Assembly: GCA_003165795.1 (NCBI GenBank) | Contig: PMWW01000121.1 | Coordinates: 1-37,771 of the forward strand | Direction: 5' to 3' | Length of the DNA stretch: 37,771 nt | DNA from: Acidobacteriaceae bacterium | GTDB lineage: Bacteria > Acidobacteriota > Terriglobia > Terriglobales > Acidobacteriaceae | In this document: positions 1-37,771 of the stretch, in pieces | Layout of the letters: every line of letters begins with the position of its first letter | Position numbering within the stretch: position 1 is the first letter of the stretch | Made by a program: the position numbers and the translations under genes | Notes under the pieces: generated by a model | The model's database searches: none | What the model saw: the letters and a program-made list of their open reading frames with translations, nothing else | Told to the model about the DNA's origin: nothing

Positions 1-885
<885 letters not shown>

Positions 886-993
886 CACGCCCTTTATTTG
901 ATCCGAGCCGGCTTTACAGACTGCTGAAAAAGTCAGGTCTTCAAGCGTTTTGAAGGGGCGCACCTTTAGGTGCGCCGATAAGACCTTAGCCTT

Positions 994-1533
994 TTATCCG
1001 GCGCTCAACTCCTGCCGCATCTTCTCCAGTTGCCCGCGCACCGAACCGTCATAAATCGTGCTGCCGACGCGGACCATCACTCCACCCAGCAGATCGGGCT
1101 TGGAAATGTAGTGCGCCCGAACTTTCTTGCCGGTCAGGCGCTCCACTTGCCCTTCCAAGTCGCGCTGCTCATCGGCCAAAAGCAGCCGGGCACTGGAAAT
1201 CTCGGCTTCGGCAAACCCCAATTGTGCGTCGAGCTCCACCTCGAACTGCCGCACCATGTCGTCCAGCATCGCAATGCGCCGATGGTCAATCAGGATGGCA
1301 ATGAAATTCCGGATGGGCTTTGCGATAGCCATTTCCTTAGTAATGGCATCCAGCACGGCGCGCTTTTGCTCTGGCGATATCGCGGGCGACTCCCAGACCT
1401 TGCGCAGCTCGACACTGGTATGCACAGCTTCCACGATGGCCTTCAACTGCTGCCGGGCGGTATCCCCGTCGATCTTTTGCCTGAGGATGACGTCAACCAG
1501 GGCGCGCGCGTAACGGCTGGCAATAGCAGCCAT
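994..1533 (-). CDS. atpH: F1 ATP synthase subunit delta
   Basis: The 179-residue product matches the delta subunit (OSCP family), which joins the top of F1 to the peripheral stalk formed by the two b-type subunits. The N-terminus MAAIASRYARALVDV is the family signature, and the C-terminal part (KVRAHYISKPDLLGGVMVRVG, then YDGSVRGQLEKMR) is the conserved region. The length equals the family norm of about 175-180. It starts 3 bases after the atpF stop, so tight co-transcription and probably translational coupling are expected. Its place between b and alpha is the usual bacterial order. Confidence 0.97.
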   Translation of the reverse strand: MAAIASRYARALVDVILRQKIDGDTARQQLKAIVEAVHTSVELRKVWESPAISPEQKRAVLDAITKEMAIAKPIRNFIAILIDHRRIAMLDDMVRQFEVELDAQLGFAEAEISSARLLLADEQRDLEGQVERLTGKKVRAHYISKPDLLGGVMVRVGSTIYDGSVRGQLEKMRQELSAG

Positions 1534-1536
1534 AGC

Positions 1537-2241
1537 TTACTTGCCATCCTTTCCGAGTTGGTCAGCGAACTCGCGTACCAGCGCGTGGTCGGTCGGCTCA
1601 TCGACGCGAATCCGGCGCGAGGCCATATCGACCGCCAGCGACGCTGCGTAGCTCTTCAGCTCGCGACGCGCATTGCGGGCGATGGCCGTAATTTCGGTCT
1701 CGACGGCCTCGACGACTTTATGCTTGTCTTCTTCCGCAGATTGGCGAATGCGTTCTTCCTCCGCCGCAGCCTCGCGTTCAGCAGAAGTGCGAATCTCCCC
1801 GACCTCAGTATCCAGCTTTCCCAGTCGCGCTTCGATATCTGCCAGGCGCCGCGCCGCATCCGCGCTGGCAGCCTGCGCCTCCTTGATACTCTTTTGAATG
1901 GAGGATGTGCGGTCACGAAAGGCCTGCGGGAGCTTCGACTTCAACAGGAAGTAAACCACAAGCGCAATGCCCGCAAAGTTGAATGCGATCGCTATGGCGA
2001 AGGAAGTAGCCGGGCCCATTCCCAGCTTGCGGCCCCATTTTTCCGAAGTAGAGGCAGCCAGCTCGGTTTCTTTCGCCAGAATTTGACCAACCCCGGCGTT
2101 AGGGTTCCCTGGGCCTGACTCAGCCGAGACGTCACTGCGTTCGGCCTTCTTGGGGGCAACATCCTGTGCCCGCACACTGCCAAGCAGGAGACAAGCGAGG
2201 AAGGCGACCATGGCCAAGCGGCCCAGGAGTCGGCCGCTCAT
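1537..2241 (-). CDS. atpF: Fo ATP synthase subunit b with N-terminal signal-like extension
   Basis: This is a peripheral-stalk subunit of Fo. The 234 residues are long for a b subunit (usually ~156-170) because of about 75 extra N-terminal residues. These begin with a hydrophobic, signal-peptide-like segment (about 9-21) ending in VRAQ, a plausible cleavage site, and continue as a polar linker. The real membrane anchor is at about 78-100 (FAIAIAFNFAGIALVVYFLL), followed by a long charged, Ala/Glu-rich coiled coil (about 110-205) and a conserved C-terminal part contacting delta. Its start codon overlaps the stop of the upstream b' gene by four bases (ATGA). Whether the extension is cleaved or forms a second membrane span cannot be decided here. 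Confidence 0.93.
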   Translation of the reverse strand: MSGRLLGRLAMVAFLACLLLGSVRAQDVAPKKAERSDVSAESGPGNPNAGVGQILAKETELAASTSEKWGRKLGMGPATSFAIAIAFNFAGIALVVYFLLKSKLPQAFRDRTSSIQKSIKEAQAASADAARRLADIEARLGKLDTEVGEIRTSAEREAAAEEERIRQSAEEDKHKVVEAVETEITAIARNARRELKSYAASLAVDMASRRIRVDEPTDHALVREFADQLGKDGK

Positions 2242-2711
2242 TGCGCGCTCCCTAGGGTGGGCGCGGCACCCGCAGGTTTCAGAATCGTATGGATGATCTC
2301 TGACGCCAAGCGGTCGATTTCGCCTTGCAGGCCGGCCCGGGCTGTGGCCATGTCCTGATCGATCGCGGTCTTGGCTTCGCGGATCTGCTGCTGCGCCCGG
2401 CTACGCGCTTCGGCCAATGCCTGTGCCCGGAGCTGCTGCGCTTGCTGGCGCCGAGCTTCCTGCGCTTTGAAGATCGCCAGCCGGGCCTCCCGCAACTTCT
2501 GCTCGTACTCCTGAGTTCTGGCTTCTGCCGCCGCCACATCGGCGCGCGCTTTCAGGACGGCTCCTTCGGTGCGCTCGCGCCGGTGGTCCAATACCCGGTT
2601 CAGCGGCTTTCGCACCAGCGTCTGGTAAATGGCATACAGCAACAGCAGCATCACCGCAGTCGGAATCGCCCCGAGCAGTAGTTCGCCTACCTGTTTAAGA
2701 GTGTTGTCCAT
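2238..2711 (-). CDS. Fo ATP synthase subunit b' (second b-type stalk subunit)
   Basis: The 157-residue protein has one N-terminal membrane segment (about 14-32, AIPTAVMLLLLYAIYQTLV), a basic stretch (RKPLNRVLDHRRERTEGA), and a long Ala/Gln/Arg/Glu-rich coiled coil to the C-terminus. This is the layout of a b/b' peripheral-stalk subunit, and RKPLNRVLDHRRERTEG is a typical post-membrane motif. Together with the next gene it suggests a heterodimeric b/b' stalk as in cyanobacteria and several other phyla. It is the first ATP-synthase gene here: the gene upstream on the same strand is a protease, so the a and c subunits must be encoded elsewhere. An AGGA lies immediately before the ATG. Confidence 0.93.
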   Translation of the reverse strand: MDNTLKQVGELLLGAIPTAVMLLLLYAIYQTLVRKPLNRVLDHRRERTEGAVLKARADVAAAEARTQEYEQKLREARLAIFKAQEARRQQAQQLRAQALAEARSRAQQQIREAKTAIDQDMATARAGLQGEIDRLASEIIHTILKPAGAAPTLGSAQ

Positions 2712-2847
2712 TCCTTGTGTCGTGAGTGCCTACTGCTGAAGATGCACTGAAGGCGCTAGGGATATAAGTGGAACTATTGAAACTAACAGAGCTTGTCCCC
2801 CGGTGTCAATAAACGAAATGTCTTTTTCCGGCAACTGGCGGCGGGAG

Positions 2848-4176
2848 CTACGGCGCGCCCTTCACGAACTCCGGCTGCCTGCCTTCGCCCCAAGGATCGT
2901 AGGTCTGAACGAAGATAATGCGGTCGCGGATGGTGGGATGGTCCCAGAGCCAGAATTCCGCAAACTTGCTGACGTAAGGATAGTCCAGCGAGCGCTCGCC
3001 CAGAACCTGAAACGCCTGCGCGGCAGCGAGCGGCGTATCCGGTATCAGACCATGAACAACCTCCAGGCCGTACTGATCAGCCTGATGCTCGTAGTGACGC
3101 GACACGGCATTGAACGCCGGCGTAGCCAGAAAGGTGAGGAGGGACAGTATCAGCACCAGCAATGGAAGCGACGCCCAATCGCTGAGATCGCGAATTCCCC
3201 AACCTGCGCCGTAGCGCGCCACCAGCCAGGTTGCCAACCGGTAGCCAATGTAAAACAGCACCAGCAACTGCAGCAGGATGATCCCCGTCTCTTTCGGAAT
3301 ATGGCCGAGGACGTAATGCCCCATTTCGTGCCCGAAGACGAAGAGCGTCTCCGGCGTGGTCATGTGCTCCATGGTGGTATCCCACACCACCACCCGCTTG
3401 GTCGATCCGAAGCCGGTAACGTAGGCGTTCAGTGTCGTGCTCTTCTCGCTGGCCTTCATCTCAAACATGCGCTCCGGCGGGATGTCCATTCCCGCGCGAT
3501 GCACCACCCGCTCGATCTGTGCCACCAGATCGCTATGATGATCGCTGAGCGGCTCGAACTTGTTGAACATCGGCTCGATCCAAATCGGCGTGACGAAAAG
3601 GACCAAGATCACGATGGGAATCAAAGCCAGCCAGAAATAGAACCACCAGCCACGCGGACTGCGGCGCAGCGCTCCGTAGAGAATCCAGCCCAGCAAGGTG
3701 ACGAACACCAATCCCAGCAGCAGGCTCTTGCCCCAATCGCCGAACCACGATCCCCAGCGCTGCACCGACAGCCCGTAGCTCAGGCCCACATAATGCCGGT
3801 GAATATCGAATGGAAGCTGCGTCAGCTCAAACACCAGAGTGAAAAGCGACATGACAATTAGGGCCTGCACTACGCGAAAGCGCGAGGTACGCTCTGCCCA
3901 GTCACGCAGCCGGACGCCGAAGCGCATCCGCAACATGAGGAAAAGAACCAGAAAGCTCCAAACGGAAGTGACGAAGTATAGGGTTGCATCCAGCCGGTAA
4001 AGCGCATAGGAGTGAGCAAGCTTGTCTGGCGGAAGACTGTATTGCAGGATCGGATGCGAAGTCGCGGGAGCGGCGGATACGGAGTTTGACGGTGCCTCGC
4101 CGCTGGCGGTAAGGGCCGCAGCCGACGCCGCGAGAAGAACCACTACCAACACGACGCGCGACCGGGTGAAGACCAT
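2848..4176 (-). CDS. M48-family (Ste24/CAAX protease 1-like) integral-membrane zinc metallopeptidase
   Basis: The 442-residue protein carries an N-terminal signal or membrane segment, several further transmembrane helices, and the zinc-binding HEMGH motif at residues 283-287. A later EHQAD motif supplies the third ligand glutamate region. This order (membrane helices, catalytic HExxH, two helices, ExxAD, Trp/His-rich C-terminus with DHPTIRDRI) is that of Ste24-type CAAX endopeptidases rather than the shorter HtpX proteins. In bacteria these enzymes are thought to act in membrane-protein quality control; no prenylated substrate is implied. A GAGGGG sequence sits close upstream of the ATG. It is followed by the ATP-synthase genes on the same strand after a gap of about 136 bases, so read-through is possible but not shown. 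Confidence 0.92.
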   Translation of the reverse strand: MVFTRSRVVLVVVLLAASAAALTASGEAPSNSVSAAPATSHPILQYSLPPDKLAHSYALYRLDATLYFVTSVWSFLVLFLMLRMRFGVRLRDWAERTSRFRVVQALIVMSLFTLVFELTQLPFDIHRHYVGLSYGLSVQRWGSWFGDWGKSLLLGLVFVTLLGWILYGALRRSPRGWWFYFWLALIPIVILVLFVTPIWIEPMFNKFEPLSDHHSDLVAQIERVVHRAGMDIPPERMFEMKASEKSTTLNAYVTGFGSTKRVVVWDTTMEHMTTPETLFVFGHEMGHYVLGHIPKETGIILLQLLVLFYIGYRLATWLVARYGAGWGIRDLSDWASLPLLVLILSLLTFLATPAFNAVSRHYEHQADQYGLEVVHGLIPDTPLAAAQAFQVLGERSLDYPYVSKFAEFWLWDHPTIRDRIIFVQTYDPWGEGRQPEFVKGAP

Positions 4177-4455
4177 TCAGGCCCCTCGCAGAGCTTCCTA
4201 ACGGGGAGTCTATCACACGGCTGCAGCGATATTGACCCTACCCCGCTTATCGGAAGATGGGCAGTTGAATACCGGCCCGAACGGCAGTACCCGGCTCGGT
4301 TAAGAGTGAGTTCTTCCAAAACCCGATTGAGGGAGGCCAGCGCCGCGCGATTGAACCTTGAAAGTCGCTTCACTCCTCTTGTTTTCAGGCACTTGAAATA
4401 CCTTCCCGTAAATTGTGCACCCCTCGAAAATTCAGTGGAGTACCGCGATTTGCGC

Positions 4456-4484
4456 TTGACATTTCCACAGCCTGGCGTAGCATC
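4456..4484 (+). promoter_or_regulatory. Candidate promoter for the exporter-peptidase pair
   Basis: A perfect -35 hexamer TTGACA (4456-4461) is followed, 16-17 bases later, by a weak -10 (TAGCAT or AGCATC, 4478-4484). It lies about 155 bases before the exporter start and just ahead of two hairpins, so a transcript from here would carry a structured leader. The -10 match is poor, hence the low confidence. The rest of 4177-4455 shows no gene or repeat that could be supported; the open frame through it has no family features. Confidence 0.35.
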
Positions 4485-4497
4485 AAAGCATCACCTC

Positions 4498-4572
4498 CGA
4501 TCCATTTCAGGATCGAATAGGCTCGGAGCCAAGGAAATCGTCACCGCTCCTTGGCATCGGGCCTATTTTATT
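4498..4572 (+). terminator. Two leader hairpins with a T-rich tail (possible attenuator)
   Basis: The first hairpin is CGATCC/GGATCG (4498-4515, 6-base loop). Directly after it comes a longer one: AATAGGC (4516-4522) pairs with GCCTATT (4561-4567), and nested inside GCCAAGGA (4528-4535) pairs with TCCTTGGC (4548-4555). The 3' side runs into TTTTATT, as in an intrinsic terminator, but about 70 bases upstream of a gene on the same strand. A terminator in this place suggests conditional read-through (attenuation). No known riboswitch class was recognised in it. Confidence 0.5.
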
Positions 4573-4639
4573 GCCCGCTGCTCGCAAAGCTGGCCCCAGT
4601 TCTTGATCTAATGGATTTCGGAGTAAGTCTCTCTAACCG

Positions 4640-5563
4640 ATGAATTCAAAAGTCCTGTTTGCCTTGGGGCTCTTTTTTTGCCTGACGCCTTGGGCCTCTC
4701 CGCCGCTAGCTTTGCTCGCCGGACTCCTCTTCGGAGCAATCGCCACTCATCCCTACAAGAACGAATCCCACAGGCTTTCCAAGATCTTGCTGCAGTCGGC
4801 CGTTGTCGGCCTGGGCTTTGGGATGAACCTGCAAGAGGTGATACACGCCGGGCGCAGCGGATTCCTCTACACCGCACTGAGCATTGCCTTCGCGATGACT
4901 GTGGGAACCCTGCTGGGCAGGTGGTTCAGAGTAGAGAACCGGGCCGCATTCCTCATCTCCACCGGAACGGCCATTTGCGGAGGCAGCGCCATCGCGGCTG
5001 TCGGTCCGATTACGGGGGCCACCGAAGACGAGATGTCGGTCTCGCTGGGCACCATCTTCGTATTGAACTCCATTGCCCTGCTCACGTTTCCTGCAATTGG
5101 ACTTTGGTTGCACCTTTCGCAAACCCAGTTTGGATTGTGGGCGGCATTGGCGATCCATGACACCAGTTCCGTTGTCGGAGCTTCGGCAAAATATGGGGCC
5201 ATCGCGCTCGCCGTCGGAACTACAGTGAAACTGGCACGCGCCCTTTGGATCGTTCCCTTGTCGATCACGACCGCCGCCTTCAAGGGCAGCAAGACGCGCA
5301 TCCAGTGGCCGTGGTTCATCCTGTTCTTCTGTCTGGCAGCCGTGGCGAACACCTACCTATTTCCGGGCGCGGTTGCGTATCACTTCTTGAGTAACGCCGG
5401 CAAGCTGATGCTGGTCATCACGCTGTTCTTGATTGGCGCCAGTCTCTCGCCCGCCGCATTGCGCAAGGTGGGACCCCGGCCGCTGCTGCAGGGTGTTGTC
5501 CTGTGGATCATAGTCGCCGTAGTAAGCCTGCTGGCCATTCGCGCGGGTTGGATACGAATCTAG
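4640..5563 (+). CDS. YeiH/UPF0324-family putative sulfate/sulfite exporter
   Basis: The 307-residue protein is almost entirely hydrophobic, with about ten predicted membrane segments. It has the family hallmarks: an LLQSAVVGLGFGMNL segment near residues 50-65, the conserved TGTAICGGSAIAA motif (about 111-123), and HDTSSVVGASAKYG in the second half. These belong to the YeiH (Cons_hypoth698 / PSE) transporters, annotated as putative sulfate exporters; in a few bacteria relatives are linked to sulfite or taurine metabolism, so the substrate here is unproven. The only SD-like sequence (GGAG) is about 17 bases before the ATG, so the start is only probable. The peptidase gene follows after 17 bases. 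Confidence 0.88.
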   Translation: MNSKVLFALGLFFCLTPWASPPLALLAGLLFGAIATHPYKNESHRLSKILLQSAVVGLGFGMNLQEVIHAGRSGFLYTALSIAFAMTVGTLLGRWFRVENRAAFLISTGTAICGGSAIAAVGPITGATEDEMSVSLGTIFVLNSIALLTFPAIGLWLHLSQTQFGLWAALAIHDTSSVVGASAKYGAIALAVGTTVKLARALWIVPLSITTAAFKGSKTRIQWPWFILFFCLAAVANTYLFPGAVAYHFLSNAGKLMLVITLFLIGASLSPAALRKVGPRPLLQGVVLWIIVAVVSLLAIRAGWIRI

Positions 5564-5580
5564 GGGCAAGAAATTTGCAA

Positions 5581-7005
5581 ATGACGTCGGGTGACTTTCG
5601 TTGCCAATTCCTTTGGGCTGCGCTGTTCTTGTTGTTCGCGGTTCCTATTGCCGCTCAGACGAACACTACGGCTGTCCCCGCTCTTTGCGCAACCTGTGTC
5701 CACGACAATCTCGCCTATCTTGCCGGACCGGAACTCCACGGTCGCGGCAGCGGTACCGCCGACGAATTCCACGCAGCACAATTTATCGCCAGGCAACTGA
5801 AGGCATACGGGCTCGCTCCCGCGGCCGCAGATGGGAGCTACATCCAAATCGCGACGATCAAGTCGCGAACGGTAACGGCGCCGCCGGTGTTGACTTTCGA
5901 CGCTGGCGATCCTGCTAAGCGACAACACGTGGTTTGGACACACGGCAAGGAATTTGCTGTCTTCCGGCTTGCAGAACCGGACATCTCCGCACCTCTGCAA
6001 AAGTTGGACCTGAACGACGCAAACATTTCTCCAGCTTCGGTGAAAGGTGGATCGGCGGTCCTCCTCAAGCTCAAGCCAGGCACAAGCATGAAGGACGTCC
6101 AGGGCATTGCAGGCCCTTATCTGGAGAGCACGGCCGCGCTGGTGATCGTTCCGGAACCTGCGGACGGACAGCCGAGGTTTCAGCGATTGTCCCAGGGCAT
6201 GCCTCGAATCGAAAAGCGAATCGACGACGGGCCTGCGGGCGCGGGCGCAATCTTCGCCACCGCTGATGCCACGCATCAACTCTGGGCACAGACAGACGGC
6301 ACGCTCATCAAGCTGCACACTGCTGTAACGCCGTGGCAGACTTCGCACACTTGGAACGTGCTCGGCAAGATTGAGGGTACGACCCAGAAAAATCAAGTCA
6401 TTCTGCTCAGCGCCCATCTCGATCATCTTGGCGTTAAGAATGGCAAGACCTATCCCGGCGCCGACGACGACGGCTCTGGAACCGTGGCCGTGATGGAACT
6501 GGCGCGAGCGCTGGCCAACCAGCCGCGACCTGCGCGGACGGTGGTGTTTGCCCTTTGGGGAAGCGAGGAAGCAGGAATGATCGGCGCGCGCTACTTCCTG
6601 AAACATCCCAGTTTCGAGTTAGCCGAGATTGTGGCCAATCTGGAATTCGAGATGATCGGGCGTTCCGATCCCAAGGTGAAGCCCGACCAGCTCTGGCTGA
6701 CCGGATGGGACCGCACTGACCTGGGGCCGGCGCTGGCGGCGCATGGCGCGCTGCTGACTGGCGATCCTTATCCCGAGCAGGGATTCTTCATGCGTTCGGA
6801 TAATTTTGCACTAGCGAAGGACGGCATCATCGCCCAGACCGTCTCCAGTTACGGCTTGCACAAGGACTATCACCAGCCCACCGACACCGTGGAAAAAATT
6901 GACTGGCAGCACCTCGACAACGCCATCGCTTCGATGATCGCTCTCGTCGCCTGGCTGGCGAACAGCGACTTCACGCCGAAATGGAATGCCGGTCAAAAGC
7001 CGTAG
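5581..7005 (+). CDS. Secreted M28-family zinc metallopeptidase
   Basis: The 474-residue protein starts at ATG 5581, chosen because it opens a clean signal peptide (FLWAALFLLFAVPIAAQ) and lies after an AGGGGC site; a longer frame would overlap the exporter gene. The M28 (aminopeptidase Y/PSMA-like) zinc site is complete: His279 in HLDHLG, the bridging Asp in GADDDGSG (295-297), the Glu-Glu pair 329-330 in GSEEAG, Asp363, and His431 in DYHQPTDT. The region between the signal peptide and the catalytic half resembles a PA-type insert. It is predicted to be periplasmic or secreted and to release amino acids or short peptides. It forms a probable two-gene operon with the upstream exporter, although no functional link is obvious. 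Confidence 0.93.
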   Translation: MTSGDFRCQFLWAALFLLFAVPIAAQTNTTAVPALCATCVHDNLAYLAGPELHGRGSGTADEFHAAQFIARQLKAYGLAPAAADGSYIQIATIKSRTVTAPPVLTFDAGDPAKRQHVVWTHGKEFAVFRLAEPDISAPLQKLDLNDANISPASVKGGSAVLLKLKPGTSMKDVQGIAGPYLESTAALVIVPEPADGQPRFQRLSQGMPRIEKRIDDGPAGAGAIFATADATHQLWAQTDGTLIKLHTAVTPWQTSHTWNVLGKIEGTTQKNQVILLSAHLDHLGVKNGKTYPGADDDGSGTVAVMELARALANQPRPARTVVFALWGSEEAGMIGARYFLKHPSFELAEIVANLEFEMIGRSDPKVKPDQLWLTGWDRTDLGPALAAHGALLTGDPYPEQGFFMRSDNFALAKDGIIAQTVSSYGLHKDYHQPTDTVEKIDWQHLDNAIASMIALVAWLANSDFTPKWNAGQKP

Positions 7006-7038
7006 CTCTGATCGTCGCGCTGAGATGGCGCTACAACT

Positions 7039-8976
7039 CTATGCGTTAGCGCGGTCCAACGTTTGCGACAATTCTTCCCACTCGCCCATGAGCTCTGCCA
7101 GTTCGCCCCTCCGCTTGGCCAGCAAGTCCGTCCACTTTGCCGTTTCCTCGACGCTGACGTAGCTCTGCAATTCGCGTTCACATTCAACGATGCCGTCCTC
7201 GAGCCGCGCAATGCCTTCTTCCACCACTTGATGGCGGTCCTGTATCTGTTTCAGCTTGATGGGATTCAGTCGCTTGCGGGCTTCGGCTTTCTGCTGGGCG
7301 TATCCCGGAACATCCGACAATGTGGGATAGTCATTCCGATTTCCATTGTCCGATGAATTGTCGCCGGACTCGCTCCGCTGCTTGCGCCACAGATAGTCTT
7401 CGTAGTTTCCGGGGAACACCTCTACACGCCCGTCTCCAATCTCGAAGACACGAGTGGCCAGCTTGTCGATAAAGTACCGGTCGTGCGAGACGAAAACCAC
7501 CGTGCCGGTATATTTCTCCAGCGATTCCAGCAGCACGTCTTTGGCGCGCATGTCGAGATGGTTGGTGGGCTCGTCGAGCAGCAGAAAGTTCGAGGGATGC
7601 AACAGCATCCGCGCCAGCGCGTAACGATTGCGTTCGCCGCCCGACAGCACCCCGATCGGCTTGAACACATCGTCTTCCGAGAACAGGAAACAGCCCAGCA
7701 CGCCGCGCAATTCGGTCATCGACTTCTGCACCGCGACATCCGCCAGGTCGTCCAGCATGCGTCGGTTAGGGTCAAGCTCTTTGTATTGGTCTTGCGCGAA
7801 GTAATCGGGCTCGACATTGTGACCAAGCTTCAGAGTGCCTTCGCTAAGCGGCTCAATGCCAGTCAGCAACTTGATCAGGGTCGATTTGCCCGCGCCATTT
7901 ATACCTACTAGCGCAATGCGGTCGCCGCGTTGGATGGTGAAGTTGACGTCGCGAAATACTTCTTTCGGGCCGTAACTCTTCGCCACCTCCGAGCACTCTA
8001 CGACTGTCCGACCGCTGGGCTTCGGCTGGGGAAAAGTGAAGTGGATAGTCCGCTCGTCGGGAGGAATCTCGATGCGCTCGATCTTCTCCAGCTCCTTGAT
8101 GCGGCTCTGCACCTGCTTGGCCTTGGTCGCCTGGGCGCGAAAGCGATTGATGAACGCCTCCAGTTGCTCGATGCGGTCGCGCTGGTTCTTGTAAGCCGAC
8201 ACCAGCGTGTCGCGGCGCGCTTGTTTCTCCTGTAGATACTTCTCGTAGTTGCCGCTATAGAACTGCACTCGCTTGTTCCATATCTCGGCGGTGCGATTCA
8301 CCGTGACATCGAGAAAATAGCGGTCGTGCGAGATGAGCACGTAGGCAAACGGATACTGCAGCAGATACTGCTCCAGCCAATTGCGAGTTTCGAGGTCGAG
8401 GTGGTTCGTGGGCTCGTCGAGCAGCAGCAGGTTTGGCTTGGACAACAACAGCTTGGCCAGTGCGATCCGCATTTGCCAGCCGCCGGAAAACTCCTCGGTA
8501 TAACGCGTCCAGTCTTCCTTGCGGAAGCCGAGCCCATCGAGCACCGTCCCCACCTGTGAGTCGAGCGCGTAACCGTCCTTCACGCGAAACTCGCCCAGGA
8601 TTCGCTGATAGCGGTCGGCTACTTGGGCATACTCGCTCGAGGTGTGATCCAGTTCGGCAATCTTGTGTGCAAGGTCTTCCATCTCCTGCTCCAGCGCCTG
8701 CAGGTTGCTGAACACCGACATGCATTCGTCGAAGACGGTGCGCCCGGAAAGTTGCAGTCCGTCCTGGGGCAGGTAGCCGAAGGTAGTGTTCTTGGCAGAA
8801 ATGATGCTGCCGTAGTCAAGCGACTCGAGTCCGCCCAGCACCTTCAGCAATGTGGACTTGCCGGTGCCGTTGGCGCCCACCAGCCCGACGCGCTCGTTGG
8901 GAGTGATTAGCCAATCAAGATTGTCGAAGAGAAGTTTCGGGCCGAATCGTTTGCCGGCAGAGGAGAGCTGAATCAT
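7039..8976 (-). CDS. ABC-F family ATPase (Uup/YheS-like)
   Basis: The 645-residue soluble protein has two ABC domains in one chain and no membrane segments. Walker A motifs are GANGTGKST (34-42) and GINGAGKST (358-366). The signatures are FSGGW (first) and LSGGE (second), with LLLLDEPTNHLD Walker B motifs, each followed by an SHDRYF switch. A charged, helical linker (about residues 240-320, the P-site tRNA-interaction motif region) separates them, and a C-terminal coiled coil (about 560-640) resembles Uup. ABC-F proteins act on ribosomes (translation factors or antibiotic protection) or, for Uup, also in DNA or ribosome maintenance; which applies here is unknown. It converges with the peptidase gene across a 33-base gap. 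Confidence 0.93.
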   Translation of the reverse strand: MIQLSSAGKRFGPKLLFDNLDWLITPNERVGLVGANGTGKSTLLKVLGGLESLDYGSIISAKNTTFGYLPQDGLQLSGRTVFDECMSVFSNLQALEQEMEDLAHKIAELDHTSSEYAQVADRYQRILGEFRVKDGYALDSQVGTVLDGLGFRKEDWTRYTEEFSGGWQMRIALAKLLLSKPNLLLLDEPTNHLDLETRNWLEQYLLQYPFAYVLISHDRYFLDVTVNRTAEIWNKRVQFYSGNYEKYLQEKQARRDTLVSAYKNQRDRIEQLEAFINRFRAQATKAKQVQSRIKELEKIERIEIPPDERTIHFTFPQPKPSGRTVVECSEVAKSYGPKEVFRDVNFTIQRGDRIALVGINGAGKSTLIKLLTGIEPLSEGTLKLGHNVEPDYFAQDQYKELDPNRRMLDDLADVAVQKSMTELRGVLGCFLFSEDDVFKPIGVLSGGERNRYALARMLLHPSNFLLLDEPTNHLDMRAKDVLLESLEKYTGTVVFVSHDRYFIDKLATRVFEIGDGRVEVFPGNYEDYLWRKQRSESGDNSSDNGNRNDYPTLSDVPGYAQQKAEARKRLNPIKLKQIQDRHQVVEEGIARLEDGIVECERELQSYVSVEETAKWTDLLAKRRGELAELMGEWEELSQTLDRANA

Positions 8977-9009
8977 GCTTAACTTTAGACCTATTTCACA
9001 AATCGCTTC

Positions 9010-9151
9010 GTATCAGGGCATGGCTTTAGCCGTGCCGCAAATGCGTTCAACAAAACCTTGGGCTTTAGCCCCTGAGGAATACTGTTGCAGGGGCTAAAGC
9101 CCGAACCCAACTGCCGCCGGTTGCGGCACGACTGAAGTCGTGCCCTGATAC
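9010..9151. repeat. Composite inverted-repeat element (TATCAGGGCA ends)
   Basis: The ends are imperfect inverted repeats of about 31 bases (9010-9040 against 9121-9151): GTATCAGGGCA on the left and TGCCCTGATAC on the right, with matching inner halves ending in the GTGCCGCAA/TTGCGGCAC words. Between them are two short palindromes, GGGCTTTAGCCC (9060-9071) and GGGGCTAAAGCCC (9090-9102), which are themselves mirror images. The element fills the gap between the ABC-F start and the DUF2203 stop. It has no coding potential and looks like a non-autonomous, MITE- or REP-like sequence. Confidence 0.75.
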
Positions 9152-9213
9152 AAACCGCAAAAACTAAGAGCCAATGGCTAACGGCCGACTGCTAACTACT
9201 AGTTGCTGCTTCT

Positions 9214-9648
9214 TCAGTTGCTCTTCTTCTGTCCACGCAGGATTCGGTCATCGATGGGTTTGCGGCTGGCAAAGCCTTCCTGCGTTCCGTGCCAGTGGGT
9301 GATTTTCTTCTCGCCTAGCTTCCAGCACAGCAGGATCACGTCGTCGCCCACCACGCAGGGAAAATCGAGCAGCCCGATATCCAGGTCTTTCACCTGAACG
9401 CCGGTCGCGTCAATCTCGGCCACCGCGTCCTTGGCGCGCTGCAGCGCCTTCTCGCGCTCGGCCTTGCGCCGCGCCACCGCGACCACGTCGACCAGCGTGC
9501 CTCCGTTCACGAAGATGCGGTTGGCCAGCACCTGCTGCTCGGCATCCACCTCTTCGATCAGCGCTTTGGCCTGGATGGCGGAGCGCAACAGCGACTCTAG
9601 GACGGACAACAGACTTTCGGCTTCAGTAACGGTGAACGTGCGCGCCAT
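9214..9648 (-). CDS. DUF2203 family protein
   Basis: The 144-residue product starts MARTFTVTEAESLLSVLES, the usual beginning of DUF2203 proteins. It ends with the family's conserved block: DLDIGLLDFPCVVGDDVILLCWKLGE followed by ITHWHGTQEGFASRKPI. The function of the family is not known; the middle is helical and charged. The start at 9648 was chosen on family length and a GGAAAG about 13 bases upstream. The frame, however, stays open to a GTG at 9789 that overlaps the nadA stop as GTGA, so a translationally coupled form with 47 extra Arg-rich residues is possible. It lies immediately downstream of nadA on the same strand. Confidence 0.85.
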   Translation of the reverse strand: MARTFTVTEAESLLSVLESLLRSAIQAKALIEEVDAEQQVLANRIFVNGGTLVDVVAVARRKAEREKALQRAKDAVAEIDATGVQVKDLDIGLLDFPCVVGDDVILLCWKLGEKKITHWHGTQEGFASRKPIDDRILRGQKKSN

Positions 9649-9785
9649 ATCAATATCACGACTTTCCAGCTTGACCAGGGTTTGCGCCTTGCGGCGATTC
9701 ATGACGCGACGGCGATGCTCCCGCACATCCGACCAATACCGGGGAACCCTCCGCCAATATTTTTCCCGAGGACGCTTGCGAATAA

Positions 9786-10904
9786 TCACTGGATCTCTAA
9801 CATCCTATCAAGTGCCACGCGCGCCCACCTCTTTACATCAGCTTTTACTTGAATTTGATTGACGATATTGCCGTCCACCAGGTTCTCCAAGGCCCAGCAT
9901 AGGTGCTGCGGCGAGATGCGAAACATGGTCGTACACAGACAGCCCGAGTCGTTAAGCGTGATGACCCGCTTGTCCGGATTTTCCTTGGCCAGGCGGTTGA
10001 TCAGGTGAATTTCCGTCCCAATCGCGAAGGACGAGCCTGCTGGCGATTGCCGCACCACGTTGATCAGATAATCGGTCGAACCGATGCCGTCAGCCTTTTG
10101 GCACACTTCCCAGCGGCACTCGGGATGGACCAGCACCTGGATGCCGGGATCGTTCGCCCGGACTTTGTCCACATGCTCGGGCAGGAATCGCTGATGGACC
10201 GAGCAATGCCCCTTCCACAGAATCACTTTCGCTTGGCGGAGACGGTCTGTCGTTTGGCCACCCTGCAACTGGTACGGGTCCCACACCACCATCTCGTCCA
10301 GCGGAATGCCGCGAGCGAACCCGGTATTGCGGCCCAGATGCTGATCGGGCAGGAACAGGATCTTCTCATTGCGGCTGAACCCCCAGTCGAATGCACCCTT
10401 GGCGTTTGACGAAGTGCAGACCATGCCTCCGCGCTCGCCGCAAAAGCCCTTGATTGCCGCTGTCGAATTCATGTAGGTAATCGGCGTGATCCCGGCGCCT
10501 TCATCGTCGGCCAGACCAAGATTCACGAACTGCTCCCAGGCATCTTCCACCTGCGAAATCTCGGCCATGTCGGCCATGGAGCAACCGGCGTTCAGGTCGG
10601 GCAGCACGACCGCCTGCCCCGGACGCGCCAGAATGTCGGCGCTCTCAGCCATGAAGTGCACGCCGCAGAAGACGATGTAGCTGCCTCGGGCTTGCGCGGC
10701 CATTTGCGACAGGCGATAGGAATCGCCGCGATAATCCGCGTAGCGTACGACTTCATCGCGTTGATAATGGTGACCCAGAATGACGCACTCGCTGCCTAAG
10801 GCTGCTTTGGCCTCCGCAATGCGGCCGTCCATGGAGCGATCTGGGAGTACGAGATAATTTTCAAGCGAGCAAGATACCGCTTCTGTAACCGGTGCCGTAG
10901 CCAT
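9786..10904 (-). CDS. nadA: Quinolinate synthase
   Basis: This enzyme condenses iminoaspartate with dihydroxyacetone phosphate to give quinolinate in de novo NAD synthesis, using a [4Fe-4S] cluster. The 372-residue protein starts at ATG 10904, which has AGGAAA directly upstream. Conserved blocks are LGHHYQRDEV, CGVHFMAESADIL, AGCSMADMAE, WKGHCSVHQRF, HPECRWEV and GTEIHL. The likely cluster ligands are Cys108, Cys234 and Cys324 (Cys322 is adjacent), close to positions 110/230/320 of the Bacillus enzyme. A longer in-frame reading to 11078 is an artefact: it translates the riboswitch, giving the odd repeated word FNIPV. No nadB or nadC is in the window. Confidence 0.96.
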   Translation of the reverse strand: MATAPVTEAVSCSLENYLVLPDRSMDGRIAEAKAALGSECVILGHHYQRDEVVRYADYRGDSYRLSQMAAQARGSYIVFCGVHFMAESADILARPGQAVVLPDLNAGCSMADMAEISQVEDAWEQFVNLGLADDEGAGITPITYMNSTAAIKGFCGERGGMVCTSSNAKGAFDWGFSRNEKILFLPDQHLGRNTGFARGIPLDEMVVWDPYQLQGGQTTDRLRQAKVILWKGHCSVHQRFLPEHVDKVRANDPGIQVLVHPECRWEVCQKADGIGSTDYLINVVRQSPAGSSFAIGTEIHLINRLAKENPDKRVITLNDSGCLCTTMFRISPQHLCWALENLVDGNIVNQIQVKADVKRWARVALDRMLEIQ

Positions 10905-10917
10905 TTTCCTTGTCTCT

Positions 10918-11056
10918 GCCTTCAGTCCCGGCCGCGTGAGATTCCGTTGTGATCGGAGAGCACGTCCCGGAACGGGGATGTTGAAAGCTGCTTGCCGCTC
11001 CAGCAGGTCCACATGCGCGTGTCGCGCCCGACCTACGGGGATGTTGAAGGTGCAAG
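10918..11056 (-). promoter_or_regulatory. Tandem NAD+-I riboswitch (nadA motif) in the nadA leader
   Basis: On the minus strand the nadA leader holds two related domains. Domain 1 (11056-10991) is closed by CTTGC/GCAAG and contains TTCAACATCCCCGTAGGTCG, a GC-rich hairpin, then GGACCTGCTGGAG. Domain 2 (about 10990-10918) repeats TTCAACATCCCCGT, followed by TCCGGGACG and a further stem. The sequence closely follows the published NAD+-I aptamer (CUUCAAC..CCCCGUAGGU..., CUGGAG), a class found essentially in Acidobacteria upstream of nadA. It ends about 13 bases before the start codon, so translational control by hiding the AGGAAA site is plausible: nadA would be turned down when NAD+ is plentiful. 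Confidence 0.9.
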
Positions 11057-11121
11057 TTGACGCTTCTTTACAACTCACTTATTCGATGATCCGCCCGCCA
11101 CGTTCGTTACAAAAAGGAGAA

Positions 11122-11143
11122 CCGCGTCTTGTCTTGGACGCGG
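11122..11143 (-). terminator. Hairpin with T-rich tail upstream of the nadA riboswitch
   Basis: A perfect 7-bp stem CCGCGTC/GACGCGG with an 8-base loop. Read on the minus strand it is followed by TTCTCCTTTTTG, so it looks like an intrinsic terminator. It lies about 65 bases upstream of the riboswitch, so if it works in this direction the nadA promoter must be between the two, or the hairpin is part of a longer regulated leader. No gene to be terminated was found on the minus strand to its right. Confidence 0.35.
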
Positions 11144-11287
11144 CCCGCTTTTGCTAAAAATGGCCTTGTGACAAGCATCGAACAATCTATTGTTACGCGT
11201 CGGCGGGGTTAATGCAAGAACGTTGTTCCTCACCAAGCTCTGCCGGAATTTGACGTTTCCGTCACAGACAAAAGGCCGGCCTGTACC

Positions 11288-11293
11288 TATAAT
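11288..11293 (+). promoter_or_regulatory. -10 box for a nearly leaderless small gene
   Basis: A consensus TATAAT sits 9 bases before the ATG at 11303. Transcription would start within a few bases of the start codon. There is no SD sequence before the ATG, which fits a leaderless mRNA. A convincing -35 at the right distance is not seen (TCACAG is the nearest poor match). Confidence 0.45.
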
Positions 11294-11302
11294 AGGCGTC
11301 AA

Positions 11303-11557
11303 ATGAGCCGCCCGTTTGAATCGTTCGATTTCTTGAATCGAGGCTGGGACGTTCGCGCGCTGGAGAACGCGTCGCTGCGCTCGATTTTCCTGTGGTTGCT
11401 TTTAGGGTTGTTCGTGCTCGGCATGGACGCTAGCATGGGGCTCTACATATTTGTCCATCAGCACCGCTTCAATCCCGTACCAGTCGCCGTTTTCGTGCTT
11501 TGGGCTTTTGTCATGTTTCGATATGGCCGAATCATTTATCGGCGGCTTGAACGCTGA
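11303..11557 (+). CDS. Small two-helix membrane protein, unknown function
   Basis: The 84-residue protein was not recognised. It has an N-terminal polar stretch of about 25 residues, a strong membrane helix (about 28-51, SIFLWLLLGLFVLGMDASMGLYIFV), a short His/Arg loop (HQHRFNP) and a second helix (about 58-71, PVAVFVLWAFVMF). It ends with the basic tail RYGRIIYRRLER, which should face the cytoplasm. It stands alone between nadA (divergent) and moaA (convergent). Support for its being a gene comes from the consensus -10 immediately upstream and the clear membrane topology; against it is the lack of an SD site. Confidence 0.6.
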   Translation: MSRPFESFDFLNRGWDVRALENASLRSIFLWLLLGLFVLGMDASMGLYIFVHQHRFNPVPVAVFVLWAFVMFRYGRIIYRRLER

Positions 11558-11601
11558 TCTTCGGCTTAGCTGACGGCCGACAGCTGATAGCTGACAGCTG
11601 C

Positions 11602-12591
11602 TTACCCCCCGATATGAACCATCGTTCTTGATGCGGGAATGAATCCGGGCTCGCCGATGTGGTGCCGCTCTTCCTTGTGATCCACCACATCGCAAATGAA
11701 GTCGGCCATATCTTCGTCACTGCAGCCAGCCTGCATCAAGGCCGCTAAATCGTGCTCGCGCACCGAGAAGAGGCAGGTGCGGATCTTGCCGTCGGAGGTG
11801 ACACGCACCCGGCTGCAGTGCCCGCAGAAGGGATGCGACACCGGCGCGATAATGCCGATCTCGCCGAGGCCATCTTCGAAGACGTAGCGCCGGGCGGTGT
11901 CGCTGCCCATGTGACCGATCTCGCGTAAGGGCATGAACTCGGCCATGCGGCGCAGAATCTCGTCCAGTGTGACCACGATCTCCGGCGTCCACACGCGATC
12001 TTCTTCCAGCGGCATGAACTCGATAAAGCGGACAGCCACGCCCTGCTCGCGGGCGAAGCGGCCAAAAGCGGTAATCTGGTCGTCATTGAAGCCGCGCATC
12101 AGCACGCAGTTGATCTTCACCGGACTGAGGCCCGCCTGCTGCGCCGCACGCACACCGGCAAGCACCCGCTCGTAACCATTCGGCACCCGCGTGATGCGGG
12201 CAAAGCGGTCGGCATCGACTGCATCCATCGAGACCGTCACTCGCGACAAGCCAGCGTCGGCGAGCGGCTGAGCCATTTCGGCGAGCAGATGGCCGTTGGT
12301 AGTGATGGCGATGTCGAGCCGGTTGCCTTCGACGGTGTGCATCTGGCCAAGCTCGCGCACCATATCGACCAGGCCCTTGCGCAACAGGGGCTCGCCGCCG
12401 GTCAGGCGAACCTTGGTGATGCCCAGTCCAACGAAGACCCGCGCCATGCGCAGGTAATCGGCGATCGGCATCTCCGGAAACTGCGGGCCATCGCTGCCCG
12501 AGCGGCAATAGACACACCGGTAGTTGCAGCGATCGGTAATGGAGATTCGCAGATCGCTGATGCGCCGCCCGAATTTGTCGGTTAGTAACAT
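11602..12591 (-). CDS. moaA: GTP 3',8-cyclase (molybdenum cofactor biosynthesis protein A)
   Basis: This radical-SAM enzyme carries out the first step of molybdopterin synthesis. The 329 residues have the SAM-cluster motif C22-x3-C26-x2-C29 (CNYRCVYC), then RLTGGEPLL (SAM-binding GGE, 63-70). The C-terminal cluster cysteines are C256, C259 and C273 (FCGHCSRVRVTSDGKIRTC). The two terminal glycines required in MoaA are present (VHIGG). The length matches the family. No SD sequence precedes the ATG: the start codon abuts a degenerate AGCTGATAGCTGACAGC word repeat, and a similar repeat follows the stop. No other moa or mob gene is in the window, so this is an isolated copy. Confidence 0.96.
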   Translation of the reverse strand: MLLTDKFGRRISDLRISITDRCNYRCVYCRSGSDGPQFPEMPIADYLRMARVFVGLGITKVRLTGGEPLLRKGLVDMVRELGQMHTVEGNRLDIAITTNGHLLAEMAQPLADAGLSRVTVSMDAVDADRFARITRVPNGYERVLAGVRAAQQAGLSPVKINCVLMRGFNDDQITAFGRFAREQGVAVRFIEFMPLEEDRVWTPEIVVTLDEILRRMAEFMPLREIGHMGSDTARRYVFEDGLGEIGIIAPVSHPFCGHCSRVRVTSDGKIRTCLFSVREHDLAALMQAGCSDEDMADFICDVVDHKEERHHIGEPGFIPASRTMVHIGG

Positions 12592-12736
12592 GCTGTCAGC
12601 TATCAGCCGTCGGCTCTTAGCTATTAGCCTTTAGTTCCTAGTAAGCGGATCGCTTTCGCTGCTCTTTCGCTGCTCGCTCTTCGCTCTTCGCTCTTCGCAA
12701 ATCTGTCTCATCTTGAACTCGCACGCCATTAAGCAG

Positions 12737-12786
12737 TGTCATCCTGAGCGCAGGCGGCGCTTCGCCGCCGGAGTCGAAGGACCTGC
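12737..12786 (+). repeat. TCATCCTGAGCG...GTCGAAGGACCTG intergenic repeat, copy 1
   Basis: The unit reads GTGTCATCCTGAGCG, a GGCGGCGCTTCGCCGCC palindrome, then GGAGTCGAAGGACCTG. It has an internal hairpin (GGCGGCG/CGCCGCC). Similar units occur inverted at 13110-13164 and degenerate at 29324-29370. This kind of repeat is common between acidobacterial genes; its function is unknown. Confidence 0.75.
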
Positions 12787-13109
12787 TTTTGGCCGGCGGA
12801 GGGACGAACCTCCCTTGGCGCAGCCTAGGCCCGCACAGCCGCAGACAGCCTAGGATCATCATTTCGTTTCGAACGTGCAGGAAATAACGCGACGCGGGCG
12901 CGCAGACGCAGCGCTGCTGATCGTTTCCTTTCCAAGCACGGGAGGCGTGGACGTTTCCCTCCACACCCTCGGTCCCGCAAACATCGCGGAACACCGCCGC
13001 CGCAGCCATCGGTATCCCGTCAGGCCGCGGAGGTCGGAAACAGCTCTTAGCGATTATAGATGCACGAGCGGGGAGAAAGCGGCAGCCGGACGTAACTGCG
13101 GGGAAGGGG

Positions 13110-13164
13110 GGGCCTTCGACTCCGGCGGCCAACAGCGGACCGCCCGCGTTCAAGATGACACCTG
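13110..13164 (-). repeat. TCATCCTGAGCG-type intergenic repeat, inverted copy 2
   Basis: Read on the minus strand: GCAGGTGTCATCTTGAACG, a GGGCGGTCC...GGCCGCC centre, then GGAGTCGAAGGCC. It matches the flanks of copy 1 (12737-12786) in opposite orientation, with a diverged centre. The two copies face each other across about 320 bases. Confidence 0.65.
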
Positions 13165-13230
13165 CAAGAACGGGCTCGCTCAGAATGACAGACGGAATGA
13201 TAGCTAGCTAAGAGCGAATAGCGGCCTTCC

Positions 13231-14946
13231 TTACATCCCTTCGTAATTGGGCCCACCGCCGCCCTCGGGTGGCACCCAGGTGATGATCTCGTAGGGGTCC
13301 ATAATGTCGCAGGTTTTGCAATGCACGCAGTTCGAGGGGTTCAGATGGATTTCCAGGCCGCTGGGAGTGTCCTGGGCTTCCACCATTTCGTAGACATTCG
13401 CGGGGCAGAAGCTCTTGCAGGGATTGCCGAATTCGGTGACGCAGCGTTCGTTACAGATGGTGGTGTCGTGGATGACCAGGTGCGCCGGCTGATCTTCTTC
13501 GTGCTTGGTACCCGAATGATAAAGATCAGTGAGTTTGTCGAAGGTGAGCTTGCCGTCGCCTTTGGCAGCGCCGATGATCTGCGCCTCAGGCCCACCGTCG
13601 GCGGGGAGGCGGTTGAGTTGCTTCATGCGATGATGGCCAGCTTCGTTGCTGTAGTGCGCTCGCAGGCCGCGTCCGCCGGTGATCTGCTGAATGCCGGCGT
13701 GGACCATTCCAGAGAGAAATCCCTTCTCGAATCCCTGGTGGAAGTTCCGCACCGGCCAGAGCTCTGACTTGATCCAGCTCTTCTCGACCCGCTCCTGAAA
13801 CGACTCGAGCATTGCGAGGGAAAAATCCTGCTTCGCCATGGCATCGAAAGCGGTCTCGGCGGCCAGCATCCCGCTCTTGATGGCAAGATGAATCCCTTTG
13901 AGCCGTTGCGAATTGAGAAAGCCTGCGGAATCGCCGAGAATCATCCAGCCGTCTCCAGCCAGCGGCGGAACGCACCACCACCCGCCATAAGGCAACGACT
14001 TCGCTCCGTAACGCACCATCTTTCCGCCTTCCAGCAGCTTGGCGATGAACGGATGCTTCTTGAATTCCTGCAGAATATGCTGCGGATCGATGCGCGGGTC
14101 GGGATAGTCGAGCCCGGTGACAAAGCCCAACGAAACAGTGTTGTCTTTCGATCCGTAAATCCACGCTCCGCCGTACTCGTTGAAGGTGAGCGGATAACCC
14201 ATGGTGTAGATGACTTCGCCGGGAGCCATGCGTCCCGCGGGAAGCTCCCACAGTTCCTTGACCCCGACGCCGTAGGTCTGCGGATTGCGGTCACGGTCCA
14301 GTTGAAAGCGGCCAATCAGTTGTTTAGTCAGCGAGCCGCGCGTGCCCTCGGCAAGGATGACGACCTTGGATTTCAAATCGTACCCAGGCTCGAAATTGGA
14401 TTTCTGCTGGCCATTCTTGTCGACGCCTTTGTCGTCGGTGCGAACGCCGGCGACGCGCCCAGAGTCGAACAGCAGTTCCGAGCCGGCAAAGCCGGTGAAC
14501 AGGGTAATTCCTGCCTCTTCCACCTTGCTGCCCAACCACTTTACGAACTTGTTAATCGAGATAACGTAGTTGCCGTGGTCGCGCATCGGCGGAGGCGTGA
14601 TGGGGAACTTGAACTTGCCCGTGCGCGTGAGGTAGTAAACGGCTTCTTTGACCACCTTCGCATCGAGCGGCGCTTCCTTTTCGAAGCCGGGCAGAAGTTC
14701 GCGTATGGAGCGAGGATCGAGCAACGCACCCGAGAGGCAATGCGCGCCCACTTCGCGGGCCTTCTCTAGCAGGTAAATGTTCTCTTTGCTGAGCTGGGCG
14801 TCTGGATTCTTGGTGTTGTGTTCATCGATGAGCTGCGAGAGCCGCAGAGCGCACGCCATCCCCGCAGGCCCACCGCCTACGATAACGACGTCCGCCTCCA
14901 TCACGGGGCGATCGACACCTGGGAGCGGTTTGCGAAAGACGATCAT
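13231..14946 (-). CDS. Electron transfer flavoprotein-ubiquinone oxidoreductase
   Basis: This membrane-associated enzyme takes electrons from reduced ETF and passes them to the quinone pool. The 571 residues contain an N-terminal FAD-binding motif (VVIVGGGPAGMACALRLSQL), a central quinone- and membrane-contacting region (including GDSAGFLNSQRLKGIHLAIKSG, typical of ETF-QO), and a C-terminal ferredoxin-like domain. The 4Fe-4S cysteines there are CVTEFGNPCKSFCP and CVHCKTCDI. Length and domain order match mitochondrial and proteobacterial ETF-QO rather than the split FixC/FixX pair. It is the last gene of the etf locus on this strand, 188 bases after etfA; that gap shows no clear promoter or hairpin. 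Confidence 0.96.
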   Translation of the reverse strand: MIVFRKPLPGVDRPVMEADVVIVGGGPAGMACALRLSQLIDEHNTKNPDAQLSKENIYLLEKAREVGAHCLSGALLDPRSIRELLPGFEKEAPLDAKVVKEAVYYLTRTGKFKFPITPPPMRDHGNYVISINKFVKWLGSKVEEAGITLFTGFAGSELLFDSGRVAGVRTDDKGVDKNGQQKSNFEPGYDLKSKVVILAEGTRGSLTKQLIGRFQLDRDRNPQTYGVGVKELWELPAGRMAPGEVIYTMGYPLTFNEYGGAWIYGSKDNTVSLGFVTGLDYPDPRIDPQHILQEFKKHPFIAKLLEGGKMVRYGAKSLPYGGWWCVPPLAGDGWMILGDSAGFLNSQRLKGIHLAIKSGMLAAETAFDAMAKQDFSLAMLESFQERVEKSWIKSELWPVRNFHQGFEKGFLSGMVHAGIQQITGGRGLRAHYSNEAGHHRMKQLNRLPADGGPEAQIIGAAKGDGKLTFDKLTDLYHSGTKHEEDQPAHLVIHDTTICNERCVTEFGNPCKSFCPANVYEMVEAQDTPSGLEIHLNPSNCVHCKTCDIMDPYEIITWVPPEGGGGPNYEGM

Positions 14947-15134
14947 TCGGTGTTCCAGAAAAAAGAGGAGTTCGGATGCCTAGCTCATTCTTACACGCTT
15001 CGGTGGAAGTATGCCACATTGTCAGACAGTTGAACCTACACGCAGTGACAATATGATTTACGCAGAACGAAGAACGCAAGTTCATGCCCCCAATAAAAGC
15101 AGGGACCAGGACCTTTGATTAGCATGAACGCTCT

Positions 15135-16127
15135 TCAGGCGCTCTTTGCCTTTTTCACTTCCTCGATCAACGGTGGCACGATATCGAACAGATTGCCGAC
15201 CACTGCAACATCGGCAATCTCAAAAATCGGCGCTTCGGCGTCTTTGTTGACCGCTATGATGGTCCGCGCACCCTTCATCCCGACTACGTGCTGAATTGCG
15301 CCGCTGATGCCTAACGCCAGATATAGTTTGGGAGCAACCGTCTGTCCGGACGAGCCGACCTGGCGATCCATGGGCAACCAGCCGGAATCGCAGATGGGCC
15401 GCGAAGCGGCGATTTCGCCGCCCAACGCCTCCGCCAGTTGCTTGGCAATTTCGATGTTCTTCTGCTCTTTGATACCGCGCCCAACCGCAACGATGATCTC
15501 CGCTTGGGTTAGATCAACCGCCTGCTTGGCCTCTTTGAACGGAGCTTCGGGCTTGTTTCGTATGACGCCGTCGGCGACTTCGACGTTCACCGTTTCTACG
15601 GGAGCGAGTGCGCCACCCGCCTGGACCTGGTCGCCGCGGAAAGCGCCGTTCTGAAAGGTTGCGAAATAGGGAGCTTCGCCGACGAACGATACGTCTGCCG
15701 CGAATTTGCCTTGGAACATCTGGCGGGTGAACAGCAGCTTTCCGCCTTCATACTTGTAGCCGACGGAATCGCTGATGAGCGAACGTCCCAGCGCGGCCGC
15801 AAGCTTGGGAGCAAAATCACGCACCTGGTAGGTGTGCGGCATCAGGACCAGCTGGGGCTGCTTTTGCTCGACGAATTGCTTGAGCGCGGCGACGAATCCG
15901 TCGGGAGTGTAGGGCTCCAGCTTGGGCGATTCGAGGGCATAAACTTTCGCCACTTTGTTCGCAGCAATTTCGTTGGCGATGTCGCCAATGCCACTGCCGG
16001 CGACCGCCGCTTCCAGAGTCCATCCGGTTTCGGAGGCCAAGGCCTGGGCTCCGGTCAGTGTTTCCCAAGAGACTCGATTCAGTTTGCCTTCACGCTGTTC
16101 GACTACGACCAGGATACTGTCTGCCAT
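15135..16127 (-). CDS. etfA: Electron transfer flavoprotein subunit alpha
   Basis: This is the FAD-binding subunit of the ETF heterodimer. The 330-residue protein starts MADSILVVVEQREGKLNRVSWE; this ATG (16127) has AGGAAA about 9 bases upstream and fits the family better than an in-frame ATG 11 codons earlier. The C-terminal FAD domain is clear: VAVGRGIKEQKNI, GSSGQTVAPKLYLALGISGAIQHVVGMKGARTIIAVNKDAEAPIF, then ADVAVVGNLFDIVPPLIEEV. The typical family length is 310-335. It acts with EtfB (17040-17810) and delivers electrons to the ETF-QO encoded next. Two small membrane-protein genes separate it from etfB, which is unusual because the two subunits are normally adjacent. Confidence 0.96.
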   Translation of the reverse strand: MADSILVVVEQREGKLNRVSWETLTGAQALASETGWTLEAAVAGSGIGDIANEIAANKVAKVYALESPKLEPYTPDGFVAALKQFVEQKQPQLVLMPHTYQVRDFAPKLAAALGRSLISDSVGYKYEGGKLLFTRQMFQGKFAADVSFVGEAPYFATFQNGAFRGDQVQAGGALAPVETVNVEVADGVIRNKPEAPFKEAKQAVDLTQAEIIVAVGRGIKEQKNIEIAKQLAEALGGEIAASRPICDSGWLPMDRQVGSSGQTVAPKLYLALGISGAIQHVVGMKGARTIIAVNKDAEAPIFEIADVAVVGNLFDIVPPLIEEVKKAKSA

Positions 16128-16271
16128 TTCAATCCGTTTCCTAGCTGCTGACCGGGCCACGTGCGCAGATGGCGCACAACTCCGGCGAAAAGACTAGCGT
16201 ATTGACTGCGCCGACACAGACCAATTCTGCGTCGGAAATTGTTGAGTGACAGCTGTCCGCATTCCGCCTAC

Positions 16272-16481
16272 TTAGCGACTACGGGACTTTACCCGTGCGC
16301 CAACTAGACTCAGCAGTAGCCCCGTAGCTGCCAAGCAAACTGCGATAATGTCAATCCGCGATTCGCCCAGCTTGATTGCCGCTGGATGAAAGAACATTAC
16401 CAGGAATGCAAATAGCATCATGACCCAGCCAATAATTACCAAGACTGAGCCGTTTTCACGTTTCTCTTCCAACGATGACAT
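16272..16481 (-). CDS. Small two-helix membrane protein inside the etf locus
   Basis: The 69-residue protein was not recognised. The start at 16481 is supported by a strong SD (AGGAGGCGGCT) just upstream. A charged N-terminus (MSSLEEKRENG) is followed by a membrane helix (SVLVIIGWVMMLFAFLVMFFHP), a polar loop (AAIKLGESR), a second helix (IDIIAVCLAATGLLLSLVGA) and a basic tail (RVKSRSR). It lies between the 106-residue membrane protein and etfA, all on one strand, so it is probably co-transcribed with the ETF genes. Whether it takes part in electron transfer is unknown; no cysteine or histidine cluster suggests a cofactor. Confidence 0.72.
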   Translation of the reverse strand: MSSLEEKRENGSVLVIIGWVMMLFAFLVMFFHPAAIKLGESRIDIIAVCLAATGLLLSLVGARVKSRSR

Positions 16482-16577
16482 AGCCGCCTCCTGCCCGGTG
16501 TACCGGGCGTTGCGTTGCGACCTGCCACCCTCCCTGCTACCCAAACTCCGCGACTGGCCTGCGCCGGCGGCGTGCAA

Positions 16578-16898
16578 TCAAGCCACCCGATTATCCTCAG
16601 CGTCATCCTGGCGCTGTTGGGCCAAGGTACGCTCCATTTCGCGATGACCCAGCTTGGTGACTCCCACTGCGCGCCGGTAATGCGTTCCCATCATCACCAG
16701 AACCAGTCCGAGGACGCCCTCGATGCCCAGCCATAACGGCCAGAACCACGAACCGTTGCGCAGGCTGATGAAGAAGAAGATCCCGAGAACCGCGTCCATC
16801 CACAGCAAAATCCAGCCGACGGTCAGCAAAACTGAGCCCAGACGGCGGTTCTCCACGGTATTGTCAATGGCGACCTGATCGCGATCAAATCCTGGCAT
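16578..16898 (-). CDS. Small membrane protein inside the etf locus
   Basis: The 106-residue protein was not recognised. An AGGAGC site precedes the ATG at 16898. It has a polar N-terminus (MPGFDRDQVAIDNTVENRRLG), two membrane helices (about 22-45, SVLLTVGWILLWMDAVLGIFFFI; about 51-71, SWFWPLWLGIEGVLGLVLVMM), and a charged cytoplasmic-looking C-terminus (REMERTLAQQRQDD). The N-terminal GSVLLTVGWILL resembles GSVLVIIGWVMM in the next gene, so the pair may be distant paralogues. It lies 141 bases after etfB and upstream of etfA on the same strand. Confidence 0.72.
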   Translation of the reverse strand: MPGFDRDQVAIDNTVENRRLGSVLLTVGWILLWMDAVLGIFFFISLRNGSWFWPLWLGIEGVLGLVLVMMGTHYRRAVGVTKLGHREMERTLAQQRQDDAEDNRVA

Positions 16899-17039
16899 AA
16901 CGAGCAGAGCTCCTTCTGAAAAATATGGCCCACCCGGTTAGATGCCAATCGCTGACCCGGTTGCACAACTTCGCAACCGGCCGGCAACGATTCCCGATAT
17001 CAAGTTATGAATGCCTCTTCGTGACCGCCTTCTGTTCGC

Positions 17040-17810
17040 CTATAGGACTCTCAGTTCGTTGCGCAGCTTCTCCACCAACTTCTTGGCGATTTCCCCAGGA
17101 GGCCCTTCCAGCACTTCGGTCTTCTTTGTCTTCTGAGGAATATACAGCTTCTCGATCTTCTGCAGATTATCGCCCAGCGCCGGCTTAGTCTCGTCGAAAC
17201 TCACTTTCTTCAGCGGCTTGTTCTTGGCCTGCTTGATGCCGATCAGCGTGGCATAGCGCAGCTTATTGATGCCTGACTGGATGGTCAGCACCGCCGGCAA
17301 CGGCATATCGACAAACTGGAAGAAACCGGCTTCCAGCTCGCGCTTCACGCGAATGCCACTGTCGCTTTTTTCCAGCTGCATGATGATGGTGGCATGCGGC
17401 CAGCCCAGCAACTCGGCGAGAATCACGCCGGTCTGGGCAAAACCGTAATCGTCCGATTGCAAGCCGGTGAAAATGAGATCGAAGCTCTCTTCCTTGATCG
17501 CCGCCGCGAAGGCCTTGGCGGTGTTAAACGCGTCGAGCGTGACGAAGCCGTCGCCTTCTAAATGTATCGCGCGATCGGCACCCTTGGCCAACGCCTCGCG
17601 CAGCACCTGCTGGGCGCGCGGCGGGCCGCTGGTGATGACCACCACCTCGCCGCCGTGCTTTTCCCTCTGGCGCAACGCCTCTTCCAGCGCGTAAGCGTCG
17701 GGCTCATTCACTTCGTAGGAAACGTCGTCGCGAATCCACGTGCCGTTCTCGTTCAACTTGAGTGGCGCGTCTTTCTGCGGCACCTGCTTCATGCAGACCA
17801 GGATCTTCAC
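17040..17810 (-). CDS. etfB: Electron transfer flavoprotein subunit beta
   Basis: This is the AMP-binding subunit of ETF. The 256-residue protein is read from GTG 17810, giving the standard N-terminus MKILVCMKQVPQ (the first residue is Val by codon); AAGGAG ends 5 bases before it, whereas the next upstream GTG at 17816 overlaps that SD. Family landmarks are NEPDAYALEEALR, VITSGPPRAQQVLREALAKGADRAIHL, FDLIFTGLQSDDYGFAQTGVILAELLGWPHAT, and the ETF-beta signature region VKRELEAGFFQFVDMPLPAVLTIQSGINKLRYATL. It is the first gene of the etf locus in the direction of transcription. Confidence 0.95.
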   Translation of the reverse strand: MKILVCMKQVPQKDAPLKLNENGTWIRDDVSYEVNEPDAYALEEALRQREKHGGEVVVITSGPPRAQQVLREALAKGADRAIHLEGDGFVTLDAFNTAKAFAAAIKEESFDLIFTGLQSDDYGFAQTGVILAELLGWPHATIIMQLEKSDSGIRVKRELEAGFFQFVDMPLPAVLTIQSGINKLRYATLIGIKQAKNKPLKKVSFDETKPALGDNLQKIEKLYIPQKTKKTEVLEGPPGEIAKKLVEKLRNELRVL

Positions 17811-17816
17811 CAGCAC

Positions 17817-18158
17817 TCCTTGCTTCTACAATGCCTTTGTAACACAGGCAAAACTGGCAAGTATAAATGAGTGCGGAAAGATGGGAAAGGGAGGTGACGG
17901 CGGGTTCCGAAACGGGAAGATGCAAAGAGGAAGGGGCTACCTCGGTCCGCACTTGGATGGGCTGCAACCCCCTGGGCCAAGTCCGCGTACCATTCTGGAT
18001 TACGGGATCATACACCGTAGACATTCTGATCAAGTGAGGGCCTAGTCCCTCATCGCTGAAGCCGTAGCGATTTTGCGGCAGCTACGGACGGCCTGAAGGC
18101 CGTCCCCTTTAAATGCAAACGTAATCATAACTTGCCTATCCATCTTCGTGCCGCGCTT
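17817..18158. other. Spacer between etfB and ada
   Basis: About 340 bases with no supportable gene. The only structure noted is a perfect palindrome at 18086-18105. The etfB promoter should lie here on the minus strand (about 17820-17950), but no convincing -10/-35 pair was found. Confidence 0.6.
18086..18105. repeat. Intergenic palindrome GGACGGCCTGAAGGCCGTCC
   Basis: A perfect 20-base inverted repeat with GGACGGCC/GGCCGTCC arms around TGAA. It is a variant of the GCTGGCCTGAAGGCCAGC family seen at 862-885, 28036-28059 and 33137-33161. It lies just beyond the stop of ada. Confidence 0.7.
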
Positions 18159-19196
18159 CTACGCATCTTTTTCCCGCTCCAGCAACCGCTTTTTTCTCTC
18201 AACGCCCCAGCGGTATCCGGACACATCTCCATCGCTGCGAATGACCCTGTGACATGGCACGGCCAAGGCCACTGGGTTCGATGCGCAGGCACGGGCCACG
18301 GCGCGGACAGCGTTAGGCTCGCCGATTTCGCGGGCAACTTCGCTGTAGCTGCGAGTTTCACCACGCGGAATCTCACGCAGTTTCTCCCACACTTTTGTCT
18401 GGAACGCGCTGGCGCGCACATCTAGTGGAAGATCGATAATTATGTTTTCTCCGCGGATGGCGGCCCGCAGCGGCGCGACATATTTCTCCATGGCTGCATC
18501 GTCACGATGCAATGTAGCGGCGTGGAACTCATCTCGCACCGTGCGCTCCAACTCGGCTGCGGTCTCGCCAAAGCGCACCGCGCAAAGGCCTCGCGCCGTC
18601 GCGGCTACCAGCAGGCGGCCCAGTGGAGTGGGAGCGATGGCAAACGTAATGGTTGCGCCCGCGCCACCGCGGCGATACTCACCCGGCGTCATGCCCAGCT
18701 GCTGCGGAGCCTTCTCGTAGAGGCGGCTGGACGAACCGAAGCCGGCATCGTAGAGCGCCGTAGTTACGTCTGCGCCCTGGCGCAGTTTGGTCTTGACCTG
18801 CGTCATGCGGCGAGCAGACTGATACTCGCGCGGGCTGAGACCGGTTGCCCGCTTAAACAGCCGCTGCAAGTGAAAGGGACTCAGGCCGACCCGCTTGCTG
18901 AGTTGCGCCAAGGTGACGACGGCATCAGCGTTGTCCAAAAACTGCCGTGCGCGCGTCACATACTGCGCTTGCGAGGAAATCTCGGTCGGCTTGCAACGCA
19001 AACACGCGCGATAGCCGGCGCGTTCGGCCTGGTTTGGATTGGTAAAGAATTCCACCGAGTCGCGGCGAGGCCGTCGGCTGGGGCACGAAGGCCGACAATA
19101 AATGCCTGTCGTCCGCACCGCGAAAACGAAGCGGCCATCTTGCCGGGCATCGCGCGCCATCACTTGTTGCCATCGATTCTGAAGTTCGGTTTGCAT
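18159..19196 (-). CDS. ada: Bifunctional Ada: methylphosphotriester sensor and O6-alkylguanine-DNA methyltransferase
   Basis: This is a suicide repair protein for alkylated DNA and an activator of the adaptive response. The 345 residues (start at 19196, MQTELQNRWQQVMARD) contain three parts. The N-terminal zinc domain has Cys34, Cys38, Cys65 and Cys68 (GIYCRPSCP, ACLRC), matching E. coli Cys38/42/69/72. An AraC-type helix-turn-helix region follows (about 75-190, SKRVGLSPFHLQRLFKRATGLSPREYQ). The C-terminal MGMT domain has the acceptor in PCHRV at Cys315. All catalytic cysteines are intact. No good SD precedes the start. It stands alone, with no alkA or alkB partner within the window. Confidence 0.95.
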   Translation of the reverse strand: MQTELQNRWQQVMARDARQDGRFVFAVRTTGIYCRPSCPSRRPRRDSVEFFTNPNQAERAGYRACLRCKPTEISSQAQYVTRARQFLDNADAVVTLAQLSKRVGLSPFHLQRLFKRATGLSPREYQSARRMTQVKTKLRQGADVTTALYDAGFGSSSRLYEKAPQQLGMTPGEYRRGGAGATITFAIAPTPLGRLLVAATARGLCAVRFGETAAELERTVRDEFHAATLHRDDAAMEKYVAPLRAAIRGENIIIDLPLDVRASAFQTKVWEKLREIPRGETRSYSEVAREIGEPNAVRAVARACASNPVALAVPCHRVIRSDGDVSGYRWGVERKKRLLEREKDA

Positions 19197-19569
19197 GTTC
19201 ACAGCGTAGAACTGGGCGAAGAACCGAGCTATCCGCAGCTTGCGGGCAAAATGAATTTGGAGAAACATCGGTTAGCACTAAGCAATTGACAAACCCACCC
19301 GCTGGCTCTGCTGACGCCTTCGTATCTGTGCCGCCCCTGAAGGGGCTCAATTATGAAAATGCAGCCTACCCAGCGCTGAGGCGCTGGGCTATCTTGGGCC
19401 CGTCCCGCCCCCGGGACTCGATTCCTGCCTCTCCAAAACTTGCCCGTCAACAAGGGCAGGCATTGGTGCAAGGAGAAGGGCCAGACAGCTGGTGGCACCC
19501 AGGGATCCCCAAATCCCTGCTCACTAACCTCTAGCCCCTAGCCCCATCCACCGGCCACTAGCCACTGAT
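19197..19569. other. Spacer between ada and the GT39 gene
   Basis: About 370 bases without a supportable gene. It holds two palindromes (19333-19388) and, from about 19515 to the GT39 stop, a degenerate run of CTAGCCCCTAGCC / CCACTAGCCACT words. An ada promoter should lie at the left end on the minus strand but was not identified. Confidence 0.6.
19333..19388. repeat. Pair of intergenic palindromes (GCCCCT-GA-AGGGGC and CCCAGCGC/GCGCTGGG)
   Basis: GCCCCTGAAGGGGC (19333-19346) is followed by CCCAGCGC (19369-19376) pairing with GCGCTGGG (19381-19388). The second unit, ACCCAGCGC...GCGCTGGGCTA, has the same plan as ACCCAGGGC...GCCCTGGGCTA at 31459-31481. Confidence 0.6.
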
Positions 19570-21144
19570 TCAGCGCCACCGCTTGGTTTCCGGCCAAACT
19601 TCCTGCAGGTTCCACTTCAAACCCTGGCCCCAATAGATGCCCGTCTCCTCCAGCGCCATCGGGTACGCGAAGTGCCCCAGTTTTTCGACGTCGGCGAATT
19701 TCTGGGGAAGAGATTCTGGATCGCCTTCGCCGATCAAGATCATGCTCTCGCCAGTGTATTCACGAGGTCCCCACAGCCAATAATTTTGATGTCCGGATAT
19801 CGCCGGCGGCAAGCCGTACTTTGGGCCGAAGAGATCGACCGCTCCCGCCTCGCCGAAGTTATCGACCTTGATGGCGGTTTTCGCCTGCACGTCCGGAGGC
19901 AGACTGTGATAGGCGCGGGCAATCTCGACCACCAACTGCTCCCATCCCAACTCGTCAGAATAGTACTGCGGTAGCGGCGAAGCATCATGGCCGTGCTCGT
20001 TGACCGGAGGCGAGAAGTGTATCGCCTGCTGGAAGCGCACATATTGGTCGACCGGCAGCACCGGCGCGATGATCGGCAAGAACGGCAGCGAGACAGCCAG
20101 CAACACAATCACAAACGCTGGCTTCAGCCAAGCGCGGCCGGTGCGCTCGATCCACTGCTCACAGGCGACGCCTCCCGCCGCGAACAGCATGGGATAGGCT
20201 GGAGCAGCATAGTAATTCTTGCCGTGAAGGATGATCCAGATTGTTAATTCGACAACATAAGCCCATCCCAGCACCCGATAGCGCCGGCCCTCCCGCCCGA
20301 AGAATAGCCAACCCAGCCCGGCGAGCCACAAGGGAAATGCGAACGGGTTCACCATCAGAATCTGTTCCAGCATGTACTGCAGCGGATTCAGCACTACATC
20401 GCGGCCCTCGGCCTTGATGTTGTGCATCAGCTGCACGAAGGGCCAGTCATAATGAATGTTCCACAGCAAGTTGGGCAGAAAGATGATGAGCGCCAGCACG
20501 CCTGCGATCCAGATCCATTTGTGAGCTAATGCCTTCCGCTCGGAAGTGAGCAGCACGCCCACGACCATTCCGAGGCCGAACACGGCCATAGAATATTTCG
20601 TCTCCAGGCCGATGCCACACAGCAACCCGAACCACAGCCATAGCTTTTGATTTCCCGTCTGGATGATGCGGATGACGACCGATGCGCAGCCCATCCAGAT
20701 CAGCGGCTCAAAGACGTTCATTGTCAGCAAGTGTCCGTTGATGACGAACACTCCGGACAGCGCCATAGCCAGCGCGGAAAGCCCCATGGCATAACGCCTG
20801 CCGCCAAGCTGATGAGCAATGTATCCGGTGAGCGCGACCAGCCCTGCGCCAGCGAGCGCCGGCAGGAATCGGATCGCCAGCAGCGATGTGCCCAGCACGT
20901 GGCGGATGAACCAGGCGATCAGGCCAATCATCGGCGGCTGGTCAACGTAGCCCCAAGCCAGATGCCGCCCGCAGTCGAGGTAATACATCTCGTCGCGAAA
21001 ATAGCCGTAGCGGTTGGCGGTGAGCAGATGCAACAGTAGGCGAAGTCCGGCGATAAGAGTGACGACTGCGAAGCCGGTGGAATACCAGGGAATCGGGCTG
21101 TCGCGATCGCTGGCTAGAGACACTCTTGGCGTCGTGGAAACCAT
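19570..21144 (-). CDS. GT39-family (PMT/ArnT-like) polyprenyl-phosphate-sugar glycosyltransferase
   Basis: The 524-residue integral-membrane protein has an N-terminal luminal-type acidic motif RDEMYYLDCGRHLAWGYVDQPPM (about 50-72), the catalytic loop seen in PMT_2/ArnT-like enzymes. It is followed by around ten hydrophobic helices and a soluble C-terminal part of about 150 residues. Such enzymes transfer a sugar from a lipid-phosphate donor to protein, lipid A or another envelope acceptor; the acceptor here is unknown. Second-loop landmarks include LETKYSMAVFGLGM and LLWNIHYDWPF. A strong SD (GGAGGAGA) precedes the ATG. It is a single gene flanked by repeat-bearing spacers. Confidence 0.88.
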   Translation of the reverse strand: MVSTTPRVSLASDRDSPIPWYSTGFAVVTLIAGLRLLLHLLTANRYGYFRDEMYYLDCGRHLAWGYVDQPPMIGLIAWFIRHVLGTSLLAIRFLPALAGAGLVALTGYIAHQLGGRRYAMGLSALAMALSGVFVINGHLLTMNVFEPLIWMGCASVVIRIIQTGNQKLWLWFGLLCGIGLETKYSMAVFGLGMVVGVLLTSERKALAHKWIWIAGVLALIIFLPNLLWNIHYDWPFVQLMHNIKAEGRDVVLNPLQYMLEQILMVNPFAFPLWLAGLGWLFFGREGRRYRVLGWAYVVELTIWIILHGKNYYAAPAYPMLFAAGGVACEQWIERTGRAWLKPAFVIVLLAVSLPFLPIIAPVLPVDQYVRFQQAIHFSPPVNEHGHDASPLPQYYSDELGWEQLVVEIARAYHSLPPDVQAKTAIKVDNFGEAGAVDLFGPKYGLPPAISGHQNYWLWGPREYTGESMILIGEGDPESLPQKFADVEKLGHFAYPMALEETGIYWGQGLKWNLQEVWPETKRWR

Positions 21145-21245
21145 GGTCTCCTCCGGGAAGAGATTCGTCTCAGGATAGTACGGGATTTCGGGTGCAATTG
21201 GTTCCCTAAAGAGGAGTTTCGAGTGGCGGGCGAGGTTTAACGCCT

Positions 21246-21370
21246 AAGTCATCTCATAAGCCCGAGACGCTTCTGAGCGAGTGACCTCAGGGGCTAAAGC
21301 CCGACATTCAAACGATTCGTACGGCCCGGCTGAAGCCGGGCCCTTTCAAACCCGATTTATGAGATGACTT
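21246..21370. repeat. MITE-like element with 14-bp perfect terminal inverted repeats
   Basis: AAGTCATCTCATAA (21246-21259) is repeated as its exact reverse complement TTATGAGATGACTT (21357-21370). Inside are two palindromes: GGGCTAAAGCCC (21291-21302) and GGCCCGGCTGAAGCCGGGCC (21323-21342). The element is 125 bases long, non-coding, and sits between the HAD gene and the GT39 gene. Its design (inverted ends around GGGCTAAAGCCC-type palindromes) matches the 9010-9151 element although the ends differ. Confidence 0.8.
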
Positions 21371-21415
21371 CTAAAAAACACTCCGAGACACAACTTTATT
21401 TCGCGGCAGAGAAGC

Positions 21416-22048
21416 CTACTGAGCGTTCAATCCAACGCGCACGATCGCTCTGGCCTGCTCGGTCGATTCGAAGACGTGGCCCTGCATCCCGGCCTTGCGA
21501 GCGCCCTCCACATTGTTGGCACGATCGTCGAAGAACAGCGCCCGCTCGGGCTCACACCCCAGCGCGTCAAGGCAAATACGGTAGATCGCCGGATCGGGCT
21601 TGATGACGCCGTGCTCGCACGACCAGATCTGCACTTCAAATTCGTCCAGCCAGTCGAAGCTTTTCCGCATGTCGCACAGCAGGTCAGGAGGCATGTTAGA
21701 CAGAATGGCCGTGCGAACTCCGGCAACTTTGATTTCGCGCGCCAGCGCCAAAGCCTCTGGATTCACGCGCAGCCACATCCGTGTCTCCAACTCCACGATG
21801 CGCGCCAGCTGCTGGGGAGAAATCGATACGCCGGCGGCATCGGCAAAGCGCTGCCAGTGCTGGGCGCAGTCGTGGCGGCCGCAGTCGTATTCGTCCCGAG
21901 TGTCTGAGTAAAGCTGAAAAAAGGGCGGCTCGGTGACTCCGACGAGCGCCGCGAACTCCTGCCTTTCGGCAAGCGTGGGCACCTGACTCAACACGCGTCC
22001 GTAGTCGAAAATGACGACATCCCAGCGTTTCGATTCCATTGATTTCAT
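21416..22048 (-). CDS. HAD-superfamily (subfamily IA) hydrolase
   Basis: The 210-residue protein has the HAD motifs in order. Motif I is VVIFDYGRVL (about 11-20, nucleophile Asp15), motif II AILSNMP (about 114-120), motif III Lys in GVIKPDPAIYRICLDALG, and motif IV ALFFDDRANNVEGARKAGM. A helical cap lies between motifs I and II. In motif I the usual second Asp is Gly (DYG instead of DxD), as in the FDLGNVI type seen in YihX-like sugar-phosphate phosphatases and FDFGGVL-type proteins. A small phosphorylated metabolite is the likely substrate; it cannot be named. It is transcribed toward the repeat element and has no operon partner. Confidence 0.9.
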   Translation of the reverse strand: MKSMESKRWDVVIFDYGRVLSQVPTLAERQEFAALVGVTEPPFFQLYSDTRDEYDCGRHDCAQHWQRFADAAGVSISPQQLARIVELETRMWLRVNPEALALAREIKVAGVRTAILSNMPPDLLCDMRKSFDWLDEFEVQIWSCEHGVIKPDPAIYRICLDALGCEPERALFFDDRANNVEGARKAGMQGHVFESTEQARAIVRVGLNAQ

Positions 22049-22165
22049 TCTTACACAGCGGGCTGATCTTCAGCGTTATCCTGTTTGCGGCCTGAAATCG
22101 ACGCCGGATCATGAACTCATCGATAGGTTCGTGTTGCAGCTTTTATGCCGATTGAAGGAGGAGCG

Positions 22166-22561
22166 ATGAGCGCAAGCCCGCAAAATGGTCTCATTCACCT
22201 GCCGAGCAAACACTCCGTCGACGAAACGATGCAGCGGCTGGAGGCGCTCCTGCAGGAGCGCGGCGTGACCGTCTTCGCGCGGATTGACCACAGCGGCGAG
22301 GCCGCCAAGGTGGGCTTGACGATGCGTCCCACCAAGCTGCTGATCTTCGGCAGTCCGAAGGGCGGGACACCGTTGATGCAGGCCGCTCCCAGCATCGCTA
22401 TTGACCTCCCGCTGAAAGCTTTGTTCTGGGAAGACGGCGATGGGAAAGTCTGGCTCACGTACAATGACCCGGCCTATCTGCAACACCGGCACAATGTTCC
22501 AGTGGAGTTACTGCCGAATATCGCGGGGGTGAGCGGGTTGTTCACCAGGACTGTGGAGTAG
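22166..22561 (+). CDS. DUF302 domain protein
   Basis: The 131-residue protein matches DUF302. It has an N-terminal TMQRLEALLQERGVTVFARIDHSGEA, then PTKLLIFGSPKGGTPLMQAAPSIAIDLPLKALFWED and KVWLTYNDPAYLQHRH, which are the conserved blocks of this family. Its function is unknown, although the fold is known from structural genomics. The start at 22166 is chosen over an ATG seven codons earlier because AAGGAGGAG lies directly before it. It is divergent from the HAD gene and convergent with the phosphatase. Confidence 0.9.
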   Translation: MSASPQNGLIHLPSKHSVDETMQRLEALLQERGVTVFARIDHSGEAAKVGLTMRPTKLLIFGSPKGGTPLMQAAPSIAIDLPLKALFWEDGDGKVWLTYNDPAYLQHRHNVPVELLPNIAGVSGLFTRTVE

Positions 22562-22626
22562 CCTCGCAGGCGGCATCTACAGCTGTCTTTGCTTTGCCAT
22601 TCTGATTCCGACTTACAACAGCCGCT

Positions 22627-23820
22627 TTATGTCACCTTCACCAACATGCAGGTTACGTCGTCGTGCTGCGGAGCCGTGCCGACGAAACGGTCCAGATCCA
22701 CCAGAATACCGTTGAGCAGCGCCGTCGGCGTCAGCGTCACGCCCGAGTTCAGCATTGCGGTCAGGCGCTGCTCCCCGTATTCCTGTTGCCGGTTATCCTC
22801 GGCCTCGACCACTCCGTCGGTGAAAATCACCAGCCAGTCGCCGCTCTGCAGTGTGACCGTCCCCGATTCGTAAGGAACATTTTCCATGATGCCGAGCGGT
22901 ATTCCTCCCGCCTGCAGACGCTCAATGACACCGGTTGGGCGGCGCAACATCGGATTGTTGTGACCGGCATTGACGTACGTCAAGATGCGGGAGGTGGGAT
23001 CGAACTCGGCGATAAACGCCGTGGTGAACCGGCGGCCATTCTGACTGTTGCTGCAGGCATAGCGATTCATCCGGCCAACCAGCTCAGTCAGCGTACCCGG
23101 AGTCGTGGAAAGCGTCTTTAGGCTTGCCTGAAAAGTTGCCATCAGCATGGCTGCGGGAACGCTCTTGCCAGCCACGTCTGCAACCGCCAGCAGAAAGGTT
23201 TCGTCTTGCGGTGCAGAACACGGACGAGAGAACACGTCGTAGTAATCTCCAGCGACAGTGTTGGCCGGACGCGTGGCAAAGGCGATCTCCAGCCCAGGCA
23301 CCGGCGGAGGCTTGGCCGGCAACAGCCAAGCCTGGATCTCCTTCGCGATCTGCAGATCGCGCTTCATCACCACGCGATCGGCGACCTCCAGGATCAGCAG
23401 CACGAGCAGTAACACGCCGCCCCAGAAGTGGTTATCCAAAACGATGAACTTCGCCTGGCCATTGCTGCTTTGCCATGCGGCGTCGCCGCTGGGCAAGCAC
23501 AGTAATACGAGGGCAATCAGCAGCAGCACGCGGCGAGCGGGAGTCAGCTTCAGCAGGATTGCCCAGAAGAACTGGCTCACGAGGTTGAAGAAGTGCTTTC
23601 TCCGGGGCACTCCCGCAACCCGGCTAGAATCCACTTCGTGCGAGTACAAACGGTAGCTGGAACGGGCGTCCGTCTGAAACTGAGACCAAAGCTGGCTGAG
23701 TCGCATGCCATCGGTGACGCGCTGCCAGAAGCGGTCCACTCGTTCCATGAAGGTCTCGACGTGGGCGGTGAATTCGTCCTTTCGCGGTGGCGGACCGGCG
23801 GATTTCGTTTTCCTAGCCAT
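22627..23820 (-). CDS. Membrane-anchored PP2C/SpoIIE-family serine phosphatase
   Basis: The 397-residue protein (start taken at 23820, MARKTKSAG; an ATG 21 codons upstream is equally open and neither has a clear SD) begins with a basic cytoplasmic region. Two hydrophobic segments follow (about 94-112, VLLLIALVLLCLPS, and about 132-149, GGVLLLVLLILEVADRV). A helical linker (QIAKEIQAWLLP) leads into an RsbU/SpoIIE phosphatase domain. Metal-binding motifs are AGDYYDV, LAVADVAGKSVPAAMLMA, FTDGVVEAED and HDDVTCMLV. Such enzymes dephosphorylate anti-anti-sigma factors or similar regulators. No anti-sigma or STAS gene is adjacent, so the partner is unknown. Confidence 0.92.
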   Translation of the reverse strand: MARKTKSAGPPPRKDEFTAHVETFMERVDRFWQRVTDGMRLSQLWSQFQTDARSSYRLYSHEVDSSRVAGVPRRKHFFNLVSQFFWAILLKLTPARRVLLLIALVLLCLPSGDAAWQSSNGQAKFIVLDNHFWGGVLLLVLLILEVADRVVMKRDLQIAKEIQAWLLPAKPPPVPGLEIAFATRPANTVAGDYYDVFSRPCSAPQDETFLLAVADVAGKSVPAAMLMATFQASLKTLSTTPGTLTELVGRMNRYACSNSQNGRRFTTAFIAEFDPTSRILTYVNAGHNNPMLRRPTGVIERLQAGGIPLGIMENVPYESGTVTLQSGDWLVIFTDGVVEAEDNRQQEYGEQRLTAMLNSGVTLTPTALLNGILVDLDRFVGTAPQHDDVTCMLVKVT

Positions 23821-23934
23821 GGAGAAGATCAACCCGGATTGTAGAGGCGAATCCGCAGGCAAAGTGCGGCCTGGGGCGAGCATGGGAGTCTCGGGGTCTT
23901 CAAACCCTTGTTAGGTAGATGCGGGCAAGCGCCC

Positions 23935-24237
23935 CTACTGATGTCGTTCCGGCTGGACCTGCTCATCCAGGAAGGCCACCGACTGGACGCCCGATACTTC
24001 GAACCGTTTGCGGCAGCGCACGTTCTTGCAAGCCACCAAGTCGTCGCGGCGAACCATGTAGGACCGGGCCTTAGCGAACTTGGCGCGATCGCGCTCGTCG
24101 GCGCGGGGAGGGAGTTGACGCTTCTTGGTGCGAACGAACCAGCCCAGGTCATACTCGGCAGCCTGGTGACAGTGGGGGCAGTTCAAAGTTGCTTTCCTGA
24201 TCTCTTGCCGCTCGTCATAAAGGTCGCGCTCATCCAT
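23935..24237 (-). CDS. Small zinc-ribbon-like protein, unknown function
   Basis: The 100-residue protein was not recognised as a named family. The start at 24237 follows GGAGGCGGGA. It has one CPHC pair (residues about 20-23) and, about 45 residues later, CKNVRC, which together could make a four-cysteine zinc ribbon. In between is a very basic stretch (VRTKKRQLPPRADERDRAKFAKARSYMVRRDD). A nucleic-acid-binding or structural role is possible but is inference. It is upstream of the phosphatase on the same strand, separated by about 115 bases. Confidence 0.65.
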   Translation of the reverse strand: MDERDLYDERQEIRKATLNCPHCHQAAEYDLGWFVRTKKRQLPPRADERDRAKFAKARSYMVRRDDLVACKNVRCRKRFEVSGVQSVAFLDEQVQPERHQ

Positions 24238-24415
24238 TCCCGCCTCCGTTCCCGCAACCGGCAGCCCGGTCCAGCACTGGTCCGTCTGCAGCATTAGAAC
24301 ACAGTCGCCGCCCTTCCGATGTGATAACAAATCTTCGCGCAGGGGAGGCAGCGCCAGCAGAGTCTGACAGGGTTATTTCGAATACCGGCCCGAAGGGGAA
24401 CGATGAAGGCCTTCT

Positions 24416-24452
24416 CAAAAAACCAAAGGCCCAGGGAGGAGATCACTGGGCC
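24416..24452 (-). terminator. Intrinsic terminator reading leftwards
   Basis: Stem GGCCCAG/CTGGGCC (24446-24452 with 24428-24434) with an 11-base loop, followed on the minus strand by TTTGGTTTTTTGAG. This is a good Rho-independent terminator, yet no protein gene on the minus strand ends before it, which points to a non-coding transcript from about 24460-24735. The rest of 24238-24415 shows nothing identifiable. Confidence 0.7.
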
Positions 24453-24600
24453 CAGGCTGTCTGCTAGGAAACCATTGCCCGCAGGTGTGTGGGTATGAGG
24501 AGGTATGCCCTGCGTCGCTTCGCCGCCGGTATAACTTCTTGCTAAAGGCGGTTGGTCTCACTGCTATTGCGTGAGTGCAGAATGCCACTCCCCGGTCCCC
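24453..24600 (-). ncRNA. Candidate structured non-coding RNA ending at the terminator
   Basis: Directly upstream of the terminator the minus strand can form a chain of hairpins: CTCAC/GTGAG (24557-24575), CCGCC/GGCGG (24523-24551) and CGCAGG/CCTGCG (24480-24514). There is no convincing coding frame, and the 5' limit is a guess. It does not show the conserved cores of SRP RNA, RNase P RNA or tmRNA; 6S RNA cannot be ruled out. It could also be a leader of the plus-strand gene at 24737, but the T tail fits the minus strand. Confidence 0.3.
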
Positions 24601-24736
24601 GCCACAATCCCCTGATGGGCGTAGTAGCGTGCCTCTTTGGTTGCAGAATGTCCCTGTTGCGCAGAACTGCAGTTCGTCCCAATCCAGGGTTCGGTTGGTC
24701 GGAACGGTGCTATGATGCGCTCTAGGAGGGCTTACC

Positions 24737-25072
24737 ATGCCTCTAGCCAGCCTTCTGCTGTTTACGATGATTTTGGCGGCGCCGCTGGGTCAGATTCAGT
24801 CCGTCCAGCCGGTTGCGGCGAGCCCGCCCAGCTACTTCACGAACGATGGCGGGACAACGCCCGCACGGTCGTTTCAACTATCCCCGTCCAAGCCGACGGA
24901 GGACAGTGCGCAGACGCCATCCGCCGACATCTGCTACAAGATTCGCGCCTACATCTTCAAGCGCGATGACGACCACGCGCCGGAATTTGTGAGAAGCACG
25001 ACTTGCGGCCCCATCAAGCCACAGGCGAAGAATGCGATTTGGCCGAAGGCAAGAGTGGTCCCGGCGGAGTGA
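24737..25072 (+). CDS. Small secreted protein, unknown function
   Basis: The 111-residue protein was not recognised. A near-perfect SD (AGGAGGGC) lies 5 bases before the ATG. The N-terminus (MPLASLLLFTMILAAPLGQIQ) is a signal peptide. The mature part is Pro/Ser/Thr-rich, then contains two cysteines (ADICYKIRAYIFKR and RSTTCGPIK) that could form a disulfide. It ends WPKARVVPAE. The family-like core ICYKIRAYIFKRDDDHAPEF...TTC resembles small acidobacterial exported proteins, but no function is known. It converges with citF. Confidence 0.72.
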   Translation: MPLASLLLFTMILAAPLGQIQSVQPVAASPPSYFTNDGGTTPARSFQLSPSKPTEDSAQTPSADICYKIRAYIFKRDDDHAPEFVRSTTCGPIKPQAKNAIWPKARVVPAE

Positions 25073-25138
25073 GGCTACAAAATAAGCCGCAGCCGGACTA
25101 AGACTAAGGCCCGCCCGCTCGTCAACGCCTTGAGTGCC

Positions 25139-26746
25139 CTACTCTCCGCCGCTGACCTTCGGGGCGTAGGGATTGTCGTCCACCACTCGCCAGACGGTAT
25201 CGAGCACCGTTCCATCGACCCATTTCACCACTGCAACCGGATAATCGAGCAGGCGGGGCTTGGACGGCTTGCCGCCGCAAATCTTCTCGACCTCGGCTTT
25301 GATTTCTTCGATGGAGCGGATGGGCAGGCCCTTGCCTCTGACCGCATCGAGCAGGTCTTGTCGTTTGGGATTGATGGCGATGCCGCGCTCGGTTGCGATG
25401 ACGTCAATTAGCTCGCCAGGACCGGTGATTGTCGTGACCTCGTCAACGATCACGGGAATGCGGTCGCGGAAAGATGGGACCGCGAGGATGGTGCATCCCG
25501 CAAACAGACAGTTCTGCCATCCGCCAATGCCATGCAGCAGCCGGCCGTCGGAATGCGTGACCACGTTGGCGTTGAAGTGGACATCCACTTCGGTTGCGCC
25601 CAGCACGGCGGCGTCGACCATGGAAGCGAAGTTGCCCTTGCCGTGGAAGTTATACGAAGTGAAGGGACTGGTCGCCACATGCCGCGGATCGCTGGCGATG
25701 GAACGCACCGCGTCAAGGTCGAAGGTCTGGCCGTCGAGAATGTAGCCGATGAGACCCTCGTTCAGCATATCGACCAGATATTTGGTCGAACCGCCACGCA
25801 CGAAACTGGCTTTCACGTTTGCCGCTTTCATCATGCGCGCGAGATGGTCCACGAAAGCCAGGGCGATGCCGCCAGCTCCGGCCTGAAAGGAGAACCCGTC
25901 ACGCATGATGCCACTGTCGCACAAGAAGCGGGCGACCAACTCCGAAATCCGCAGCCGGTCGGGGCTGCGCGTGATCTGCGTGGTGCCGCTGACGATCATC
26001 GAAGGGTCGCCGATGGAATCCACTTGCACTACGTAGTCCACGTTGTTGCCCTGAATCTGCCACGGAATGCAGGGGAAGGGCACGAGATTGTCGGTGACCG
26101 CGATAACGCGGTCTGCGTAGACGGAGTCGGCCAGCGCAAATCCCAGCGATCCGCAAGCCGACTTGCCATGCGAGCCGTCGGCATTGCCGAAGAAATCGGC
26201 GGTAGGCGCAGCGATGACCGCGATGTCAATGTGAACCTCGCCGTCCTGCACCGCTTGCCAACGTCCGCCGTGCGAACGCAAAACGCCAAGCCCGCGCATG
26301 TTGCCGTGCGAGCAGTAGTCGCCAAGCGGGCCATTCATGCTGCCTTCGATGTGATGCACCGCACCCGACTTCATCAGGTCGATGACCGGCTCGTGACAGG
26401 GAAACGACGCACTGGGAAACCAGACGAGGTCCTTCGCTCCCATGCGAGCGGCGGTTTGCAAGGCGGTGAGCGCAACCCGGTCTCCCTCGCGCAAATGATG
26501 ATGGCTACTGATGGTCATGCCGTCGCGCAGACCGCAGAGTCGCAGCGCCGTTTCGAGATCGGGCACCCGCTTGTCGCCGTTGGCCGGATAGTCGCTGTTG
26601 CTACGGATTGACGGGCCGGCTTTGTGACCGGTAGGGCGATGTCCGTCCACACCCTTGTACGGCTCCTGCTCACGGCCGTTGACCATCGTCGGAACGCGAC
26701 GGCCGGCGGCGTTCGTGATTAGTCCCGTCGCTAAACCTGCGCTCAT
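25139..26746 (-). CDS. citF: Citrate lyase alpha subunit (acetyl-ACP:citrate ACP-transferase)
   Basis: CitF exchanges the acetyl group on the acyl-carrier protein for citrate, the first half of citrate cleavage. The 535 residues cover the whole family (usually ~505-515), with typical blocks such as GLRDGMTISSHHHLREGD, IEGSMNGPLGDYCSHG, ADFFGNADGSHGKSACGSLGFALADSVYAD, FSFQAGAGGIALAF and NFHGKGNFASMVDAAVLGATEVDVHFNANVVTHSDG. It overlaps the fused CitD-CitE gene by four bases (ATGA), with AGGAGC before the start, so the subunits are translationally coupled. It is the last gene of the six-gene tricarboxylate operon. A citramalate lyase alpha subunit would look similar and cannot be excluded. Confidence 0.93.
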   Translation of the reverse strand: MSAGLATGLITNAAGRRVPTMVNGREQEPYKGVDGHRPTGHKAGPSIRSNSDYPANGDKRVPDLETALRLCGLRDGMTISSHHHLREGDRVALTALQTAARMGAKDLVWFPSASFPCHEPVIDLMKSGAVHHIEGSMNGPLGDYCSHGNMRGLGVLRSHGGRWQAVQDGEVHIDIAVIAAPTADFFGNADGSHGKSACGSLGFALADSVYADRVIAVTDNLVPFPCIPWQIQGNNVDYVVQVDSIGDPSMIVSGTTQITRSPDRLRISELVARFLCDSGIMRDGFSFQAGAGGIALAFVDHLARMMKAANVKASFVRGGSTKYLVDMLNEGLIGYILDGQTFDLDAVRSIASDPRHVATSPFTSYNFHGKGNFASMVDAAVLGATEVDVHFNANVVTHSDGRLLHGIGGWQNCLFAGCTILAVPSFRDRIPVIVDEVTTITGPGELIDVIATERGIAINPKRQDLLDAVRGKGLPIRSIEEIKAEVEKICGGKPSKPRLLDYPVAVVKWVDGTVLDTVWRVVDDNPYAPKVSGGE

Positions 26747-27987
26747 GATTGTGCTCCTGATGCCAGATCATTGCCGACGATACCCATCTGCCGGGCTCGC
26801 GCCACCAGTTTCAGCGCCCGCTGCACCACCGGTGCATCGATCATCTTCGAGCCCAGGCTGACAACTCCGAGGCCGCGCCTCTGAGCGTCTTCATAGGCGG
26901 CGACGATTTCTCGCGCTTTTTCCACCTCTGACGCAGTGGGACTGAAGGCACGATGAATGATCTCGATCTGAATAGGGTGAATGCACCCCATGCCTTCGAA
27001 GCCCAGGGCGCGAGAAGCTTGGCCCCAGCGCAACAGTCCGTCGCCATCAGCCGCGTCGCCGTATGCCGAGTCGATGGCCTGCACGTGCGCGGCGTGAGCT
27101 GCATTCGCTACTCGCTGACGCGCGTACAGCGATTCGGTTCCTTCAGGAGTCTTCGCCACGCCGAGATCGGCAGTGTAGTCTTCCAGGCCAATGGTTATTG
27201 CGGCGATCTGGCTGGAGGCCTTTGCGATGGTGAAAGCGTTCTCGATACCGAGCGCGGACTCCAGGATCGGCATTAGCCAAATCGGGCGAGCGACGCCCAC
27301 CTGCTGCGCGATCAATTCCATGGCTCTGACAACGTCAGATATCTGTTCCGGCGTCTCTACTTTCGGAACCAGGATCAAATCGGGCGATTGCGGAACGATC
27401 TCCTCCAGATCGGCCAATCCCAACGGAAGCTGATTGATGCGGACCATGCGCTCGGCCGCTTCGAAATCCAACGCCCGCAGCGCATTGCGCACCAGCAGCC
27501 GCGCAGTGTCTTTCTCCGCGAAGTAAACTGAGTCTTCCAGGTCGAGGATGATTGCATCCGGGGCGTGCAGTCCGGCGTTGACGAAGTACTTCGGCTCATT
27601 GCCCGGAAGATAGAGACGCGAGCGCCGCAAGCGATCGCGCGGCGAAGGCGCGGGCAGAGCGACGGCATCCGGCAAAGATGATTTGCCTTCCGCCAGTCCG
27701 GCCCGGCGAACGGCCGCTTCGATGCGGGCCGCAATGACGAACGGCAGCGCTCCTTCGTCGACGATGTCGATGTGGGCGTGCTTGACCCCCAGCGACTGCA
27801 ACACATCACGCACTTGTTGCCGGATGGCCCCGCCGTAGTAAAGATCCACGCGCGAGCGCAATTGGATATCGATACCACCGCTGGTGCGCTGCTCGAAGGT
27901 CACGTGCAGGTCGGAGCGAACGTCGCTTCCGGCGCGTCCGGCCTCGCCTCGAGCGTCTGCAACGTGTGGTGCAGCCGAAGAAGTCAA
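26743..27987 (-). CDS. citE: Fused citrate lyase acyl-carrier (CitD) and beta (CitE) subunit
   Basis: The 414-residue chain joins two normally separate subunits. Residues about 16-95 are CitD-like: AGRAGSD, then SDLHVTFE, GGIDIQLRSRVDLYYGGAIRQQVRDVLQSLGV and VDEGALPFVIAARIEAAVRRAG. Ser21 (or Ser25) is the candidate site for the phosphoribosyl-dephospho-CoA prosthetic group. A short Pro-rich linker leads to CitE (about 117-414): RSRLYLPGNEPKYF, AIILDLEDSV, LILVPKVETPEQI, IWLMPILESALGIENAF, ITIGLEDYTADLG and GFEGMGCIHPIQIEIIH. CitE cleaves citryl-ACP to oxaloacetate and acetyl-ACP. Initiation is at TTG 27987, with CGGAGGT 8 bases before it. No citC, citX or citG is nearby. Confidence 0.9.
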   Translation of the reverse strand: MTSSAAPHVADARGEAGRAGSDVRSDLHVTFEQRTSGGIDIQLRSRVDLYYGGAIRQQVRDVLQSLGVKHAHIDIVDEGALPFVIAARIEAAVRRAGLAEGKSSLPDAVALPAPSPRDRLRRSRLYLPGNEPKYFVNAGLHAPDAIILDLEDSVYFAEKDTARLLVRNALRALDFEAAERMVRINQLPLGLADLEEIVPQSPDLILVPKVETPEQISDVVRAMELIAQQVGVARPIWLMPILESALGIENAFTIAKASSQIAAITIGLEDYTADLGVAKTPEGTESLYARQRVANAAHAAHVQAIDSAYGDAADGDGLLRWGQASRALGFEGMGCIHPIQIEIIHRAFSPTASEVEKAREIVAAYEDAQRRGLGVVSLGSKMIDAPVVQRALKLVARARQMGIVGNDLASGAQS

Positions 27988-28001
27988 GATCGTTTACCTC
28001 C

Positions 28002-28059
28002 GGGGCTAAAGTCCTTACATAATTTGCGCGACAGAGACGCTGGCCTGAAGGTCAGCTCT
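28002..28059. repeat. Two-module intergenic repeat in the dehydrogenase-citDE spacer
   Basis: Module 1 is GGGGCTAAAGTCC (28002-28014) and module 2 is GACGCTGGCCTGAAGGTCAGCTCT (28036-28059), about 20 bases apart. The same two modules, same order and orientation, are at 33101-33161 in another spacer of this operon. The left module lies just upstream of the citDE SD. Confidence 0.7.
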
Positions 28060-28085
28060 TCCATCGCGAGGTCTGAGGGCAATAT

Positions 28086-29303
28086 CTAAACCACGCCGAC
28101 AGCCGCCTCCACATGCGAGCCAAGTTGTGCCAGGATGGCGTCGGTCATCTGCATCGTCGAGGCCGCTCCTTGGGCCAGCGACTGCGGGCCGCCCGGGATG
28201 CGCAACATATCGTAACTACGCACCTTGCCTTCGGCGACAACGGCAGCGATCGCAGCGCGGATCTGCTCCGCCTGCGCGTTTTCGCCGACGTGGTCCAGCA
28301 TCATCGCCGCTGACAGGACCATGGCGATGGGATTCACAATCGGTGGATCGAGCTCAGCATACTTCGGAGCGGAACCGTGCGTAGGTTCAAAAACAGCGAC
28401 CTCCTCACCGAGGTTCCCCGAGGCTGCGAAGCCGAGCCCGCCGACCAGTCCGGCGAAGGCATCGCTAATCACGTCGCCGAAAAGGTTGCTGGCGACGATC
28501 ACGCCGTAGTCTTCCGGATTCTTGGTGAGCCACATGGTTTGCGCGTCGATGTTGGTGGACCACAGTGGAATGTCGCCGTACTGCTTCTGCACTTCCTTGG
28601 CGGCGTCTTCCATCATCCCCGAAGTTTCGCGCAGCACGTTGGGCTTCTCGCAAATGGTTACGGACTTGTAGCCGAACTTGCGCGCATGTTGGAAGGCCGC
28701 TTCGCAGATACGTCGCGCCGCCGGACGCGTGATGATGCGGACGGAAATGGCGAGATCTTCGCCGGCAACTTTCTCGAAAGGCTTGAACTTCGTATTTGTA
28801 CTCAGGGCATCGCGCACCGCCTGCGGAGGGTTGGTCCACTCCACGCCGGCGTAGAGGCCCTCGGTATTTTGCCGGAAGACCACCACATCAACTTTCGGTT
28901 CTTCAAAGCCGCCAGCAGGCTTCTTGCGAATGAAGTTCAGCGGATTACCGGGAAACGACAGGCACGGCCGCGTGCAGACGTCGAGGTTGAACTTCTGCCG
29001 CACGGCAACGACGGGGCTGAAGTATTGATGGCCTTTGCCCCTCAATGCCGGCGTCAGCTCCGCCTCAGCTTCTTTCTTGGGCTTTGAAGTGATTGCGCCG
29101 AAGAGGCCGACTTTGTGCCGGCGCAGCAGTTCGAGGGTGCGCTCGGGCAAAGCATTGCCCTCTTTGATCCAACACTCCCAGCCGATATCGGCGTGAACAT
29201 ATTCAGCCTCGAAACCAACCGCGTCGAGCACGCGGATGGCTTCGGGAAGGACCTGATTTCCGATGCCATCTCCGGGCATGGTCACGATCGTGTGTTTTGC
29301 CAT
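28086..29303 (-). CDS. Isocitrate/isopropylmalate dehydrogenase-family enzyme
   Basis: This is an NAD(P)-dependent decarboxylating beta-hydroxyacid dehydrogenase. The 405 residues begin IVTMPGDGIGNQV and hold the family landmarks: VVVFRQNTEGLYAGVEW (catalytic Tyr), SVRIITRPAARRI, Lys in EKPNVLRETSG, the metal-binding Asp stretch SNLFGDVISDAFAGLVGGLGFAASGN, and the cofactor loop FEPTHGSAPKYA with NPIAMVLSAAMML. It is longer than LeuB (~350) and lacks a clear specificity signature, so isocitrate, homoisocitrate, methylmalate or tartrate are all possible. AGGAGAGG precedes the ATG. Its place between the aconitase-like and citrate-lyase genes suggests a tricarboxylic substrate. Confidence 0.9.
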   Translation of the reverse strand: MAKHTIVTMPGDGIGNQVLPEAIRVLDAVGFEAEYVHADIGWECWIKEGNALPERTLELLRRHKVGLFGAITSKPKKEAEAELTPALRGKGHQYFSPVVAVRQKFNLDVCTRPCLSFPGNPLNFIRKKPAGGFEEPKVDVVVFRQNTEGLYAGVEWTNPPQAVRDALSTNTKFKPFEKVAGEDLAISVRIITRPAARRICEAAFQHARKFGYKSVTICEKPNVLRETSGMMEDAAKEVQKQYGDIPLWSTNIDAQTMWLTKNPEDYGVIVASNLFGDVISDAFAGLVGGLGFAASGNLGEEVAVFEPTHGSAPKYAELDPPIVNPIAMVLSAAMMLDHVGENAQAEQIRAAIAAVVAEGKVRSYDMLRIPGGPQSLAQGAASTMQMTDAILAQLGSHVEAAVGVV

Positions 29304-29323
29304 CCAAAACCTCTCCTTCGAGG

Positions 29324-29370
29324 TTCATCCTGAGCGCAGGCGGCATTTCGCCGCCGTAGTCAAAGGACCC
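29324..29370 (+). repeat. TCATCCTGAGCG-type intergenic repeat, copy 3
   Basis: TTCATCCTGAGCGCAGGCGG, then CATTTCGCCGCCGTAGTC and AAAGGACCC. It matches 12737-12786 with a few changes (GTAGTCAAAGG for GGAGTCGAAGG). It fills much of the 111-base spacer between the aconitase-like gene and the dehydrogenase gene. Confidence 0.7.
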
Positions 29371-29414
29371 CTATTCTTCCAGCACTGACGTATCCCACAT
29401 TGTGAGATCATCCC

Positions 29415-31376
29415 CTAAACCGCCACCGCTCCATGAATTCCCAGCTTCTTGCTAACCAGATTCTCCACGCCGCCTACGATCACCAACGACTGCGGCACGC
29501 TGCCCAGAGCTGGGAAGGTAAACACTTCGCCGGCATACTTGATGGTGCTGGCGGCGAAGTCAACTTCGATCAGGGCCCCGGGAATAATGCTCTTCTCCTT
29601 GCGCGCAATCGCATCCGCAAACTTTGCGCGCAGACGGCGTACCAACTGCGGCGTCTCGATGCACAAGAATCCGTTGTTGAAAGCGTTACGCAGGTACGTC
29701 TGTGAAAAGCTGCCGGCAATCACCAGGGGAATGCCTTTGCACTGCAGTGCGGTTACCGCCTGTTCGCGGCTGGAGCCGGTCCCGAAGTTAAAGCCGCCGA
29801 CCACAACGTCGCCTGCCTCGGTGCGCCCGGCAAACTGCGGATCATAGTTTTCCATCACCACGTGCGCCATCATCTCGGGCGTCATGTCTTCGCGATAGGT
29901 GTAATCCTTGCCGTAGATACCGTCGGTGTTCAGATTGTCCGGCGGGAGAAAGACCAACCGTCCACGAACGCTGGCTGGAAATCCAGCAAGGATCTCTACC
30001 TTTTCGGCGGCAGCCGACGCCTCCGGGAACTCCTCGAAACATCTCGTCACTTCGCGGTATTGCGGCTGTCCCGGCCCGCAGATGTAGCCCGCGATAGCCG
30101 ACGCCGCCACCACTTCGGGACTGCCGAGATAGCACTGTGCGTCGCGCGAGCCCATGCGTCCTTTGAAATTGCGATTGGTGGCGGAGATGCCGACTTCGCC
30201 AGCTTCGAGCAGCCCCGTGCCCAGGCCGATGCACGGTCCGCATCCGGAAGGCAGCGGCTGCGCCCCGGCATCGAGAAAAATCTTCCAGATGCCGCGCTTC
30301 TCGGCTTCCTCTTGCACCGAGCGGCTGGCGGCAGCAAGATAGAAGGTCACGCTATTTGCGATTGTCTGACCCTGTAAAACTTTCGCTGCAGCCGCAAGAT
30401 CCTCCAGCCGCGAATTTACGCAGGAGACGAGGTAGGCCTTCTGGATGGCAACCTTTTTTTTCGCGATCTCGGCAACCGATTGCATTACCTGCACTGTGTC
30501 TGGCCCGGAGACGTGCGGCGTAACCTCGCCGAGGTTGAGAACGATGCGGGCGGCATAGACCGCGTCTTGGTCGGGAGCGGGAGGATTCCTGCGCCATGCC
30601 GCAAACTTCTCTTGCGGAATGCGTGCGACGCCCTGTGCTCGCAGTTCGCGATTGCGCGCGTCCAAATAAGCGAGCGTGACCTCATCCACCGGAAACCAGC
30701 CCACCAGCGCGCCCCACTCGGTGGACATGTTGGCGATGCTCAAACGCGCATCCATGCTGAGCGAAGCCACGCCCGGGCCGGCGAATTCGACGGCAGCGTT
30801 CAACACTTCTTCCTGGTTGTACAAGCCGCAGAGCGTAACGATGATGTCCTTGCCGGTCGCGCCCGCCGCGAGTTTGCCCTCGAGGACGACCTGCACCGTG
30901 CGCGGAATCTGCCACCAGAATTCGCCGGTGGCCCAGATGGCCGCAGCGTCGGTGCGAACCACTGGCGTTCCAATCGCGCCCAGCGCTCCGTACATATTGG
31001 AGTGCGAGTCGGAGGCCACGACAAACGTTCCGGGCAGCACATAGCCTTTCTCCACCATGATCTGGTGACCAATGCCCGTGCCCGGTGGATAAAAATCGAT
31101 GCCGCGTTCGCGCGCGAAAGTTTCCATGCTGCGATACTTGGCCAGGTTCGACTCTTCCGGGTTCTGAATGTCGTGGTCGGCGGTGAACACCGGCTGCGCG
31201 GGATCGTACACCTGCCTGGCGCCGATGGCCTTGAACTTCTTCATCACCGCCGAAGTGTTGTCGTGAGTCATCACGTGGTAGGGGCGGATGGAGAGGAAAT
31301 CGCCCGCGCGCAAGGGGCGGCTCGGCCCCTCAGCCATGTGAGACTGGGAAATCTTTTCTACGATGGTCTGTGCCAT
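29415..31376 (-). CDS. Single-chain aconitase-superfamily hydro-lyase, homoaconitase (Lys4)-like
   Basis: The 653-residue protein joins a LeuC-like large domain and a LeuD-like swivel domain in one chain. The [4Fe-4S] ligands are Cys319 (SCVNSRLEDL), Cys379 and Cys382 (PSGCGPCIGLG). The N-terminal part has THDNTSAVMKKF, TGIGHQIMVEKG and VVASDSHSNMYGALGA. The swivel domain reads DNLNTDGIYGKDYTYREDMTPEMM, ENYD, GFNFGTGSSREQAVTALQCKGIPLVIAGSFSQTYLRNAFNNG. From memory this resembles fungal homoaconitase Lys4 more than aconitase A or B. It should interconvert 2- and 3-hydroxy tricarboxylates through the cis-ene acid. An AGAGGC site precedes the ATG. Confidence 0.9.
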   Translation of the reverse strand: MAQTIVEKISQSHMAEGPSRPLRAGDFLSIRPYHVMTHDNTSAVMKKFKAIGARQVYDPAQPVFTADHDIQNPEESNLAKYRSMETFARERGIDFYPPGTGIGHQIMVEKGYVLPGTFVVASDSHSNMYGALGAIGTPVVRTDAAAIWATGEFWWQIPRTVQVVLEGKLAAGATGKDIIVTLCGLYNQEEVLNAAVEFAGPGVASLSMDARLSIANMSTEWGALVGWFPVDEVTLAYLDARNRELRAQGVARIPQEKFAAWRRNPPAPDQDAVYAARIVLNLGEVTPHVSGPDTVQVMQSVAEIAKKKVAIQKAYLVSCVNSRLEDLAAAAKVLQGQTIANSVTFYLAAASRSVQEEAEKRGIWKIFLDAGAQPLPSGCGPCIGLGTGLLEAGEVGISATNRNFKGRMGSRDAQCYLGSPEVVAASAIAGYICGPGQPQYREVTRCFEEFPEASAAAEKVEILAGFPASVRGRLVFLPPDNLNTDGIYGKDYTYREDMTPEMMAHVVMENYDPQFAGRTEAGDVVVGGFNFGTGSSREQAVTALQCKGIPLVIAGSFSQTYLRNAFNNGFLCIETPQLVRRLRAKFADAIARKEKSIIPGALIEVDFAASTIKYAGEVFTFPALGSVPQSLVIVGGVENLVSKKLGIHGAVAV

Positions 31377-31459
31377 ATATGCCTCTAAATTCGCGGACTC
31401 CCGAGTCAGGGTGAGAACATTGTGCCGTCCCTACAGGACTCGGATTTATTTCCGCTTTA

Positions 31460-31479
31460 CCCAGGGCTTCCGCCCTGGG
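31460..31479. repeat. Intergenic palindrome CCCAGGGC-TTCC-GCCCTGGG
   Basis: A perfect palindrome, with the wider unit ACCCAGGGCTTCC...CCTGGGCTAATG related to 19369-19388. It lies in the 279-base spacer between the MmgE/PrpD gene and the aconitase-like gene. The remainder of the spacer shows no coding frame or clear promoter. Confidence 0.65.
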
Positions 31480-31655
31480 CTAATGTTGTTTCGCTCTTCG
31501 GGCTGGGCTGATGAGTTCTCTGGCCTTAATTACCCAGCACAAGCTCAACGATTGACCCCTCGCGCCAACTTCAGGCCCCTAAGGTCAGCAATTAACGGCT
31601 GGCTCCTTTTAAAGTTTCGGCACAGTCCATCAGACCCGCCTCGCGATAAGTAACC

Positions 31656-33062
31656 CTACTTCACGCAAAACATTCTCATCAGTTCGCTCACGCTCGACTG
31701 CTTCTCCAAGTTCCAGATGGCGTCGATGGCGCGGCGGCGCGCCTGGCACGACATCACCGGCTCGGCCAACGCCTCGAACTTCTCTTCCACTTCATTATCG
31801 GTCAGGGGATTGCGCGGGTCGCCTTTAGGATAGTCGAGCTGCTCGGTAAATTCGCGGCCATCGATGGTATGAATCCTGACGATCACGCGCTGCAAGGCAG
31901 GAAAGAGTTTTTCGATTTCAGAATCGGCCGTTACGACGATCTTGTTAAGCTGCTCCCGAATCACCGGGTCCATGATCTTCGCTGGCGTGAATTGCAGCGG
32001 CGTCACCTGGCGCTCGGCGATGGCGGCGGCGACTACATAGGGCAGCGAGTGATCGGCGGTTTCCTTGGTGTGCGGATCGTATTTGCTGGGATCGCTAAGG
32101 ATGTCGGCGCCGCGCGCGGTGGTGCGAATATGCACTTTGGCGATATCGTTGGGCCTTAGATCGTGGTCCTTAACCAGCGCCAGCACAGCCGAGATCGGAG
32201 TATGCGTCAGCGCTTCGGTGGGAAACGCCTTCATCCCACATTGTGTGATACGCCAGGAATCGCCCAGCCCATTGGTCAGGATGTTCAGCTTCCACTCCGG
32301 ACCGAAGCAGTGCACCAAGCCTTCTTTACCGTCGATGACATGTTCCGGACCGGTGTAACCTTTTTCCGCGAGCAGGGCGGCCAACATCCCACTCTGTGTG
32401 GCCATGGGATCGACGGTGTTCTTCATCATGGTCAGCTTGCCGGCAGTGACCGCGCCCAGAGTGGCGCGCGCGCTGGCGCTGATGCCGATGGCGTGCCGAA
32501 TCTGTTCCGGGGTGAGGTGCAACATGCGGCCGGCAACGATGGGCGAGACAAACGCCGTCAGCGTGGCATGATGCCAGCCGCGCTCGCGAATGCCAGGGAA
32601 AGCAGCTTCGCAGAGCCGCATCTCGAATTCATGACCCAACACCAGGCCAACCATGAGCTCGCGCCCGTCACTTCCAACGCGCTCGCAGGCGGCGATCGCG
32701 GCAGGAAAAATGTCAGACGGGTGCGACGGGTCCTGCTTCCAATAGATGTCGTTGTAATCCATGCAGCGGATCATCAAGGCGTTGGCGAGCGACGCCGAGA
32801 CGGCATCCATCCGCTTGCCGCTGCCGATCAGCGTTGCCTTCCCCGGCCCGGCAATTTCGTCCAGCACATCAAGGGCTATGATCACGTCGTGCTGCTGATA
32901 TCCGCCAAGCGCGCAGCCGATGCTGTCGAGCAGGAAACGTTTGGCCTGGTAAACTGCGTCCGGCGAAAGCTGGTCGAACGTCAGGTTGGCGGCCCATTGC
33001 GACATGGTCGCGGTGATGGTGGGCTGGCTCGGGGTCTTGGCCGCGGCGGCCGGGGTCGCCAT
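31656..33062 (-). CDS. MmgE/PrpD-family dehydratase/decarboxylase-like protein
   Basis: The 468-residue protein belongs to the MmgE/PrpD family (2-methylcitrate dehydratase, cis-aconitate decarboxylase and relatives). Landmarks are KRFLLDSIGCALGGY, ANALMIRCMDYNDIYWKQDPSHPSDIFPAAIAACE, the conserved RGWHHATLTAFVSPIVAGRML, AIGISASARATLGAVTAGKLTMMKNTVDPMATQSGMLAALLAEKGYTGPE and KAFPTEALTHTPISAVLAL. A catalytic function of dehydrating a methylcitrate- or citrate-like acid, or decarboxylating aconitate, is inferred from the family. GGAGAA lies 8 bases before the ATG. It is the second gene of the operon and adds a further tricarboxylate-handling activity. Confidence 0.92.
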   Translation of the reverse strand: MATPAAAAKTPSQPTITATMSQWAANLTFDQLSPDAVYQAKRFLLDSIGCALGGYQQHDVIIALDVLDEIAGPGKATLIGSGKRMDAVSASLANALMIRCMDYNDIYWKQDPSHPSDIFPAAIAACERVGSDGRELMVGLVLGHEFEMRLCEAAFPGIRERGWHHATLTAFVSPIVAGRMLHLTPEQIRHAIGISASARATLGAVTAGKLTMMKNTVDPMATQSGMLAALLAEKGYTGPEHVIDGKEGLVHCFGPEWKLNILTNGLGDSWRITQCGMKAFPTEALTHTPISAVLALVKDHDLRPNDIAKVHIRTTARGADILSDPSKYDPHTKETADHSLPYVVAAAIAERQVTPLQFTPAKIMDPVIREQLNKIVVTADSEIEKLFPALQRVIVRIHTIDGREFTEQLDYPKGDPRNPLTDNEVEEKFEALAEPVMSCQARRRAIDAIWNLEKQSSVSELMRMFCVK

Positions 33063-33100
33063 AATGATGTTCTCCGAAGTCCGAACGTAAATCGTGTTCT

Positions 33101-33161
33101 GGGCTAAAGCCCCTCATATCTATTTATAGGCGGTCTGGACGCTGGCCTGAAGGCCAGCTCT
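33101..33161. repeat. Two-module intergenic repeat in the HD-PrpD spacer
   Basis: GGGCTAAAGCCC (33101-33112) and GGACGCTGGCCTGAAGGCCAGCTCT (33137-33161). The arrangement repeats 28002-28059; the second module also matches 862-885 in reverse. It lies in the 154-base spacer before the MmgE/PrpD start. Confidence 0.72.
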
Positions 33162-33216
33162 AACCACCAATCGAGCTGCCAATAACGTACCCACTTCGCC
33201 AACGTTCTTGTCCCTG

Positions 33217-33759
33217 CTACTTGGCCAGGTTCTTGAACGGCAGGAACGCCATGAAGTCGGCGTGATGCACGATATAGGCTTCGGTGGTGCGCTTCACCAG
33301 ATCGCCTTCAGCAGCGTGTGCCGCAATGATGTGGCAGACAGCGTCAGGCACGCCGCACTCCATAGCCAATGCTACGCCTGTGAAGGGATGGCGCAACAGC
33401 TCGCCACGCTTGCTCTGCCGCGTCTTGCCGTCCACGTTCTCGTACTCAAGCAGCTTGCCTACGTCGGCCAGGATAGCGCCGGCAATGACGGTGTCCATGT
33501 CGATGGGCAGGGCCCGGCCCATGAACTCGATCATGCTCTCGGCTGCCTGGCGCGCGATGTGCACTACGCAGCGCTTGTGCTCCATGAAGGTCGTGGGACA
33601 GTTCGGCACCAGCAGGGTGAAGGGAATCCGATTCAGGTCGTCGGGCGTGAGTGGACTCAATTCGAGCGCTCTTTGCCAGGTCTTCGTGATTTGCTCGCGA
33701 AGCTCGGGATTCTTGATCCATTCGATCTCAGGCCAGAGTTTGAGAACTGCGTCGCGCAT
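33217..33759 (-). CDS. HD-superfamily-like protein with a degenerate HD motif
   Basis: The 180-residue protein has the helical pattern of HD-domain proteins: VVHIARQAAESM, AGAILADVGKLLEYE, RHPFTGVALAMECG, HIIAAHAAEGD and VHHADFMAF. In a working phosphohydrolase the second block would read HD-x-GK, but here it is AD-x-GK: the metal-binding His is replaced by Ala (codon GCC). Other histidines and the last HxD are kept. Metal binding may be altered or lost. A GGAGGAGGAGCG site directly precedes the ATG. It is the first gene of the tricarboxylate operon; its role there is unknown, perhaps regulatory or as an enzyme of new specificity. Confidence 0.75.
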   Translation of the reverse strand: MRDAVLKLWPEIEWIKNPELREQITKTWQRALELSPLTPDDLNRIPFTLLVPNCPTTFMEHKRCVVHIARQAAESMIEFMGRALPIDMDTVIAGAILADVGKLLEYENVDGKTRQSKRGELLRHPFTGVALAMECGVPDAVCHIIAAHAAEGDLVKRTTEAYIVHHADFMAFLPFKNLAK

Positions 33760-34320
33760 CGCTCCTCCTCCGCTGTGCCGGATGGAATTGCACCCAAGGA
33801 TTAAACAGAGGGGAATTCTGTCCGAAGGCGAACGGATATTCGTATCATTCTTGTCGCGGCAGGGCTATGACAGGCATCACACGAAGCCGGGACGGAGGCT
33901 GCTCAAGCTGTGATCGGCAAGTTCTTTGCGCCGGTTTGTGGAACCAAGGCCCATAGCTTTTGTCGAACGTGATCTCCTGAGTGTACCCGCCTGCAGGATT
34001 TCGTTCCCCACCCTTTCACCGCAGGTACGAAAGGATTGATTGGATAAGAGAGAAGGCTCGCTTCGATCCGGTAGTCTTGGTTTGTGGACTAAGACACTGG
34101 GGAAGGAAGGAGCCTTCCATGCTTTTAGGGTGAAGTGTTGCAAAAGTAAGCCACAAATGGGGTAATTTTGGGCTGTATCGGTGCGGATGGAAGACCGTCA
34201 GGAGTTCTCCGATAGAAAAATCGTTTCACGGTGTCACGAACGGGCGAGACCGGTGTAATATGGTGTCCTTTTCGAGGTAACAAAAAGAAATTCCGGATTA
34301 GCCTGTCCGGGGAGGTTAAT
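33760..34320. other. Spacer between the tricarboxylate operon and the membrane cassette
   Basis: About 560 bases with divergent genes at both ends, so both promoters should lie here. A short minus-strand frame (33877-34143) has no SD or protein-like features and was not called. GAAGGCTC near 34052 and GAGCCTTC near 34110 form a long-range inverted repeat. A TTTAAT about 50 bases before the HD start (minus strand) is a weak -10 candidate. Confidence 0.5.
34256..34261 (+). promoter_or_regulatory. Candidate -10 (TAATAT) for the three-gene membrane cassette
   Basis: TGTAATAT about 60 bases before the start at 34321; no good -35 was seen. The implied leader contains a short CCGGA/TCCGG hairpin just before the SD GGGGAGG. 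Weak, given only because it is the best match in the spacer. Confidence 0.3.
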
Positions 34321-35238
34321 ATGTCCGCCCGCTCTGATCTGTACGGCCCTTCCGGGTCGCCGTTCCAGCATCAATACGCAAAGGAACTGGAAAGCCGTGA
34401 GCAACACTTTACGACGCCCCGCGTTTTTGAGATGGAGGCCAGTCAGGTCAAGATTAAGTCTCTGCCTGGCGGAGCTATATGGGGTGTGGTCGGACTCCCT
34501 GGCTCCCCAACGATTACATCCTTGATCAGGGCTTTGGAGTCGAAGGATTATTCGGTCCTGGACGGCCTGGCTCGTGCCCAACTGACCCGCTTCGATTCCT
34601 TTGAGGCGATCAGGAAACTAGGGGTCGGAAAACTATCCGATATTCCGGTGCTTGCCGATCTGCATTACCGCCAGCGCCGCATAGCTCCCGGTCTCTTCAC
34701 CACGCCATCCCTTGACGCTTTAATCTCGGTAATGCCGTACACCGGGGGGCGATTGACCCATGAGGACTTTCAGCTCGCACAGTACCCTTTACCCTCACGC
34801 GAAGCCAACCTCGAATGCGTGGTCGTGATTCGCCACCCAGTGCTCACCGACATTGAAAAACAAATCCTCGATCGCGTACCTAACGAATATCCTGAAGGCG
34901 TCGTTGGCAACCCCCCCAGTATGTTCTTTCCCGGTGTGGTTGCGGGTTTCGTGGTGATCGGTTTGTTATTGGTGGCGGGCAAGTATTTTCTACAATGGGC
35001 CACGCGACACGTTGAGCAGGCCCAGGGAGGTCAGCAGCAGGGAGGCCAGGACATGGCGGGTCAGGGCGACCAGGGAGGTCAGGACGACCAGGGAGGCCAG
35101 GACGATAGCGGCCTTTTTGGGAGTTATCACCCGGCCGAAATGCTCGCCGAGGTGGGCAAAATCGACCCCAGTGTGGCAGCTGAAACGCTGCTGGAGATCC
35201 GGTCTGAATTAATCAAAGCTCATCTCCTGGGGGTCTGA
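34321..35238 (+). CDS. Unrecognised single-pass membrane protein with a Gly/Gln/Asp repeat tail
   Basis: The 305-residue protein was not recognised. The start at 34321 follows GGGGAGG at 5 bases. Residues 1-200 are soluble-looking and mixed, with GGAIWGVVGLPGSPTITSLIRALES and ANLECVVVIRHPVLTDIEKQILDRVPNEYP as the most structured parts. A membrane helix is at about 203-224 (FPGVVAGFVVIGLLLVAGKYFL), followed by a low-complexity tail of QGGQ, QGDQ and QDDQ units (234-264). A short helical end (PAEMLAEVGKIDPSVAAETLLEIRSELIKAHLLGV) closes it. There is no N-terminal signal. It is the first gene of a three-gene cassette (8-base gap, then a 4-base overlap). It may be the substrate or partner of the two membrane proteins that follow. 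Confidence 0.75.
   Translation: MSARSDLYGPSGSPFQHQYAKELESREQHFTTPRVFEMEASQVKIKSLPGGAIWGVVGLPGSPTITSLIRALESKDYSVLDGLARAQLTRFDSFEAIRKLGVGKLSDIPVLADLHYRQRRIAPGLFTTPSLDALISVMPYTGGRLTHEDFQLAQYPLPSREANLECVVVIRHPVLTDIEKQILDRVPNEYPEGVVGNPPSMFFPGVVAGFVVIGLLLVAGKYFLQWATRHVEQAQGGQQQGGQDMAGQGDQGGQDDQGGQDDSGLFGSYHPAEMLAEVGKIDPSVAAETLLEIRSELIKAHLLGV
35020..35108 (+). repeat. Imperfect tandem repeat coding the Gly/Gln/Asp tail
   Basis: Units of CAGGGAGGTCAG / CAGGGAGGCCAG alternate with GACGAC, GACATGGCG and CAGCAG. The last two units (an 18-base period around 35071-35106) are nearly identical. Such a tract can expand or contract by slippage in steps that keep the reading frame. Confidence 0.75.
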
Positions 35239-35245
35239 ATTATTC

Positions 35246-35818
35246 ATGTCGTACTTCATCGTGCTGTTTTTGGTTGGCTGGCTGGCCCTCTCTGTTGCGG
35301 CGCAGGTGCGGGGGCAGCACTTGCGGTCGGCGAGAAAGATACTCGGTCGAATCAGAGACTACGACTATTGCTCTATGATCCCTTCGTGGTCCTTCTTCGC
35401 ACCCAATCCGGGCACGAGAGACTTCCAGTTGATGTATCGTGACAAGTTGCTCGATGGCCAGTTCACGGTGTGGAAGTCGGTCCAATGTCTGTCCTACCCA
35501 TACCTCAGGTTCGTTTGGAATCCACACAAGAGACGCGCGAAGGCCATCGTCGACCTCTGCGTTTTCCTTATGGGCGATCTAAAGCGTGTCCTAGAGGCGG
35601 AGGCCCCTGAAAAAGCGGAGGCCCTTGGTAAGAGCATTTATATATCTCTGCCTTATATAGGTCTGGCAACCTACATATCCCGCGTTCCTCATAGCCCATT
35701 CAGCGATTTCACTCAGTTTATGATCGCCACCAGCTACGGCTTCGACACCGATAAGCCCCCTGAGATCGCTTTCATATCGCCGTTATATCGCCTCCAAGAA
35801 CTTGCGTCAGCGGCATGA
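35246..35818 (+). CDS. Small membrane-anchored protein with a W-x-FFAPNP motif (SdpA/DUF5819-like)
   Basis: The 190-residue protein starts with a membrane or signal segment (about 2-19, SYFIVLFLVGWLALSVAA). It then has the motif MIPSWSFFAPNPGTRDFQLMYRD (about 44-66). A W-x-F-F-x-P-x-P-x-x-x-D pattern just after a membrane anchor is typical of proteins encoded beside HTTM proteins (SdpA-like and DUF5819-like). The rest (KSVQCLSYPYLRFVWNPHKRR, then a helical LKRVLEAEAPEKAEALGKSIYISLPYIGLATYI) is not recognised. It starts 8 bases after the preceding gene and overlaps the HTTM gene by four bases (ATGA). Function is inferred only: a helper of the HTTM protein. Confidence 0.78.
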   Translation: MSYFIVLFLVGWLALSVAAQVRGQHLRSARKILGRIRDYDYCSMIPSWSFFAPNPGTRDFQLMYRDKLLDGQFTVWKSVQCLSYPYLRFVWNPHKRRAKAIVDLCVFLMGDLKRVLEAEAPEKAEALGKSIYISLPYIGLATYISRVPHSPFSDFTQFMIATSYGFDTDKPPEIAFISPLYRLQELASAA

Positions 35819-36654
35819 CTCCGGAAGACGCAGTCGGAATCGCCGTCAAGCTCATCTCCATCGGAGTTATTATTGACGCCGCTGAAGGCCTGTGGATCCG
35901 GCAAGAATTTGGCCCGAGCGGCCTTTTCAATTGGCAGGTACTCCGCACTACCCACCGCTGGATGTCTCGCCGGTCTGCCACTCTTGTACTTGATGGCGTA
36001 TTGCAGTATCCCAACTACCTGGCTCTCTTGATCGTCGAAATCATCTGTGCCGCCGTTCTTCTGGGGCGAACGTCCACGTTGCTTCTCTGCATTGTATTGG
36101 CGGTGCGGCTTCTCTCGCACTTGAGAAATCAGTATGGCCTTGACGGCGCCGACCAGATGCTGGTCGTCGTGCTCGCGGGCTGCATTGGTTGGCGAATTGC
36201 ACCTGAATCTTGGGCAAAAGAAGTCTGTATCTGGTTTGTGTGTTTGCAAGCCATCTTGTCTTACGTGACGGCGGGAACCGCCAAGGCGATCTCGCCTGTG
36301 TGGCGCAGTGGCACCGCGGTGCGAGACATCCTCCGTACCAATTATGTAGGTAGTCGCATATCGTTCCAATGGCTGAGTCGCAACTCGCGGCTTTCCTGGG
36401 CAGCTTGCTGGGGCACCATACTGTTTGAGTGCGCCATGCCGATTCTGATTTTCTGCGGTCCTAAGCTTTGCTTGGTGTTCTTGGCTTGTGGCGTTTTGTT
36501 TCATGTCTCGATTGCGATCACCATGGGCCTGAACGATTTCCCGTGGGCGTTCTTAGCAACTTATCCGTTTATCTTTCTGTGCTCAGTCGACTTCGCTGCC
36601 GCAATTAGGCACGGTGCTTACTGGGTCAGTACTGCAGGAAAAACGGTGCGCTAG
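35815..36654 (+). CDS. HTTM-domain membrane protein (SdpB / vitamin-K-carboxylase-like)
   Basis: The 279-residue protein has about six to eight hydrophobic helices. It carries two landmarks of the HTTM (horizontally transferred transmembrane) family: LRNQYGLDGADQM (about 103-115) and YVTAGTAKAISPVWRSGTAVRDIL (about 150-173). HTTM proteins include SdpB, needed to mature the SdpC killing peptide in Bacillus, and the membrane part of vitamin-K-dependent gamma-carboxylases. At 279 residues it is the short SdpB-like kind without the lumenal carboxylase domain. It is translationally coupled to the FFAPNP protein. Whether the cassette matures a peptide or serves another membrane role is not shown. 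Confidence 0.85.
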   Translation: MTPEDAVGIAVKLISIGVIIDAAEGLWIRQEFGPSGLFNWQVLRTTHRWMSRRSATLVLDGVLQYPNYLALLIVEIICAAVLLGRTSTLLLCIVLAVRLLSHLRNQYGLDGADQMLVVVLAGCIGWRIAPESWAKEVCIWFVCLQAILSYVTAGTAKAISPVWRSGTAVRDILRTNYVGSRISFQWLSRNSRLSWAACWGTILFECAMPILIFCGPKLCLVFLACGVLFHVSIAITMGLNDFPWAFLATYPFIFLCSVDFAAAIRHGAYWVSTAGKTVR

Positions 36655-36800
36655 AAAATTGGGTCGGCTGCGGAGGCGTGGTGGAATTTGTGTTCTTTTA
36701 TTACTCCGAAGGCCGACTCGACCTCAGACTTTGATGCTTGAGCCAGGGAGTAGGATTTTTCTTGATCTGACGTGGAGTGCGACCCAGTACCTTCGAGTCC

Positions 36801-36832
36801 GGCTCCACTGCCTGCTTGCAAACAATGGAGCC
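36801..36832 (+). terminator. Possible terminator after the membrane cassette
   Basis: Stem GGCTCCA/TGGAGCC with an 18-base loop, followed by AGGCTAAGGTTTTC. The T run is short and displaced by about 9 bases, so it is a weak candidate. It lies between the converging HTTM and beta-helix genes. Confidence 0.3.
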
Positions 36833-36850
36833 AGGCTAAGGTTTTCTTGG

Positions 36851-37771
36851 TTATCGAACGACACTAGTCGCAGCAACGGGAGTTAGGATTGGACTAGGAG
36901 GGGGTCCGCTTATCCCGGTGGCTGCCTGCAGGCTATTCCAACTAATTCCAGACACTTTTCCGTCGGTCGTGTCCGTCCACAACGGACTAGTGAGCTGATA
37001 ATCGTACTCGCTTGGATTTGCGTAGGTGAAGGCCACCATCGTCGCATAATTGTGGGCTGGGAAGGGCTCCAGGCGGTCGCCGCTCGGCACATACATCACG
37101 TTCCCATAAAAACGGGGAGACAGAGGAGCCGGATCGCCCATGTAATATCCTAATCCAGTTATCCCGCCATAAATGGTTACCTCACCGCAATCACCATTTG
37201 GCTGTCGCGTCATCGCGTTGTCGAGAACCCAAACATTGTGGGTCGAGGAGTAACCTTCCGGAGGGGTGCAGCCCCACGAAAGTTGAGGCAAGCTAAAATA
37301 AGCAGAATTCCAAAGAATCGACCTATCGGCCATCAGCACTGTGTTGTGTTGAAAAATAAAATCAGTTTCCCCCGGCAAGCTACCATTGACTGGACCGCAT
37401 CCGCTGCAGCCGCCGTCTAGCTTGAGTGCCCCATGTTGATAAGTGTCTTGGGTGTCTCTGAGTAAGATCAGGTTATTGTCAATCCACAGCCGCTTGCTTT
37501 CTCCCGCATTCGTACACTGCGGATAGCCGAATGGTGCACCGCAATTGTTGTCGGCCTCCAGCGTCGAAATACCGGAATTAACGCTATTCAGGAGGTTACT
37601 CTGGAACAAAACGTCATCGACGACAGCGATGTTGCCGCTTTGGCTGGTGCGCGGAGTGAAAACAACAGATGTCCCGGTCGTCGCGCTCATCCAGGTGTTC
37701 TGCATAACATTTCCGGTGACCACTACTCGCCGCGCGCTCTTGAATTCCAAGTTGTCCTTCTCAACCCACTG
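36851..37771 (-). CDS. Right-handed parallel beta-helix protein, C-terminal part (runs off the right edge)
   Basis: The last 306 codons of a larger protein are present, with the stop at 36851; the frame is open at base 37771 and the N-terminus is missing. The sequence consists of short beta-strand-and-turn coils typical of right-handed beta-helices: NLEFKSARRVVVTGNVMQNTW, then VVDDVLFQSNLLNSVNSGIS, RLWIDNNLILLRD, DFIFQHNTVLMADRSILWN, THNVWVLDNAMTR and PRFYGNVMYVP. Phrases of the form LELKNARRVLVEGN are common in secreted acidobacterial beta-helix proteins. Such proteins are usually exported and bind or cleave polysaccharides, but no catalytic residues can be assigned to this part. It converges with the HTTM gene. 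Confidence 0.85.
   Translation of the reverse strand, partial: QWVEKDNLEFKSARRVVVTGNVMQNTWMSATTGTSVVFTPRTSQSGNIAVVDDVLFQSNLLNSVNSGISTLEADNNCGAPFGYPQCTNAGESKRLWIDNNLILLRDTQDTYQHGALKLDGGCSGCGPVNGSLPGETDFIFQHNTVLMADRSILWNSAYFSLPQLSWGCTPPEGYSSTHNVWVLDNAMTRQPNGDCGEVTIYGGITGLGYYMGDPAPLSPRFYGNVMYVPSGDRLEPFPAHNYATMVAFTYANPSEYDYQLTSPLWTDTTDGKVSGISWNSLQAATGISGPPPSPILTPVAATSVVR

Follow-up and report, generated by a model that had tools for sequence, protein, structure and literature searches.

The six-gene set analysed here, which occurs in many uncultured soil bacteria, probably cleaves acetate off an organic acid, thereby shortening it, and its citrate-lyase-like enzyme seems, from its sequence, to have lost the special cofactor of the well-known citrate lyases. 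Our preferred reading, advanced tentatively, is that the operon may encode an intracellular pathway for 2-oxoadipate chain shortening, in which the first half of the α-aminoadipate pathway would be reversed. We suggest with slightly more reserve that this could be a catabolic route not described before and common among uncultured bacteria of soils and sediments, in which 2-oxoadipate or another 2-oxodicarboxylate would be shortened via reversed α-aminoadipate chemistry, ending in a CoA-dependent homocitrate lyase that came from a citrate lyase minus its prosthetic group.

A six-gene unit conserved in uncultured bacteria

The window, i.e., the whole stretch of 37,771 nucleotides that was analysed, holds all six ORFs on its minus strand (25139-33759). 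In transcription order, they encode an HD-domain protein (33217..33759), an MmgE/PrpD-family protein (31656..33062) that would act as a hydro-lyase for the lyase substrate, a one-chain hydro-lyase of the aconitase superfamily (29415..31376), a homoisocitrate/isocitrate-type dehydrogenase of the Iso_dh family (28086..29303), a CitD-CitE fusion representing a citryl-CoA-lyase-type subunit (26743..27987), and CitF, an acyl/CoA-transferase subunit (25139..26746). The genes are separated by 154, 279, 111 and 98 bases, while the last pair overlaps by 4 bases. Five of the six proteins score far over Pfam cut-offs, and the HD protein is without a Pfam match. ORFs, Pfam and NCBIfam thus bear out the preliminary description of six co-directional genes, with these coordinates, strand and families. 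In an annotation, this apparent central-carbon pathway would show up as citrate lyase, aconitase and isocitrate dehydrogenase.

The preliminary description had staked its operon on conservation in relatives. We took 80 relatives and based the count of gene order on those 49 whose loci extend 7.6 kb or more upstream of CitF. The complete set is found in identical order in 39 of these, so the six genes do travel together, and the recurrence of the order rules out chance or misassembly as the source of the set. The unit is therefore strongly conserved in metagenome-assembled genomes (MAGs) from uncultured bacteria of several phyla, labelled Acidobacteriota, Gemmatimonadota and Bacteroidetes. A wider conserved cluster was considered and rejected, since the commonest further neighbour family occurs in just 12 of 63 loci. 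Two sets of ORFs recur more often, in 25 and 23 loci, but they lie on the reverse strand, and examples overlap the HD and dehydrogenase genes.

PrpD is absent from three of the 49 loci (L082, L083 and L091), where the one-chain hydro-lyase directly follows the HD gene, which counts against our preferred reading. In deeper relatives, two LeuCD-like hydro-lyases stand in place of PrpD and the one-chain enzyme. Two distinct hydro-lyases lie beside the lyase in the divergent operons of L142 and G032, the latter with the order dehydrogenase, HD, hydro-lyase 1, hydro-lyase 2, CitDE, CitF. The HD gene overlaps PrpD in loci L073 and L079.

As for the HD protein, it scores 32.8 bits with NCBIfam HDIG (cut-off 27.6) and conserves H61, D99, H124, H148 and D168, with Ala (A98) standing in for the histidine of the HD pair. 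The solved structures closest to its model are HD proteins, all weak matches, with a single one below an E value of 0.001 (YhaM) and cyanamide hydratase Ddi2 next at 0.035. These matches are too weak to assign a function, and the protein is presumably regulatory or an accessory hydrolase.

A citrate-lyase-like enzyme without the classical attachment serine

CitF scores 431.5 bits with its Pfam model, over the cut-off, and 490.4 with NCBIfam citF, just below the cut-off of 501.45. The CitE moiety scores 182.4 bits with Pfam HpcH_HpaI, over the cut-off, 268.2 with NCBIfam citE, below its cut-off of 443.4, and 153 with the RipC model, again below cut-off. CitD and CitE form one fused chain, whose CitD half is without the classical attachment serine. 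At the position of the serine that carries the prosthetic group in classical CitD, the protein has an Arg (VRSD, codons 27910..27921, minus strand), as do all 72 sequences showing the region. Among 74 CitDE ORFs, 67 have the motif including the Arg, and the other seven are fragments that start past it. In contrast, QSSD or ESSD is seen at this site in the phylum's three classical CitD proteins.

The maturation genes are missing as well. The preliminary description had found no citG or citX in the cluster, and this extends to whole genomes: CitG and CitX were found in none of 12 module genomes searched, whereas both are present in all three genomes of the phylum that have a classical CitF. Since the Ser-to-Arg change coincides with missing CitG and CitX, we infer a lyase whose substrates are free CoA thioesters. 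The two features together provide a sharp and cheap test for a free-CoA branch of the citrate lyase family.

Could the enzyme still carry the cofactor as ordinary citrate lyases do, with unrelated proteins, among them perhaps the HD protein, having taken over from the maturation enzymes? The retention of a CitD domain, fused to CitE, would fit this, as would the HD protein being a conserved member of the unit and, in 69 of 72 sequences, a Ser next to the Arg. L102, L104 and L109 (the reading frame of L109 is broken at 121 residues) have Gly or Ala instead of this Ser, with the Arg and Asp unchanged, and CitG and CitX are missing from the 12 genomes as above. We consider this possibility very unlikely.

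The unit is therefore, on its sequence features, not an ordinary or classical citrate lyase cluster, and calling it centred on citrate lyase, as had been done, is not supported. It resembles classical CitDEF, with its CitC, CitX and CitG, in having full-length CitE and CitF and a recognisable CitD domain, but differs in the CitD-CitE fusion, in the Arg and in that no CitG or CitX was found in 12 module genomes. CitC is not encoded by any of the six genes either. Citramalyl-CoA/citryl-CoA lyases such as RipC act on free CoA esters. The present enzyme would share with them a CitE-type lyase acting on CoA esters; however, RipC-type lyases are not known to have CitF or a CitD domain, both of which are present here.

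The flanking enzymes look nearer to the homocitrate series

The one-chain hydro-lyase scores 730.9 bits with the homoaconitase model TIGR00139 (cut-off 529.9), the sole cut-off that it exceeds among the 25 models listed. The PrpD protein falls well under the PrpD equivalog cut-offs (79.5 vs. 950, 76.2 vs. 575 and 56.5 vs. 458 bits). According to a passage in PMC3556520, fungal homocitrate isomerisation requires two enzymes, which fits the pair of hydro-lyases in the divergent operons, while the homoaconitase of Methanocaldococcus jannaschii (M. jannaschii) catalyses both half-reactions alone. In light of that passage, the presence of two hydro-lyases is no proof of homocitrate.

For the dehydrogenase, the highest score comes from AksF homoisocitrate dehydrogenase models, at 275.1 bits against a cut-off of 540; over all 16 models listed, its score never exceeds 62% of the cut-off, which counts against the homo-series. 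Its counterpart in L219 scores 363.7 bits with AksF-type models. A loop reading LFGAITS (codons 29085..29105, minus strand) is close to the LFGAATS of the homoisocitrate dehydrogenase from Thermus (3asj). In a second segment, SPVVAVR (codons 28998..29018, minus strand), Val occupies the position of the Asn of the S-x-N found in isocitrate dehydrogenases 6lky and 6ltf. Both the LFGAITS-type loop and the loss of the Asn are constant in relatives. S-P-[IV] is seen in all 57 full loops among 63 dehydrogenase sequences, the search pattern itself requiring the S and a later V, and the six others are fragments of 55-249 residues. We read the KY motif of the enzyme as NADP-type. Changes of Arg85 in the Thermus homoisocitrate dehydrogenase reportedly have an effect, which is not evidence here. 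The flanking enzymes thus look nearer to the homocitrate than to the citrate series, another reason not to describe the unit as centred on citrate lyase, and activity on homoisocitrate can be tested directly with the hydro-lyase and the dehydrogenase.

Citrate is nevertheless the main rival substrate to homocitrate. A module free of prosthetic group could convert 2-oxoglutarate and CO2 to isocitrate, then citrate, then oxaloacetate and acetate, serving as a route for glutamate or 2-oxoglutarate. The module dehydrogenase is the sole match to the window's dehydrogenase (E 1e-15) in several deep relatives, namely G081, G070, G091, G056, G280, G012 and G124, and no citrate synthase match was found in G081, G045 and G280. 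In addition, two LeuC-like proteins are the sole matches to a LeuC-like query (E 1e-20) in G081, G045, G070 and G091, which would allow them to act on isocitrate and citrate there, although an AcnA-type enzyme could escape this threshold (that of G124 scored 7e-24). Against this, the isocitrate dehydrogenase Asn is lost, and the hydro-lyase exceeds the homoaconitase cut-off and no aconitase cut-off among the models listed. Moreover, the preliminary description had proposed looking for a separate aconitase and isocitrate dehydrogenase, and the window's genome indeed has further aconitase-family and Iso_dh proteins outside the operon, together with two citrate synthase matches, so splitting citrate would probably be futile there. 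On balance, we regard a citrate pathway as rather unlikely.

A branched series, in which 2-oxobutyrate and CO2 would yield 3-methylmalate, citramalate and finally pyruvate and acetate, i.e., a reversed citramalate pathway for carbon from threonine or methionine, is improbable in our view. CitDEF-type citramalate lyases are known, and the hydrophobic SP[IV]V residues that occupy the substrate position presumably resemble those of isopropylmalate-type enzymes. The hydro-lyases match an isopropylmalate/citramalate isomerase structure nearly as well (212 vs. 241 and 363 vs. 375 bits), and in L218, genes read as metK and ahcY precede those for HD and the second hydro-lyase. However, this methionine linkage is seen in that one genome only, LeuB models score below the homoisocitrate models for the dehydrogenase, and homoaconitase is the only cut-off exceeded by the hydro-lyase among the models listed.

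A possible route for 2-oxoadipate chain shortening

For 2-oxoadipate shortening, we infer every reaction, direction and substrate from what was computed, i.e., the six genes and how well they are conserved, Arg in place of Ser, CitG and CitX not being found, and the family scores. The dehydrogenase would carboxylate 2-oxoadipate with NADPH to homoisocitrate, which the homoaconitase-like enzyme would dehydrate to homoaconitate; the PrpD-family enzyme, or the second LeuCD-like enzyme in deeper relatives, would hydrate this to homocitrate. CitF would then transfer the CoA of acetyl-CoA to homocitrate and set acetate free, and CitE would cleave homocitryl-CoA into 2-oxoglutarate and acetyl-CoA. 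The CitD domain may have been retained as a structural or CoA-binding domain of a lyase using free CoA thioesters. Reductive carboxylation of 2-oxoadipate costs NADPH and CO2, which counts against the scheme.

That an unbroken path leads from a 2-oxoacid to a shorter oxoacid and acetate, as first proposed, is plausible, and the impression that the combination is not a described pathway agrees with the literature searched. No paper with "homocitrate lyase" was found, none joining citrate lyase, homoaconitase and homoisocitrate dehydrogenase, and, in wider searches, none on this pathway among the matches listed. The α-aminoadipate pathway (LYS4, LYS12/AksF) shares the homoaconitase-family hydro-lyase, the homoisocitrate-dehydrogenase-like enzyme and the two hydro-lyases, but here a lyase takes the place of homocitrate synthase. 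The methylaspartate pathway of glutamate fermentation includes citramalate lyase; both routes would end in a CitDEF-type lyase giving acetate and an oxoacid, whereas a decarboxylating dehydrogenase and PrpD belong to the present unit.

The LeuA/homocitrate-synthase superfamily (PF00682) is missing from eight of 15 CitDE-CitF genomes and from all three genomes with orphan CitF relatives (11 of 18 overall), which fits cleavage rather than synthesis. Against cleavage, PF00682 proteins are present in seven of the 15 module genomes, including the window's. The search for a homocitrate synthase proposed earlier brought up one LeuA/homocitrate-synthase-family protein there, which scores below every curated cut-off listed.

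Saccharopine lysine breakdown as a general partner of the module is only partly borne out. Lysine-ketoglutarate reductase (LKR) was found in 16 of 43 module-type genomes vs. 42 of 254 others (Fisher p 0.003, uncorrected for relatedness), a count that leaves out seven CitF genomes (three classical and four with CitF of at most 36% identity) and still includes orphan-CitF genomes and partial matches; with all 50, it is 19 of 50 vs. 39 of 247. Genome searches found no LKR in the window's family, its own genome included, so this route would not supply 2-oxoadipate there, which counts against the scheme. The domain PF16653, which is not specific, was present in 41 of the 50 genomes that have a CitF match of any kind and in 130 of the 247 that have none. 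In two genera of family f65, saccharopine-pathway lysine genes lie ~7 and 17 kb from CitF, on the same strand.

A conserved six-gene operon

As for the operon itself, the analysis confirms the preliminary description. Six ORFs on the minus strand (25139-33759) encode, in this order, an HD protein, an MmgE/PrpD protein, an aconitase-family hydro-lyase, an isocitrate/isopropylmalate-type dehydrogenase (Iso_dh), a CitD-CitE fusion (CitDE) and CitF. In profile scans, five of the six proteins are matched by Pfam with large margins and the HD protein by the NCBIfam HDIG domain. The source genome (4.95 Mb, 208 contigs) is 99.35% complete. Upstream of the operon, on the plus strand, three ORFs in a row (34231-36654) have no Pfam match at E 0.001, while genes for a SpoIIE-type phosphatase, a DUF302 protein and a HAD hydrolase lie downstream (21416-23883).

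The gene neighbourhood is strongly conserved in relatives. CitF was matched in 50 of 297 genomes of the phylum (E 1e-20). The best 80 of at least 395 confirmed CitF candidate loci come mostly from MAGs labelled Acidobacteriota or Gemmatimonadota, and a few from Krumholzibacteriia, Deltaproteobacteria, Planctomycetota or Bacteroidetes (labels as deposited). In 49 of these 80 loci, 7.6 kb or more of DNA lies upstream of CitF; mapping of the six proteins showed the complete set in order in 39 of them. The remaining ten lack PrpD (L082, L083 and L091), are broken by N runs (L078 and L099), are rearranged (L042) or show only CitF or CitDE-CitF (L040, L045, L086 and L107). Reverse-strand overlaps set aside, every other gene family next to the unit is limited to 12 of 63 loci at most, and nothing thus points to a dedicated transporter or regulator.

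The HD proteins of 22 relatives are 71-97% identical to that of the window (33217-33759). Across these 23 aligned main-clade sequences, H61, D99, H124, H148 and D168 are invariant and Ala takes the place of His in the HD pair (ILADVGK), which suggests that metal binding may be altered. This His is kept in the divergent loci L142, L217 and L218. The HD protein model (pLDDT 90.5) gave weak matches to solved structures.

A lyase distinct from classical citrate lyase

Three genomes of the phylum with a CitF of 40-44% identity have a CitD reading QSSD or ESSD, the first Ser of which is the site known to carry the prosthetic group. In contrast, the module CitD has an Arg in this column. The 80 loci gave 74 CitDE ORFs; seven of these are fragments starting past the region, and the remaining 67 all have the Arg. 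Adding the window and four divergent members brings the count to 72 of 72. This Arg is followed by Ser in 69 sequences, by Gly in L102 and by Ala in L104 and L109 (the frame of L109 is broken). CitG and CitX make and attach the prosthetic group of citrate lyase. In a search covering 20 genomes, both were present in all three with a classical CitF, whereas genome-wide neither was found in any of 12 module genomes, nor in G124 (orphan CitF, 55%), G262 (CitF, 32%) or three CitF-negative relatives. Judging by these sequences, the module does not encode a classical citrate lyase, and the earlier label of an operon centred on citrate lyase is not supported. From the Arg and the missing CitG/CitX, we infer that CitF would transfer CoA itself, with CitE splitting a free CoA thioester.

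CitF relatives of 50-55% identity occur at L129-L134 (genomes G124, G212, G013, G276, G228 and G012). CitDE was not detected in the stretches examined around them, several of which are short (3.1 kb for L132); these proteins are possibly stand-alone CoA-transferases.

Homocitrate as a proposed substrate

The hydro-lyase scores 730.9 bits against the homoaconitase model (cut-off 529.9); with the remaining 24 models shown, it does not reach the cut-off. For the dehydrogenase, the highest scores are those with methanogen homoisocitrate dehydrogenase models, yet they lie far under the cut-offs. Alignment to solved structures shows that its loop LFGAITS resembles LFGAATS of Thermus homoisocitrate dehydrogenase (3asj) and differs from FKGPLT (6lky) and LKSPLT (6ltf) of isocitrate dehydrogenases, whose S-x-N is S-P-V in the module enzyme. 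Among 63 dehydrogenases (the window's and 62 relatives), the loop was located in 57, reading LFGAITS with SP[IV]V every time, the other six being fragments of 55-249 residues; HGSAPKY, presumably an NADP-type motif, is present in 61. Nine divergent relatives have the same three motifs. The path proposed earlier, linking a 2-oxoacid, a tricarboxylate and acetate plus an oxoacid, remains plausible, with two amendments: the lyase apparently belongs to a prosthetic-group-free branch, and the enzymes, from their sequences, would suit homocitrate more than citrate. The literature searched gave no account of such a pathway.

Divergent members are arranged differently. L142 (genome G081), which has neither PrpD nor the dehydrogenase, encodes an HD protein together with two LeuC/LeuD-like pairs, CitDE, CitF and a GYD-domain protein, and a single contig of G032 carries, on one strand, genes for the dehydrogenase, HD protein, hydro-lyase 1, hydro-lyase 2, CitDE and CitF. 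Elsewhere we found dehydrogenase-HD-fused hydro-lyase (L217), HD with one hydro-lyase pair (L218), and the dehydrogenase with one or both pairs (L215, L216 and L219). From these arrangements, two other hydro-lyases appear to replace PrpD and the one-chain enzyme. According to PMC3556520, homocitrate isomerisation requires two enzymes in fungi, while the M. jannaschii enzyme alone carries out both steps; because of the latter, the analogy supports homocitrate without deciding it.

In L218 (3367-8095), the HD gene and second hydro-lyase pair immediately follow genes read as S-adenosylmethionine synthetase and adenosylhomocysteinase. In family f31 (L220, L231 and L232), the module dehydrogenase adjoins alanine-dehydrogenase-like and butyryl-CoA:acetate-CoA-transferase-like genes, hinting at amino acid fermentation; both L220 proteins are under the model cut-off.

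Direction of the pathway and related enzymes

The preliminary description had raised the question of a separate aconitase, isocitrate dehydrogenase and homocitrate synthase. The first two families are represented in the window genome by two more aconitase-family proteins (frames of 940 and 681 residues) and three more Iso_dh loci. Citrate synthase is matched in 15 of 18 genomes examined. Since citrate cleavage would undo citrate synthase, the separate aconitase-family and Iso_dh proteins of the window genome would argue for a lyase substrate other than citrate. As for homocitrate synthase, PF00682 (the LeuA/homocitrate-synthase superfamily) was not found in 11 of the 18 genomes (8/15 with CitDE-CitF and 3/3 with orphan CitF relatives). 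The window genome has three matches, of HMG-CoA-lyase type, carboxylase-type subunit and LeuA/homocitrate-synthase type. The last, of 441 residues, reaches none of the listed cut-offs; owing to its presence, the pathway may run in the synthesis direction there.

Eight module genomes (G000, G210, G161, G185, G231, G092, G263 and G046) are without an aconitase-family match of LeuC size and score (~480 residues, 600 bits), and are possibly leucine auxotrophs. Five relatives in which CitF was not found, and three further genomes with the module, do have a match of this kind.

The data do no more than hint at a link between the module and lysine. Lysine-ketoglutarate reductase (LKR) occurs in 16 of 43 module-type genomes versus 42 of 254 others, with none in the window's family. 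LKR and saccharopine dehydrogenase (SDH) genes lie on the same strand as CitF, ~7 kb away in G185 and ~17 kb in G161. In two genera of family f65, these saccharopine-pathway genes are at L262:11147-13847 and L261:11272-13960.
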